DNA from: Gammaproteobacteria bacterium 50_400_T64
Lineage (GTDB): Bacteria; Pseudomonadota; Gammaproteobacteria; Pseudomonadales; Porticoccaceae
Assembly (NCBI GenBank): GCA_002162755.1
Contig: MAAS01000013.1
Span: 149,331-213,330, forward strand
Length of the DNA stretch: 64,000 nucleotides
Direction of reading: 5' to 3'
Below the pieces are notes generated by a model, which was given only the letters and a program-made list of their open reading frames with translations, searched no databases and was not told where the DNA came from. Within the stretch, counting starts at the first letter, position 1. The number at the start of each line of letters is the position of its first letter. A program made the position numbers and the translations under genes. This document shows positions 1 to 64,000 of the stretch, piece by piece.

Positions 1-927
<927 letters not shown>

Positions 928-930
928 TAC

Positions 931-1446
931 TTAAGCCTTGGCTCGAGCCTGCAGTTTGTCCTGTAAGGCCTGGTCTTTTTCGATAACGACCTGAGCATTC
1001 GCGGCGCGCTCGTCGAGCAGGCGTTGATGCAGCGCTGGATCGGCACCGGCGATAATCTGAGCGGCCAGATAAGCGGCATTTTTAGCGCCGGCCTTGCCGA
1101 TGGCAACGGTGGCAACGGGAATGCCGCCGGGCATTTGTACGGTTGAGAGTAATGCGTCGAGGCCTTCGAGAGAGCCGTTAATCGGCACGCCAATAACCGG
1201 TCTTAATGTCAGTGCCGCCACTGCACCGGCCAGATGTGCGGCCATACCTGCCGCACAGATAAAGGCGGCGCAACCGCGCTCATCGGCAGAGGTCACGTAG
1301 TCATGGGTGACGGCGGGGGTGCGGTGGGCCGAGGTGACCTTCGCTTCGAAAGGTATGCCAAGTTTATTGAGCACGTCAAAACTGGCTTCCATGATGGGAA
1401 GGTCGGAGTCGGAGCCCATTAGGATGGCGACGAAAGGTTTGCTCAT
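931..1446 (-). CDS. purE: N5-carboxyaminoimidazole ribonucleotide mutase
   Basis: [60 protein letters not shown] is the PurE signature; ATG at 1444-1446. Confidence 0.95.
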
Positions 1447-1521
1447 GGGGTGAAGCCTCGTGTGCTGTGAAAAACCGCACAGGCTACCCGAAGACGCAGA
1501 CAAGGGCAATCGGGGCGGGGG

Positions 1522-2631
1522 CTATTTGATGCGGTTATAAAGTCCGGCTCGCTGCTCGACCCAGCCTTCGAGCTCAAGTTGTACCAGCTGGGCGCTGAGC
1601 GTGGCAGCTGCGAGTTGGGTACGTGACATCAATGTATCCAGGTCAGCAGGGTCAAAGCCGAGTGCGTTGAGTATCTGATTCGCGGTGTTATCAAGCTTGC
1701 TGATAGCGTCTGGTGTGTTTGCTGGCTCCACCCCTTCGGCTTTGTAGGCAAGCATGCCGCCCAGTTCATTAATGATGTCATCGGCCGTTTCTACCAGTGC
1801 TGCGCCCTGTCGAATCAGTTGGTGGCAGCCCTTGGCGCTGGGGTTGTGGATAGATCCGGGTATGGCAAAAACCTCGCGCCCTTGCTCCATGGCGAGGCGG
1901 GCGGTAATCAGTGACCCACTTTTCAGTGCGGCTTCGACGACGAGAACACCGAGGCTGAGGCCGCTGATAATGCGATTGCGCTGGGGGAAGTTGCCGGGGC
2001 GGGCTGGCGTGCCGGGCGGGAATTCGGAAACAATAGCCCCGCCCCTGGTGAGAATGTCTGCATAGAGACTTTGGTGGCGGCGGGGGTAAATAACATCAAC
2101 CCCGGTGCCGAGCACGGCGATGGTATTGCCGGTTTCCAGTGCGCCGAGGTGGGCGGCAGCATCTATACCCAGGGCCAGACCGCTGGTAATCGTAAAGCCA
2201 CTATTGGCCAGATATCGAGCAAAGGCGCGCGCATTTTGTTGTCCAGCGGCGGAATGGTGGCGGCTACCGACGATGGCTATTTGCGGCAGGTTTAGGGCGC
2301 TGGTGTTGCCTTTGACAAAGAGCAGGGCAGGCGGCGTATCGATTTCCCGCAACAGCGCCGGATAGTCTGGCGAAGATATAAGAACGATATCGATAGCTTG
2401 CGCAGTGCAGGTGTGGAGAATCTCTTGTGCGAATTGTGCAAAATCAGCAGGTTTGGCGCGGTAGGCGTTTAGCCCTTTGCGGTAGGCGGGTACTACTGTA
2501 TTTGTCGGGGTTTGCAGGGCTTGGGTAAAAGAGCCAAATTGTTGGTGAAGTTTACTGAGGGCAACGGAGCCGATGCCGGGGAGTGCTTGTAGTATCAGGG
2601 CGCATTCGTGCTCGGTGAGCATAGGTCCCAT
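1522..2631 (-). CDS. dprA: DNA-processing protein DprA
   Basis: Rossmann-like core IAIVGSRHHSAAGQQNARAFARYLANSGFTITSGLALGIDAAAHLGAL..VFAIPGSIHNPSAKGCHQLIRQGAALVE plus C-terminal winged helix. Confidence 0.95.
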   Translation of the reverse strand: MGPMLTEHECALILQALPGIGSVALSKLHQQFGSFTQALQTPTNTVVPAYRKGLNAYRAKPADFAQFAQEILHTCTAQAIDIVLISSPDYPALLREIDTPPALLFVKGNTSALNLPQIAIVGSRHHSAAGQQNARAFARYLANSGFTITSGLALGIDAAAHLGALETGNTIAVLGTGVDVIYPRRHQSLYADILTRGGAIVSEFPPGTPARPGNFPQRNRIISGLSLGVLVVEAALKSGSLITARLAMEQGREVFAIPGSIHNPSAKGCHQLIRQGAALVETADDIINELGGMLAYKAEGVEPANTPDAISKLDNTANQILNALGFDPADLDTLMSRTQLAAATLSAQLVQLELEGWVEQRAGLYNRIK

Positions 2632-2657
2632 CCTTGGGCATGTTGAAGGCTATCTTC

Positions 2658-2694
2658 TTAATAGAAAGGCCCCGTGTAAGGACCTTTCTATTAA
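2658..2694. repeat. Perfect 12-bp inverted repeat (ttaatagaaagg / cctttctattaa), possible weak terminator or processing hairpin
   Basis: Arms at 2658-2669 and 2683-2694, 13-nt loop, between dprA and the LysM gene; no strong T tract. Confidence 0.5.
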
Positions 2695-2704
2695 AGTGTT
2701 GGGT

Positions 2705-3733
2705 TTATGGTTGACGTACGATGTCTTTGATCTGGATGGGTAATTCAGCCGTGAGAACCAGGGCAAAGCTCATCTTTTCAAAGGTACGGAAAACCATTAG
2801 CAGGCCGGCTTTCTCTGGGGGTAGAGTGACGCTGCCGCCTTGTACGCGGTCTTTAACAACGACACCGGCCTTGAGGATAGATAGCATATTGCCAATTTCT
2901 ATACCGTCGCGCTCGCCGAGATTAATGCTGACTACGTCGAGCATACCGCCGGTACTCACTGCGCCTTCAACGGATAGGATCAAGCCTTCGGTGCCTTCAG
3001 GAGGGGCGCTGGGGTAGAACGTTGTATCAATCTTGCGTTCTTCATGTTCCAGGAGCCTGTCGTCGATACGCAGTTCTTCAAGACTACGGGTGGCGATGAG
3101 TGTAAGGATGTCGTCGTTAAGAGCCGTTACGCTTCCTGCGCCAATATCTTTCGCTCGAATACCAAGTGTTTCATTGGTGATTGGGTCGACGAAAGCGCCA
3201 CCGTTGCGATAAATGCCATAGGAGTTCTGAGTCTCGGAGAAGTCGCCTCGGGCATAAAAGCTATCACCTTTAGCCGTGAGTAAATGCTTGGTTTGGCCGG
3301 CAAGTATGTAAGGGGCACTCTCGAGCACACCGGGCTCAACAACGCGATTACGGGACAGGAAGCTATTGATCATATCCAGTGGCAGAGCGGGGATGGCCTG
3401 GCGGTCGGCGATTTCGCGGATTTTAGGGCTGAGTTTAACGTTGCGGCTGCGCGTGAGCGTTAGACGGGGTTTGCCATCAATGTAGATCAGGCTGATGATG
3501 TCGCCAGGGTAGATCAAATGAGGGTTTTGAATTTGTGGATTGACCTGCCATATTTCGGGCCACAACCAGGGTTGGGCGAGAAAGTGGGCAGAAATATCCC
3601 AGAGAGTATCGCCCTTCGTGACCGTGTGCTTGTCGGGGATATCGTCGTTAAACGGGGCTTCGGCCACGGCTGTTGTGACAAGGACACAGACACTCATTAA
3701 TGCCAGTGCTACTGTCTTTATAGGGCTCTTCAT
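2705..3733 (-). CDS. LysM peptidoglycan-binding domain protein, signal peptide
   Basis: Sec-like N-terminus and LysM segment HTVTKGDTLWDISAHFLAQPWLWPEIWQVNPQIQNPHLIYPGDIISL; located between dprA and def as in Pseudomonas-type gene order. Confidence 0.9.
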   Translation of the reverse strand: MKSPIKTVALALMSVCVLVTTAVAEAPFNDDIPDKHTVTKGDTLWDISAHFLAQPWLWPEIWQVNPQIQNPHLIYPGDIISLIYIDGKPRLTLTRSRNVKLSPKIREIADRQAIPALPLDMINSFLSRNRVVEPGVLESAPYILAGQTKHLLTAKGDSFYARGDFSETQNSYGIYRNGGAFVDPITNETLGIRAKDIGAGSVTALNDDILTLIATRSLEELRIDDRLLEHEERKIDTTFYPSAPPEGTEGLILSVEGAVSTGGMLDVVSINLGERDGIEIGNMLSILKAGVVVKDRVQGGSVTLPPEKAGLLMVFRTFEKMSFALVLTAELPIQIKDIVRQP

Positions 3734-3865
3734 AAAGGCTCTTCCTTAGGCTGAATGCCGATGGTGTATACTGCGGTCATCGGCAGGTTCAGGGTTGTAA
3801 TTATTGGACCAGCCCGGATGTTAACAGCCGTTTATACTTTTTTGCTAGAATTCCATCACAAAGCT

Positions 3866-4372
3866 ATGACTATTCGAACAATTCTTGAATTTCCCGACCC
3901 CCGCTTACGTACTACAGCTGCGCCAGTGGCAAAGGTCGATAAGCATATTCGCTACCTGCTCGACGACATGTTTGAAACCATGTACGAGGCCAAGGGTATT
4001 GGTTTGGCGGCGACACAAATTGACGTACACGAACGGGTTGTCGTGATGGATGTCTCGGAAGAGAGAGATAGCCCGCTGATTCTGATTAACCCCGAAGTTG
4101 AACTTATCGGCGATGGCCGGCTGGAACACGATGAAGGCTGCCTTTCTGTGCCGGGGTTCTACGAAACCGTGTCGCGTCCTGACTGTATTCGCCTGCGAGC
4201 GACCAACGAAAAGGGTGAAACCTTTGAGCTGGAGCCGGATGGTCTGCTGGCGGTATGCATTCAGCATGAGCTTGACCATCTTAATGGCAAATTGTTTGTC
4301 GATTATCTATCTGCTCTGAAGCGCCAGCGGATTCGTAAAAAGCTGGAAAAGCTGCATCGGCAATTGGCTTAA
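3866..4372 (+). CDS. def: Peptide deformylase
   Basis: Motifs [18 protein letters not shown], and [14 protein letters not shown] at 3866 ([18 protein letters not shown]). Confidence 0.95.
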
Positions 4373-4447
4373 TATTTATCGAGAGCCGTTTTTAGACTGC
4401 ACTCCCCATCGTTTTAAGCGCTACTTGCCGCCTATTGAGATCCTACT

Positions 4448-5416
4448 TTGAAGATTATTTTTGCCGGTACTCCCGATTTTGCGGTTAGCCACTTAGCCGC
4501 TTTGTTAGATCAGGGAAAACACAGCGTTGTGGCTGTTTATACCCAGCCCGACCGACCTTCAGGGCGCGGTAAAAAGCTCAAGCCTGGGCCGGTAAAACAG
4601 CTGGCAGAGCAACACGACCTGTCCGTTATGCAGCCACTCTCTTTGAAAAGCCCTGAAGATCAGCAACAACTGCAAGCCTTTGATGCCGATTTGATGGTGG
4701 TGGTTGCCTACGGTTTGATATTGCCCCAGGCGGTGCTCGATATGCCGCGCCTGGGCTGCATCAATGTTCACGCTTCTTTGCTGCCGCGCTGGCGGGGTGC
4801 TGCGCCAATACATCGAGCGTTGGAAGCGGGGGACGATAAAACCGGTGTCACCATCATGCAAATGGAAGCGGGGCTCGATACTGGCCCCATGTTGCTCAAG
4901 GCTGAATGCGATATAAGCGCTGAAGATACCGGCAGTAGTCTGCATGACAAATTGGCAGGCATCGGCTGCGAGGCTTTGCTCGAAGCTCTCGACGGTCTGG
5001 CAGGTAATAGCCTGGTCGCCGAAGTACAGGATGATGCGTTGAGCTGTTATGCGCCGAAAATCAGTAAAGAAGAGGCGCGACTCGATTGGTCGTGTTCGGC
5101 AACTGAGCTCGATTTAAAAATTCGCGCCTTCAATGCCTTCCCGGTCGCTTTCACCACCCTGGGTGATGACCGACTGAGAGTGTGGGCTGCCGAATTAGAG
5201 GCCTCCCACAATCATCAATCCAGTGCGGGCACACTTTTAAAATGCGATAGCCGAGGTATTTGGGTGGCCTGTGGGCAGGGCGCGCTAGTGCTCACTGAAA
5301 TACAGCTGCCCGGGAAAAAACGCTTACCGGTACAGGCCGTATTGAATAGTCAGGCGCAATTATTCACTGCAGGCACGCAGCTGGGTTTGCCACAGGACAA
5401 CAACAGTGCAAGTTAG
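4448..5416 (+). CDS. fmt: Methionyl-tRNA formyltransferase
   Basis: MKIIFAGTPDFAVSHLAALL, NVHASLLPRWRGAAPIHRALEAGDDKTGVTIMQMEAGLDTGPML. Confidence 0.96.
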   Translation: MKIIFAGTPDFAVSHLAALLDQGKHSVVAVYTQPDRPSGRGKKLKPGPVKQLAEQHDLSVMQPLSLKSPEDQQQLQAFDADLMVVVAYGLILPQAVLDMPRLGCINVHASLLPRWRGAAPIHRALEAGDDKTGVTIMQMEAGLDTGPMLLKAECDISAEDTGSSLHDKLAGIGCEALLEALDGLAGNSLVAEVQDDALSCYAPKISKEEARLDWSCSATELDLKIRAFNAFPVAFTTLGDDRLRVWAAELEASHNHQSSAGTLLKCDSRGIWVACGQGALVLTEIQLPGKKRLPVQAVLNSQAQLFTAGTQLGLPQDNNSAS

Positions 5417-6701
5417 AGTTGCTGCCGCCAAAGTATTATTAGCCGTTACCCGCGATGGGGTATCCCTCAACCAATGTCTGCCTGAGTTAATGGCGCAGGT
5501 GACGGAGCGTGACAGGCCTCTACTGCAGGAGCTTTGTTACGGCACTCTGCGCTGGTATCCCCGCTTAAACGTCTTACTTCATGAATTACTCGAAAAGCCA
5601 TTCCGTGCAAAAGATCGAGACATTCACGTACTCCTCGCCTGCGCGCTTTATCAGTTGATGGAGACACGCATCCCCGACCACGCCGCCGTTAATGAAACGG
5701 TTGCTGCGATTAAAAAGCTGAAAAAGTCCTGGGCAAAAGGGCTGATTAATGGCGTGCTGCGGCGTTTTATTCGCGAGCGAGATAGTCTCAATACACAATT
5801 TGCCGCTAATAGTGCCTATCAGCATGCCCATCCAAAGTGGCTGTGCAAGCGTATTGAGAAAGCCTGGCCAGAGCAGGCCGCCGCTATTTTTGCTGCCAAT
5901 AATCACCCGGGGCCAATGACATTACGCGTCAATCGCTTGCGGCAGAATCGAGCTGATTACTTAGGCACACTGCAGACGGCGAGCATTGAAGCGAAGGCAA
6001 CAGCGCTGAGCGAAGATGGCGTGCAGCTTATTAAAGCGATGGGTGTTGATGGCATTCCCGGTTTTGCCGAGGGTCAGCTCAGCGTGCAGGACGAGGCGGC
6101 CCAGCTCGCCGCCCAATTGTTGCAGCTAGAATCCGGGCAGCGAGTGCTCGATGCCTGCTGCGCCCCCGGCGGTAAAACCTGCCACATTCTTGAACGCGAG
6201 CCCAAACTCGCCGAACTGGTGGCCCTCGATATCGATGACTCGCGTTTAGAGCGCGTCAGAGAGAATTTCGAACGCTTGAATGTACAGGCCAACTTGGTCG
6301 TGGCAGATGCTGCTGCTACGGATAAGTGGTGGGATGGGCAGCCTTTTGACCGCATCCTGCTCGACGCTCCCTGTTCTGCCACTGGGGTGATTCGACGCCA
6401 CCCCGATATCAAATTACTGCGTAAATCCGATGATATTGCCCGCCTTGCGGAGCTGCAGTCAGCGTTACTTGACGCCCTGTGGCCACTGCTTAAATCTGGG
6501 GGTAAACTACTCTACGCAACCTGCTCCATATTGCCCGAAGAAAACGATGCCAGCATTGCCGGGTTTATTGCTCGCCAGAGCGATGCCAAAGTGCTTAATA
6601 TCACGGCAGAAATAGGTATGCAGACGCCACTGGGGCGTCAATTGTTGCCGACAATCGACGGCCACGATGGTTTTTATTATGCCCTGCTGTGTAAGAGCTA
6701 A
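5406..6701 (+). CDS. rsmB: 16S rRNA (cytosine967-C5)-methyltransferase
   Basis: GTG start, 11-bp overlap with fmt; NOL1/NOP2/Sun motifs VLDACCAPGGKTCHILE, DRILLDAPCSATGVIRRHPD, LLYATCSILPEEN. Confidence 0.95.
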   Translation: MQVRVAAAKVLLAVTRDGVSLNQCLPELMAQVTERDRPLLQELCYGTLRWYPRLNVLLHELLEKPFRAKDRDIHVLLACALYQLMETRIPDHAAVNETVAAIKKLKKSWAKGLINGVLRRFIRERDSLNTQFAANSAYQHAHPKWLCKRIEKAWPEQAAAIFAANNHPGPMTLRVNRLRQNRADYLGTLQTASIEAKATALSEDGVQLIKAMGVDGIPGFAEGQLSVQDEAAQLAAQLLQLESGQRVLDACCAPGGKTCHILEREPKLAELVALDIDDSRLERVRENFERLNVQANLVVADAAATDKWWDGQPFDRILLDAPCSATGVIRRHPDIKLLRKSDDIARLAELQSALLDALWPLLKSGGKLLYATCSILPEENDASIAGFIARQSDAKVLNITAEIGMQTPLGRQLLPTIDGHDGFYYALLCKS

Positions 6702-6728
6702 AACGAAATGAGTAAGCGACGTTAAAAC

Positions 6729-8111
6729 ATGAAAATTGTGATTGTTGGTGCCGGTCAGGTCGGTGGTACGCTGGCTGAAAACCTCGCCAGTGAAGCGAAT
6801 GATATTTCCCTGATCGACCCCGATGAAAAGCGTTTGCGCGAGCTGCAGGACAGGCTCGATATCCGCACTGTACCGGGCCTGGGTTCCCACCCTGACGTGC
6901 TCGAGTCTGCGGGCATAGAAGATGCTGACATGATCGTTGCTGTCACTAGCAGCGATGAAGTGAATATGTTGGCCTGCCAGATCGCCTTCTCGTTGTATCG
7001 CACGCCAACCAAGATTGCCCGAGTGCGTGACAGCAGTTACATCAGCAAAGCCTATCGCGACAAGCTTTTTAATGACGCCCATGTGCCGGTCGATGTGCTG
7101 ATTACGCCTGAGCAAGTAGTGACTGACTATATTCGTAAACTGGTCGAGCATCCCGGTGCTCTGCAGGTGCTCGATTTTGCCGATGGTGACGTGCAATTAA
7201 TGGCGATACGCGCACTTGCGGGTGGGCCGATGGTGGGTCATCAGCTGAGTGAAATTCGCGAAGAAATGCCCGGTGTTGATGCCCGTGCAGCGGCTATTTA
7301 TCGTCAAGACCGCTCCATTGTCCCCCAGGGCGATACGGTGATTGAAGAGGGTGACGAGGTGTTTTTCGTCGCCGCTCGCTCAGATATTCTCAAAGTAATG
7401 AGCTTTCTGCGGCGTGCAGAAAAACCCTATCGTCGCCTGATTATTGCCGGTGGGGGTAATATTGGTTTCCGCCTGGCGAAAGTGCTGGAGGGAAGCTACA
7501 ACGTCAAGGTCATTGAATACAATTTGTCGCGAGCGGAATATCTGGCCGAGTCACTGAATAAAACGGTCGTGTTGAATGGCCAGGCGGCAGACCGGGAATT
7601 ACTACTCGAAGAAAATATCGATAAAACCGATGTTTTCATCGCCGTCACCAATGACGACGAGGTCAATATTATGGCCTCTCTGCTTGCCAAACGTCTGGGT
7701 GCCAGAAAGGTGATGACCCTGATTACCAACCCGGTTTACGCTGAATTGATGCAGGGTAGTGAAATTGATATCGCCGTGTCGCCCCAACAAGCCACCACCA
7801 GTTCACTGCTCAGTCATGTGCGTCGCGGCGATACCGTCAACGTACACTCTCTGCGTCGTGGTGCGGCCGAAGCGCTGGAGATTGTCGCCCACGGTGATGC
7901 CAGAAGCTCGAAAGTAGTGGGCAAGGCGATTGAGGATCTGACCCTGCCAATGGGCTCGACCATTGCGGCATTAGTGCGTCATGGCGAGGTGATTATTACC
8001 CACCACGACACGGTGATAGAGTCGGATGATCACGTCATCGTATTTATGATCGACAAGCGCCATACGCGTGATGTCGAAAAACTCTTTCAAGTTGGCTTCA
8101 CCTTTTTTTAG
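6729..8111 (+). CDS. trkA: Trk potassium uptake system NAD-binding component
   Basis: MKIVIVGAGQVGGTLAENLASEANDISLID; duplicated RCK domains (RRLIIAGGGNIGFRLAKVLE). Confidence 0.96.
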   Translation: MKIVIVGAGQVGGTLAENLASEANDISLIDPDEKRLRELQDRLDIRTVPGLGSHPDVLESAGIEDADMIVAVTSSDEVNMLACQIAFSLYRTPTKIARVRDSSYISKAYRDKLFNDAHVPVDVLITPEQVVTDYIRKLVEHPGALQVLDFADGDVQLMAIRALAGGPMVGHQLSEIREEMPGVDARAAAIYRQDRSIVPQGDTVIEEGDEVFFVAARSDILKVMSFLRRAEKPYRRLIIAGGGNIGFRLAKVLEGSYNVKVIEYNLSRAEYLAESLNKTVVLNGQAADRELLLEENIDKTDVFIAVTNDDEVNIMASLLAKRLGARKVMTLITNPVYAELMQGSEIDIAVSPQQATTSSLLSHVRRGDTVNVHSLRRGAAEALEIVAHGDARSSKVVGKAIEDLTLPMGSTIAALVRHGEVIITHHDTVIESDDHVIVFMIDKRHTRDVEKLFQVGFTFF

Positions 8112-8156
8112 GGACTTATATTTTCGCATGCTCACTTCAAGTCCCGGTACAGCCTA

Positions 8157-9602
8157 ATGCATTATTCAGTAATTGCGCGTATTTTGGGTTTGTTGTTGAT
8201 GATATTCAGCCTCACCCTATTGGTGCCTATTGTTGTGGCGATGATTTATCAAGAGCAAACGATAGGTGCCTTCTTTCTTGCCTTCGCCATTATTTTCTCC
8301 ATTGGCATGCTGGTGTGGCTGCCGAATAGTCGTAGTAGTGGCGATTTGCGCACCCGGGATGGTTTTCTGGTAACCGTACTTTTTTGGGGCATGCTCGGTC
8401 TGGGCGGCGCATTGCCGTTGGCGCTGACGGAATCTTCTCTATCTATTACTGACGCGGTGTTTGAATCATTGTCGGGACTGACGACGACTGGCGCTACGGT
8501 GATCAGTGGTCTGGATGAACTACCGCGCTCCGTTCTCTACTATCGCCAGCAACTCCAGTGGTTGGGTGGTATTGGTATTGTGGTGATTGCCGTGGCCATT
8601 ATGCCGATGCTCGGTATTGGCGGCATGCAGCTCTATCGCACCGAAACACCGGGCCCGGTTAAAGACAGCAAGTTGACACCGCGTATTACCGAGACCGCAA
8701 AGGTGTTGTTTTTCATCTACGTTATTCTTACCGCCGCCTGTGCTTTTGCCTATTGGCTGGCGGGGATGAATGCATTTGACGCCATTGGCCATAGTTTTTC
8801 AACGGTCGCCATTGGTGGTTTTTCAACCCATGATGCGAGCATGGGCTTTTTTGATAGCGCTTTAATTAACAGTGTCTGTATATTTTTTATGGCCCTGTCG
8901 GGTCTGAATTTTGGCCTGCATTTTATGGCCTGGCACCGCAAGAGTGTTTTCTCGTATTTTCGCGATTCAGAGGCTTTGCTGTACATGGCGATGTTGGTCG
9001 TCGGTATGTTCGTGGTCTGTGCTTACCTTTACTACAGTGACACCTACGGTGGTATGGATAGCCTCAATCACGGCGTTTTTCAATTAGTGTCGATGATGAC
9101 AACGACAGGTTTTGCCACCGTCAACTTCAGTGCCTGGCCCAGTTTTGTACCTTTCTTTCTTATCTTTCTCTCGTTTTTTGGTGCCTGTGCCGGGTCAACT
9201 GGCGGTGGTATAAAAGTGGGTCGTATGATGGTCATGGCCAAGCAGGGCCTGCGTGAAATTCAAAAGCTGATTCACCCTAATGCGGTGATTCCGATTAAGG
9301 TCAATGGCCGCATTGTGCCGGAGCGTGTTACGAATTCCATCTGGGCTTTCTTTGGGGTTTATCTGGCCGTTTTCTACGGCATTGTGCTGCTATTGATGGC
9401 CTCCGGTCTTGACTACATTACTGCCTGGTCGGCGACGGCGGCTTCACTCAACAATCTCGGTCCGGGGCTGGGCGAAGTGGCGGCTAATTATGGCGGCATC
9501 AATAGCTTTGCCAAATGGGTGCTGTGCGGCGGTATGCTGCTGGGTCGGCTGGAGATCTTTACGCTACTGGTGTTGTTTACGCCGATGTTCTGGCGCCGTT
9601 AG
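8157..9602 (+). CDS. trkH: Trk potassium transporter, membrane subunit
   Basis: Multiple TM segments, filter motifs SGLTTTGATV, TVAIGGFSTHD, MMTTTGFATVNF; follows trkA. Confidence 0.95.
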   Translation: MHYSVIARILGLLLMIFSLTLLVPIVVAMIYQEQTIGAFFLAFAIIFSIGMLVWLPNSRSSGDLRTRDGFLVTVLFWGMLGLGGALPLALTESSLSITDAVFESLSGLTTTGATVISGLDELPRSVLYYRQQLQWLGGIGIVVIAVAIMPMLGIGGMQLYRTETPGPVKDSKLTPRITETAKVLFFIYVILTAACAFAYWLAGMNAFDAIGHSFSTVAIGGFSTHDASMGFFDSALINSVCIFFMALSGLNFGLHFMAWHRKSVFSYFRDSEALLYMAMLVVGMFVVCAYLYYSDTYGGMDSLNHGVFQLVSMMTTTGFATVNFSAWPSFVPFFLIFLSFFGACAGSTGGGIKVGRMMVMAKQGLREIQKLIHPNAVIPIKVNGRIVPERVTNSIWAFFGVYLAVFYGIVLLLMASGLDYITAWSATAASLNNLGPGLGEVAANYGGINSFAKWVLCGGMLLGRLEIFTLLVLFTPMFWRR

Positions 9603-11188
9603 CCCTCACCTTCAAACAGCTTGGCATATTCCTGCCGTAGCAGATGCTTCTTCACTTTACCCGTCGCCGTCATCGGTAACTGCTCGAGAATAATCACTCG
9701 CTTGGGTGTTTCGAAACCGCCGAGCTCCGTTTTACAGTGAGCAATAATTGCCTGTTCATCGAGTTGTGCATCTGGCTTGCGACTCACTACGGCGGTGACA
9801 GCTTCGCCCCAATGTTCGTGGGGCAGGCCAATAACGCCGACATTGGCAACGCCCTCGCAGGCGAGAATACAGCTCTCCACTTTGACGGAAGAAACATTTT
9901 CGCCACCGGACTTAACGATATCCTTCTTGCGATCGACAAAACAGAATTGGCCGTCATCGTCGATGTAACCGATATCACCGGAGTGATGCCAGCCAAAGGC
10001 CTGGGCTTCCTGGGTAGCTTCTTCGTTGCGATAGTAACCGAGCATCACCTGGGGGCAGCGCCACACCACTTCGCCAATTTCACCCGGCGGTAGTAGTTTA
10101 CCCTGGTCGTCCATGACCGCCTGGTCGCTGGTGATGGAGCCGCCACCCCATATATTGCCCTCTTTCTTACCGACCCAATGGGTATCCATCACTGTTGACA
10201 CGCCGTTGATTTCAGTTTGCCCGGAGCCAGTGGTAAAGGGGCAGCCGAAGACCTCGCTAAGCTGGTTCAGTGTTGGCGCATCCATGGGAGCCATACCGTA
10301 CATGCCGATTTGCATGCTGGAATAGTCGTGTTGATCCAGCGTGGGGCTGCCGAGCATGGCCTTCCACATTAGCGGCAGCAAAATGGCGAACTTGAGTTTT
10401 TCAGACTCAATTAACGCCAGCACCGTGGCCGGATTAAAACCATTTTGCAGCACTACTTTGGCACCGAGGTGAAGGGATACCAGTGCGAAGAGTTCGGCGG
10501 TGATATGAAACAACGGCAAGACGGCGGGGTGGGCGGTGCTGTTTTTATTGGCACCAATACTGATGACGGTGTTGAGTGTGGCGATATAAATGTTCTTGTG
10601 GGACAACATCACGCCCTTGGGGCGAGCGGTGGTGCCACTGGTGTACATGATTTGGGCGACATCGTCGTCTTCGATAATAATGTCTTCAACTTCGCTGTTG
10701 TCCTGTCCTGCGAGTAAAGCGTCGATACTAATAACGCCGTCAGTTGCTTCACCTGCGAGGCTCGCTAGCAAGAAGGATCGATCAATATTCGCTGTAACCT
10801 GATTAACCAGAGGCTGAAGTATCGCATCGGCAAATACAGCGACAGCGCCGGAGTGTTCAATGTTGTATTCCACATCCGTGGGATTCTGCACGTAGTTGAT
10901 GGGCACAGCCGTAAAGCCGCCTTTAAAACAGCTCAGCAAAGCGGTGAGCATCTGACTGGTATTGGCGCCGAGAATGGCAATACGGTCGCCCTGTTTAATA
11001 CCCTTTTCACGTAAGCCGCGAACCAGCTGATTAACCCGTTGGTTTAAGGTCGCAAAGTCGATGGCAACACGTTCGTCGTCGATGAACTCAACCAGCGCTT
11101 CATGCTGCCCGTGGCTGGCAGCCCGGCGGCGTAGGGTGTCGCCCATGGCGATGCGGCGGATCAAATTGACTTCAAGGGGAGTACTCAT
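9599..11188 (-). CDS. AMP-dependent acyl-CoA synthetase/ligase
   Basis: ANL motifs IMYTSGTTARPKGVMLSHKN, GWHHSGDIGYIDDDGQFCFVDRKKDIVKSGGENVSS, PMTATGKVKKHLLR. Confidence 0.93.
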   Translation of the reverse strand: MSTPLEVNLIRRIAMGDTLRRRAASHGQHEALVEFIDDERVAIDFATLNQRVNQLVRGLREKGIKQGDRIAILGANTSQMLTALLSCFKGGFTAVPINYVQNPTDVEYNIEHSGAVAVFADAILQPLVNQVTANIDRSFLLASLAGEATDGVISIDALLAGQDNSEVEDIIIEDDDVAQIMYTSGTTARPKGVMLSHKNIYIATLNTVISIGANKNSTAHPAVLPLFHITAELFALVSLHLGAKVVLQNGFNPATVLALIESEKLKFAILLPLMWKAMLGSPTLDQHDYSSMQIGMYGMAPMDAPTLNQLSEVFGCPFTTGSGQTEINGVSTVMDTHWVGKKEGNIWGGGSITSDQAVMDDQGKLLPPGEIGEVVWRCPQVMLGYYRNEEATQEAQAFGWHHSGDIGYIDDDGQFCFVDRKKDIVKSGGENVSSVKVESCILACEGVANVGVIGLPHEHWGEAVTAVVSRKPDAQLDEQAIIAHCKTELGGFETPKRVIILEQLPMTATGKVKKHLLRQEYAKLFEGEG

Positions 11189-11274
11189 CAGCTTGGCTCT
11201 TTTATTGTTTTATTGATGGAATTCCTGATTAACGCGGGTTTGATCAAGGATTCCTTACAGTTTGAGCAGCGCGG

Positions 11275-12204
11275 TTAAAGCTTATCGGCGCCGCCCTCTT
11301 CCAGCCAGCGGGCGCAATCGGGGCTCAATGCACGCTCGACGGCGGCCTCGGCTTCTTTCAGCTCTTCAGCCGTCAATACATCACGCCAGCGGCCATTCGT
11401 GCCTTTGTTGACGAAGGCTTTCGCGCCGCCAGCAAAAATTTTATCCATACCGGGGAGCAGCTCAACGGCATTGTTTTTCATATTGTCAAAGGTGGCCTGT
11501 TCGACCAAGCTGGGCCATAGGGCTTCATCAACGCTAATGTCGAGAAAGTCGGCAACCTTGCGCATCTCCCCTTCGAGATCTTTGAGCAGGTCGCTAAAGT
11601 GAACCATGTAAATATTCGGTAAGTGGCGATAATCCCACCACGACTGGGTAAATGTCAGGTGCGACCAGAAGGGATAGCCGTCGGTTTCCCACTCGAAATT
11701 ACCTTTGTTAATCCAGTTGTGCCAGAGGTCGTGGATATCGTCATACAGAGGCGGAAACTCTTCGCCGACTCGGCCGGGGGTGTTGTTCAATGCGCCAATA
11801 AAATCCTCGGTATAGTTCGATGTGTGATTCCACAGCGACATAAAAACATCGCGCACGTCGCGGCCGACAACGATGTATTTCATTTCAGGGTAATAGGGCA
11901 GGGCATTGAGGGGCGAGTGGGTTTTCAGAAAGCGGCGGTGGGTTTGGGCCTCTATGGTTGCAAGGGTTTCATCCAGTGGCGATAGGCGCATATCGAGCCA
12001 GAGTGACATATCGTGAAAAGATTCGGCCGGAGGATTGTCCTGAAATAGTAGTAGCGAAACGATGCGCTGCATCCACGTAGTGCCACTTTTCATCGACGTG
12101 CAAATCAGAATATCGTCGTCGCGCACCTGGTAGTTTTCCCAGCGGGTGCTGTCGAGGTGGTGATTTTGATAGGTGCGGTTGTGCTCGGGTAATGCTGGCT
12201 TCAT
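11275..12204 (-). CDS. Sulfotransferase domain protein (PAPS-dependent type)
   Basis: 5-PSB loop-like DDILICTSMKSGTTWMQRIVSLLL, VVGRDVRDVFMSLWNHTSNY (3-PB motif), C-terminal KGTNGRWRDVLTAEE. Confidence 0.9.
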   Translation of the reverse strand: MKPALPEHNRTYQNHHLDSTRWENYQVRDDDILICTSMKSGTTWMQRIVSLLLFQDNPPAESFHDMSLWLDMRLSPLDETLATIEAQTHRRFLKTHSPLNALPYYPEMKYIVVGRDVRDVFMSLWNHTSNYTEDFIGALNNTPGRVGEEFPPLYDDIHDLWHNWINKGNFEWETDGYPFWSHLTFTQSWWDYRHLPNIYMVHFSDLLKDLEGEMRKVADFLDISVDEALWPSLVEQATFDNMKNNAVELLPGMDKIFAGGAKAFVNKGTNGRWRDVLTAEELKEAEAAVERALSPDCARWLEEGGADKL

Positions 12205-12281
12205 TTTACGCCCTGCTTTTTATTATTGGTTTGTTTTACTGCGCCTTTTAGGCGCTATGGTTAGACAATGGCTTGAGTTGC

Positions 12282-12896
12282 TTAAAATCCTTCGTCGAGA
12301 TCAGCATACCTGACAATACGCGGCGTGCCACTATCGGCGCTGACTTCAATAATACTGTGACAGCAGTTGTGCATGCGCGGTGGTTCCCAGAAGCGGCTCA
12401 GGGGGCGGCCTTCGTAGTGGGAGAGTACGGACTTTATCCAAGCGCCATGGCTAACCAGAGCGACTTCCATTCCCGCACAACTTTCGAGAATAGTTTCAAC
12501 AGCGGCCAGGGCACGCCGTTGCAAGGCATGGAAAGTCTCCGCGCCTTCAATATTGAAACTGTCGGGAGTATTGCGAAAGGCAAAAACGGCTTGCGGCTCA
12601 ACCTTTTCAATATCGGCATAGAGGAAGCCCTCCCAGCGGCCGAGCATGATTTCGCGCAAATCATCCTGATAACTCACCGGCTGCTCGCAGTGGCTGAGGG
12701 CGAGAGCTGTGGTCTGCCGCGCGCGAGTGCTGGTGCTAGAGAAGACACGATCAAAGTTGACGGCGGCCAATTTCTTTTGCAGCTCAACGGCCTGTTGCTG
12801 GCCTAGTTCGCTGAGTACGGATTCAAGCTGGCCCTGAACGCGGCCCTCGGCATTCCAGTCGGTTTCGCCGTGGCGAATAAGGTGTAGTCTGGTCAT
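12282..12896 (-). CDS. Histidine phosphatase family protein
   Basis: N-terminal LIRHGETDWNAEGRVQGQLESVLSELGQQQA; second His in VALVSHGAWIKSVL. Confidence 0.92.
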   Translation of the reverse strand: MTRLHLIRHGETDWNAEGRVQGQLESVLSELGQQQAVELQKKLAAVNFDRVFSSTSTRARQTTALALSHCEQPVSYQDDLREIMLGRWEGFLYADIEKVEPQAVFAFRNTPDSFNIEGAETFHALQRRALAAVETILESCAGMEVALVSHGAWIKSVLSHYEGRPLSRFWEPPRMHNCCHSIIEVSADSGTPRIVRYADLDEGF

Positions 12897-12944
12897 ACTA
12901 TTATGAACTCTTAACGTTGGTTGTTTACAGATTACAGCGAGTGT

Positions 12945-13190
12945 TTATGAGCTTGTTTTGGTAGCAGGTGAATGCTCCAGCCTTTCCGCTAGCCAAACTT
13001 TAATAATAGATTGCCGAGTGACGCCAAGCCGCGAAGCTTCTTTGTCTAATGAATCAATCATCCAGATAGGGAAGTCGACATTGACTCTTTTTTGCGTCTG
13101 ATTGGGACGTTTAAGGGTCGACAAATCTAAACTGTCGATAATATCGCCGGTGTTGTCATCAAACGTTTTATCAAAATCTTTAGCTTTCAT
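12945..13190 (-). CDS. brnA: BrnA-like antitoxin (CopG/RHH-type)
   Basis: Small ORF with RHH-like QKRVNVDFPIWMIDSLDKEASRLGVTRQSIIKVWLAERLE; starts inside the 3' end of brnT. Confidence 0.8.
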   Translation of the reverse strand: MKAKDFDKTFDDNTGDIIDSLDLSTLKRPNQTQKRVNVDFPIWMIDSLDKEASRLGVTRQSIIKVWLAERLEHSPATKTSS

Positions 13191-13443
13191 ATAAATCTAC
13201 CTCAGACTTTCTAGAGCGGCGTACAGAAATAATCCTGATATTGGGTGCGCGAAAGGTTGTTATAGCAGACCAATGTTTACCTTGGATGATACCGACGACA
13301 AGGGATCTGGCTTCGTCGTTAAAACGGGTCTGAACTTCGATCAGGCAGGGGTCGAGCCAGATCGCCTGCGCTTCGACAAAATTAATGCCGTGTTTTTGAG
13401 CGTTCGACAGGCTTTTGTTTTGGTCAAACTCAAATTTAAACAT
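13180..13443 (-). CDS. brnT: BrnT-family ribonuclease toxin
   Basis: FEFDQNKSLSNAQKHGINFVEAQAIWLDP..ARSLVVGIIQGKHWSAITTFRAPNIRIISVRRSRKSE matches the BrnT pattern; toxin-first order with 11-bp overlap. Confidence 0.88.
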   Translation of the reverse strand: MFKFEFDQNKSLSNAQKHGINFVEAQAIWLDPCLIEVQTRFNDEARSLVVGIIQGKHWSAITTFRAPNIRIISVRRSRKSEVDLYES

Positions 13444-13479
13444 AGTATAAAAAATATACCATTATTATGCTTTTCGCAA
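13444..13479 (-). promoter_or_regulatory. Putative brnTA promoter/operator: extended -10 TGGTATATT and inverted repeat gtata-N5-tatac
   Basis: Directly upstream of brnT; IR at 13445-13449/13455-13459 overlaps a TATATT -10 (13453-13458); possible TTGCGA -35 at 13474-13479 with short spacer. Confidence 0.4.
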
Positions 13480-13499
13480 GTACGCTAAGACACTTCTAG

Positions 13500-14138
13500 C
13501 TAGGGCGCCAGCTGATTAATCACCCAGTTCTTATCTTCGTTGAGGCTGTACTGATAACGATCATGCAGGCGATTTTCACCTCCCTGCCAAAACTGAAACT
13601 CCTCCGGCACTACGCGAAAGCCCCCCCAAAAGTCCGGTGTCGGTATTTCGCCGTGGGTAAACTTTTCTTTCATCGCCATAAATTGCGATTCAAGAGCCTG
13701 GCGCGAGGTGAGTCGTGCGCTTTGCTTTGATGCCCAGGCGGCCAGTTGGCTGTCTTTGGGGCGGCTGAGAAAATACTTCAACACGTCTTTGCGGCTGACT
13801 TTTTCCACTACGCCGCCAATGCTGACCTGGCGGTCGAGGAAAAACCACGGGAAGTGCAGGCTGGCGTGGGGGTTGTGGGCAATATTGTGGGCCTTACGGC
13901 TGCCGAGGTTGGTGTAAAAAACAAAACCCCGTTTATCGAAACCTTTTAATAATACGGCGCGGTGCCAGGGTTTATTGTCGGCACCGACGGTGGCAATGGT
14001 CATTGCCGTGGGGTCTTTAATAGGTGATTGGCAGGCCTGATCCAGCCACAGCTGGAACTGGTCGAAGGGGTCGTCGCGCAGGGATTCACGACTGAGGCGG
14101 CCGTAGTCGTATTCCCTGCGGGTATCTTCGATAGTCAT
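13500..14138 (-). CDS. pdxH: Pyridoxamine 5'-phosphate oxidase
   Basis: MTIEDTRREYDYGRLSRESLRDDPFDQFQLWLDQA..NKPWHRAVLLKGFDKRGFVFYTNLGSRKA..EFQFWQGGENRLHDRYQY. Confidence 0.96.
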   Translation of the reverse strand: MTIEDTRREYDYGRLSRESLRDDPFDQFQLWLDQACQSPIKDPTAMTIATVGADNKPWHRAVLLKGFDKRGFVFYTNLGSRKAHNIAHNPHASLHFPWFFLDRQVSIGGVVEKVSRKDVLKYFLSRPKDSQLAAWASKQSARLTSRQALESQFMAMKEKFTHGEIPTPDFWGGFRVVPEEFQFWQGGENRLHDRYQYSLNEDKNWVINQLAP

Positions 14139-14149
14139 TTTTTAAGCCC

Positions 14150-14920
14150 TTAGCTTGCCGACAGACCGCCATCGAGGGGAACAACGGCGCCGTTCATAAA
14201 GCTATTATCTTTCGAGCAAGCCCAAAGCATAGCCTGGACAATTTCTTCGACTTCGCCGAGTCGCTTCATAGGGTTGCCAGCCATCAGGTTTTCGCGGCTT
14301 TTACCACCGGAGGCTTTCAGGCTATTTTCAACCAGCGGCGTTTTGGCAAAGGCGGGGCAAATGGCATTAACACGAATATTCATTTTGCCGTATTCAAGCG
14401 CCGCCGATTTCGTCAGCCCGATAACACCGTGTTTGCCCGATGAATACAGGCTTAAAAAGGGCGAGCCCATTAAACCGGCCGCAGAGGCGACGTTGAGAAT
14501 AACGCCGGCTTCCTGCTCGACCATCTGCGTTAGCTCGTATTTCATGCAGAGGAAAACACCCTTCTGATTGACGCCGTTGGTTTGGTCCCAGTTGGCTTCA
14601 TCGAGTTGGTGCAGACGCTTTTTAGGGTGGGAGATACCGGCGTTATTAATGCCGATATCGAGGCGGCCGTAGGTTTTAACGCAAGCGGCAACGAAGGCCT
14701 CGACCTGATCGTTGTTGCTCACGTCGCAGGCCATGGCCAATGCTTCGCCACCCGTGGCTTTAACTTTGTCGGCAACGGCCTGTACTGCATCGGCATTGAT
14801 ATCACCGAGGGCAAGTTTGGCACCCGCTTGCGCAAAGCACTGAGCGGCCAGTTCGCCAAAGCCGCTGGCGGCCCCAGTAATGAGTACAACCTGGTCAGTA
14901 AAATCGTAACGTGTTTGCAT
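14150..14920 (-). CDS. Short-chain dehydrogenase/reductase (SDR)
   Basis: VVLITGAASGFGELAAQCFAQAG, NNAG (INNAGISHPK), YSSGKHGVIGLTKSAALEYG catalytic motif. Confidence 0.92.
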   Translation of the reverse strand: MQTRYDFTDQVVLITGAASGFGELAAQCFAQAGAKLALGDINADAVQAVADKVKATGGEALAMACDVSNNDQVEAFVAACVKTYGRLDIGINNAGISHPKKRLHQLDEANWDQTNGVNQKGVFLCMKYELTQMVEQEAGVILNVASAAGLMGSPFLSLYSSGKHGVIGLTKSAALEYGKMNIRVNAICPAFAKTPLVENSLKASGGKSRENLMAGNPMKRLGEVEEIVQAMLWACSKDNSFMNGAVVPLDGGLSAS

Positions 14921-14943
14921 TTTATTATCTCCCAGTCTTGTTC

Positions 14944-15708
14944 TTAAAGGCTCATACCGCCATCGACAATGGTGCAGGTGCCGGTGGTATAGCTGCCCGC
15001 ATCCGATACCAAATAGAGCACGGCACCGGCCATTTCTTCGGGTTCGGCGTGGCGGCCCATGGGGATTTTTTCCATCAGCTGGCTGTGAATGTCTTCGTTG
15101 GTGAACAGTGCGCCAGCAAATTTTGTTTTGGTGAGCCCGGGTAGCAGCGCGTTAACGCGAATATTATCCGGCCCGCATTCGATGGCGAAGGTTTTTGTCA
15201 TACTCACAACAGCCGCTTTGGTAATGGAATAAATACCCTGCTGTGGCCCGGGTGAAAGGGCGTTAATGGATGAGGTGTTAACGATGGCACCGGAGCCTTG
15301 CTGGCGCATGAGTTTGCAGGCAGCGGTCGACATATAAAAATAACCACGAATATTGACGTCGAGGGTTTTCTGGAAAGAAACGAGATCGGTATCGACCACA
15401 TGCCCGAAATAGGGGTTGGTTGCCGCGTTGTTGACGAGAATTTCCAGCCGCCCGTGGGTGCTGGCAATGTGCTCAAAAATCGCGTCAATTTGTTCCATGT
15501 CGCCGATGTGACAGGGGAAGGCTTCGGCACTACCGCCAGCGGCAGCAATTTCGTCGACCACTTTCTGGCAGCCTTCAACGCGGCGGCTGGAAACGATAAC
15601 GTGAGCGCCCTGTTCGGCGAGGAGTTTGGCAATGGCTTCGCCGATGCCTCGGCTAGCGCCTGTCACCAGAGCAATTCTGCCGGTTAAATCGAATAAATTT
15701 GTAGCCAT
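14944..15708 (-). CDS. Short-chain dehydrogenase/reductase (SDR)
   Basis: IALVTGASRGIGEAIAKLLAEQGAHVIVSSR, VNNAATNPYFG, YSITKAAVVSMTKTFAIECG. Confidence 0.92.
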   Translation of the reverse strand: MATNLFDLTGRIALVTGASRGIGEAIAKLLAEQGAHVIVSSRRVEGCQKVVDEIAAAGGSAEAFPCHIGDMEQIDAIFEHIASTHGRLEILVNNAATNPYFGHVVDTDLVSFQKTLDVNIRGYFYMSTAACKLMRQQGSGAIVNTSSINALSPGPQQGIYSITKAAVVSMTKTFAIECGPDNIRVNALLPGLTKTKFAGALFTNEDIHSQLMEKIPMGRHAEPEEMAGAVLYLVSDAGSYTTGTCTIVDGGMSL

Positions 15709-15718
15709 TTTATTTTCC

Positions 15719-16501
15719 TTAAATTGACATTAATAAGTGGCCGCCATCGATGGGTAGGGCAACACCGTTGATAAACGAACTGGCATCACTGGCGAGTAAA
15801 AGTAGGGGTGCATTCATTTCACGCATTTCACCCAAGCGTTTGGCCGGCGTTGAGCTGATATATTTTTTACCGGCTTCGCTCTCAAAGTATTCGCCGTTCA
15901 TTTCCGTTTTAAAATAACCGGGGCAAATGGCATTAACGCGGATATTTTTATCGGCCAGTTCCAGCGCCATATGTTTGGTGAGCTGAATAACACCGGCTTT
16001 GGAGGCGGAGTAAACGCCGTGGCCAAGGCTGGTGGCCAGGCCGAGTACAGAGGAAATGTTGACGATGGAGCCACCCTTGTCAGCGGCAACCATACGGCGG
16101 GCGGCTTCGGTGGCGACTATCCAGGCACCTTTTAAATTGGTGTCGACCACAAAATCCCAGTCGGCTTCGCTGGTTTTATGCACCATTTTTGGTACAGCAA
16201 CACCGGCGTTATTGATCAGCACGTTGACTGTGCCGAAGGCTTGTTCGGCGCTATCAAAGGCGGCGGCAACGCTATCGATCTGGGTAACATCCATCGCCAC
16301 GGCGAGTGCTTCGCCACCGCTGGCTTTAATTTCATCGACCAGTGTTTGCAATTTAGCTTCACGTCGAGCGCCGACTACTACTTTGGCGCCAGCCTCGGCC
16401 AACACGCGGGCAAAGTGATTGCCAAAGCCGCTGGAAGCGCCGGTGACCAGAGCAACCTTTCCCTTTAAATTAAAGGCGGATGTATCGAGTGATTCGCTCA
16501 C
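15719..16501 (-). CDS. Short-chain dehydrogenase/reductase (SDR)
   Basis: VALVTGASSGFGNHFARVLAEAGAKVVVGAR, INNAGVAVPK, YSASKAGVIQLTKHMALELA; GTG start overlapping the preceding stop by 4 nt. Confidence 0.92.
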   Translation of the reverse strand: MSESLDTSAFNLKGKVALVTGASSGFGNHFARVLAEAGAKVVVGARREAKLQTLVDEIKASGGEALAVAMDVTQIDSVAAAFDSAEQAFGTVNVLINNAGVAVPKMVHKTSEADWDFVVDTNLKGAWIVATEAARRMVAADKGGSIVNISSVLGLATSLGHGVYSASKAGVIQLTKHMALELADKNIRVNAICPGYFKTEMNGEYFESEAGKKYISSTPAKRLGEMREMNAPLLLLASDASSFINGVALPIDGGHLLMSI

Positions 16502-17490
16502 GATATTTCCCCGTCGGGTTTAATAATGACTTTACCCATGACATTGCGGCCGGTGACATATTTAATCGCGTCGATGCCTTTTGACAGGGGATAAATCGTA
16601 TCAATAATGGGCGTTACCGTGCCGTCTTTCACCCAGGCAAAGAGCTCGCGCATATTGGCAGCGTGAACCTCAGGTTCATTTTTGGTGAACTGACCCCAGA
16701 AAACCCCGACCAGTGAATAGCCTTTTACCAGTGTTAAATTGACTGGTAGTTCGGGGATGCGCCCGGAGGCAAAACCGACCACCAGTAAGCGACCATTCCA
16801 GGCCATGGCGCGGGAGCAGGTGTCGAAGGCGTCGCCGCCGACCACGTCGTAAACCACATCCGCACCGCGGCCATCGGTGTGCTTTTTAATCGCCGATTTG
16901 AGATCTTCTTTACTGTAGTTGATGCCGATATCCGCACCCTGCTCTTTGGCAAAGGCGAGCTTTTCATCACTGGAACACACGGCGATGACTTTAGCGCCAA
17001 TCGCTTTGCCGATTTGCACGGCCGCAGTACCCGTGCCACCGGCAGCGCCGAGCACCACCAATGTTTCACCAGCTTTGAGCTGGGCTCGCTGGCGCAAAGC
17101 GTGGTGAGCGGTGCCGGTTGCGCCGAGCAATGCGGCACCCGCGTCAAAAGACATAAAATCGGGTAGAGGCGTGGGTTCGGTAGCGGGTAGAACGATTTTC
17201 TCTGCGTAGGCACCGAAGTCGTAGGTGAGGCTAATGAGCCGGTCACCGATGGCCCATTGGCTGACATTGCTGCCGAGGCCGATAACCTCACCGCAGATTT
17301 CAGAGCCGGGGGCAAAGGGGCACTCGGGCTGAAATTGATACTTGCCCTCGACTAGCAGGCCGTCGGGGAAGTTAACACCAATGCCTTTAATGGCGACGAG
17401 AATTTCATCGGGGGCGGGTACGGGGTCGGTAAAGTCGCGGTAAACAAGATCGTCGACTTCGCCGTAGGCTTCACAAATTAGCGCTTTCAT
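16498..17490 (-). CDS. NADPH:quinone oxidoreductase-like MDR family protein
   Basis: MKALICEAYGEVDDLVYRDFTDPVPAPDEILVAIKGIGVNFPDGLLVEGKYQ..ETLVVLGAAGGTGTAAVQIGKAIGAKVIAVCSS..GADVVYDVVGGDAFD. Confidence 0.92.
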   Translation of the reverse strand: MKALICEAYGEVDDLVYRDFTDPVPAPDEILVAIKGIGVNFPDGLLVEGKYQFQPECPFAPGSEICGEVIGLGSNVSQWAIGDRLISLTYDFGAYAEKIVLPATEPTPLPDFMSFDAGAALLGATGTAHHALRQRAQLKAGETLVVLGAAGGTGTAAVQIGKAIGAKVIAVCSSDEKLAFAKEQGADIGINYSKEDLKSAIKKHTDGRGADVVYDVVGGDAFDTCSRAMAWNGRLLVVGFASGRIPELPVNLTLVKGYSLVGVFWGQFTKNEPEVHAANMRELFAWVKDGTVTPIIDTIYPLSKGIDAIKYVTGRNVMGKVIIKPDGEIS

Positions 17491-17520
17491 TTTAAGTCCT
17501 TATTTTTTGTGCGGGCAGGC

Positions 17521-18498
17521 TTAGGGCTTGATAACCACTTTGCCTTTTACGTTTCTGCCGGTGACATATTGAATCGCTTTAACGCCATCGCTCAGGGCAA
17601 AGGTCTTATCGATAACGGGCACCACTTTGCCCGCTTCAAACCATTGCAGCAGTTCGACCATATTGGCTGCGTGGTCTTCGGGCTGCTTCTTGGTGAAGGT
17701 GCCCCAGAATACGCCGACCACGGAATAGCCTTTTACCAGGGTTAAATTGACGGGCAGCGTGGGAATGCGCCCGGAGGCGAAACCAACAATCAGCAGGCGG
17801 CCATTCCAGGCCATTGAGCGTGAGCATACATCGAAAGCATCGCCACCCACGGCATCGTAAACCACGTCAGCACCGCGACCGCCGGTGCGTTCTTTAATCG
17901 CGGCTTTCAGGTCTTCGTTGCTGTAATTAATACCTTCATCGGCACCCTGTGCTTTGGCGAAGGCGATTTTCTCATCCGTTGAGCAAACGGCGATGACCTT
18001 CGCACCCATGGCTTTGCCGATTTGTACGGCGGCAAGTCCAGCGCCACCAGCAGCACCGAGTACCACTAGCGTTTCGCCGGGCTTAAGTTGGCCCCGTTGC
18101 TTGAGCGCGTGGTGGGAGGTGGAGGTTGCACACAGCAATGCAGCCCCTTGTTCGAAGGACATGGAGGGCGTCATTTTATGAATGTCTTCCTCTAATACCG
18201 CGACCTGTTCGGCGTAGGCACCATGGTTGGCGTGCCAGCCAAAGACCTTGTCACCCACGGAAAAGCCTTTCACGCCTTCGCCGAGAGCGGCGACAGTACC
18301 GGCAAATTCGCCACCGGGCATAAAGGGCGTTTCGGGTTTGGCCTGATATTTACCTTCGACCAGTAGGCCGTCGGGGAAGTTGACGCCAATGGCGGCGATA
18401 TCAACCAAGACCTGACCGGGGCCAGCTTCGGGGTTGGGCATGTCGCGGTAAACCAGATCGTCGATTTTGCCGTAGTGTTCACAGACTAGTGCTTTCAT
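17521..18498 (-). CDS. NADPH:quinone oxidoreductase-like MDR family protein (tandem paralog)
   Basis: MKALVCEHYGKIDDLVYRDMPNPEAGPGQVLVDIAAIGVNFPDGLLVEGKYQ..; strongly similar along its whole length to the neighbouring 16498-17490 product. Confidence 0.92.
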   Translation of the reverse strand: MKALVCEHYGKIDDLVYRDMPNPEAGPGQVLVDIAAIGVNFPDGLLVEGKYQAKPETPFMPGGEFAGTVAALGEGVKGFSVGDKVFGWHANHGAYAEQVAVLEEDIHKMTPSMSFEQGAALLCATSTSHHALKQRGQLKPGETLVVLGAAGGAGLAAVQIGKAMGAKVIAVCSTDEKIAFAKAQGADEGINYSNEDLKAAIKERTGGRGADVVYDAVGGDAFDVCSRSMAWNGRLLIVGFASGRIPTLPVNLTLVKGYSVVGVFWGTFTKKQPEDHAANMVELLQWFEAGKVVPVIDKTFALSDGVKAIQYVTGRNVKGKVVIKP

Positions 18499-18559
18499 AA
18501 GATTCTCTGCTGTTTTAAGGCCCTCTTAGCGAAGGCCTCTACTTTATTGTTGTGCGTTT

Positions 18560-19606
18560 TTAAACGCGACCCTGCTCAGCCAGATATTCCATGGCAATTT
18601 CCGCCATGGGGCCCGCCATTTTACCGTAGGCCAGGGCCTCTTCATTGGACGCGGTGCCGTCTAAATAGCGCTTCATAATGCCCTGCAAAATGGCGGCAAA
18701 GCGGAAGAAGCTGAAGGCAAGGTAGAAGGTCCAGTTGGGTATTTCGCTGATGCCCCTATTTTTACAGTAGGCCGCGACGTACTCTTCTTCACTGGGAATG
18801 CCCAGTGCGGCACGGTCGACGCCGTTGAGTCCGGCGAGGTTGCCCAGCGCCGGATCGGCGGGCATACGCAGTTGCATGCACTGGTAGGCGATGTCGGAAT
18901 AGGGGTGGCCGAGGGTGGACAGTTCCCAGTCGAGCACCGCCAGTACTTCGGCTTTGCCGGGGGCGAAGATCATGTTGTCGAGGCGATAGTCGCCGTGAAT
19001 CAGGCTGACCTGACCGTCGTCTTCGGGCATGTTGGCGGGCAGCCAAGCCATGAGCTTTTCCATGGCGTCGAGGGTTTCGGTTTCAGCACCGCGATACTGC
19101 TTGGTCCAGCGGCTGATCTGGCGTTCGAAGTAATTGCCGGGGCGGCCAAAGCTCTCGAGATCGGCTTTAGCAATGTCGACACTGTGCAGGGCAGCCAGCA
19201 CTTCGTTCATTTTGGCGTACATGGGGGCGCGGAGACCTTTGTCGACTTCAGTGAGCTGGGCGTCCCAGAAAATATCGCCGTCGATAAAATCCATGATGTA
19301 AAACATGCTGCCGATAATGCTGTCGTCGTCACAGAGCTTGTGCATGGTGGGTACGGGCACGCCGCTGCCTGCCAGTGCTGACATGACGCGGAATTCACGG
19401 TCGACCGCGTGGGCAGAAGGCAGTAGCTCGCCTGATGGCTTGCGGCGCAGCACATATTTTTTGCTGTCGGTGGTGATCATGTAAGTGGGGTTTGACTGGC
19501 CGCCGGAAAACTTTTCAGCGTTGAGGAGTTTGCCGAAGCCGGGGATATTGTCTGCCAAATAAGCACCCAGAGTGTCCATGGGTAGGCTATCAGTTGTGGT
19601 TGTCAT
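18560..19606 (-). CDS. Aminoglycoside-phosphotransferase-fold kinase (ACAD10/11-kinase-like)
   Basis: KFSGGQSNPTYMITTDSKKYVLRRKPSGELLPSAHAVDREFRVMSAL..LIHGDYRLDNMIFAPGKAEVLAVLDWELSTLGHPYSDIAY; start taken at internal MTTTTDSL (ORF extends to 19648). Confidence 0.9.
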   Translation of the reverse strand: MTTTTDSLPMDTLGAYLADNIPGFGKLLNAEKFSGGQSNPTYMITTDSKKYVLRRKPSGELLPSAHAVDREFRVMSALAGSGVPVPTMHKLCDDDSIIGSMFYIMDFIDGDIFWDAQLTEVDKGLRAPMYAKMNEVLAALHSVDIAKADLESFGRPGNYFERQISRWTKQYRGAETETLDAMEKLMAWLPANMPEDDGQVSLIHGDYRLDNMIFAPGKAEVLAVLDWELSTLGHPYSDIAYQCMQLRMPADPALGNLAGLNGVDRAALGIPSEEEYVAAYCKNRGISEIPNWTFYLAFSFFRFAAILQGIMKRYLDGTASNEEALAYGKMAGPMAEIAMEYLAEQGRV

Positions 19607-19706
19607 AGTGGTTTTGACCTTATAGTCATGGGGCTTAATTTTATGCATTAAAGAAGAGCAGGTTGTGGCCTTCGCAGGAGACGGATGCTCCCGCGAAGGT
19701 AACGGC

Positions 19707-20921
19707 TTAGGCGTACTGGCGAGCCAGTGAGCGACCCAGCTGCATCATGTGTACCTGATCGGGGCCATCGGCGAAGCGGATTTGGCGCGCATAGTTGTAG
19801 GCTTCGGCGAGGAAATAGTCCTCAGTCAAACCTCCGGCACCGTGAACCTGAATGGCGCGGTCGACAACGCGCGCTGTCATCGCCGGGGTGACGATTTTAA
19901 TCGCGGCAATTAAGTCTTTCGCCTCTTTGGCACCTTCGCGGTCAATCTTGTCGGCAGCCATCATGGTCAACAGACGGGCCTGTTCAATATCGCAGTAGGA
20001 CTGGGCGATATCTTCGCGCACCGACTGGTGTTCGCTGAGCTTTTTGCCGAAGGTGCTACGCGATTCGACGCGAGCGCACATCAGTTCTAGTGCGCGTTGG
20101 GCACAACCGATAAGACGCATGCAATGGTGAATACGGCCTGGGCCAAGGCGACCCTGGGCGATTTCGAAGCCGCGGCCCTCGCCCAGCAGAATGTTTTCAA
20201 CAGGAACGCGCACATCGTCAAAGCGAATTTCAGCTTCACCCAGGGGCGCACCGAGATAACCGAGGGTGGTTAACGGACGCACGATGGTCACGCCGGGGGT
20301 GTCTTTCGGTACCAGAATTTGCGATTGCTGAACGTGGCGATTGGGGTTGTCCGGGTCGGTCTTGCCCATCACGATCATGATTTTGCAGGCTTCGTGCATG
20401 ATGCCGGTAATAAACCATTTCTTGCCGTTGATAACGTACTCGTCGCCATCGCGAACGATGGAGCACTCGACATTGGTGGCATCCGAACAGGCGGTGTCGG
20501 GCTCGGTCATGGCGAAAGAGGAACGGATTTCACCGGCGAGTAGAGGGGTTAGCCACTTGTCTTTCTGCGCCTGCGTGCCGTACTTAACGAACACTTCCAT
20601 GTTGCCGGTGTCGGGAGCGTTGCAGTTGAACACCAGCGGTGCCCAGGGCACACGGCCCATGATTTCAGCCAGTGGCGCGTAGTCGACATTGCTGAGACCG
20701 TTTTCGTCGTCGGCATCGTGGGGTGGCAGGAAGAGATTCCACAGGCCAACGGCTTTGGCTTTCTTCTTCAGCTCTTCCATGATGGGTGGCGTTGCCCAGG
20801 GATTGTCGACCGTGTGCATGTACTCTTTGAATTCTGCCTCGACCGGATAGACTTCTTCTTTCATGAACTTCAAGAGTAAATCTTGCAGTGCCAGGGCTTT
20901 GGGGGAGTGTTGAAAGTTCAT
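19707..20921 (-). CDS. Acyl-CoA dehydrogenase family protein (ACAD10/11-like)
   Basis: [98 protein letters not shown]. Confidence 0.94.
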
Positions 20922-21001
20922 GTTGTGTTACCTCATTTCAAAAGTGTGTGATTGTAAAAGGATGGGTTTTGGTTTTTGGGTTTAATAAAATAATTGGGTG
21001 G

Positions 21002-21703
21002 TTAAACGATAGTAATGCTGTCGTGCCGCTCGCCTTGTTCGAGATGGGGCAACAGGTTGAAAGCGGCCAGTGAAATACGTTCGGCGTTGTAGTTAAAGCG
21101 AGTGGTGGAGGTGTTGCGAATTTGCATCATCAACTCGATGGCGGCATCGTCAGACAGGCCCATCACTTTCTTCATCGCCAGTGCCTTGGGGCCTCCGGAA
21201 GAGACGACCAGTACTCGCTCGCCGCGCGGGCCTTTGCGAGCATCGTCGAGGGCGCGGTGAACGCGCTCGTTAAAGTCGATCCAGGTTTCTGTTTTGTGCC
21301 CTTTCTGGGCATCGCGTTGCGCGATCTCTTCGTCGAGTTCACCGTCGATCCAGGCGCGCATGGTGCCGCGTAGGATGCCGAAAAACTGCCGCGCGGTTTT
21401 TGGCACTTCGGCGCTGGGGTCGTTGCGCCGGGCATACATCGCCATAATGGGGCGGAAATGGAATTCATTAAAGCCGGCATCAACCGTCGATTCCAGGTTT
21501 TGCCCCAGGCCTTCTTCTATACCGGCGAGGGTTTGCTTGTGGCGGCGCATATCGCCGGTAATGATGCGGTCAAACTGTAAGTTTCGTTTGCGGTAGTGCT
21601 CACCGAGCCAGACGGCTTGCTGTTGACCTAGGTCCGATAGTTGGTCGTAGACTTTGGCACCAAGAGAGGCCTGGCCGTGGCGGACAAAATATATTTCGCT
21701 CAT
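21002..21703 (-). CDS. Histidine phosphatase family protein
   Basis: MSEIYFVRHGQASLGAKVYDQLSDLGQQQAVWLGEHYRKR (RHG motif). Confidence 0.9.
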   Translation of the reverse strand: MSEIYFVRHGQASLGAKVYDQLSDLGQQQAVWLGEHYRKRNLQFDRIITGDMRRHKQTLAGIEEGLGQNLESTVDAGFNEFHFRPIMAMYARRNDPSAEVPKTARQFFGILRGTMRAWIDGELDEEIAQRDAQKGHKTETWIDFNERVHRALDDARKGPRGERVLVVSSGGPKALAMKKVMGLSDDAAIELMMQIRNTSTTRFNYNAERISLAAFNLLPHLEQGERHDSITIV

Positions 21704-21919
21704 AGAACACCCTTATTTCAGGCGATGCAGAATATATCAGCACTGGCTATTTATAAATCAATTTTTCGCACTCTCAATGCTGGCAGCTGGGCATGGGGTG
21801 AACAGGATTTTGCGATTGGCCGGCACCGTCAGCAGAGACGGTTGACCAAAGGTAATTGGCGACTTAGCTTTGCTAGTTTAGAATGCGCGCCCGAATTATC
21901 TTTATAAAATATCAGGTTA

Positions 21920-23965
21920 TTGCCGATGCTGGCGTTGTTACAACGTTATTCCCCTTTGTTTTTCCTGAATGCCTGGCTGATGGTTGGGGATAGCTATGGG
22001 GCAGTAGTGAGTGAAGAGGACGTGCTGGGCGATATTCCCATGGTTAATATCGCCAGCCGCTTCGAACAGCCCGTCAATCGTGCGCCAGCTAGTATCACTC
22101 TTATTGATCGTGCGTTGCTTGATGCTTCCGGTGCCCAGACCTGGGCTGATGTTTTCCGGCTGGTACCGGGCTTCCAGTCCTACTCGCCTAATGGCAATCG
22201 CCAGGGGGTGTCTTACCATGGTTTTGGCAAGGAGTTCCCGAATCGGCTGGAGGTGATGGTTGATGGTCGCTCGGTTTACGAGCCCATTTTTTCTGCCGTA
22301 ACCTGGGGCTCGCTGGGCGTTAATTTTGAAGATATCGATCACATCGAGATAGTGCGCGGCCCCAGCTCTCCGTCTCAAGGTTCTAATGCCTTGTTAGGGG
22401 CGGTGAATATTGTCACTCGTGCGCCTGTTCAGGATAGCGGTACGGCTCTGACGTATACCAGTGGCTCTCGCTCTACACGCAATGCGACCTTGCGGCACAA
22501 TGATCAGCTTGGTGGTATGTTCTATCGTCTCAGTCTTGGTTATCAGCACAACGAGGGCTTTCCCGGCGTGGCGAACGAAGGCCCGCTGGACGATGGCCGC
22601 GAACGTTATCAATTGGCTTTTCGCGGCACTTTGACGCCTTCTTTGCAGGATAGTATTGATATCAGTTTTGGTATCGTCGATAACACTGAGGGTCTGGGGG
22701 ATGGCGATCATCCCGATGAGTATTTATCGACCAATTACGATTCTAATTACCAGTCGGTGACCTGGTTGCGCTCCCTGACGAATGGTGATGAGCTGCAAAT
22801 TAAAGGCTATCGCAATAGTTTGCGAGCAGGTAATCGTGTTAATCGGGGCTTGCTTTCAGCCGTATTTGCAGTGCCGCCGGCGGCTGTTCAAGGTCTTTTA
22901 GGTATCCCCGATCAGACCTTTACAGTGGGCTTTGACAGAGTGTCTTCTGAGCGCTTTGACCTTGAGCTGGAACAGCGTTTTGCACCCAGAGGCAATTGGC
23001 AGTCGGTCTGGGGTCTGGGTGTGCGTTCGGAAATGGTGGAGAGCGAGTTTTTATTCGGTCACGATGACAAAATTCGTGAAGAGTCCTTCCGCCTTTTTAG
23101 CCATAACGAATGGGCGCTGAGCCGTGACTGGGTGTTTAATTTTGGGGTGATGTTTGAAGATACGCCTGTCGGCACACTGGCTTCGCCCCGATTAGCGCTT
23201 AACTATGAATTTATCACTCATCATTCTTTGCGCATGGTTCTCGGGCGTAGTGAGCGGGCACCCTCTATTGCTGAGTTGAATACAGACCGAACTTCAGAGT
23301 TTGGGGGCTTAAGCTACGAAGCGGTGATTCGTTCAGGTCATGGGCTTCGTGAAGAGGGAGTTGACTATGCCGAGCTGGCTTATATTGGTCGTTTCCCCAG
23401 TGCCAATGTTGAGTTGGATATTAGTCTCTTCCGAGAGGAGGCGCGTGATGGGGTTGATGCTTACAGTGAAGACATCGTGCTGCCAATTCCTTTATTCGAC
23501 GATACAATAAAAGTCATCGCTAATACGGGGGAGTGGGAAACGACGGGTGTGGAGTTACAGCTCTCCTATAAACCATTGGCAGGTAGTCTACTGCGTTTAC
23601 ATTATGCCTATCTTGATTTGGATAGTGATTACGTCAAACGATTTGAGCCGGTAGAATTGCAAAGTGATTTTAATACATCGCGGCCGCGGCACAGCGGTGG
23701 GTTGTTGTTTGCATATCAATTGACACCTCGTCTTAATGCCAGTGTGATGAGCTATTATCAAAGTGCAGCTGATTGGCGCAACGGCAATACTATTGATGGG
23801 TTTGCGCGGATTGATGCGCAGTTAAGTTATCGATTTGTGCTCGGTGGTTCACCGGTAAAGTTGCAGGCTATTGCTCAGAACTTGGGTAGTGATTATTCTG
23901 AATACAGTGACAACAACGTGTTTGAAACCCGCTTCTATATTAAAATGGAGGTCAGTTTGCCCTAG
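21920..23965 (+). CDS. TonB-dependent receptor (plug + beta barrel)
   Basis: Plug signature APASITLIDRALLDASGAQTWADVFRLVPGFQSYSPNG..NRLEVMVDGRSVYEP..IEIVRGPSSPSQGSNALLGAVNIVTR; aromatic C-terminus ETRFYIKMEVSLP. Confidence 0.9.
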   Translation: MPMLALLQRYSPLFFLNAWLMVGDSYGAVVSEEDVLGDIPMVNIASRFEQPVNRAPASITLIDRALLDASGAQTWADVFRLVPGFQSYSPNGNRQGVSYHGFGKEFPNRLEVMVDGRSVYEPIFSAVTWGSLGVNFEDIDHIEIVRGPSSPSQGSNALLGAVNIVTRAPVQDSGTALTYTSGSRSTRNATLRHNDQLGGMFYRLSLGYQHNEGFPGVANEGPLDDGRERYQLAFRGTLTPSLQDSIDISFGIVDNTEGLGDGDHPDEYLSTNYDSNYQSVTWLRSLTNGDELQIKGYRNSLRAGNRVNRGLLSAVFAVPPAAVQGLLGIPDQTFTVGFDRVSSERFDLELEQRFAPRGNWQSVWGLGVRSEMVESEFLFGHDDKIREESFRLFSHNEWALSRDWVFNFGVMFEDTPVGTLASPRLALNYEFITHHSLRMVLGRSERAPSIAELNTDRTSEFGGLSYEAVIRSGHGLREEGVDYAELAYIGRFPSANVELDISLFREEARDGVDAYSEDIVLPIPLFDDTIKVIANTGEWETTGVELQLSYKPLAGSLLRLHYAYLDLDSDYVKRFEPVELQSDFNTSRPRHSGGLLFAYQLTPRLNASVMSYYQSAADWRNGNTIDGFARIDAQLSYRFVLGGSPVKLQAIAQNLGSDYSEYSDNNVFETRFYIKMEVSLP

Positions 23966-24068
23966 GGCAGCTGGTCGAATTGATGATAAGAGTAGTGGGT
24001 CAAAACGGATTTCATCGGGCTTTTGGCCGGCATGTGCCAGCGGTTCGCCAATGGCTGCATGATGCAGG

Positions 24069-25055
24069 ATGTTGATTAAACACATGAAGCAAGGATGTAG
24101 ACAAAGGTTTATCCCCTGGGCGATTGGCCGACTATTTGCCAGTCTTCTGCTGTCGCTCGTCAGTGTATTCGCTAGCGCCACCGCGCCATCTGTTTATCTG
24201 CTGTTATCGGGTGAGCAGGCTTATTATCAAGAAGTGTCGACAGTGTTTCAGCGAGTTCTGGCGGAGCGATACCACGCGCTACCTGTGCATACTTATACTC
24301 TTGATCAGACCTTGCAGGTGGCGCCAAACAGCATTGTTGTTGCGGTGGGTTCCAGGGCAAATGAGTTCGCACTGAGCCACCTTCCCGACGCGGATATCAT
24401 CAGCTTATTAATGCCCGTGTCGGCCTGGGATGACCTGCTGACTCGTTCGTCGGGGGCAGGGCGGCGTGCGGCAGTGGTGATTGATCAACCCCTGGAGCGT
24501 TCAGTAGCGTTGGGCAAGCTGTTAGTGCCCACAGCCAAACGGGTTGGCGCTGTATTTGGTCCAGTTTCTGTGGCGAGTAAAGCCGAATTGCGTGGTGCTG
24601 TACAGCGAAGTGGCATGGAGTTGATTTATGCTGAGCTGGCGAGTGATGATAATCCGATAGGCGTTTTGGCTCCTCTGGTGCAAAAGACGGATGTATTTAT
24701 TACGGTGGCTGATCGAGCCGTATTTAACAAAAGTGTCGCAAAGTGGCTGCTCTATTTAAGCTTTCGGCAAAAAGTCTCGGTTATTGGCTTTTCTAAATCC
24801 TATGCAAAAGCGGGTGCGCTTGCCGCTGTTTATTCCAGTCCGGAAAATATTGGTCGTCATGGGGCTGAATTGGTCTCGTTCCTGCTTTCCTCACAGGGGA
24901 AAGGACAGGGGGTGGATGAAAGCTGGAGAACTTACTACCCAGAATATTACACACTGGAAGTGAACAGGGAGGTGGCCAATGCCTTGAATATTGTCGTGCC
25001 AGAGCTTGAAGAGCTGTATCGGGAGTATCAGTTTTTACTTGAGTCCGTACAGTGA
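24069..25055 (+). CDS. Periplasmic ABC substrate-binding-like protein
   Basis: Signal-like N-terminus and binding-protein fold pattern (IVVAVGSRANEFALSHL..KRVGAVFGPVSVASKAELRGAVQRSGMELIYAEL..LVQKTDVFITVADRAVFNKSVAKWLL); no ABC ATPase/permease adjacent; 3' end overlaps the kinase gene. Confidence 0.7.
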   Translation: MLIKHMKQGCRQRFIPWAIGRLFASLLLSLVSVFASATAPSVYLLLSGEQAYYQEVSTVFQRVLAERYHALPVHTYTLDQTLQVAPNSIVVAVGSRANEFALSHLPDADIISLLMPVSAWDDLLTRSSGAGRRAAVVIDQPLERSVALGKLLVPTAKRVGAVFGPVSVASKAELRGAVQRSGMELIYAELASDDNPIGVLAPLVQKTDVFITVADRAVFNKSVAKWLLYLSFRQKVSVIGFSKSYAKAGALAAVYSSPENIGRHGAELVSFLLSSQGKGQGVDESWRTYYPEYYTLEVNREVANALNIVVPELEELYREYQFLLESVQ

Positions 25056-27736
25056 TGGCCAGGCTTTGGCACTACTTTACTCAGACTTTGCATGGACGCT
25101 TGCTGTTGCTGACATCGGTTCCTTTAGTGTCGCTGGCCGTTCTGCTGACAGTCAAAACTGTTTCTGATGAGCGCGTAGATGTTAAACGTGAGTACCATAG
25201 CTTAGGGTCTACTGCGGCGACCTATTTGGCGGCGACTTCAGATTTCGCCCTTTATTCAGGTAATACTCAGTTACTTGATACCTTGGCGAAATCTATGTCT
25301 GAGTTACCTCAGATAGATGGCGTGACATTTCTGAATTCAAGCCGGGAGGTGCTGTCCTCAACATTTAAGGGGCAGGCCCCATGGTCTGGGTTATTGCCCG
25401 CCAGCATTGGCCTGGAATCTATTGTAATAGGAAGTCGACTTTATTTTGAAAGGCCTGTTTCCATTTCAGGTATTGAGATAGAGGACTATACCGATAGCAA
25501 GTCATCAGGTGGTGAGCTGGCAGCGATTGCTGGTTGGGTCATTATTGCGGTTGATCTCTCAGCGATGGAGGCTGAGCGGCAGGCAATTCTCATTCGCAAT
25601 GGTAGTACGGCAGCAGGGCTGTTGGTTTTAGTCTTTTTCTTATCCTACGCCATAGGTAGCGGCATATTGACACCAATTACATCACTGACGGCTACAGTTG
25701 AGGAAATTGAAGGTGGCAATTTGGAGGCGCAGGCAGAGATAGTCGGTGTTAAAGAGCTGGCAGCCCTGAGTCGGGGTGTCAATTATATGGCTCGGTCTAT
25801 TGCTGAAAGTCAGCAGGGTTTAGAGCAGCGTGTTAACAGTGCGACATCGCGCTTGCGCATGTTGCTGGAAGATTTGCAGACGAAAAACATTGAGTTAAAG
25901 GAAGAGCGAGAAAAGGCTGAGGAGGCAAATCGCGCCAAAAGTGATTTTCTGGCACGTATGAGCCATGAATTACGTACCCCTTTAAACTCCATTCAAGGCT
26001 TTGTGCGCTTGCTCGAACAGTCGGGGCTGGAGGCCTCGGAGCAGCAGTATTGTGCGATTATTGAACAGGCTGCGGAGCAGTTGTTATTATTGATAAACGA
26101 TATTCTTGAGCATGCACGCTTGCAGTCAGGTGCCATGGCGCTGGATATTCAGCCTGTCGACATTGTTGGCTGTGTTGAAAACCCCGTACGGTTATTAGGC
26201 CCTTCGGCCTATGAAAAAAATGTTGACGTGATTATTGATATTGCCCCCGATTTACCCATCTTTCTTTATGGGGATTCTCTGCGTATACGCCAGGTGGTGT
26301 CAAACCTGGTGGCCAATGCCATCAAGTTTACTGAGCGGGGGCATATTTTGGTGCGGCTCTCTAGCAGGGGGGTGATCGACGGCAAGGTGATGTTGGTGCT
26401 AGAAGTGGAGGACACGGGCATCGGTATGTCGGAGGCGCAGCAGGACAAAATATTTGAAGCCTTTACCCAGGCCGATACAACGATTACCCGCCGTTTTGGT
26501 GGCACCGGGTTGGGTTTGTCTATCGTGCAAACCTTGATCTCATTGATGGGTGGGGACATCACGCTAAACAGTAAAGAGTCTGTTGGTACGACAATTCAAG
26601 TGAGCTTGCCTTTAGAGCGGCAAATCGATCACCGGCAGTTAAAGCGTTTGAGTAGTGCCGTTGCTGTGTTTGACCCCTTGAAAATTTCGCACCAGGCACT
26701 AGGGCATGCAATGGAGCGGATGACGAAGGATCCGCGGATGTACACTGATTTTGAGGTGCTGATTAAAGACCTGGTGATGGGAGATATTGAAGCCATTGTG
26801 ATTAGCCTGCCGATCAGTGGGTTTGAATATTCGCTGGCTGATATGCTGGTGCGCGTACGTGAATATACCCCTGTGCCGGTATTCGTTTTCCTACCCCTTA
26901 GGGGCTTGCGTGGCAAGGCAGCGTTTAATATTAGCGGTGTTGAAAGTCTCGATATCAGCTATCTTGCCAAGCCCTGGTCAAGCGTCGATTTTTATGAGGT
27001 CTATAACACCTTAAAGCAGGGGCCCCTTGTTGGCACAGGTGTGCTTGCTCCGTTGTTGGGCGTGAAAGTACTCGTGGCAGAGGATAATAATTTCAGCCGT
27101 TTACTCTTGTCGACGCTGCTCGAAAAGGCCGGATGTGAGCTACAGGCGGTTGAAAATGGGCGTGAGGCTGTTGAGTTATGTGAGCAGACGACATTTGATC
27201 TGCTGGTTTTCGATGTGCATATGCCTGAGCTCAACGGTATTGATGCGCTTGAGGAGATCAGGGGCGAAGGAGGCCTCAACACGGCTACGCCTGCAGTTGT
27301 GCTAACGGCAGATGTGCTGCAGCACGAAGAAAGTCTGACGAGCCTGTCAGGGCGCAATAAAATGATGCATAAGCCCTTCGATAATAAGCGGCTTATTGAT
27401 CTGGTGTTAACACTACTTGATAGACAGCCAAGCCGTGAGCCGCTACGGGCTTTGGCGACAGGACGGGTGCCGTTAGCAGAGTTTTTTCAGGAGGTTGATC
27501 GGCTTCTGGGCGGTGCGGTAAACGCCTATCAGGAACGCGATATTGATGAATTACGCGAAACTATTCATCAATTACTCGGCATTGCTGGCGTCTTTAAACT
27601 GGGTGAGCTAGAGAAGCAGGTGCAGGCCTTACATACCTTGGTCAGAGAAGAAGATGCCTGGGTGGGTGATGCCTTGCAGGCCGTAGAGGAAGAGCTTGCC
27701 CGCCTCAAGATTGAGGCGGGCGACGAGCTGGCTTAG
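25052..27736 (+). CDS. Hybrid sensor histidine kinase (periplasmic sensor, HAMP, HisKA, HATPase, receiver, HPt; BarA-like)
   Basis: H-box FLARMSHELRTPLNSI, N-box RQVVSNLVANAIKFTERG, GTGLGLSIV, receiver VLVAEDNNFSRLLLSTLLEKAG..LLVFDVHMPELNGIDAL, HPt-like IHQLLGIAGVFKLGELE. Confidence 0.93.
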   Translation: MMARLWHYFTQTLHGRLLLLTSVPLVSLAVLLTVKTVSDERVDVKREYHSLGSTAATYLAATSDFALYSGNTQLLDTLAKSMSELPQIDGVTFLNSSREVLSSTFKGQAPWSGLLPASIGLESIVIGSRLYFERPVSISGIEIEDYTDSKSSGGELAAIAGWVIIAVDLSAMEAERQAILIRNGSTAAGLLVLVFFLSYAIGSGILTPITSLTATVEEIEGGNLEAQAEIVGVKELAALSRGVNYMARSIAESQQGLEQRVNSATSRLRMLLEDLQTKNIELKEEREKAEEANRAKSDFLARMSHELRTPLNSIQGFVRLLEQSGLEASEQQYCAIIEQAAEQLLLLINDILEHARLQSGAMALDIQPVDIVGCVENPVRLLGPSAYEKNVDVIIDIAPDLPIFLYGDSLRIRQVVSNLVANAIKFTERGHILVRLSSRGVIDGKVMLVLEVEDTGIGMSEAQQDKIFEAFTQADTTITRRFGGTGLGLSIVQTLISLMGGDITLNSKESVGTTIQVSLPLERQIDHRQLKRLSSAVAVFDPLKISHQALGHAMERMTKDPRMYTDFEVLIKDLVMGDIEAIVISLPISGFEYSLADMLVRVREYTPVPVFVFLPLRGLRGKAAFNISGVESLDISYLAKPWSSVDFYEVYNTLKQGPLVGTGVLAPLLGVKVLVAEDNNFSRLLLSTLLEKAGCELQAVENGREAVELCEQTTFDLLVFDVHMPELNGIDALEEIRGEGGLNTATPAVVLTADVLQHEESLTSLSGRNKMMHKPFDNKRLIDLVLTLLDRQPSREPLRALATGRVPLAEFFQEVDRLLGGAVNAYQERDIDELRETIHQLLGIAGVFKLGELEKQVQALHTLVREEDAWVGDALQAVEEELARLKIEAGDELA

Positions 27737-27772
27737 TACGCCATTAATACATGCTTGCTGGAGTACTCGGAC

Positions 27773-28945
27773 TTAACTGAGAACTCGCAGTCGTATAACG
27801 CCTTCTACCGCAGCGATGGCCGCGACAATATCGTCACTGGGCTGCTGTTCGACGTCGATAATGTTGTAGGCAATGTCGTCGCGACTTTTATTGACCAGAT
27901 CGATCACGTTGTTATCACTGTCGGCGAGAATCCCCAGCACATTGCCGAGCACCTTGGGCACATTATTGTTGCTAAAAGTAATGCGGTAGCCCTTGCTTCT
28001 TGCCATGGCGATGGGCGGAAAGTTGACGGCGTTTTTGATATTACCGTTTTGCAGAAACTCCATCAGCTGATCGGCAGCCATAATGGCGCAGTTCTCTTCA
28101 GCTTCTTGAGTGCTAGCACCAATATGCGGGGTTAGAATCACATCAGCCCTGCCGAGTAGGTCGGGGGTGGGGAAGTCGGCGATATAGCCACCGAGTTGAT
28201 TATCATCGAGAGCGGCGACAAGCGCGACTGTATCGACAATTTCCTCGCGGGCGAAATTGAGCAGCTTTGCACCGGGCTTAAAGCAGCGCAGGGCTTCAGC
28301 GTTGATCATGTGCCGAGTCGCTTCAATGGCGGGTACATGCAGGGTGACGTAGTCAGCACCGGCCAGCAGGCTTTGCAGGTTGTCCATTTTGCCAATCTCA
28401 CTTGACAGGCGCCAGGCCGCTTCGACAGAGATAGCAGGGTCGTAGCCGATGACATTCATGCCAAGTTCCAGTGCCATATTGGCCACATTAGCACCGATGG
28501 CACCAAGGCCGACGACACCGAGGGTCTTGCCCTGTAATTCGCTACCGGCAAAGCGCTTTTTCTCTTTTTCGAGCAGCTTCGACATCTCGCCGGCATCACT
28601 CATGTCACTCAGTGACTGGGCATAATTGATGCCGCCAATAATATCTCGGGAGCCCAGTAGCAAGCTTGCGGCGACCAACTCTTTTACGGCATTGGCATTG
28701 GCGCCGGGGGTGTTAAATACCACCACGCCCTTACTTGAGTAATCGGCGACGGGAATATTGTTAACGCCGGCACCAGCGCGGGCGATAGCGACCAGGCTTT
28801 CGGGGATATCTTCGCCGTGGAGTTTGTGGCTGCGCAGCATAAAGGCATCGGGCTGGGAGAACTCGCTGGCGATTTCGTAGCTCTCGCGGGGAAAGCGGTC
28901 GAGACCCTTGCTGGAGATTTGATTGTAGGTGCGAACTTTGTACAT
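27773..28945 (-). CDS. serA: D-3-phosphoglycerate dehydrogenase with ACT domain
   Basis: MYKVRTYNQISSKGLDRFPRESYEIA..GKTLGVVGLGAIGANVANMALELGMNVIGYDP..DVILTPHIGASTQEAEENCA; C-terminal ACT-like region; paired with serC. Confidence 0.92.
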   Translation of the reverse strand: MYKVRTYNQISSKGLDRFPRESYEIASEFSQPDAFMLRSHKLHGEDIPESLVAIARAGAGVNNIPVADYSSKGVVVFNTPGANANAVKELVAASLLLGSRDIIGGINYAQSLSDMSDAGEMSKLLEKEKKRFAGSELQGKTLGVVGLGAIGANVANMALELGMNVIGYDPAISVEAAWRLSSEIGKMDNLQSLLAGADYVTLHVPAIEATRHMINAEALRCFKPGAKLLNFAREEIVDTVALVAALDDNQLGGYIADFPTPDLLGRADVILTPHIGASTQEAEENCAIMAADQLMEFLQNGNIKNAVNFPPIAMARSKGYRITFSNNNVPKVLGNVLGILADSDNNVIDLVNKSRDDIAYNIIDVEQQPSDDIVAAIAAVEGVIRLRVLS

Positions 28946-29016
28946 GGGCTTTCCTTTATGTGAGCCTTGCAATTAGATTTCTGTGCTGTTTTACGCGCGC
29001 TGAGTAGCGCTATCAA

Positions 29017-30150
29017 TTAGGCCTGGCTGATTTGTTTGTAGGCCCAGGTAAGCCAGGGCATAAGGGCTTGCAAGTCACTTTCTTCAATCGTTGCGCCACA
29101 CCAGATGCGTAAGCCTGCAGGGGCGTCACGATAAGCGCCGATATCAAAGGCAACGCCCTCGTTATCGAGTAGCTTGGCGAGGGCTTTGACCTGATCGGCT
29201 TCGAGGGTGAGGGTTAGGCAAACACTGGTGTTGGAGCGGGTGGCCTCATCCTGAGCGAGAAAATCAATCCAGTTGTTGGCGGCAACAAAGTCTTCAATCA
29301 CGCGTAGGTTGGCTTGCGAGCGAGCGATGCTAGCCTCGACACCGCCAATGGCACGCACCCAGTCCAGCGCGTCAAGATAATCGGCAACACAGAGCATAGA
29401 AGGTGTGTTGATGGTTTCGCCCCTAAAAATACCCTCGTTCAATTTGCCTTTCTTGGTCATGCGGAAAATCTTCGGCATGGGCCAGGTCGGGGTATAGTTT
29501 TCGAGACGCTCAACAGCGCGAGGGCTGAGTATTAGCATGCCGTGGGCACCTTCGCCGCCGAGTACTTTTTGCCAGCTAAACGTAACCACGTCGAGTTTGT
29601 GCCAGGGTAGTTCCATAGCGAACACAGCGGAGGTGGCATCGCAAATGGTAAGGCCGCTGCGCTCATCGCTAATCCATTCGCCGTCGATCACTTTGACGCC
29701 GGAGGTAGTGCCGTTCCAGGTAAATACGGTGTCATGCTCGGGGTTGGCTAGGCTCAAATCGGGCAGCAGGCCGTAGTCGGCGCGGTGAGCGGTGACGTTG
29801 TCGAGTTTGAGCTGGTTGGTGATGTCGCCGACCCAGCCTTCGCCGAAGGATTCCCAGGCAAAAATATCGACAGGTTTGGCGCCGAGTAGCGACCACAGGG
29901 CCATCTCGACGGCACCGGTGTCGGAAGCTGGCACTACGCCAACCCGGTAACCCTCGGGCAGGCCAAGTAATTCGGCGGTGTCCGTACAGGCGCGAGCCAG
30001 GGCTTTCTTGCCAATGGCTGAGCGGTGAGAGCGCCCCAAGGTCGAAATATCGAGGGCGTCAACATTATAGCCGGGCCGTTTACTGCAAGGCCCGGAAGAG
30101 AAATTCGGGTTTGCCGGTTTTACTGTGGGTTTGGGTACGACGGCAGTCAT
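29017..30150 (-). CDS. serC: Phosphoserine aminotransferase
   Basis: [70 protein letters not shown]; upstream of serA. Confidence 0.92.
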
Positions 30151-30247
30151 GATGATTCCTTAAGAAAGTTTCTCGCTGGTGTACCCAGCGACGTGCGCGA
30201 AAAGGCGGCAATTTTACTGGTCAACAGCCTTGTTGCATAGGGGTGCG

Positions 30248-30253
30248 TATAAT
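30248..30253 (+). promoter_or_regulatory. Candidate -10 element TATAAT upstream of ASCH-like gene
   Basis: Perfect TATAAT in the serC/30362 divergent gap; no convincing -35 at canonical spacing. Confidence 0.3.
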
Positions 30254-30361
30254 GTCCCGACATTCGCAATGAGCCCTACAATTACGGAAGGGCTTGCGAT
30301 ATCTATAAGCAGTATATATTTACACCGCTAATTTAATTTTATAGAGGAGAGAGAACACATC

Positions 30362-30688
30362 ATGAGTGATTATCCAGAGAAAACCTGTGAAATTGGCAAT
30401 CTTGTTCGCCACCCCAAATCAGTTGCCGCCGTGCGTAGTGGTCAAAAAACTCAGCAGCGCCGCGATGGTGTTTACGCTCACCCCGGTGAAACCTTCGCGT
30501 TAGAGGGCGATACTTTCGAGGTGGTTTCGCTGGAGCGCCAACGTCTCGGTGATATGAGCGATGCCGATGCCCGTGCCGAAGGCTACCCTGCTCTCGAGGT
30601 TTACAAGCAGGTCATTCTCAGCATGCACGCTGGCATGACCTGGAATGAAGATGATTTGGTTTGGGTACATAATTTTAAAAAGTGCTAG
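30362..30688 (+). CDS. Small ASCH/PUA-like domain protein
   Basis: SGQKTQQRRDGVYAHPGETFALEGDTFEVVSLERQRLGDMSDADARAEGYPALEVYKQ resembles the ASCH domain pattern; RBS-like gaggagag upstream. Confidence 0.65.
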   Translation: MSDYPEKTCEIGNLVRHPKSVAAVRSGQKTQQRRDGVYAHPGETFALEGDTFEVVSLERQRLGDMSDADARAEGYPALEVYKQVILSMHAGMTWNEDDLVWVHNFKKC

Positions 30689-31210
30689 AAAGTGGGCTCT
30701 AAGGCCTCGCATTAATAAAAATTAAGTCCTTTGATATTAAAAGGCTGCTGGCGTGATTTTCTTGTTGAGTAGAGGCAGTTGTGGATCTCTTGCTTCTGCT
30801 TAAACTTGTTTTTCGGGGTTGGGTGGGTGGAGTGTTTAAGTACTCCGGCCTCCTCGGGTTACTTGTGATGCCCGTCACTAAAAGAAACAACCTGGTTATC
30901 TTTTGAATACAGTGGCTCTTGAGTGCAAACAGGCTCATAAGTTATGTTCTAGTCTTGGTAAATTTGCTGTTTTTTAGAGCGTATTTTTGTTTCTAAATAG
31001 TCGAAATAAGGGCGATAAAACGATTGTCTTGGAAAGCAATAGGTGAATATTCCTATGGGTTATATTTGTTTTTGTGAACTGGTTTTGGGCCCTGTGCCTC
31101 TGGCGTTAAGGCTTAAGCCGTCGGTCTACTTTACGTTCCCTTTTACAGCTGAAGTGGGTTATTTCTAGGTTCTAGAGAAAAAGTAGGATGAATCGGAGAG
31201 TGTTTTTTAA

Positions 31211-31777
31211 ATGAAGAAGTGTACTGGGGTTAGCCTCATCGAATTGATGATTACGCTATCTATTGCCGCAATTTTATTGGCGGCAGGTACGCCGAGCTTT
31301 ATGGATATGTTGAAGAGAGGTCGGCTGGACGCTCAAGCCAGAGGCTTTGTCTCGAGTTTAAATACCGCGCGCAGTGAAGCGGTATTGAGAAATACGACTG
31401 CAACTATGTGCCACAGCTCAGATGGTGCTTCCTGCGGTGGTGAGTGGGAGGATGGCTGGATAGTGTTTATTGACGATGGCGGTACTCCAGGGACAGTTGA
31501 GGTAGGCGAGGAGGTTATTCTCGTTAACGACGGCTTTGACCGTTCTGGCTATACATTGAGGGGTAATGGCAATGTTTCAAACCGAATATCGTTTGGCGCT
31601 CAGGGCTATAGCCTGGGGTTTAACGGTCAGCTAGTACTCTGCTATGACGAAGATCAGAATGGCACCGGTGATTTTGATGACGAAAATGGCCGTGTTGCCA
31701 TCATCAGCAATTCTGGTCGAATTAGGACCGTCAAGCCCAGTAATGGCGACGTAAGTCTGGGGGATTGTGAGCCATGA
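31211..31777 (+). CDS. fimU: Minor type IV pilin, GspH/FimT/FimU family
   Basis: Prepilin motif GVSLIELMITLSIAAILLAAGTPSF; first gene of the pilVWXY1Y2E cluster. Confidence 0.88.
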   Translation: MKKCTGVSLIELMITLSIAAILLAAGTPSFMDMLKRGRLDAQARGFVSSLNTARSEAVLRNTTATMCHSSDGASCGGEWEDGWIVFIDDGGTPGTVEVGEEVILVNDGFDRSGYTLRGNGNVSNRISFGAQGYSLGFNGQLVLCYDEDQNGTGDFDDENGRVAIISNSGRIRTVKPSNGDVSLGDCEP

Positions 31778-32283
31778 TAAAACGAGAGCCTATAACTCAC
31801 TTGCAAACAGGTTTTACCTTAATCGAAGTCCTGGTCACTGTTTTTGTGCTGGCTTTCGGGCTTCTTGGCTTTGCCGCGTTGCAAACGGAAGGGATGAAAA
31901 ACAACAGAGTTGCCGAACTAAGAACAGAGGTCACCCAGGCGACCTACAATATTGGTGATCGTATTCGAGCCAATATCGGTGGTGCTGTTAGTGGGGATTA
32001 TCGCGCGAATGTTTCCCCTGCTGTTGGCTATGATTGCGAGGCTTCATTTGCCGGCACGGCGGTGGCTAACAGGTGTTCGTCAACAGAAATGGCGAATGCC
32101 GATTTGGTTTTGTGGTATGCCACCCTGGCTGATGTCTTGCCGTCTGGCACAGGAGAAATAACCTGCAATGGCGCGGGAGGTGGTTGTCCCAGGGGCTCGC
32201 TCTACACCATAGAGGTGACATGGGAAGAGTCGACGCGTACTGGCTTTGCCACTAAAACCTTTTCTCTGGATATCCAACCCTGA
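31774..32283 (+). CDS. pilV: Type IV pilus minor pilin/modification protein PilV
   Basis: GFTLIEVLVTVFVLAFGLLGFAALQTEGMKNN; ATGA overlap with upstream gene. Confidence 0.9.
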   Translation: MIKREPITHLQTGFTLIEVLVTVFVLAFGLLGFAALQTEGMKNNRVAELRTEVTQATYNIGDRIRANIGGAVSGDYRANVSPAVGYDCEASFAGTAVANRCSSTEMANADLVLWYATLADVLPSGTGEITCNGAGGGCPRGSLYTIEVTWEESTRTGFATKTFSLDIQP

Positions 32284-33143
32284 TGAATATGAACAATATC
32301 GGCAAGCTTAAGCTGACAGCTGGATTTACTCTGCTTGAATTACTGGTGTCCATGTCTCTGGGGCTGTTTTTAATGGCCGGACTAATTCAGGTGTTGCTGG
32401 TCAACAAGGAGATGTTCAAAGTGCAGGAAAACAGTGCCCGTATACAGGAAGATGGGCGATTTGCTGTAACTGTACTCAATAACGCGGTGAGTCTCACGGG
32501 TTATCGAGAGGATGCGCTCACTAACATGGACACTGCATTCCCGAGTTATACGACTCTGGCTAATCCGCCAGCGCAGACTTTTCAGGATGGCGAAGTTATT
32601 AGCGGCGCTGATAATAATGTGGGGGGTGGTGACAACATTAAGAACGGAACAGACTCCATCGCGATACGCTATCGAAGTGATGGCGCAATGTTTGATTGCC
32701 TTGGAGGTGCAGTAGCTGACGGTTTTATGTCAGTGAGCCGGTTTTATGTTAATGACGACGACACGCTTATTTGTCGGTCAGATGTTTACAACCCTGCAAC
32801 TGGCGCTGCCGTTAGTACCACGACCCAGCCATTGATCGATAACGTTGAAGATATGCAGGTTCGATACGGCATGAGTACTGGCGATGTTTTTCATGATATT
32901 GCTGCGTCGTGTTACATAGATGCAGCCACAATGGGAAATGGCGACGATTGTACGACCTTGAACTTTGATCAGGTGGTCAGCGTCCGAATCAGTCTGTTGC
33001 TGCATTCAAATGACGATAACTTAACGCCAGATAATGCCCCTCAAACCTATTCCTTTGAAGGTGTAAATAATGTGCTTGCTGGTGATAACCGCCTTTATCG
33101 AACGGTGACGACGACTATAGCTCTGAGAAATAAAATCCTATGA
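32283..33143 (+). CDS. pilW: Type IV pilus minor pilin PilW
   Basis: AGFTLLELLVSMSLGLFLMAGLIQVLLVNKEMFKVQENSARIQEDGRFAV. Confidence 0.9.
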   Translation: MNMNNIGKLKLTAGFTLLELLVSMSLGLFLMAGLIQVLLVNKEMFKVQENSARIQEDGRFAVTVLNNAVSLTGYREDALTNMDTAFPSYTTLANPPAQTFQDGEVISGADNNVGGGDNIKNGTDSIAIRYRSDGAMFDCLGGAVADGFMSVSRFYVNDDDTLICRSDVYNPATGAAVSTTTQPLIDNVEDMQVRYGMSTGDVFHDIAASCYIDAATMGNGDDCTTLNFDQVVSVRISLLLHSNDDNLTPDNAPQTYSFEGVNNVLAGDNRLYRTVTTTIALRNKIL

Positions 33144-33688
33144 AACATTTCACTCATAAACAGAATTTGTTGAAAGGTGTTCAGCCGCCAGGCCGACAGA
33201 AAGGTGCTGTGTTGGTGTTTGGTTTAATTCTATTGCTAGTGTTGACACTCATCGGCATTAGCACAATGGAAGGTAGTGTTTTTGATGAGAAAATGGCAGG
33301 CAACGCCAAGGATAGAAACCTGGCGTTTCAAGCAGCGGAAAGTGCTTTGCGTGATGGCGAGCTGTGGCTGTTAGAGCGTACAGCTGAACCCTTGCAAACA
33401 ATAACGGGGATTGGCGGTGTGTGGCAGCTAAACGGGCCTGGAGCGGGTGATTGGTGGCTTAATGGGGGTGGGCCGTGGGGTGCCGGTGCGCCAAGTGTCG
33501 TGACATTAGCAGGTATCGATAATGTGCAAGCCCAGCCGCAAAGGATTATCGAGTACAGCGAGTTTAAAAAAGACTCACCTGACAACCCGTTTGAAGGCAA
33601 AGTCTATTACCGGGTTACATCAAAAGCAACGGGTGGTACTGATAAAGCTACGGTGCAATTACAAAGCATATATTCGAAAAGGTATTGA
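33140..33688 (+). CDS. pilX: Type IV pilus minor pilin PilX
   Basis: QKGAVLVFGLILLLVLTLIGISTMEGSVFDEKMAGNAKDRNLAFQAAESALRDGE is the PilX/PilX-N pattern. Confidence 0.9.
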   Translation: MKHFTHKQNLLKGVQPPGRQKGAVLVFGLILLLVLTLIGISTMEGSVFDEKMAGNAKDRNLAFQAAESALRDGELWLLERTAEPLQTITGIGGVWQLNGPGAGDWWLNGGGPWGAGAPSVVTLAGIDNVQAQPQRIIEYSEFKKDSPDNPFEGKVYYRVTSKATGGTDKATVQLQSIYSKRY

Positions 33689-33691
33689 GTT

Positions 33692-36600
33692 ATGGCTATG
33701 AAAATGAAAATTCAGAAAAACCTTCATAAGGTGCTATCACGTACATCAATAGCTCTTCTGGTCGCGCCACTGACCTTACTTGAGGCCGCACCACTGTCCT
33801 TAGGGACGACTCCCTTATTTCTGGGCACAGGTGTTGATTCTAATATTATACTAACGTTTGACGATTCCGGCTCCATGCACTGGGAGCATATGCCCAGTGG
33901 GATTGGGGAAGCTTATGTGTACCCCCGTGTGGCCGGTGTTTACGGCGCCGGCGATTATAATAACCGGGTGCCGGAGTTTAGTGCTACGTTTGCTTATTCT
34001 GTGCGCAACCGTAGCCCCGACATTAATCTGGTTTATTACAATCCCGCTGTGACATATGTTCCGTGGGCCGGCGCTGTTGGCTCGATGGGGGATGCGGCAA
34101 TAAACTGTGCGCCACACAATGCTTTTAACCCGGGGCTTGGCTGCCGGAATTTAACAGCCAACAACACGGAAATAGCGAATTGGCGTATCGCTAATTGGTC
34201 CTTTGTTAATGCTAGTAGGACTTTCTGGCCTGCGGTTTATTATCGCTATAACGGAGGGGGCGACTGGAATGCCGCTAATTACACACAGACGCTGATACAG
34301 CCGGGGTCCGCAAGTTATGCGGGAGGCCCCAATCGCACCGACTGTGGTGCGACCCCCGCAACATGTTCTTACGCTCAGGAGATTCAAAACTTTGCCAACT
34401 GGTACACCTATTATCGCTCGCGTGCATTAACGGCCCGCGCAGGTATTGGCAGAGCCTTTGCGAACCAAAGCACCAATGTTCGCGTTGGTTTTGCAACGAT
34501 CAATACGGGTGCTGGGACTATTGATGGTGCCGCGAGTGGTGGGGCTCTAGTACGCGGTGTTCGTGCCTTTTCGGGTGCGGGTCGAGCAACTTTTTACAAC
34601 GACCTGTACGGTCAAATTCTACCCCCTGCGGGTACCCCTTTGCGCAGGGCTTTGAGAAATGTAGGGGCATATTATGAGCGCACCGATAATTCTGGCCCCT
34701 GGAGTGAAGACCCTGGTGGCAGCAGTGGCGCTAGTCACCTAGAGTGCCGGCAAAGCTTTAATATCTTAATGACGGATGGTTATTGGAATGGTGGTAACCC
34801 CGGTGCTGGCAATGTGGACGGCACGGCTGGGTTGGCGATAACCGGCCCCAATAACCCCAGTTTTACTTACACACCGACAGCACCTTACAGTGATGCCATT
34901 GGTGACACGCTGGCTGATAGCGCCATGGATTACTGGGTGCGTGATTTGCGGCCAACCTTGCCAAATAGAGTGCCTACAAACGCTGTTGATGATGCCTTTT
35001 GGCAACATATGGTGACCTTTACTGTTGGCCTGGGTGTTGGTGGTACGCTGGATCCCGTTACCAGTCTTCCTGGTCTCCAGAGTGGTGCGACAACCTGGCC
35101 AGATCCGACCCCGAGCGGGAACTCTCTAGAAAAGATCGATGATTTGTGGCACGCGGGCCTTAATAGCCGTGGAGGTTTTTTTAGCGCAGCTGATCCAAAT
35201 AGATTTGCGACAGCTCTGGGTGCCATCCTTGCGGATATTTCAAGTAGAAATAAGTCATCATCCGCTACTGTCGCCGTTAACAGTGGTTCTGTTAGTTCGG
35301 ATAGTTTGATTTTTCAGAGTCGCTTTGACAGTAAAAATTGGCTGGGGCAACTCTCTGCTTACCGGGTTAATCCTGACGGATCATTTGGTTCAGAGGAGTG
35401 GGAGGCATCGTCGTTAATGCCTGCTCCTGGGGCGCGTGTCATCATTACGCATGACGGCGTTAACCCGCAACCCTTTCAATGGGCCAATTTGTCCTCAGCC
35501 CAGCAAACAACGCTCGTGGCAACCCAGGTCGTTGATTATATCCGGGGAGAGACCGGGTTCGAACAAAGGACGATTAGTTTTGCTAACCAGACTGTACTAA
35601 GCGGCCTTGGGCTTTCTGCTGTTGGCTTTCGGGATCGAGTGGATGACCTTGGCAATAGCCGGGTACTTGGCGATTTTGTGCATTCTGCGCCGGCTCATGT
35701 GGGCGGCGCTAATTACCGCTACCCTGATGCTTTGGAGGCTTCCGCTTACTCCGGTTTTCTTGCTAGTCAGCGCTTGCTCAATGCTGGGCAGGGTCGTCGT
35801 CCTGTTGTTTACGTTGGTGGTAATGACGGTATGCTGCACGCTTTTGATGCTCGTGATAGCGCCAGCGGTGGGGGCGCTGAGCTATTCGCCTATGTGCCGA
35901 GCAGCATTTTCGATAAGCTCTTGAACCATACAGACCCACAGGGCAATCACGAGTTTACGGTAGATGGCTCACCAGCGGTTGCAGACGCTTTTATTGGCGG
36001 TAGCTGGAAAACGGTGTTGGTCGGCAGTTTAGGTGCGGGAGGGCAAGGTTATTTTGCTATTGATGTGACAAACCCGGGTGCGTTTAGTTCTGAAAGTACA
36101 GCAAAAGCCAAGGTCTTGTGGGAGTTTACAGCGGCTGATAAGGACCCGGGTGCGGGTAACTCGAATTTTGATAGTGATCTAGGCTATACCTTTGGCAAGG
36201 CCGCCATTGTGCGCTTACACAATGGCCAGTGGGCGGCTGTTTTTGGCAATGGCTATAATAATACCTTTGATGATGAAGGTAATGGTGCGAGTAACGACAG
36301 TACTACGGGTAATGCCGTGCTTTATATTGTCGATTTACAGACCGGTCAGCTGATAAAGAAAATCGATACGGGTGAAGGCAGTCTTGCTGATTTGTCGGGT
36401 AATAGTTACCCCAATGGCCTTTCGCAACCGGCGCTCGTTGATATCGACGATGATAGTGTTATCGACTTTGCCTACGCAGGTGATTTACAAGGTAATCTGT
36501 GGAAGTTTGATCTGACCGGTGTTACGCCTGCGTCATGGGGTGTTGCAAACGCGGCGCCTCTCTATAAAGCTTGCTTGGGTGTGAGCTGTACGGGATCGAC

Positions 36601-37366
36601 TTTTCAGCCTATTACCAGCCAGCCCCGGATCAAGCATCATCCTAAATCGGGCTTGATGGTTTACTTCGGCACGGGTAAATATATTGAAACTGGTGACAAC
36701 ACCTCGGTGGGGCAAACCACGCAGACTGTTTATGGCATCTGGGACAAAAATGTTGGTACATTTACGGCATTTACGCGTTCTACTTTGCTCGAGCAAAGAG
36801 TCGTTGCGGAAATCACCTCTTCATTTACTAATAGTACGAATGGGGCGCTTAACACTGAAGAGGTGAGGGTGACTACAGACAACGCTATCGATTGGAGTCT
36901 ACATGATGGCTGGTACCTGGATTTGATCAAGCAGGACGGTGGTACTCCCAATAATTTGGGTGAACGCCAGATAAGCTCTGCCGTTTTGCGCGACGGGCGG
37001 ATTCTATTTAACACCTTGATTCCGGGAAGTGGTGATCCGTGCGAGGCGAGTGGCTCGAGCTGGTTCCTGGTACTCGATGTATTTTCCGGTGCGCGATTAC
37101 CGTTTGCGCCTATCGACTTTAGCGGAGAGGGTGAATTTGATGACAATGACTATGTGACCCACGATGGTGTTGCTATACCCGGTAGCGGAAGAAAGTCCAA
37201 AATTGGTATTTCTGGCACCCCCGCGATAGTTTCCACTGGGCCTGGGAAGGAGGCCGGATTATTTAGTGGTACTGGCGGGGTCAATGGTGACGTTCAAGAA
37301 AAGCTTGGCATAAATGGTAACGAACAATCACCAGGGAGACAGTCATGGCGACAATTAGGCAATTAG
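33692..37366 (+). CDS. pilY1: PilY1-like pilus-tip adhesin/assembly protein
   Basis: VWA-like N-terminal with MIDAS DDSGSM (ILTFDDSGSMHWEHMPSG); C-terminal beta-propeller VVYVGGNDGMLHAFDA and Ca-binding loop DIDDDSVIDFAYAGDLQGNLWKFD; stop codon lies within the octamer repeat. Confidence 0.92.
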   Translation: MAMKMKIQKNLHKVLSRTSIALLVAPLTLLEAAPLSLGTTPLFLGTGVDSNIILTFDDSGSMHWEHMPSGIGEAYVYPRVAGVYGAGDYNNRVPEFSATFAYSVRNRSPDINLVYYNPAVTYVPWAGAVGSMGDAAINCAPHNAFNPGLGCRNLTANNTEIANWRIANWSFVNASRTFWPAVYYRYNGGGDWNAANYTQTLIQPGSASYAGGPNRTDCGATPATCSYAQEIQNFANWYTYYRSRALTARAGIGRAFANQSTNVRVGFATINTGAGTIDGAASGGALVRGVRAFSGAGRATFYNDLYGQILPPAGTPLRRALRNVGAYYERTDNSGPWSEDPGGSSGASHLECRQSFNILMTDGYWNGGNPGAGNVDGTAGLAITGPNNPSFTYTPTAPYSDAIGDTLADSAMDYWVRDLRPTLPNRVPTNAVDDAFWQHMVTFTVGLGVGGTLDPVTSLPGLQSGATTWPDPTPSGNSLEKIDDLWHAGLNSRGGFFSAADPNRFATALGAILADISSRNKSSSATVAVNSGSVSSDSLIFQSRFDSKNWLGQLSAYRVNPDGSFGSEEWEASSLMPAPGARVIITHDGVNPQPFQWANLSSAQQTTLVATQVVDYIRGETGFEQRTISFANQTVLSGLGLSAVGFRDRVDDLGNSRVLGDFVHSAPAHVGGANYRYPDALEASAYSGFLASQRLLNAGQGRRPVVYVGGNDGMLHAFDARDSASGGGAELFAYVPSSIFDKLLNHTDPQGNHEFTVDGSPAVADAFIGGSWKTVLVGSLGAGGQGYFAIDVTNPGAFSSESTAKAKVLWEFTAADKDPGAGNSNFDSDLGYTFGKAAIVRLHNGQWAAVFGNGYNNTFDDEGNGASNDSTTGNAVLYIVDLQTGQLIKKIDTGEGSLADLSGNSYPNGLSQPALVDIDDDSVIDFAYAGDLQGNLWKFDLTGVTPASWGVANAAPLYKACLGVSCTGSTFQPITSQPRIKHHPKSGLMVYFGTGKYIETGDNTSVGQTTQTVYGIWDKNVGTFTAFTRSTLLEQRVVAEITSSFTNSTNGALNTEEVRVTTDNAIDWSLHDGWYLDLIKQDGGTPNNLGERQISSAVLRDGRILFNTLIPGSGDPCEASGSSWFLVLDVFSGARLPFAPIDFSGEGEFDDNDYVTHDGVAIPGSGRKSKIGISGTPAIVSTGPGKEAGLFSGTGGVNGDVQEKLGINGNEQSPGRQSWRQLGN

Positions 37367-37432
37367 GCAATTAGGCAATTAGGCAATTAGGCAATTAGGC
37401 AATTAGGCAATTAGGCAATTAGGCAATTAGGC
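37353..37432 (+). repeat. Tandem repeat: 10 perfect copies of AATTAGGC (8 bp)
   Basis: Read directly at 37353-37432; the following 8 bp, aaagaggc, is a degenerate copy that carries the SD-like sequence for the next gene. Confidence 0.98.
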
Positions 37433-37446
37433 AAAGAGGCTGACCA

Positions 37447-37761
37447 ATGGAAAAATTAATATCTTGGCTATTTATTGGCTTACTGACAGTGGGCTTTTCC
37501 TCGAGTGCGCTCTGTGCTGAGCGAGACTATGCGGTGACAGGCGTAGTAAGTAGTGTTGATCGAGAGTTTTCGAAGATCAGTGTTGATGATAAATCGTATC
37601 GCCTGGCGAGGGACGTTTCCGTCCATGACATGCGTTTGAGAGAGGTTCCTCCCACTATTAAAGATATTAGAACAGGTGATAATGTGGGCCTGGTTTTTGT
37701 GGGCTCGTCAAAGAAATCGAGAGTTAAAGAGGTTTGGTTTACCGATAGGGTTTGGCGATGA
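37447..37761 (+). CDS. pilY2: PilY2-like small secreted protein
   Basis: Signal peptide (LISWLFIGLLTVGFSSSALCAE) and a compact domain; position between pilY1 and pilE matches pilY2 in Pseudomonas. Confidence 0.7.
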   Translation: MEKLISWLFIGLLTVGFSSSALCAERDYAVTGVVSSVDREFSKISVDDKSYRLARDVSVHDMRLREVPPTIKDIRTGDNVGLVFVGSSKKSRVKEVWFTDRVWR

Positions 37762-38174
37762 ACCGAGGTAGGGTTAAAGCCCGGGGTTTTACTTTAATTG
37801 AGCTGATGATTGTTGTTGCCATTATCGCGATCACGGCTGCGATTGCATTGCCTAGCTATCAAAACCAAATTGAAAAAACCCGTAGAGGTGTGGCAAAAGC
37901 AGATTTGATTGAGTTGACGAGTTTCATGCAGCGGTTTTACACCGAAAATAATCGCTTTGATCAGGATCGTGCGGGGAATGCGGTGGCACTGCCCTTTAGC
38001 GAATCTCCTACCGACGGCGCAACTAAATTTTATGATTTGACAGTAGTTACCGCGCAGAGCACGTATACACTTACCGCTGCACCGAAAGGAGCTCAGTCAG
38101 GTGATTCCTGTGCCACGTTGACTGTGGCGCACACAGGTGCAAAAACCCATAGTAGCGGAAGTAATTGTTGGTAA
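37758..38174 (+). CDS. pilE: Type IV pilin PilE
   Basis: Prepilin cleavage motif RGFTLIELMIVVAIIAITAAIALPSYQ; two C-terminal Cys; ATGA overlap with pilY2 stop. Confidence 0.9.
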   Translation: MNRGRVKARGFTLIELMIVVAIIAITAAIALPSYQNQIEKTRRGVAKADLIELTSFMQRFYTENNRFDQDRAGNAVALPFSESPTDGATKFYDLTVVTAQSTYTLTAAPKGAQSGDSCATLTVAHTGAKTHSSGSNCW

Positions 38175-38209
38175 TATTATATTTTGAATTAGAGGCCTAG
38201 TGTCTAGCT

Positions 38210-38255
38210 CCGGCTGTCAGTTCTATTGGTAGAGCTCGTTAGAAATGACAGCCGG
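38210..38255. repeat. 10-bp inverted repeat ccggctgtca / tgacagccgg downstream of pilE
   Basis: Arms 38210-38219 and 38246-38255 with a 26-nt loop in the convergent pilE/dsbA gap; no T tract. Confidence 0.5.
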
Positions 38256-38275
38256 GGCATTTAACTCTTACAACA

Positions 38276-38932
38276 TTATTGGGCGTAGGCTTTAGTTCTT
38301 TCAACTTCAATTAAGTAGTCAGCAACTTTTAGCATTCCCCCGTGACTGCCAGCCATTTCGGCATTTATACGATACTTCCCGTTAACCACCATCTCTGGTG
38401 TACCCCTGACATTGTAGCTGCGCTGGCGAGCATCAGCTTGTTTGGTGGCGCTGACCACGCCGAAGGAATCGAAGGTTTTATTAAATTTATCGAGATCGAC
38501 ACCTTGAGCAACAAAGATTTCAGCGATGGCTTTTTTGTTAGCTAGCTTGTTTCTCTTCAAGTTCATGGCTTCAAAGATTGCCTGGTGCACAGGGTCTAAG
38601 ACTTTGAGCGCCTTGGCGGTGTAGTAAGCGCGGGCGTGTAACTCCATGCTTTTATGCCAAATGGCGGGGCTGTGTACAAAGTTAACATCTTCGGGTAGTT
38701 GGCTGGCCCAGGTGCTGGCCATGGGTTCAAAACTAAAGCAGTGGCTGCAGCCATACCAGAAGACTTCTGCTACTTCGATGCGCTTGGGGTCGCTCGTGCG
38801 AACTGGTGTCTTGAGAATTTCATAGTGAGTGCCAGCCTGGTACTGCTCGCCTTGGGCGGTAGCTGTGCTTATATTGAATGCCAGGGGCAGAAGTAGGCAG
38901 AGCATGGCTAAATGTTTGAGTCGATGGATCAT
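38276..38932 (-). CDS. dsbA: Thiol:disulfide interchange protein DsbA
   Basis: EVAEVFWYGCSHCFSFEPM (CXXC active site CSHC), cis-Pro region RGTPEMVVNGKYRI; start taken at MIHRLKHLAML. Confidence 0.92.
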   Translation of the reverse strand: MIHRLKHLAMLCLLLPLAFNISTATAQGEQYQAGTHYEILKTPVRTSDPKRIEVAEVFWYGCSHCFSFEPMASTWASQLPEDVNFVHSPAIWHKSMELHARAYYTAKALKVLDPVHQAIFEAMNLKRNKLANKKAIAEIFVAQGVDLDKFNKTFDSFGVVSATKQADARQRSYNVRGTPEMVVNGKYRINAEMAGSHGGMLKVADYLIEVERTKAYAQ

Positions 38933-39060
38933 GGTGTTAGTTCTCTGTGATGTGATTTCTAGAATAATAGACACTGTCTATTATTCAGGTTCCCACTCAG
39001 TGTGCAAGAAATAGAAGTATTAGTCTGAATTGATATGAATTAGCAATAATGCGGGAAATA

Positions 39061-39090
39061 AAAAAGGCGACCGAAGTCGCCTTTTTTATT
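39061..39090 (-). terminator. Rho-independent terminator (aaaaaggcgac-cgaa-gtcgcctttttt), probably bidirectional in form
   Basis: Strong GC stem with T/A tracts on either side, downstream of the cytochrome c4 gene on the minus strand. Confidence 0.85.
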
Positions 39091-39107
39091 TCGTTGGCCT
39101 GATTTTA

Positions 39108-39755
39108 TTAATGAAGGCCGGCGATGTAGTTAGCGACAGCGACGATTTCCTGTTCGCTCATGTGAGCAGAGACACCGCGCATTACGTTGCCTGTGTCATT
39201 TTTACGCCCAGCGGGATCTTCGGCATCGTGAGCGGCGGTGCGGAAGGCGCGTAATTGGCTGGCGATGTATTCGGCAGATTGCCCACCAATTGCGGGGTAG
39301 CCTGCAGGGCTATTGCCGTTGCCAGCGGGTGAGTGGCAGCCAGTACAAGCGGGAACACCCGTTTCGAGATTGCCAGCACGGTAAAGGTTCTCACCGCGCT
39401 CGAGGGTTTTGGCATTGTCGACAGAGCCGTCCAAGGTACGGGTCTGCGCATTATAGTGGGCAGCGATGTCGGCAATATCTTGCTCAGATAGGGCGTTGAG
39501 CATTCCCGTCATGGCAACAACTGTGCGTTCGCCACTTTTGATATCGTTTATTTGCTTGTTGAGGTACTTCTCGCCCAGGCCTGCTAATTTGGGGAATTTG
39601 CCCATTCCCGGGTAGCTGTTGCCGTCAGCGCCGTGGCAGCCTGCGCAGGCTGCTGCTTTACCCTTGCCTGCAGCGGCATCGCCTTGTGCGAAGGCGGCTT
39701 GAGTTAAGGAAAAAGAGGCTGTGACTAGTATCAGTGCTTGCAAGCATATTTTCAT
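39108..39755 (-). CDS. Diheme cytochrome c4
   Basis: Two heme motifs CAGCHGADGNSYPG and CTGCHSPAGNGNSPAGYPAIGGQ; signal peptide MKICLQALILVTASFSLTQAAFA. Confidence 0.93.
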   Translation of the reverse strand: MKICLQALILVTASFSLTQAAFAQGDAAAGKGKAAACAGCHGADGNSYPGMGKFPKLAGLGEKYLNKQINDIKSGERTVVAMTGMLNALSEQDIADIAAHYNAQTRTLDGSVDNAKTLERGENLYRAGNLETGVPACTGCHSPAGNGNSPAGYPAIGGQSAEYIASQLRAFRTAAHDAEDPAGRKNDTGNVMRGVSAHMSEQEIVAVANYIAGLH

Positions 39756-39865
39756 CTGATATTCCGTTTGCAGGTGGGTGGCAGGGGATGGCAATAGCGC
39801 CGTTAACTTAGCGCGGCATTATATACCAACCTACAGTCTAAAATTAAGCGTTATACTGCACGGCT

Positions 39866-40489
39866 ATGAGTACTCAATTGAGCTTTACCCAGGCGGCCTT
39901 TTTACAAAGTGCCCCGACCTTAAGAGAATGCCCCGAAGATACTGGTGCAGAAGTCGCTTTTGCGGGCCGTTCTAATGCTGGCAAGTCCAGCGCCATCAAT
40001 ACCCTGACTCGTCAGGGCAAGTTGGCGCGCACCAGTAAAACACCGGGCCGCACCCAGTTGATTAACCTGTTTTCACTAACAGAAGATAAACGGTTGGTGG
40101 ATTTACCCGGTTATGGTTTCGCGAAAGTGCCGAAGGCGATGAAAGCACGCTGGGATAAAAACCTGGCGGAATACCTGCAAGGCCGCCAGTCCCTGAAAGG
40201 GCTAATTTTATTGATGGATATCCGCCACCCCCTGCGGGACTACGACTGGCAGATGATTGCCTGGTCGGCAGATTGCGGCATGCCAGTGCATGTGCTGTTG
40301 ACCAAGGCCGATAAGCTGAAAAAAGGCCCGGCAAAGAGTACTTTGTTACAGGTGCGTAAGGTATTGGAAGAGGAAGGCCTGGATGAAATTGCTTCAGTGC
40401 AAATGTTTTCGGCCCTTAAGCGCAGTGGCATTGAAGAGTTAGAAGGCGTTTTACGTTCGTGGCTAGCTGAGCCATTGCTTGAGTCATAG
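39866..40489 (+). CDS. engB: Ribosome biogenesis GTPase EngB/YihA
   Basis: [50 protein letters not shown]. Confidence 0.95.
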
Positions 40490-40530
40490 TTATCTTTTGG
40501 CGCATTAGCTGGGGGATAAAAAAGCGGGCA

Positions 40531-40556
40531 AAAAAAACCGGCGCAGAGCGCCGGTT
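40531..40556 (-). terminator. Rho-independent terminator for minus-strand transcription (polA/sRNA)
   Basis: Minus strand: AACCGGCGC-TCT-GCGCCGGTT followed by a T tract. Confidence 0.88.
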
Positions 40557-40628
40557 GAAGTGTGCGGATGGAAATACCTAGAGGGGGAGGTTTCCATCCG
40601 TGATTAAAGCCTGGGGCTTATCACTTGC
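40531..40628 (-). ncRNA. Candidate Spot 42/ErsA-position sRNA with three hairpins and U-tract terminator
   Basis: Located in the polA-engB convergent gap. Minus-strand hairpins tile 40624-40600, 40600-40565 (10-bp perfect plus 2-bp stem, loop UCCCCCUCUA) and 40556-40536 followed by U8. GAACTT-N16-TCTTA lies upstream. Confidence 0.6.
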
Positions 40629-40634
40629 AAATAA

Positions 40635-40661
40635 TAAGACCGAGGTGTGGCGGTAAAGTTC
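40635..40661 (-). promoter_or_regulatory. SigmaE/AlgU-like promoter: GAACTT (40661-40656), 16-nt spacer, TCTTA (40639-40635)
   Basis: Close to the ECF sigmaE/AlgU consensus (GAACTT N16-17 TCtga); directs transcription into the candidate sRNA. Confidence 0.55.
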
Positions 40662-40684
40662 ACAAGTAAAAGAAATAATCCATT

Positions 40685-43438
40685 TTAATGTGCCTCATCC
40701 CAGTTTTGTCCACTGCCAATATCGACGATCAGAGGTATGTCCAGGGTGGCTGCTTCTTCCATGTGTTGTTTCAGCCCCGCAGTAATCTCCTTCAGTTCGC
40801 TATTCGGTACTTCCAGTACTAATTCGTCGTGTACCTGCATAATGATTTTGGCACCGGTGTTATCACCTTTTTCTTGTAGCCATTGATCGACGGCAATCAT
40901 CGCTTTTTTGATGATGTCGGCAGCTGTTCCCTGCATTGGGGCATTGATTGCTGTGCGCTCTGCCGCCTGGCGTTGCATACCGTTGCGGGCATTGATTTGT
41001 GGCAGGTAGAGGCGACGACCAAACAAGGTTTCGACATAACCCTTCTCGGCAGCGCTTGATTTGATGGTTTCCATATAGACTTTCACGCCGGGGTAACGCT
41101 CGAAATACAGATCGATGTATTCCTGGGCCTGATTGCGACCAATATTCAACTGTCGCCCAAGGCCGAAAGCTGACATGCCGTAGATCAAACCAAAGTTAAT
41201 AGCCTTAGCATTGCGCCGCTGATCACTGGTGACATCGTCGAGTTCAACGCCAAACACTTCGGCAGCCGTAGCCTGGTGCACATCGAGGCCGTGGGCGAAA
41301 GCATCCAGCAAGCCCTTGTCACCGGAGAGGTGAGCCATAATCCGCAGTTCAATTTGCGAGTAATCCGCTGCCAGTAGCGTGTAGCCTGCAGGGGCGATAA
41401 AGGCCTGACGAATGCGTCGGCCCTCTTCACTGCGCACGGGAATGTTTTGCAGGTTGGGGTCAGAGGATGAAAGCCGCCCCGTCGCGGTTACTGCCTGGTG
41501 ATAAGAGGTGTGAATGCGCCCGGTATCGGGGTCCATCATGGTTGGCAGTTTATCGGTGTAGGTCGACTTTAATTTACTGAGACTGCGGTGCTCGAGAATG
41601 ATCTTCGGCAGAGGGTAGTCGAGGGCAAGTTCAGCCAGTACGGCTTCCGCCGTTGACGGTGCGCCCTTGGGTGTTTTCTTGACCACCGGTAAGCCCAGTT
41701 CGGTAAAAAGAATTTCGCCCAACTGCTTTGGCGATGCCAGATTAAAGGCTTTACCTGCAGTTTCATGGGCCTGCAGTTCTAGCTCATCGATACGCTTACC
41801 CAGTTGTTGGCTTTGCTCGTTCAGCTTGTAGGCGTCGATGAGCGCCCCATTGCACTCGATACGAGAGAGCACGGGAACCAGAGGGATTTCAATGTCAGTG
41901 AGCACATTCGCCAAACTTTCTTCGTCGCTCAGCCGTGGCCATAAATTCTGATGCAGACGCAGGGTAATGTCAGCATCTTCGGCGGCATAGGGGCTGGCTT
42001 CTTCGATGGCGATTTGATTAAACGTGAGCTGGCCTTTGCCCTTGCCAGCGATATCCTCAAAGTGAATGGTGCTCTCGCCGAGATGCGTCAGGGCCAGGGT
42101 ATCCATATCGTGGCGCGAGCCGGTGGAATTGAGCACGTAGGATTCGAGCATGGTGTCAAAGGCGATGCCACGCAGGGTAATGTCGTAGCGGGCTAGCACG
42201 CTCATATCGTATTTCAGGTTTTGCCCGACCTTGGCGAGTTCGGGGTTTTCCAGTAGCGGTTTGAGTTGTGCCAGTACAGCGGCGCGGTCGAGCTGATCGG
42301 GTACGCCGAGATAGTCGTGGGCAAAGGGTAGATAAGCCGCTTCGTGGGGGCTAATGGCGAACGACACGCCGACTAGCTGAGCCTGCATATAATTCAGGCT
42401 GGTGGTCTCGGTATCGAAGGCGAAGAGTTCGGCTTGCTGCAAACGCTGTAGCCATTGGTCAAGATCGGCCTGGGTCAAAATGGTGCTGTAGTGAGTCTCT
42501 GCTTTGTTTTCCTGTACTGGGGCTGTGCCGCTGGCCTCGGCGTTTTGGCTATCGAGTAAATCCTCAACCCAGGTTTTAAATTCGGCTTCTTTAAACAAGG
42601 CGAGCAACTGATTCTGGTCTTCGGGGGTGTTGGCCAATTGATCGGCAGAAACGTCCAGTGGTACATCGAGCTTAATGGTCGCCAATAGCCGCGATAAATA
42701 ACCCTGCTCTTTATGCTCGGCGAGTTTTTCCGGCATTTTCTTGGCACCGCGAAACTCGAGACTGCGAACCTTTTCAAGATCGTTGTAAATCGCGTCCATA
42801 TCGCCCAGCCCCTGTAAAATGGCCAGCGCGGTTTTTTCACCGACGCCAGGAACACCGGGGATATTGTCGGCTTTATCGCCGACCAGGGCGAGATAATCGA
42901 TGATCAGCTCAGGTGGTACACCAAACTTTTCTTCGACACCTGCGGGGTCGAGCACCGTTGCCGTCATGGTGTTCACCAGGGTGATGTGCTCGTTCACCAG
43001 CTGGGCCATATCTTTGTCGCCGGTGGAAATAATTACCGGCAGGGCAAGCTCAGTCGCCTGTTGGGCGAGGGTGCCGATCACGTCGTCTGCTTCCACCCCC
43101 GGAATGATTAATAGCGGTAGGCCCATGGCGGCAACAATGTCGTGAATGGGCTGAATTTGCTCGCGCAATTCGTCGGGCATCGGTGGGCGGTGGGATTTGT
43201 ATTCTGCGTACAGTTCATCGCGAAAGGTTTTGCCCTTAGCGTCGAACACTACGGTGATGGGGCTGTCGGGGTAATCCTTCTGCAAGCGCCGTAGCATCGA
43301 AGTTACGCCTTTTACTGCGCCGGTCGATTGTCCCTTTGAATTGGTCAACGGCGGTAAGGCGTGAAAGGCGCGGTACAAATAGGATGAGCCGTCGACAAGG
43401 ACGAGAGGGGCTGAAGCGGGGGCGGTAGTAGTACTCAT
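40685..43438 (-). CDS. polA: DNA polymerase I
   Basis: Full-length 917 aa; exonuclease FDTETTSL, polymerase [61 protein letters not shown]. Confidence 0.98.
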
Positions 43439-43548
43439 GATATAGATTTTATTGCTGGCAGTGGCTGAGGCGGGCTAGGATACACTATCTTTATCAGGCG
43501 ACATTTAGCCGCACTGATATTTAACAGTAAGTAGGTTGAGGGCGAACA

Positions 43549-44550
43549 ATGGCCGTATTTACCCGGATTGATCCTATCGAGTTGCAGGCGTTGCTGACAG
43601 CTCTCGGCCTGGGCTGCTTACTGTCCACGGCGGAGGTTGCGGATGGCGTGGAAAACTCGACCTATTTTATAGAGGTGGCCGCCGAGGCGTCGACGGCTGA
43701 GGTACCCCGTCGGTTTGTTCTGACCCTGCTTGAGGCGGGCAACCGGCAGCAGGCCGCGTTTTCGACAGCCCTGGCACAACAACTGCAACAGGCGGGGCTA
43801 CCCGTGCCGCATCTGCTCAGTGATACCTCGGGCACGGCGCTGCACCGCCTGTCGGGCAAGCCCGCCCTAATTTGTGCGCGCATTGAGGGGGCGCATCCAC
43901 AGCAAGTCACCGAGGCCCACTGTAGGTCGATCGGCGCGTTTCTCGGCACTATGCATACAATGGGTGAAAACTTTACCATCAGCCACTTCAATTTGCAGGG
44001 CTTGCCCTGGGCACAGGTGACGTTGGATACGTTGATTGCGGAGTTACCCGAGAAAGCGCAATTGTCAGCGGGTGATCAGGCGTTATTACAAGAGCAAATA
44101 GCCCGTTATCGAAAACTCTGTGAACACGGTGCGGGGTTACCCATTGGCCCCGTTCATGCTGACCTGTTTAGGGATAACACCTTATTTGTCGGTGAAGAGC
44201 TAAAAGCGGTGATCGACTTCAACAGCGCCTGCACGGACTACCTACTGCTCGATGTGGCCATTGCGGTGAATGACTGGGCCTGCAAAAAAAATGGTGAGCT
44301 AGACCCTGCATTGGTTATCGCTTTGCTCGATGCCTATCAGCAGCAGCGGCCGTTGACGCTGGTTGAGCGTCAAAACTGGCAGGATATGCTGTGTTTCAGC
44401 GCGGCGTTATTCTGGATGTCACGCTTGGTGACACGCCATTTGAATACTACTGATTTAACGCAGCGAGAAGATAAAGACCCGAACGAATACCGCCAGAAAT
44501 TGCAGCACCGTTTACTGGGGGTTGTGGCTATTCCCCCGGTGAGTGATTGA
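43549..44550 (+). CDS. thrB: Homoserine kinase (ThrB type with APH-like fold)
   Basis: MAVFTRIDPIELQALLTALGLG..GVENSTYFIE..PIGPVHADLFRDNTLFVGEELKAVIDFNSACTDYLLLDVAIAVNDW. Confidence 0.92.
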   Translation: MAVFTRIDPIELQALLTALGLGCLLSTAEVADGVENSTYFIEVAAEASTAEVPRRFVLTLLEAGNRQQAAFSTALAQQLQQAGLPVPHLLSDTSGTALHRLSGKPALICARIEGAHPQQVTEAHCRSIGAFLGTMHTMGENFTISHFNLQGLPWAQVTLDTLIAELPEKAQLSAGDQALLQEQIARYRKLCEHGAGLPIGPVHADLFRDNTLFVGEELKAVIDFNSACTDYLLLDVAIAVNDWACKKNGELDPALVIALLDAYQQQRPLTLVERQNWQDMLCFSAALFWMSRLVTRHLNTTDLTQREDKDPNEYRQKLQHRLLGVVAIPPVSD

Positions 44551-45427
44551 GGGTGGCTCGTTCGCTGGTATTCGATAAGCAGACGGTGAGTTTGTTGCCG
44601 ATACCTTCAATCAATTGAATATAAGCTTTGTCGCTTAAAGGGATGTCTGCACCCAAAGGGTCAATAACGACAGTCTTGGCATGCAGGTTGTTCGCGAGTT
44701 GTTCAACTCTGCCATGGTTGTGCCGAGGTTCGGCAATAATACAGCTCACGTCGCTTTGGCTTAGCAGTTGGTGGAAGTCACGAGCGCCGCTACTGAGCCC
44801 CGTGTTCGCTTTCAGCGCGCCGGACTGATGCAGGTCAAAAGCCTCGGCAAAGTGGCCGAAGGCATCGTGATCAACAATAAAATTTACCTGCTGCAGTGTT
44901 TTTAGCTGCGCGGCTGTTTTGTCATTGGTGACGCTCAGTTGCTGATTGAAAAGCTGCTGGGCGGTGAGCACTTGTTCGCGTTGCTGCGGGTAGTGGGCGG
45001 CAAGCCAGTTGCTAACTTCGGTGGCGATCACGCGGCCATTGTTCGGGTTCATCCAAATATGTGGGTCGCTCTTGTCGGCTTGTCCTTCACTGGAGGGGGT
45101 GGGGCTGAGCCATTGGATGTCGGGCAGCTCCGCTGCGGTAATCACCTTTTCGGGGCGCAGGGCTGTGACGCTTTTACTCAGAAAGCCTTCCATCTCCGGG
45201 CCAACCCAGAGCAGGAGATCTGCCTGGGCAATTAGCGCTCGGTCGGCGATACGCAGGGAATAATGATGGGGCACTTCGCTGTCGGGCAGTAGCTGGCGGA
45301 TTTCGACACTGTCACCGGCAACGGCTTTAACCAGCATCGTCATGGGGCGAATCGTGGTGACCACCAGCGGTTTTGCCATGAGTTGAGCGGCAAAGAATAA
45401 CAGTGAGGTAAGAAGTAATAGCTTCAT
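44528..45427 (-). CDS. znuA: Zinc ABC transporter substrate-binding protein
   Basis: PLVVTTIRPMTMLVKAV..PHHYSLRIADRALIAQADLLLWVGPEME..DPHIWMNPNNGRVIA..DHDAFGHFAEAFDL; divergent from zur. Confidence 0.93.
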   Translation of the reverse strand: MKLLLLTSLLFFAAQLMAKPLVVTTIRPMTMLVKAVAGDSVEIRQLLPDSEVPHHYSLRIADRALIAQADLLLWVGPEMEGFLSKSVTALRPEKVITAAELPDIQWLSPTPSSEGQADKSDPHIWMNPNNGRVIATEVSNWLAAHYPQQREQVLTAQQLFNQQLSVTNDKTAAQLKTLQQVNFIVDHDAFGHFAEAFDLHQSGALKANTGLSSGARDFHQLLSQSDVSCIIAEPRHNHGRVEQLANNLHAKTVVIDPLGADIPLSDKAYIQLIEGIGNKLTVCLSNTSERATLNHSPGE

Positions 45428-45445
45428 TGGTGTGGCTTCATCTTT

Positions 45446-45460
45446 TGTTATGTTATAGCA
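45446..45460. promoter_or_regulatory. Candidate Zur box TGTTATGTTATAGCA
   Basis: Two mismatches to TGTTATAWTATAACA core; in the znuA/zur intergenic region. Confidence 0.55.
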
Positions 45461-45472
45461 TTGGCTAAAGAG

Positions 45473-45487
45473 TGTAATAATATAACA
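45473..45487. promoter_or_regulatory. Candidate Zur box TGTAATAATATAACA
   Basis: One mismatch to TGTTATAWTATAACA core; in the znuA/zur intergenic region. Confidence 0.7.
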
Positions 45488-45552
45488 GTAATTCCCCGGG
45501 TATGATAAAAAGTTTGGCCTAAGCTTTAGGGGATAGGGAAGAGGCTTGTCGA

Positions 45553-46062
45553 ATGATCAGTAATTCTACCACTGCCTATCAGCAGCATGATCACCATCGC
45601 TGTTTAAAGGCTGCACTGCAGCAGGCGCGAAACCGCTGTAGTGCTCGTAAGGTGCGTCTCACCCCCATTCGTGAATCGGTGCTGCAGTTACTTTGGCAGA
45701 GTCACCGCCCTTTGGGGGCCTATAAAATTATTGACCAGCTCTCCGCTTCAAGAGGCAAGCGCATACTCCCGCCCACGGTGTATCGCGCCCTCGATTTTCT
45801 TCTCGAGGTGGGTTTGATCCATCGTTTGGCGACCTTGAATGCTTATATCGGCTGCCCCTTCCCCGACAGTGTGCACAGCGATTATTTTTTGCTCTGTCGT
45901 GAGTGCGGTAGTGTTGCCGAGTGCAGTGCCGAGAGTGTTAATAAAGCCATTGTTTCAACGGCGCAGCGGGCGGGCTTTGTCGTCGAAAGTCAGACGGTTG
46001 AAATTCTTGGACTGTGTACACCCTGCCGCGAAACGGCCGCTCAGCAGCAGGCGGATGAATAA
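45553..46062 (+). CDS. zur: Zinc uptake regulator, Fur family
   Basis: VRLTPIRESVLQLLWQSHRPLGAYKIIDQL..PPTVYRALDFLLEVGLIHRL..FLLCRECGSVAEC..CTPCRET. Confidence 0.93.
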   Translation: MISNSTTAYQQHDHHRCLKAALQQARNRCSARKVRLTPIRESVLQLLWQSHRPLGAYKIIDQLSASRGKRILPPTVYRALDFLLEVGLIHRLATLNAYIGCPFPDSVHSDYFLLCRECGSVAECSAESVNKAIVSTAQRAGFVVESQTVEILGLCTPCRETAAQQQADE

Positions 46063-46866
46063 ATGACAGCGTTAATTGAATTGCGGGGGGCGGGTAAGTC
46101 CTTTGCCAATCGGACGGTGTTGCAGGCGGTTAACCTCAATTTGGTACCCGGGCGCATCGTTACGCTGATTGGCCCCAACGGGGCGGGTAAAACCACGCTG
46201 GTGAAAATTGTCCTCGGCCTGTTGCAGCCCGATACCGGCAGCGTGCAGCGCTCGGTACAGCTGCGGGTGGGCTATATGCCGCAGAAGTTGCATATTGATC
46301 CCACGCTGCCCCTACAGGTTGATCGTTTTTTACAGTTTGCCAATGCCGATACAGCAGTCTGCTTAGCCGCCCTGGATCGTGTCGGTATCGCCCATCTCAT
46401 CAAGCAACCCGTTAGCGGTCTGTCCGGTGGTGAAATGCAACGTATGTTGTTGGCCCGAGCACTACTGCGAAAACCCAATCTTCTGGTGTTGGATGAGCCA
46501 GTGCAGGGGGTGGATGTTACCGGGCAGGAGGCACTCTACCAGTTGATCGGCGAATTGCGCGATGAGCTCAATTGCGGGATTTTAATGGTCTCTCACGACC
46601 TGCATCTGGTAATGGCGGCGACCGACGAAGTGGTCTGCTTGAACCAGCATGTTTGTTGCCACGGCACGCCGCAGCAGGTCTCGGTTGATCCGGAATTTGT
46701 CGCCCTGTTCGGGGCCAAAACGGCACTCTATACCCATCATCACGACCATGAGCACGGTTTGCACAGTGGTGTTGTTAATGGTGCTACTAGCGGCTTGAGG
46801 GATGCGACCTGTAGTCATGACACGGCTCAGCAGGCTGCGAAAGAGGGGAGTCAGCCCGATGTATGA
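46063..46866 (+). CDS. znuC: Zinc ABC transporter ATP-binding protein
   Basis: Walker [13 protein letters not shown], signature [16 protein letters not shown], Walker [16 protein letters not shown]; His-rich tail [11 protein letters not shown]. Confidence 0.95.
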
Positions 46867-47653
46867 CTTCCTCTTTTTGGCCTTATTTGCGGGGCTGGGT
46901 GTAGCGCTCGTCGCCGGGCCAATGGGCTCGTTGGTGGTGTGGCAACGCATGGCTTACTTTGGCGACACCCTCGCCCACGGTTCATTATTGGGTATCGCGC
47001 TGGGGCTGTGGTTTTCGTGGAGCAACTCCATCGCGGTGGTTGTTGTCTGCCTGTTCATTGCGGGCTTGCTCATCGTTTTTGAGCGGCAGCATTTATTGGC
47101 GACGGATACGGTGCTGGGCATCCTCTCCCACGGCTCGCTAGCCCTGGGTTTGGTGGCTTTAACCCTGATACCCGGTGCCCGTACCGATATGGAAGCCCTG
47201 CTATTTGGCGATATTCTTACCGTGACGACGGCGGAAGTTACTGTCGTCTGGTTGATGGCGGCCTGTGTGTTGATCGCCCTGTGGCGGCTCTGGCCTTCGC
47301 TGCTGGCGATCACCGTGCACGAAGATCTGGCGCGGGTAGAAGGGGTGCGAGTGGATGTCGTCAAAGCGGTATTGAAACTGCTGCTGGCGCTAGTAGTGGC
47401 CATTTCGATGAAAGTGGTCGGGGTTTTATTAATTACAGCACTGTTGATTATTCCCGCTGCGACGGCGCGCCATTTTGCTAAAACGCCGGAGCAAATGGCC
47501 GTGTTGGCTAGCATCATTGCGATGCTCGCTGTATGCGCTGGACTGGCCGCATCGTGGTGGCTAAATACTCCGGTCGGCCCCTCCATTGTGGTTAGCGCTA
47601 GCTTGTTCTTTGTGCTGGTACTTGCGGGTCGTGGTTATAGGCCCTTAGCCTAG
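46859..47653 (+). CDS. znuB: Zinc ABC transporter permease
   Basis: [52 protein letters not shown]-3 permease pattern; overlaps znuC. Confidence 0.95.
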
Positions 47654-48421
47654 CTCAAACTCATCGTCTGCTATGTAGTTGACGGTGCAGTTTTTCCCTC
47701 GCTGTTTGGCATCGTATAGCGCCAGGTCTGATTGACGGATCATTTCGTCGATATCGATAGGAATCGTGTTGGGCTTGTGGGTGGTGACCCCTATGCTGAG
47801 TGCTAGATGCACGGGCTCGTTATTGACTTTAAAAGGGTTTTCTTTCAACACCGCCTGCAGTTTTTCCGCAAAGTGTAGGGCGCCTTCTTTGTTGGTATCG
47901 GGTAGGAAGGCGATGAGCTCATCGCCGCCGAAGCGAGCAATCAGGTCGCTATCTCTTTTTACCGCGTTAATATACTGGCCGACACGGTGTAGTGCGTTAT
48001 CGCCTATCAGGTGCCCGTGCTTGTCATTGATCGTTTTAAAGTTATCAATATCAATAAATAACATGGAGACAGCTGTTTGTTTTCTCTGAGCAAAGCTAAG
48101 CAGGCTTGCGGCCTGGGCAATCAATGCTCGCCGCGACATTAGCCCTGTTACGGGGTCATGAGCAGCGAGTATTCGATTTTCATCTTCAAGTTCAAAAACC
48201 TTAAAAAGCAGGGTGAAAAAAGGGAAAGAGACTATTGGCGCAATAATCGCTGGCACAATGATTGAGACTATTGTGTTCGACGGTGGTACTTCCGCGTCGA
48301 TAATGAGGTGAACAATATTAGTGAGGATGAGAGAGGCGATGATAGTCGCCAGAGTCACCAATATGACGGTCATAAACCGACCAAGTTTCTCAACAATTTT
48401 TCGCATAATACATTGTGCCAA
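47645..48421 (-). CDS. Membrane-anchored diguanylate cyclase (GGDEL variant)
   Basis: Two N-terminal TM segments; AHDPVTGLMSRRAL..DIDNFKTINDKHGHLIGD..RDSDLIARFGGDELIAFLP including RxxD I-site. Confidence 0.9.
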   Translation of the reverse strand: MAQCIMRKIVEKLGRFMTVILVTLATIIASLILTNIVHLIIDAEVPPSNTIVSIIVPAIIAPIVSFPFFTLLFKVFELEDENRILAAHDPVTGLMSRRALIAQAASLLSFAQRKQTAVSMLFIDIDNFKTINDKHGHLIGDNALHRVGQYINAVKRDSDLIARFGGDELIAFLPDTNKEGALHFAEKLQAVLKENPFKVNNEPVHLALSIGVTTHKPNTIPIDIDEMIRQSDLALYDAKQRGKNCTVNYIADDEFELG

Positions 48422-48465
48422 TGGTGTATGGGGCTGGCTCCTTCAGCCTCCTTTTATGATGTTGC

Positions 48466-49749
48466 TTAGCTAAGTGATTGTAAGACTTTTTTGGCGGCAT
48501 GTAGCGTTTGTTCAATATCTTGCTCGCTCAGCGCCGCTGAGATAAAGCCTGCTTCATAGGCCGCCGGTGCGAGGTAAACCCCTTCCTGCAACATGCCGTG
48601 AAAGAACTGATTAAAGCGTTTGGTATCGCAATCCATCACCTGCTGGTAGTTGCTGACGCTGCTCTCTTCGGTAAAGAATACACCAAACATTGTACCGATG
48701 TGATTGGTGGTGAAAGGGATGCCTGCCGCCGCTGCTTCACTTCTCAGGCCTTGCACTAACTGTTCCGCTTTGGCAAATAAGGGCGGATAAAAACCCTCAG
48801 CATTGAGTAACTCAAGAGTTGCTAGCCCCGCCGCCATGGCGACCGGATTACCCGACAGCGTGCCCGCCTGATATACCGGCCCGAGCGGGGCGATTTGCTC
48901 CATAATTTCGCGCTTGCCGCCAAAGGCACCGACCGGCATGCCACCGCCGATGACTTTGCCGAGGGCGATTAGGTCGGCATCGATACCGTAGTGGCCAATA
49001 GCGCCTTTGGGGCCGACGCGAAAGCCGGTCATCACTTCGTCAATAATCAGCACCGTGCCGTGGCGGGTGCATTCGCTGCGCAGGGTTTCGAGAAATCCGG
49101 GCAGCGGCGGGATACAGCTCATATTGCCAGCAACGGGTTCGACGATAAGTGTCGCTACCTGATCGCCGATTTCAGCAAAGGCGGCCTCTACGGCGGCGCA
49201 ATCATTGTAGGGCAGGGTGATGGTGAGCTCGGCCAGTGAGGCGGGCACGCCGGGTGAGCTGGGTACGCCGAGGGTCAAGGCGCCGGAGCCGGCCTTCACC
49301 AGCAATGAGTCGGAGTGGCCGTGGTAGCAGCCCTCGAACTTGATGATTTTGTCGCGCCCGGTAAAGCCCCGCGCGAGGCGGATGGCGCTCATCGTGGCTT
49401 CGGTGCCCGAGTTGACCATGCGCACCATGTCGAGCCCGGGTATGTGGTCGCAGAGCTTATCGGCAAGCTGGGTTTCGAGCTCGGTGGGCGCACCAAAACT
49501 CAGGCCCTTGTCGAGCTGTTGGCGAATACTGTCGAGTACTACTGGGTGGCCGTGGCCGAGAATCATTGGCCCCCAGGACTGCACATAATCGATATAGCGC
49601 TTGTCATCGGCATCGTAAAGATAGGCGCCCTGGGCGTGATCGAAAAAAACCGGACTGCCACCGACGGCTTTAAAGGCCCGCACCGGTGAATTAACCCCGC
49701 CGGGGATGTGGCGTTGGGCGTCGATAAATAGCTGTTCTGAACGATTCAT
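48466..49749 (-). CDS. hemL: Glutamate-1-semialdehyde 2,1-aminomutase
   Basis: [78 protein letters not shown]. Confidence 0.97.
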
Positions 49750-49844
49750 AAAAGGCCGCTGTATTGTCTTCGTGTTGATGGGAGGCAGGGGTGCATTATG
49801 GGTTGTTGGTGGGCTTGAGAAAAGCCGAGAGTTTGAAGGGTGGC

Positions 49845-51212
49845 TTAATTAATGGGATCAACCTGCTCTGCCCAGGCCGTTTTGATCACGCGCCAGGCGA
49901 CGATAGCCGATAGTACGTTGCCAATGGCAAAGCCATAAAATAAGCCGTTAATGTCATAGAGCTGGCCGCCGATGTAGGCGATGGGAATATTCAGCAGTAG
50001 TAGCCGGATGATGGCGGTGAGCAAGGCGGCTTTGGGCCGTTTAATGGCATTGAGTGACACCATCACTAAAATCGTTACCGCATGGGCACCGTAGCTGGCG
50101 GGCACGATCCACAGGTAATCACTGATGATATTGACTACGTCAGGGTTGCTGCTAAAAACGGAGCCAATGGCACGGCTAAAGAAGGCAATGATCAGCCACA
50201 TCGCGAGTTGAAAAACGATGGTGAAACGAATGGCGCCGTACAGTGCAATACGTGCTCGCTCAGGTTTTCCGGCACCAATATTCTGGCCGATGAACATCGG
50301 CAGGGTCGATGACAGGGCAAAAGCGATAAGCAAGACGAGGGATTCAATACGGGTGCTAACACCAAAGCCGGCGACAGCGGTGGTGCCAAAGCGGGCGACC
50401 ATAGCGGTAAGAATGGCGGCGGCAAGGGGTGTCATTAGGTTGGCAAAAATGGCGGGGATGCCGATGGTCAGTAGCTCTGCCCAGTTGGCGCGCAAAGCCT
50501 GCAGGGTATTTTTACTCTTAAGGATCAGCTGTTCCTGCACACTGAGAATGTAGTGGGACAACAGGAAAGTGACAATCCAGGCGATAGAGGTCGCCAGTGC
50601 TGCGCCGCCAATGCCGAGGCCGGGCAACGGCCCAGCACCAAAAATAAGCAGGGGGTCGAGGCAGGCATTGAGTGTCGCTAAAAAGGCCAGCAGAAAGGCC
50701 GATTTACCGGGGCAGCCAATGGCGCGAAGAATGGTGTTGCCGGTCAGCGTTAGCAATAACAGGGGGATTACCGGTATCCACAGGGCCATAAAGCGCAGCG
50801 CTTCGTCGAGCACCTCGCCACTCGCACCCAATAAGCGCAGCAGGGCCTGTATGCCGAGATGGAGGCTGAGTAGCAGGGCTATGCCGATAAGGGTGATGAG
50901 CACGCGGCCATCGGTAATTTGCCGCGCTGCCTGATCAAAGCGATCCTCGCCCAGATAGCGCGACACCAGCACCGATGTCGCCATGCCCAGCCCGAGACCA
51001 ATACTGTTCACGCCGTGGGCAATGGGCAGCACAAAACCCAGTGCCGCAAGGGATGCCGTGCCGAGCTGGCCAACAAAGTAGGCGTCGACAATGCCCACTG
51101 CCATTAGCGCAATAATGCCGCCAATCATCGGCATCGTGAGCCGAAAAAGTGTGCGACCAATGGGGTCGTTAACGATGGCCTGGGTGCGTTGGCTGGCTTT
51201 TTTACTCTTCAA
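49845..51212 (-). CDS. MATE family efflux transporter
   Basis: Twelve-TM MATE-like sequence [45 protein letters not shown]; likely TTG start at 51212 inside the upstream gene (listed ORF 5' extension is antisense-of-nothing spurious sequence). Confidence 0.85.
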
Positions 51213-54200
51213 TGGCAGCGCTGGAGGTCTGTTCTTGAGGGGGTGGTGGCTGGCCCTCGAGTACGGCGGGAACGGATTCCGCCGGCAGAGGGTGGCTAAA
51301 AAGATAACCTTGATAGCTATCACAGTCGTGCTGTTTGAGGAAGGCGAGCTGCTCCTGTGTTTCGACCCCCTCGGCAATAATTTGTAAGTTGAGATTTTTG
51401 GCGAGGGTAATGATGGCTTTGCAGATAGCACCATCCTCGATATTGGCGGCGGCGTCGCGTACAAAGGTCTGGTCTATTTTAAGAATGTCGACGGGGAAAT
51501 TTTTCAAATAGCTGAGTGACGAATAGCCGGTGCCGAAGTCATCTACTGAGAGTTTTATGCCGAATGATTTTAAGGCGCTCATCACGGCAATGCTGTGCTC
51601 GGTGTTGCTAGTGAGCACGCCTTCGGTGATCTCCAGTTCAATCAGTTCGCTTTCTATGCCGTGAATTTTGAGGGTTTGCTTGACGCAGGGCAGCAGAGAC
51701 GGGGAGTGTAAGTGGTGGCCAGAAATGTTCACCGCAATGGGTAAGACTGGCAGGCCCTGCTGTCGCCATTCGACCAGTTGTCGGCACACTTCGTTGAGCA
51801 CCCACTCGCCAATTTCTATCACCAAATTATCTTCGTCAACGATGGGGATGAAATCACCGGGGGGGATGAGCCCGTACTCCGGATGCTGCCAGCGGAGCAG
51901 GGCTTCAAAGCCGATGATTCTGTTGGAGTGGCAGTCGGCTTTGGGCTGGTAGTGCAGAAAGAACTGATTTTTGGCAATGGCATCGGGCAGGGCGACTTCA
52001 AGCTTGAAGCGCTGGCGTACCGTTTGCTCCATGTCTTCGGTGAACAGACGGAAGGTGTTGCGGCCGCTCTGCTTTGCTTTGTACATCGCCAGGTCGGCGT
52101 GCTGTAGCAGGTGCTCGGCATCGACCTGGCCATTCTCTGACAGCGCAATGCCAATGCTGCTTAGCACCCTTAGCTGTTGCTCGCCGACGTCGACGGGTTG
52201 ACGCATGATTTGCAAAATGTCCTGCGCTTTATTGGTGCCGGCGTCGCTACTAATGGCACCTGACATAATGATGACAAATTCATCCCCACCCCAGCGCGCG
52301 ACCAGGTCCACATCGCGGGTGACGGTGCTCAGTCGGCTGGCAACTTCGCACAGGAGCTCGTCGCCAACTTTATGACCCAGGGTGTCGTTGATTTTTTTGA
52401 ACTGATCGAGGTCGAGAAACAGTAAAACCACGCTGCCGGCTGTTTGCTGGTGAAAGCGAATGCGCTTTTCCAGATTATTCATGAAGTAGGTGCGGTTGTA
52501 GAGACCCGTCAGTGGGTCACTGTAGGCGAGGGATTTAAGGCGATTCTGCAGTTTTATTTGCTGGGTGATATCGCGGATATGCAGGGCGTATTCACAGTTG
52601 CGGCTGAGGCTGTCGGTGGTTTGGGTGATGACGACCTCGGCCGGAAAGAGCTCTTTATCGAGGCGCTTGAGCTGGGTAATGTTACGCCGCTTGAGGATCA
52701 GCCCTTCGCTGGCGCTAAAACCGTGGGCCAGGCTTTGCAGGGCGGTTTTCTTTTCGCCGTCGGCGATAAATAGTTCAAAAAAGTTGATGCCGAGGACTTG
52801 TTTGGCGCTGATGCCAAAACATTTTTCAGCCGAGGGGTTGAAGGCGAGCATTTCCCCTCTGTCATTGATAGTGATGATGCTGTCCATGGCGGCATCGAGA
52901 ATGGCCCCCTTGTGATACTCACTATTTTTGAACGCCGCGAAGGTGTCATCTCGTTGCTGGATTTCCCGGTTAACCCGGTCGATAACACGATTGTACTGCT
53001 GGGCAATTTGGCCCACTTCGGTGAAGGGCTCCTCTGGTACTGGTGAGGAAAAGTTGGCAAATTGTTGTTGCTGATTCATGGATGACAGCAGGTCAAAGAC
53101 CTCGGTGCTCACCCGGTGCTCGGCGACATTGAGGCCCATGCGTTCCGCCTCTTCACTGACCCGTAGCGGGTAGTAACGATTAATTAGTTTAAAGAGGGAG
53201 AAGGCCGTGAAAAAGCTAAAAATCCCCGTAGCGCCAATACCTAAAAGTTGTGCCTGAAGCTGCTGTAAGTTCGACAAGCCATTGGCCAATACCTCGGGGC
53301 TGGCAAAAATTGCCACGGCCAGGGTGCCCCAAATACCGGCAAACAAATGCACGGGAACGACGCCAATGGCATCGTCAATTTTTAAATGTTCAAGCCAGCG
53401 TTCACCGTACAGCGCGATAATGCCACCGATCAGGCCAATGATAGCGGCCTCAGCCGCGCTGACAGCATGGCAGCTGGCGGTAATGGCGACGAGCCCGCCC
53501 AGGGTGCCGTTGATGATGTTTGAAACATCGATGTAATCGTCTATTTTGTATTTCAGTGCAGTGGCGCCAATGGCTCCCCAGAATGAGGCGATGCAGGTAT
53601 TGAGTAAAATAGCAGGAACGGCATCATTCCAGGCCAGGGTGCTACCGCCGTTGAAACCGAACCAGCCAAACCAGATCAGCATCGTGCCGAGTACGGCTAC
53701 GGGTACATTACTGCCGGGGATGCGGGTATTGCCTTGCTCAAAACGGCCAAAGCGGGGGCCGATCACCAGCAGTGCCGCCAGCGCTACCCAGCCACCGACG
53801 GAGTGCACGACTGTAGAGCCAGCAAAGTCGACAAAGCCGCGCAGCTCGAGCCAGCCCGTCGGGGTGCCAGAAATAGCCCCGGCCCAGGCCCAGTGGCCGA
53901 CCAGAGGGTAGATGAGAAGAGCGATAGTGATGGTGCAAACGAGATAGCCGCGATAATTCATGCGTTCGGCGACGGCGCCTGAGACTAGTGTTGCTGCGGT
54001 GCCGCAGAACATCATTTGAAACAGAAAGATGCTAATCAGTCGGGGGCTGGCATCGTCGCTCATAAAAAAGTGGCTACTGCCAAACCAGCCGCCGATGCTG
54101 TCGCCAAACATAATGGCAAACCCGATGGCCCAGAACAGGGTGCCTGAAACAATAAAGTCGCTGATGTTTTTGGCCGCGACATTGATGCTGTTTTTACTTC

Positions 54201-54288
54201 TTACCAGGCCGCTTTCGAGGCACAGAAAGCCCGCCTGCATGATTAAGACGAGTATTGCCGCTATGGTGATCCAGAGAGTGTCTATCAT
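51202..54288 (-). CDS. Ammonium transporter (Amt) fused to PAS-GGDEF-EAL c-di-GMP signalling module
   Basis: Amt channel with two pore His (STVVHSVGGWVALAALLVIGPRFGRF; GVVPVHLFAGIWGTLAVAIFA); PAS; RDVDLVARWGGDEFVII; GFEALLRWQHPEYGLIPPGDFIP; DDFGTGYSSLSYLKNFPVDILKIDQTFV. Confidence 0.94.
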   Translation of the reverse strand: MIDTLWITIAAILVLIMQAGFLCLESGLVRSKNSINVAAKNISDFIVSGTLFWAIGFAIMFGDSIGGWFGSSHFFMSDDASPRLISIFLFQMMFCGTAATLVSGAVAERMNYRGYLVCTITIALLIYPLVGHWAWAGAISGTPTGWLELRGFVDFAGSTVVHSVGGWVALAALLVIGPRFGRFEQGNTRIPGSNVPVAVLGTMLIWFGWFGFNGGSTLAWNDAVPAILLNTCIASFWGAIGATALKYKIDDYIDVSNIINGTLGGLVAITASCHAVSAAEAAIIGLIGGIIALYGERWLEHLKIDDAIGVVPVHLFAGIWGTLAVAIFASPEVLANGLSNLQQLQAQLLGIGATGIFSFFTAFSLFKLINRYYPLRVSEEAERMGLNVAEHRVSTEVFDLLSSMNQQQQFANFSSPVPEEPFTEVGQIAQQYNRVIDRVNREIQQRDDTFAAFKNSEYHKGAILDAAMDSIITINDRGEMLAFNPSAEKCFGISAKQVLGINFFELFIADGEKKTALQSLAHGFSASEGLILKRRNITQLKRLDKELFPAEVVITQTTDSLSRNCEYALHIRDITQQIKLQNRLKSLAYSDPLTGLYNRTYFMNNLEKRIRFHQQTAGSVVLLFLDLDQFKKINDTLGHKVGDELLCEVASRLSTVTRDVDLVARWGGDEFVIIMSGAISSDAGTNKAQDILQIMRQPVDVGEQQLRVLSSIGIALSENGQVDAEHLLQHADLAMYKAKQSGRNTFRLFTEDMEQTVRQRFKLEVALPDAIAKNQFFLHYQPKADCHSNRIIGFEALLRWQHPEYGLIPPGDFIPIVDEDNLVIEIGEWVLNEVCRQLVEWRQQGLPVLPIAVNISGHHLHSPSLLPCVKQTLKIHGIESELIELEITEGVLTSNTEHSIAVMSALKSFGIKLSVDDFGTGYSSLSYLKNFPVDILKIDQTFVRDAAANIEDGAICKAIITLAKNLNLQIIAEGVETQEQLAFLKQHDCDSYQGYLFSHPLPAESVPAVLEGQPPPPQEQTSSAAIEE

Positions 54289-54375
54289 TTAATTGACAGC
54301 CAGCTTACGTGCGGTACTGATATCCATATCATGCCCTTTGATAAGTGTGTGAGTGAAGAGAGTTTAAGGCTGGCC

Positions 54376-54804
54376 TTAGTAAGGTTTAACCACCACTAAA
54401 ACCACAATGCCAATTAACAATAGTACTGGGGCTTCGTTAAACCAGCGATAAAACTGATGCTGGCGAGTGTTGAGCCCAGCCTGAAATTGGCGCATAAGTT
54501 GTCGGCAGGCAAAGTGATAGGCGACCAACAATACGACTAATGCTAATTTTGTTTTAAACCAGCCCTGGGCGAAATAGTACTCGGTGGCGAAGCCGACCAG
54601 CCAAACGCCGAACACTAGTGTGGCGATCATGGCGGGGGTGGCAATACCACGATATAGCTTACGCTCCATGATTTTAAAGCGCTCATTACTGATCTCATCG
54701 TCGGCCATGGCGTGGTAGACAAATAAGCGAGGGAGGTAGAACAGAGCGGCAAACCAGCAGACAAGGCTGATGATATGGAGGGCTAATACCCATTCATGGG
54801 GCAT
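54376..54804 (-). CDS. hemJ: Protoporphyrinogen oxidase HemJ-like membrane protein
   Basis: WVLALHIISLVCWFAALFYLPRLFVYHAMADDEISNERFKIMERKLYRGIATPAM is HemJ/UPF0093-like. Confidence 0.85.
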   Translation of the reverse strand: MPHEWVLALHIISLVCWFAALFYLPRLFVYHAMADDEISNERFKIMERKLYRGIATPAMIATLVFGVWLVGFATEYYFAQGWFKTKLALVVLLVAYHFACRQLMRQFQAGLNTRQHQFYRWFNEAPVLLLIGIVVLVVVKPY

Positions 54805-54871
54805 GGTGTGCGGACTCCTGTTGTTGGGGTGGTGCTGGTGAAAATTGCCAGCAGTTTACCGGATAAGGAGT

Positions 54872-56632
54872 CTACTGATAATAGTTGTCGATCTGATCCC
54901 GGGTAATGATACCGGCAACCGGTGATGAGGTATCGGTGGCGGGCTGGATCACATGTACTGCGAAGCCATTATTTTCACGGATCAGCACGAGTGCTTCTTG
55001 CAGCGTGGAGCGCGAATGAATGGGATGTAGCCGCCAACGTTCACCGGCTATTGCCATTAAATCAATGACTTCCTGCGCCCCATCATCGGCTTCTATGGCC
55101 TGTATGTGGTGTGCGAGATCGCTGGGTCTGAGAATAAAGTGATCACCACTGTCATCTTCTATGACAATCCAGTCGGGGTGTTGATTGAGTAGCACCTCGG
55201 CCTGGTCGAAAGGTAGCCAGGGGCTGTGAGAGATGAAATTGCGATTCATCAGACTGGTGACGCCGGCTCGGCTTAAGCTCTGAAAAACGGGGGAGGTGAA
55301 AGATTCAGGGTTTCTGCCAATCAGAAAGAGCCCGGGCAAGCCGCTGGTTAAGCGAGCAGTGATGGTGGCAATCACAATGACCAGCATTGCGGGCAGCAGA
55401 ATGGCCGAATTGTAGGTGAGTTCCAGCAGGGCCATTAGAGCGGCGAGGGGAGCGTTGAGCACGCCGGCCATCATTGCACCCATGCCAAGTGTGGCGTAAA
55501 AACCGCTACTGGCGGCATTGTCGGGGCTCAAACTGGCGCCAACCATACCGATAGCACCGCCCAAACAAGCGCCGATAACGAGGGTGGGGCCAATGCTGCC
55601 ACCGGGGACGCCGAGGGCAATAGTCACCGTTGAAAGCAGTAATTTTGTGACGGCAATTGTCAGTAATAAAGTAAAGCTGAAGCCTCCCAGCATGGCTGTT
55701 TCAACGGTATCGTAACCGACGCCCATTACCTGGGGCACGAAGGCGGCGGCAAGGCTGGTGAGTACCCCTGCAGCAAACAGGCGAGTGGTTAGTGACAGGG
55801 TTTTTAAACCTTGAATGTATTTATGCAGTTTGAGGACGACGCTACTGGCGAGGCCGACAATAATGCCGCAGAAGATCAAAAAAGGCAGTTCGAGCATACT
55901 GCCCATCGCCAGGGCGGGGATGGAGAAGGCCGGGGCATCGCCAAAGCAGACTCTGCTGATTAATGCGCCGGAGACGGAGGCAATAATGATGGGGATAAAC
56001 CCGGTCACCGTGTATTCCATCAACACCACTTCCATAGCAAAAATAACGCCCGCTAGGGGTGTGTTGAAGGAGGCGGCGATAGCGGCGGCAACACCGCAGC
56101 CGACCATGATGCGTAGGCTGTTATTGGGTAGCCCAAGTTTTTGGCCGAGTAAGCTAGAGCAGGTTGCACCGAGATGTACGGCAGGCCCTTCGCGACCGAC
56201 CGAGTGTCCCGACAATGCAGCGAGTGAACCGGCGACAAACTGGATGATGGCGTTGCTCGCGGGTAAGTGGGCCTGATGCTGCTGATAACGCTCAATAACA
56301 TGGCCGACACCGCATTGGCGCTCGGTTTTGGATCGTCCCCGCATGACTAGTGCGATAAGCAGCATGCCGACTAAAGGAATAATGAGCCGGGCTTCTATGG
56401 GTAAAGATTCGAAGCCTTCGCTATCGTGGGCGGGCAGGAACAACTCAAGAGGCCATTCGATGGCAAGGCGAAAAGCAACTGCGATAAGGCCGGTAACTAT
56501 GCCGCTGGCGAGTCCCAATAAAGCCAGTTGAGGGAGTGCGTCAACATGAGCCAGGCGATGCCGAAAGTGAGTAAATATAGCGTCGACTCGTCCTTGCGAA
56601 GGGCTTGATAGGTTTTTATCAGGTGGCAGCAT
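54872..56632 (-). CDS. ClC-type chloride channel/antiporter with C-terminal CBS domain
   Basis: SGHSVGREGPAVHLGA, GVAAAIAASFNTPLAGVIFAMEVVLME, GVPGGSIGPTLVIGACLGGAIG; CBS-like tail; start taken at MLPPDKN (56632). Confidence 0.93.
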   Translation of the reverse strand: MLPPDKNLSSPSQGRVDAIFTHFRHRLAHVDALPQLALLGLASGIVTGLIAVAFRLAIEWPLELFLPAHDSEGFESLPIEARLIIPLVGMLLIALVMRGRSKTERQCGVGHVIERYQQHQAHLPASNAIIQFVAGSLAALSGHSVGREGPAVHLGATCSSLLGQKLGLPNNSLRIMVGCGVAAAIAASFNTPLAGVIFAMEVVLMEYTVTGFIPIIIASVSGALISRVCFGDAPAFSIPALAMGSMLELPFLIFCGIIVGLASSVVLKLHKYIQGLKTLSLTTRLFAAGVLTSLAAAFVPQVMGVGYDTVETAMLGGFSFTLLLTIAVTKLLLSTVTIALGVPGGSIGPTLVIGACLGGAIGMVGASLSPDNAASSGFYATLGMGAMMAGVLNAPLAALMALLELTYNSAILLPAMLVIVIATITARLTSGLPGLFLIGRNPESFTSPVFQSLSRAGVTSLMNRNFISHSPWLPFDQAEVLLNQHPDWIVIEDDSGDHFILRPSDLAHHIQAIEADDGAQEVIDLMAIAGERWRLHPIHSRSTLQEALVLIRENNGFAVHVIQPATDTSSPVAGIITRDQIDNYYQ

Positions 56633-56728
56633 AGTTATTATGTCGATTACATGAGCGGCGAGCTTAGCATGCGCCTTGGTTGCGGTATGATAGCGGGTTC
56701 CCACGATTTTAAGATGAGGTAAGCGGGC

Positions 56729-57760
56729 GTGATAAAGGCAAGTATTGTAGGTGGAACGGGTTATACCGGGGTTGAGTTGTTGCGTTTGCTGGCCATGCAC
56801 CCCGAGGTGGACGTCTCGGCGATTACTTCGCGCAGTGAAAGTGGCTTGCCTGTTGCCGATCTCTTCCCCAGCCTGCGGGGTCATTTCGATCTGCGTTTTA
56901 GTGAGCCGGATCCCGATCAGCTTGCCGAGGCCGATGTGGTGTTTTTTGCTACCCCCCATGGTGTGGCGCAGGCAATGGTGCCTGAGATTCTTAAGCGTGG
57001 AGCGCGAGTGATCGATCTGTCGGCAGATTTTCGCATCAAGGATCAGCAGCTCTGGGAAAAGTGGTACAACCAGACTCACGCCTGCCCGGAATTAATAGCC
57101 GAGGCCGTTTACGGTTTGCCCGAAGTGAATCGCGAAGCCATACGTTCTGCTCGCTTGATTGCCTGCCCGGGTTGCTACCCGACCAGTGTGCAGCTGGGTT
57201 TTTTGCCTTTGCTCGAAAAAGGCCTGGTATCGACCGATGACTTGATTGCCAACGCTGCATCGGGAGCCAGTGGCGCCGGTCGACAGGCCAAGATTGATAA
57301 TTTGCACACCGAGGTGAGTGATAGCTTTAAGGCCTATGCGGCAGGGGGGCATCGTCATTTGCCAGAGATCGTCCAGGGTTTGGCGCTTTTTGCTAATAAA
57401 TCTGTAGGCCTGACCTTTGTGCCCCATTTGCTGCCGATAGTGCGAGGTATTCATTCCACCCTCTACGCAACCCTGCTTGATACGAGTGTTGATCTGCAGG
57501 CCTTGTTTGAAAGTCGCTATGCCGATGAGCCTTTTGTTGATGTGATGCCCGAGGGTGCGCACCCGCAAACACGCAGTGTGCGGGGCTCGAATGTGTGTCG
57601 TATCAGTGTGGTCAGGCCGCAGGATGGCGACAAGGTTGTGGTGATGTCGGCAATTGATAATCTGGTGAAAGGGGCTTCCGGCCAGGCGGTGCAAAATATG
57701 AATGTTATGTTCGGGCTGTTGGAAACCAGCGGCCTTGAAGCGCCGCCCTTGTTGCCTTAG
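56729..57760 (+). CDS. argC: N-acetyl-gamma-glutamyl-phosphate reductase
   Basis: GTG start; [58 protein letters not shown]. Confidence 0.96.
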
Positions 57761-57799
57761 GTTAGTATTCCAACAATAAAAGGTTGCCGGAGTACTTCA

Positions 57800-58522
57800 G
57801 TGGATACGTATTTTAATCGCCTAATGGATAGTAGTATCGGTCTATTGGCCTTGCTGGCGCTGGCTTTGCTGGTCGGGATTGGCGGTGGCTTTCTGTTGGG
57901 TAGTGAGTATTTTTCCGAGGCGACAGTCGAGCACCGTCAACTGCGGGTTGATTTTGATCAGCAGGCAGCAAAATTTGCGGAGCAAGAGCATCAGCAGTTG
58001 GCGTTGCAGTTGGGCGCTGAAGTTGATCGGCAGGCGCTGGAAAAAATGCGCAGGACAGTCGTTGTGCTTGACCGAAAGCTGTCGGCATATCAGGAAGAGC
58101 TGGATCTTTACCGCAGCCTGGTTAAAAGCGAACAGTTGGCAAAAGGGCTGCAAATATCCAGTTTTCTGATCCGGTCGACAGAAACCCCCGGAATTTATCG
58201 CTACCGTTTTGCCCTGCGGAAGACGGAAGGTTTGTCGAAAACGACGAAGGTAAGTTTCTCCGTCGACGTTGAAGGTGTGTTGGCGGGTAAGGCAGTACAT
58301 TATTCATTAGCGCAATTGGATTCGAGCGTCGAGTCTATGCCAGTAAAAAGCAAGTTTAAGTATTTTCAACTTATCGAAGGGGTAATGCATTTACCCGATG
58401 GGTTTGAGCCAGCGTTAATTCGAGCAACAATTTGGCCCTCGACAAAGAAAGCTCGCAGTAAGGAGTTGGTCTTATCGTGGGATTTTGCCAGAGGGCAGAC
58501 AGAAAATAATAGAGGTGAGTGA
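57800..58522 (+). CDS. Conserved membrane-anchored coiled-coil protein (DUF6776-like)
   Basis: Single N-terminal TM, coiled coil, then FLIRSTETPGIYRYRFALRKTEGLSKTTKVSFSVDVEGVLAGK; typically between argC and a bactofilin gene. Confidence 0.7.
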   Translation: MDTYFNRLMDSSIGLLALLALALLVGIGGGFLLGSEYFSEATVEHRQLRVDFDQQAAKFAEQEHQQLALQLGAEVDRQALEKMRRTVVVLDRKLSAYQEELDLYRSLVKSEQLAKGLQISSFLIRSTETPGIYRYRFALRKTEGLSKTTKVSFSVDVEGVLAGKAVHYSLAQLDSSVESMPVKSKFKYFQLIEGVMHLPDGFEPALIRATIWPSTKKARSKELVLSWDFARGQTENNRGE

Positions 58523-58974
58523 TGCGCAGGGATAAAAAATCCAGAAGAGGGACGGCTACACCAACCTTGATCGCTAAAGGTACGTGTATTGTTGGTGAGA
58601 TTCACTTTAGTGGCAGCCTGGAGATAGAAGGTCAGGTTAAGGGTAATATTGAAGCAGCTGGTGATGATGCCGATGCCTGCGTAAGAATACGCGACACGGG
58701 TGTTGTTATTGGTCAGGTGAAGGCCCCCGTGGTGATTGTTAGCGGCAACATAGAGGGTGATATTTATGCCGCGAAGCAGGTTGAACTTGCTTCCCAGGCT
58801 GTCGTCAAAGGGGATATCCACTACGCCTTGCTCGAAATCGAGAAAGGTGCTCAGGTGAATGGTGGCTTCGTGCAGGAAGAAGAAAGTGCGTTTGCAGCGA
58901 GCCCGGAAGCTGAAAAAAACAAGGTGGCAAGCCATCTTGAGACTGTTGGCGACGGGGGTATGCGGCAAGCTTAA
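58522..58974 (+). CDS. Bactofilin-like polymer-forming cytoskeletal protein
   Basis: LIAKGTCIVGEIHFSGSLEIEGQVKGNIEA..VSGNIEGDIYAAKQVELASQAVVKGDIHYALLEIEKGAQVNG repetitive beta-helix pattern. Confidence 0.92.
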   Translation: MRRDKKSRRGTATPTLIAKGTCIVGEIHFSGSLEIEGQVKGNIEAAGDDADACVRIRDTGVVIGQVKAPVVIVSGNIEGDIYAAKQVELASQAVVKGDIHYALLEIEKGAQVNGGFVQEEESAFAASPEAEKNKVASHLETVGDGGMRQA

Positions 58975-59065
58975 ACGTTGCTATTTGTGTTTTTGCCCCC
59001 ATACTAACGAGAAGCAAGTTATTACAAAATAAGCTTTAAAAGACAGAGAGAAGTTGGAGTTATTA

Positions 59066-59419
59066 ATGACGGTAGCAGAAACATTCATCCCCAGCGCGCT
59101 TAATGTGACCAATAGCGCTGTGCATAAAGTGAAAACCCTGGTTGAAGAAGAGGGCAACCCCGACCTCAAGTTGCGCGTGTACGTCACTGGTGGCGGCTGC
59201 TCCGGGTTTCAGTACGGTTTTACCTTTGACGAAGCCGTAGCCGAAGATGATACCCGGGTTGATAGAGAGGGTGTCACTGTGCTGGTCGATTCTTTGAGCT
59301 TTCAGTACCTCTCAGGTGCTGAGCTCGATTACTCCGAAGGGCTCGAAGGCTCTCGGTTTGTGGTCAATAATCCCAATGCTGCGACCACCTGTGGTTGTGG
59401 TGCTTCATTTTCGATCTAA
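59066..59419 (+). CDS. erpA: Iron-sulfur cluster insertion protein ErpA
   Basis: [51 protein letters not shown] with the three conserved Cys. Confidence 0.95.
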
Positions 59420-59438
59420 AACACACAAGCGGTACCCC

Positions 59439-59912
59439 TTGCAGCAGGTAGGACTTATTACTACCCGGCTTAGCCGCTTAGCACCCCTGCTTTTTTTGTT
59501 GGTGTTCTTCCACTTAACAGCGCTGGCGGAGGCTCCGCAAAGTGCAGTACCCGGCTACCTCGTTCGTATTGATCAGAATAAACCTGAGGAGGTAGAGGCT
59601 GCACTGCTGCGAGCCGAGGCCTTCTATCTGGAGAGCTCACCACTTCTTTCAAAATCACCACCGATTGCTCTGGTGCTGCACGGCCCCGAAGTCGAGATAT
59701 TCTTCCGCGAAAACTACAAGCGTTATAAAAACATTGTTGATCTCGCTGCGCGGCTAACGGCCTTTCAGGTGGTCGATATTAAAATCTGCCGTACCCGATT
59801 ACGTTTTCTTGAGCAAGATGAGGCAAGTCTATTTCCCTTTGTCGGCACGGTGGCCTTTGGCCCCGATGAAATAGCGCGACTGACAGAAGAAGAGGGTTAT
59901 GTGCGCTTTTAG
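59439..59912 (+). CDS. Secreted small protein with DsrE-like pattern
   Basis: Signal-like LAPLLFLLVFFHLTALAEA; VRIDQNKPEEVEAALLRAEAFY..PPIALVLHGPEVEIFFRENYKRYKNIVDLAARLTAFQVVDIKICRTRL; probable TTG start at 59439. Confidence 0.6.
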   Translation: MQQVGLITTRLSRLAPLLFLLVFFHLTALAEAPQSAVPGYLVRIDQNKPEEVEAALLRAEAFYLESSPLLSKSPPIALVLHGPEVEIFFRENYKRYKNIVDLAARLTAFQVVDIKICRTRLRFLEQDEASLFPFVGTVAFGPDEIARLTEEEGYVRF

Positions 59913-59930
59913 TGAGATGGTGATCGACGA

Positions 59931-61064
59931 TTAGTCGAGATAACTCGGATAAATCCCACCCAAAATAGTTAAGCCTTTTGCCCCCGTTACAGCGGGTAAA
60001 TTACCAGCCAGCCCTGCGAGTGTTTGGCGTGCGAGCCAGGCAAAGGCTGCAGCCTCTACCCACTCGGGTGAAATGCCCAGCTCGGCTGTACTGCCGGCTT
60101 TTGCAGGCTTCAGTAAGCTGCTGAGACTAAGCATAAGCGCTGTGTTCAATGCGCCACCACCGCAGATAAAAACTTCATCTATCTCTATCGGTAGCGCTTT
60201 TAGCGCGTCGACAATGGTTTCGGCAGTGAAGGCAAGCAGCGTTGCTTGTACGCATCCGGGTGAGAGGTGGCCGAACTTCTTTAATTCTTGATCTAGCCAC
60301 TGTCGATTGAATTCCTCTCGGCCAGTGCTCTTTGGTGCCGGGCGTCGTAGGAAGGGGTGGGTTTTCAATTGCTCAAGTAGATGTGGGTCGCTTGAGTGCT
60401 GGCTGGCCCACTGGCCGCCGTCGTCGAAGGCTTTATCTTTGTGTTGTTTTATCCAGTCGTCGAGTAGGCGATTACCGGGGCCGGTGTCGAAGCCGAGCAC
60501 CTGGCCCTTTGCGGGCAGCAGGGTGATGTTGCTGATGCCACCAATATTGACGATGGCTCTATTGTGTTTGTCGCTGTGGAAAACGGCGTGGTGAAAGGCC
60601 GGTACTAGCGGTGCTGCTTGTCCGCCAAGAGCCATGTCTCTACGCCTGAAGTCGGCCACGGTGGTGATGTCCGTGCGTGCAGCAATAATGTTGGGATCGC
60701 CGATTTGTAGCGTAAAAGGATGGGGTGTGTCGCCGCCGGGCGGACGATGCCGTACGGTTTGCCCATGGCTACCTATCGCGATGATGTCGCTAGCCTGTAG
60801 TCCGGCCTGCTCCAGCAAGGTGCTTGTCGCTTGTGCGAAGCAAAGCCCCAGTTGTTGGTCGCTACTGCCGAGCGTGTCAATGTCGTCGTCGCCCGGTAAA
60901 AAGAGAGACCTGATCGCCGTCTGTAGATGTTTGGGAATTGGCTGGGAGTGCGTGGCAACTATACTGGCTTTGCCCTGGGCGAGGTCGACAATGGCGCTGT
61001 CTATGCCGTCCATGCTAGTGCCAGACATCAAGCCTATGTAGAGCTCACGGGAAGCTTGGCTCAT
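59931..61064 (-). CDS. anmK: Anhydro-N-acetylmuramic acid kinase
   Basis: ELYIGLMSGTSMDGIDSAIVD..GSHGQTVRHRP..NIGGISNITLLP..LGFDTGPGNRLLDDW..VFICGGGALNTALM. Confidence 0.96.
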   Translation of the reverse strand: MSQASRELYIGLMSGTSMDGIDSAIVDLAQGKASIVATHSQPIPKHLQTAIRSLFLPGDDDIDTLGSSDQQLGLCFAQATSTLLEQAGLQASDIIAIGSHGQTVRHRPPGGDTPHPFTLQIGDPNIIAARTDITTVADFRRRDMALGGQAAPLVPAFHHAVFHSDKHNRAIVNIGGISNITLLPAKGQVLGFDTGPGNRLLDDWIKQHKDKAFDDGGQWASQHSSDPHLLEQLKTHPFLRRPAPKSTGREEFNRQWLDQELKKFGHLSPGCVQATLLAFTAETIVDALKALPIEIDEVFICGGGALNTALMLSLSSLLKPAKAGSTAELGISPEWVEAAAFAWLARQTLAGLAGNLPAVTGAKGLTILGGIYPSYLD

Positions 61065-61079
61065 TTATGTTGCCGGGTT

Positions 61080-62429
61080 TTAGTCGTGGGTATCGGCTTG
61101 AGCAATCAGCATGCCGTTGTGCTGGCTCAGCTGATTGAGTAGCGGCACAGTTTGGGCGATGAATTCGTTGCGCTGATTTTTGGCGATGGTTTTGGCGTCG
61201 GGTAGCTTCACCGTACGAGGATTGCGGTGAACGCCGTTGACCAGGAATTCATAGTGCAAGTGTGGGCCGGTAGCGTAGCCCGTAGAGCCAACTGTGCCGA
61301 TGGTGTCTCCCTGGTCGACATGCTTGCCTTTGCGCGTGAGCCGTTTGGTCAGATGCAGGTACTTGGTGACGTATTTTCCACCGTGTTGAATAAACACATA
61401 GTTGCCGTTTGCCTTGCTATAGCCACTGGCGATGACTTTGCCATCACCAGCAGAGTATACGGGGGTGCCGCGTGGGGCTGCATAATCCACTCCGCGATGG
61501 GCTTTAATGCGTTTGTGTACCGGGTGCTTGCGGCGCAAGCTGAAATTGGAGCTGATGCGGGTGAAGTCCAGTGGTGCTCGGAGGAAAGCCTTCCGCATGG
61601 GCTTGCCATCGGGGGTGTAGTAGTTGATGGCTCCGTCTTGCTCTATATAGCGTACAGCTCTGAAAGTTTTGCCGTGATTGGTAAAAGTGGCAGCGAGGAT
61701 GTCTCCAGTGCCGACTTTCTCGCCGTTAAGGAATTTTTCGTCATAGAGGACGCTAAATTCATCGCCCTTGCGAATGTCGAGGGCGAAATCAATATCCCAG
61801 CCGAAGATGTTGGCTAGTTCCATGATTTTGGCCTGACTTAAACCGGCTTTGTTTGCGTCGAAAGACAGAGAGTTGTTAATGGTGGCTGTTGTGTGAGTCG
61901 GGATAAGATCGGGCTGGAGGATGACTTTTGTGCCCTCGAAGCCATTTTCGCCGCGCTCGTAAAGATAGTGCTCAAGGCTTGAACGCGTATATTTGACCTG
62001 CGCTAGTTTGCCTTCTTCGTTTAAAGCGATGGCAATGTACTCGCCGGGGCGTAGGCGTCGAAGTGGTTTTTGCTCGGTGCTTGCATTGGCGACGGTGTAG
62101 ACGTCACTGGCGTTGAGGCCGAGACGTTTGAAGGCAGTAGTTAAGTTGTCGCCAGGGGTGATTGTTGTTTTCTGCCAATTTGGGGGCTGGGGTGTTGTCT
62201 GGGTGTTGCCTGCCTTGGGCTGGGTGGCAGATGTAAGCTTGGCTTGGCCTGGTGTTTGTGCATCTGTGGGCAGGTCAACGGCGATGACATTGCGCTTGGC
62301 CTGGACATTCTTGGAGGGAAGAAAAGATATGACTCCAATCAGGCAAACTGCGACGGCAGTTACTGCTGCGAGATGTTTCTTCGGGAGTTTTATCTCCCCT
62401 TTTGAGCTTGTTTTTCGGCTGGCTTGCAT
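61080..62429 (-). CDS. M23 family peptidoglycan endopeptidase (MepM/OapA-like)
   Basis: LysM-like/OapA N-region and catalytic HRGVDYAAPRGTPVYSAGDGKVIASGYSKANGNYVFIQHGGKYVTKYLHL..GPHLHYEFLVNG. Confidence 0.94.
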   Translation of the reverse strand: MQASRKTSSKGEIKLPKKHLAAVTAVAVCLIGVISFLPSKNVQAKRNVIAVDLPTDAQTPGQAKLTSATQPKAGNTQTTPQPPNWQKTTITPGDNLTTAFKRLGLNASDVYTVANASTEQKPLRRLRPGEYIAIALNEEGKLAQVKYTRSSLEHYLYERGENGFEGTKVILQPDLIPTHTTATINNSLSFDANKAGLSQAKIMELANIFGWDIDFALDIRKGDEFSVLYDEKFLNGEKVGTGDILAATFTNHGKTFRAVRYIEQDGAINYYTPDGKPMRKAFLRAPLDFTRISSNFSLRRKHPVHKRIKAHRGVDYAAPRGTPVYSAGDGKVIASGYSKANGNYVFIQHGGKYVTKYLHLTKRLTRKGKHVDQGDTIGTVGSTGYATGPHLHYEFLVNGVHRNPRTVKLPDAKTIAKNQRNEFIAQTVPLLNQLSQHNGMLIAQADTHD

Positions 62430-62597
62430 GAGCTTGTGTGTTCCGCTGGAGCTGTCTAAGCAAAGACGGTGATTTATAACAAAATACGGCGATAACTTAA
62501 AGTTGTGATGGGCAAGTATGTGGTGTAAGTGGCATTTGTTTTTATGGGGCTATCCTGTATCGTTCGGCTCTTTTTGGTATATGAGGCTGGTGAAGTA

Positions 62598-63896
62598 ATG
62601 TCGAAAGTAGACCAGGGTTTGATTGGTGATTTGCAAAGTCGGGGTCTAGTAGCGCAGATGACGGGGGAGGGTGCGTTCGCTGAGCATCTGGCCGAGCAGC
62701 GTGTGCTCTATTGTGGTTTTGACCCCACTGCCGATAGTCTCCATATTGGCAGTTTGGTGCCGCTTCTCGCGTTGCGACGTTTTCAGTTGGCTGGCCATAA
62801 GCCTGTAGCGCTAGTCGGCGGGGCGACGGGCTTGATTGGTGATCCCAGCTTTAAAGCGCAGGAGCGTCAGCTGAATACCCCGGGTGTGGTTGCCGCCTGG
62901 ACCGAGGGCCTGCGTCAGCAAGTTTCACGTTTCATCGATTTTGATAGTGGTTCGTGTTCCGCCGAGGTGGCGAATAACCTTGACTGGATGGGTGGAATGC
63001 CGGTGCTAGACTTTCTCCGTGATGTAGGCAAGCATTTTGCCGTCAATGCGATGATTCATAAAGAGTCAGTGAAAACACGCATTGAGCGTGAAGGTGAGGG
63101 CATCTCCTATACGGAGTTCTCTTACATGCTTCTTCAGTCTTACGACTTCGCTGAGCTGTACAAGCGATTTGGTTGCACATTGCAAATTGGTGGTTCCGAT
63201 CAGTGGGGTAATATCACCGGTGGTATCGATCTGGTGCGGCGCATGCATCGTGTGCCAGCCTTTGGCTTGACGCTCCCTCTAATAACAAAGTCTGACGGCA
63301 CGAAATTCGGCAAGACAGAGTCGGGCACCATTTGGCTTGATCCGGCAAGGACATCACCCTACGCCTTTTATCAGTTTTGGGTGAATGTAGCGGATCAGGA
63401 TGTCTACCGCTTCTTGCATTACTTTACTTTTTTACCTGTTAGCGAATTGATTGAGATTGAGCGGGCTGACGAGCAGGCTCAGGGTAAAAAATCGGCTCAG
63501 GCCATTCTGGCGCGAGAGGTAACTCGGCTAGTGCATGGTGAAGAGGGTGTTGAGGCGGCAGAGCGCATATCGGCGGCACTGTTCAGTGGTTCATTAGATA
63601 AGCTCACCGAAGATGATATGGAGCAGCTTGCTCTTGATGGCATGCCGTCAACAAGTGCTGAGGGTGCCGGATTGCCGTTGATCGACGCATTGGTGGTTTC
63701 CGGTTTGGCCTTAACACCGAGGGGTGAGGTGACCCAGGGTCAGGCGCGTAAGTTTATCCGCGACGGGGCTGTGCGGGTAAATGGCGAGCAGCAGCAAGAG
63801 GATGCTTTTATCTTGAATCGTTCGAGCGCCTACTTTGGTCGCTTCCATCTTTTGCGTCGAGGTAAGAAGCACTTCCACTTATTACGCTGGGTGTAA
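62598..63896 (+). CDS. tyrS: Tyrosyl-tRNA synthetase
   Basis: [63 protein letters not shown]-terminal S4 domain. Confidence 0.97.
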
Positions 63897-63960
63897 ATAG
63901 TTAGGGAGAGCGTTGATGCGGTGTTTTTTACACTGATTTACAGAAAGTTTCATTTTTTCA

Positions 63961-63988
63961 TTGACAGTATTTTCTATGTCTGTAGAAT
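63961..63988 (+). promoter_or_regulatory. Strong stable-RNA (rrn P1-type) promoter: TTGACA-N16-TAGAAT with GCGCGCC discriminator
   Basis: Perfect -35 at 63961-63966, near-perfect -10 at 63983-63988, GC-rich discriminator after it and AT-rich UP-like sequence before; downstream of tyrS. Confidence 0.8.
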
Positions 63989-64000
63989 GCGCGCCTCGCT

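Follow-up and report, generated by a model that had tools for sequence, protein, structure and literature searches.

The window analysed here, a stretch of 64,000 nt from a Porticoccaceae genome, contains the convergent genes polA (DNA polymerase I) and engB (ribosome-biogenesis GTPase), which are separated by a gap of 195 bp; the minus strand of this gap carries a predicted small RNA (sRNA) unit that comprises promoter boxes, three hairpins and an intrinsic terminator (Table 1). The predicted start of the RNA, near 40628, was placed 7 nt downstream of the -10 box.

Table 1. Features of the polA-engB region, in coordinates of the window
Feature	Positions	Strand	Remarks
engB, 207-aa ORF	39866..40489	plus	convergent gene
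polA, 917-aa ORF	40685..43438	minus	upstream of the sRNA, same strand
-35 box GAACTTT, sigmaE/AlgU-type	40655..40661	minus	GAACTT at 40661-40656; invariant in 7/7 genus members
-10 box GTCTTA	40635..40640	minus	TCTTA at 40639-40635; 16 nt from GAACTT
Predicted sRNA, about 98-99 nt	40530..40628	minus	fold z -6.05; covariation; covariance model matches
HP1, 5' hairpin GTGAT-AAGCC...GGCTT-ATCAC	40600..40624	minus	compensatory changes at 2 pairs in the genus
HP2, carries the C-rich loop	40566..40599	minus	7/7 outer stem pairs covary over 8 genera
HP2 loop CCCCCUCU, putative seed	40580..40587	minus	C-run nearly invariant in 21 sequences
HP3 and U8, intrinsic terminator, 9 pairs	40530..40556	minus	HP3 40556-40536; T8 40537-40530

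The fold and the promoter of the predicted RNA

A preliminary description of this DNA had reported GAACTT-N16-TCTTA on the minus strand, followed by three hairpins and a U8 tail. All letters of the motif were found at their positions, and the hairpins and tail are present and were reproduced by the minimum free energy (MFE) fold, which consists of three hairpins at -41 kcal/mol and was equalled in stability by none of 200 shuffled sequences. The proposed layout of HP1 and HP2 stands as regards the hairpins, but C40600 had been counted in both stems at once; the MFE fold assigns it to HP1. In the RNA of the studied genome the HP2 loop has an unpaired probability of 0.99, and across relatives it is mostly unpaired in single-sequence folds, the C-run being partly paired in a few of them. 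Over positions 40400-40800 (401 bp), HP3 with its U8 tail was the sole terminator-like site detected, and no sigma70-type promoter was detected.

The motif GAACTTN15-17TCTNA occurs six times in the whole genome (3.05 Mb, both strands), and a reversed control pattern occurs 16 times; a density of six per 2 x 3.05 Mb puts the expectation for one strand of a single 200-bp gap at about 2 in 10,000. It was found in this gap in all seven genomes of the genus, and in the alignment of the seven both GAACTTT and CGGTCTTATT at the -10 position are invariant, while the spacer between them varies. Two of the six genomic sites are kept within the genus at promoter positions, namely the one in the sRNA gap and one upstream of rpoH, a classic sigmaE/AlgU target. 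In two species of the genus (G000 and G004; regions L307 and L310, position 1500), GAACTTT...ATCTAA stands about 40 bp upstream of the start codon of an rpoH-like gene, the RpoH (sigma 32) ORF having been recognised by eye from its sequence and not via a family search. RpoE itself is encoded (321 bits against a cut-off of 236), and the ORF that follows rpoE resembles, by eye, its anti-sigma factor; the region upstream of rpoE contains no perfect copy of the motif. The rarity and conservation of the motif, the presence of an RpoE gene and the same motif before rpoH together support, at the level of sequence, the earlier proposal that this promoter is of the sigmaE/AlgU type. With the looser pattern GAACTW-N15-17-TCNNA, 42 of the 57 polA-engB gaps taken from the family and the order carried a match on the polA strand and none on the opposite strand (0.57 in shuffled gaps), and this promoter type thus belongs to the locus well outside the genus.

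Conservation and copies in Porticoccaceae

Searches with gap DNA recovered the sRNA unit, from the -35 box through the U tail, in the six remaining genomes of the genus; engB was recovered past the gap in relatives by tblastn, and the polA C-terminus shares 94% identity with that of the nearest relative. Several of the gap-DNA alignments begin at the -35 or the -10 box, with the polA tail aligning separately, and the stretch between polA and the -35 box shows little match among relatives. Seven further Porticoccaceae genera (g2, g3, g5, g7, g11, g12 and g14) have an RNA of this kind in the gap, and three g5 genomes and one g12 genome share the loop 14-mer CCTCCCCCTCTAGG without any change. An exact scan of public genomes with this 14-mer was unspecific, with about 1,900 chance matches estimated, and only the two Porticoccaceae matches located in a polA-engB gap were used from it.

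In the alignment of the seven genus genomes, changes on both sides of a pair were seen in 8 of 25 pairs and 98.3% of cells were paired, against at most 39% for slid controls. The alignment of 21 sequences from eight genera gave both-sided changes in 12 of 17 pairs, with 48 such cells against 13 in shuffles, a count that is favoured by the derivation of the structure from the very sequences counted; no shuffle matched the covariation score, and structures slid by 1-3 columns paired at 47% or less. Over the eight genera, 95.9% of cells are paired in HP2 and 97.6% in HP3, four pairs of which covary. HP1 is kept within the genus only and is not conserved outside it. Covarying stems combined with a nearly fixed loop are the pattern of a selected RNA. 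The hairpins, the loop and the boxes, whose lack of conservation would, according to the preliminary description, have counted against an sRNA, are all kept in relatives, the stems by way of covariation. The same alignments bear on the idea that the locus encodes a small protein: a 30-aa ORF does exist on the minus strand (40597-40505), but it extends across the terminator, G003 and G005 have lost its ATG, in G006 the frame closes two codons after the ATG, and the changes are compensatory in the stems, so that we give this idea a negligible chance.

A covariance model of the family found 27 copies, at 48-99 bits, in 24 Porticoccaceae genomes; 21 of these matches are training sequences and six are independent. 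Outside Porticoccaceae, no match of the model exceeded 37.4 bits in the order sample, and the weak matches were not counted as members.

Copies of the unit also lie outside the gap. In one g12 genome (G093) two copies lie downstream of polA, at distances of about 8 and 11 kb, and two others (G094 and G095) have copies on other contigs; where the sequence was read, in G093 and G094, the relocated copies lie beside a serA-like gene (recognised by eye) and retain promoter and loop. The same promoter and RNA thus stand away from polA in three genomes, which argues that the unit is not simply a polA 3' UTR. On that reading the hairpins serve only to stabilise the polA mRNA or to terminate it, and the promoter-like boxes arose by chance; it gains from the position of the hairpins downstream of polA on the same strand, where polA transcripts would stop at the same terminator. 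We regard it as very improbable, given that the promoter boxes are invariant despite a variable spacer, that conservation is lacking from polA to the -35 box, that the unit occurs away from polA in the g12 genomes, and that many relatives have two or three such gap units in tandem, with a promoter for each. We favour instead the reading of the unit as an independent sRNA gene in the polA-engB gap, with a product of about 98 nt and its own sigmaE-type promoter, and we put the probability of this whole explanation, including the mechanism proposed below, at roughly 0.7.

The extra or relocated copies of the family lie at 575-720 and 3241-3390 of region L385, 858-1000 of L386 and 978-1093 (minus strand) of L384; among them, the g12 copies stand beside the serA-like gene and the second g2 copy has no recognised promoter.

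Relation to known sRNAs, proposed action and wider occurrence

At gathering level, Rfam models gave no match over the whole window, and the models RF01719 (ErsA), RF02232 (sX13) and Spot 42 had no match in this gap at E values up to 10, or in relatives up to 0.5. As a positive control, the ErsA model found ErsA, at 134-136 bits, in the polA-engB gap of three genomes elsewhere in the order, with the same promoter type; the comparison of position with ErsA, made in the preliminary description, is therefore right. Its assignment of the RNA to the same positional class holds for position, promoter type and C-rich seed; membership of Spot 42 or ErsA, whose models found no match, is not supported.

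The best Rfam match of the region was to suhB/mmgR (RF00519), at 28.2 bits and E 0.00059, below the gathering score of 41. Both RNAs have a CCUCCC-type motif ahead of a GC-rich terminator, but suhB/mmgR belongs to Alphaproteobacteria and to another locus, and the resemblance is probably convergent. Spot 42 (spf), from enterics and Vibrio, shares the polA-engB gap but shows no profile match; it is a CRP-repressed regulator of carbon metabolism, whereas the promoter here is of the sigmaE type. ErsA (Pseudomon-1) of Pseudomonas is alike in its gap, its strand, its GAACTT...TC promoter with an envelope-stress sigma factor, sigma22, on which it depends (PMC7565897), and its C-rich segments, which in ErsA include the terminator loop. 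It differs in the lack of profile similarity and in hairpin order, and ErsA itself needs Hfq for the repression of oprD (PMC7264166). sX13 of Xanthomonas likewise adjoins polA and has three stable hairpins and a C-rich apical loop, with UCCCCCU in one of its loops; C-rich motifs occur in all three sX13 loops, in contrast to the HP2 loop only here, there is no profile match, and sX13 acts without Hfq (PMC3771888).

A strict orthologue of ErsA or Spot 42 would account for the common gap, strand, sigmaE-type promoter and C-rich segments; we consider this very unlikely in view of the missing matches to RF01719, RF02232 and Spot 42, and the model of a second gap RNA (type 1, below) likewise reaches only about 10 bits on RNAs of the present family. 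Our best reading of the sequences is instead a new sRNA family, absent from Rfam, which lies at the genomic position of ErsA and appears confined to Porticoccaceae as sampled; in our judgement, and by analogy, it would work like ErsA and sX13 while being a member of neither. A literature search found no paper on sRNAs of Porticoccaceae, and the present family adds to this group a well-supported sRNA that Rfam does not hold.

In sX13, C-rich loops repress mRNAs that bear G-rich motifs near their start sites, and similar loops are reported in the same paper to act by pairing in HPnc5490 of H. pylori and RNAIII of S. aureus (PMC3771888). By analogy, the UCCCCCUC loop probably acts on G-rich ribosome-binding regions as sX13 does. 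We envisage that, under envelope stress, RpoE would transcribe the sRNA, whose C-rich loop would pair with G-rich Shine-Dalgarno or nearby mRNA sequences and so would lower translation of the target mRNAs, as in sX13 and similarly to ErsA. Hfq is encoded here (105 bits against a cut-off of 27), as in all 14 genomes tested, but sX13, which is nearest in mechanism, is independent of Hfq; the U8 tail is compatible with Hfq binding, and nothing more.

A screen of four genus genomes for GAGGGGG before start codons, with the matches in relatives read in part, gave no conserved target. With GAGGGGG 3-11 nt before ATG, accB and ubiE were the sole real-looking starts in the studied genome, and neither site recurred in the three relatives that were screened; no special complementarity to the loop was seen in the TonB receptors examined. 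The RNA may be real and yet have a main action other than antisense pairing at start sites, as a protein or RNA sponge. This would fit the absence of a target from these screens, and the lowering of hfq expression by sX13 (PMC3771888) indicates that such RNAs can act on regulators; we nevertheless think it unlikely, given the complementarity of the loop to Shine-Dalgarno-like sequence and the pairing by which similar loops act in sX13 and reportedly in HPnc5490 and RNAIII (PMC3771888). Pairing at ribosome-binding regions remains our preferred mode of action. Separately, weak duplex-energy candidates such as znuB and pilV emerged from a ranking of 79 start regions, which belonged to genes of the window and to TonB receptors; the candidates had no conservation check and were left unused.

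In 2013 the authors of the sX13 study asked whether other polA loci encode such RNAs (PMC3771888). A comparative answer can now be given: most convergent polA-engB gaps in the sampled order carry a sigmaE-type promoter. Of eleven additional convergent gaps, taken from other families of Gammaproteobacteria, six have the promoter on the polA strand and one has it on the opposite strand. C-rich-loop RNAs with this promoter also occur in unrelated gammaproteobacterial polA-engB gaps, some of them matched by the ErsA, sX13 or anti-hemB models.

The model of anti-hemB (RF02837), an RNA known from Burkholderia, gave 43-48 bits (threshold 49.5; E 1.9e-8 to 5.7e-7) on the gaps L428, L429, L438 and L447. 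In other families of the order (gaps L254, L227, L250, L243 and L247), sub-threshold matches were obtained to sX13, at 34, 28 and 27 bits, and to ErsA, at 41 and 28 bits. In L438 the unit is placed as if inverted: both its promoter and its C-rich-loop RNA are on the strand that does not carry polA.

The anti-hemB matches suggest that this RNA forms one family with those of the polA-engB gaps, and such matches of the anti-hemB, ErsA and sX13 models, near or below threshold, suggest a superfamily. We speculate, at somewhat less than even odds, that a single old superfamily of sRNAs, diverging fast, driven by sigmaE and bearing a C-rich loop, occupies the site next to engB throughout Gammaproteobacteria and perhaps also in Betaproteobacteria; ErsA, sX13, anti-hemB and both Porticoccaceae types would be branches of it that have been named separately, and the promoter and the C-rich loop would be its constant parts. 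If a C-rich-loop stress RNA has indeed kept its address while its body changed, then the locus would be a good one for studying sRNA evolution.

The type 1 RNA mentioned above is an sRNA-like unit (CAAGCAACATTGCTGCTTTCTCCCCAAACTAGATGCAAAGCTTG...CCCCAAGCAACAGCAAAGC, terminator) that is not in Rfam and is present in many Porticoccaceae between polA and engB (gap regions L160, L161, L164-L168, L171, L172, L175, L207, L208, L210 and L224), in one to three tandem copies, mostly with GAACTT...CTAA for each. It resembles the sRNA studied here in its gap, its GAACTT...CTAA promoter and its UCUCCCC motifs, but has its own sequence and fold, the models of the two types (R1 and R2) cross-matching no higher than about 20 bits. 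The gaps L211 and L212 contain several near-identical repeats of the type 1 3' part and terminator (AGCCCCAACCG...GGTCTGGGGC...TTTTTTTT), as if the 3' end of type 1 were being amplified.
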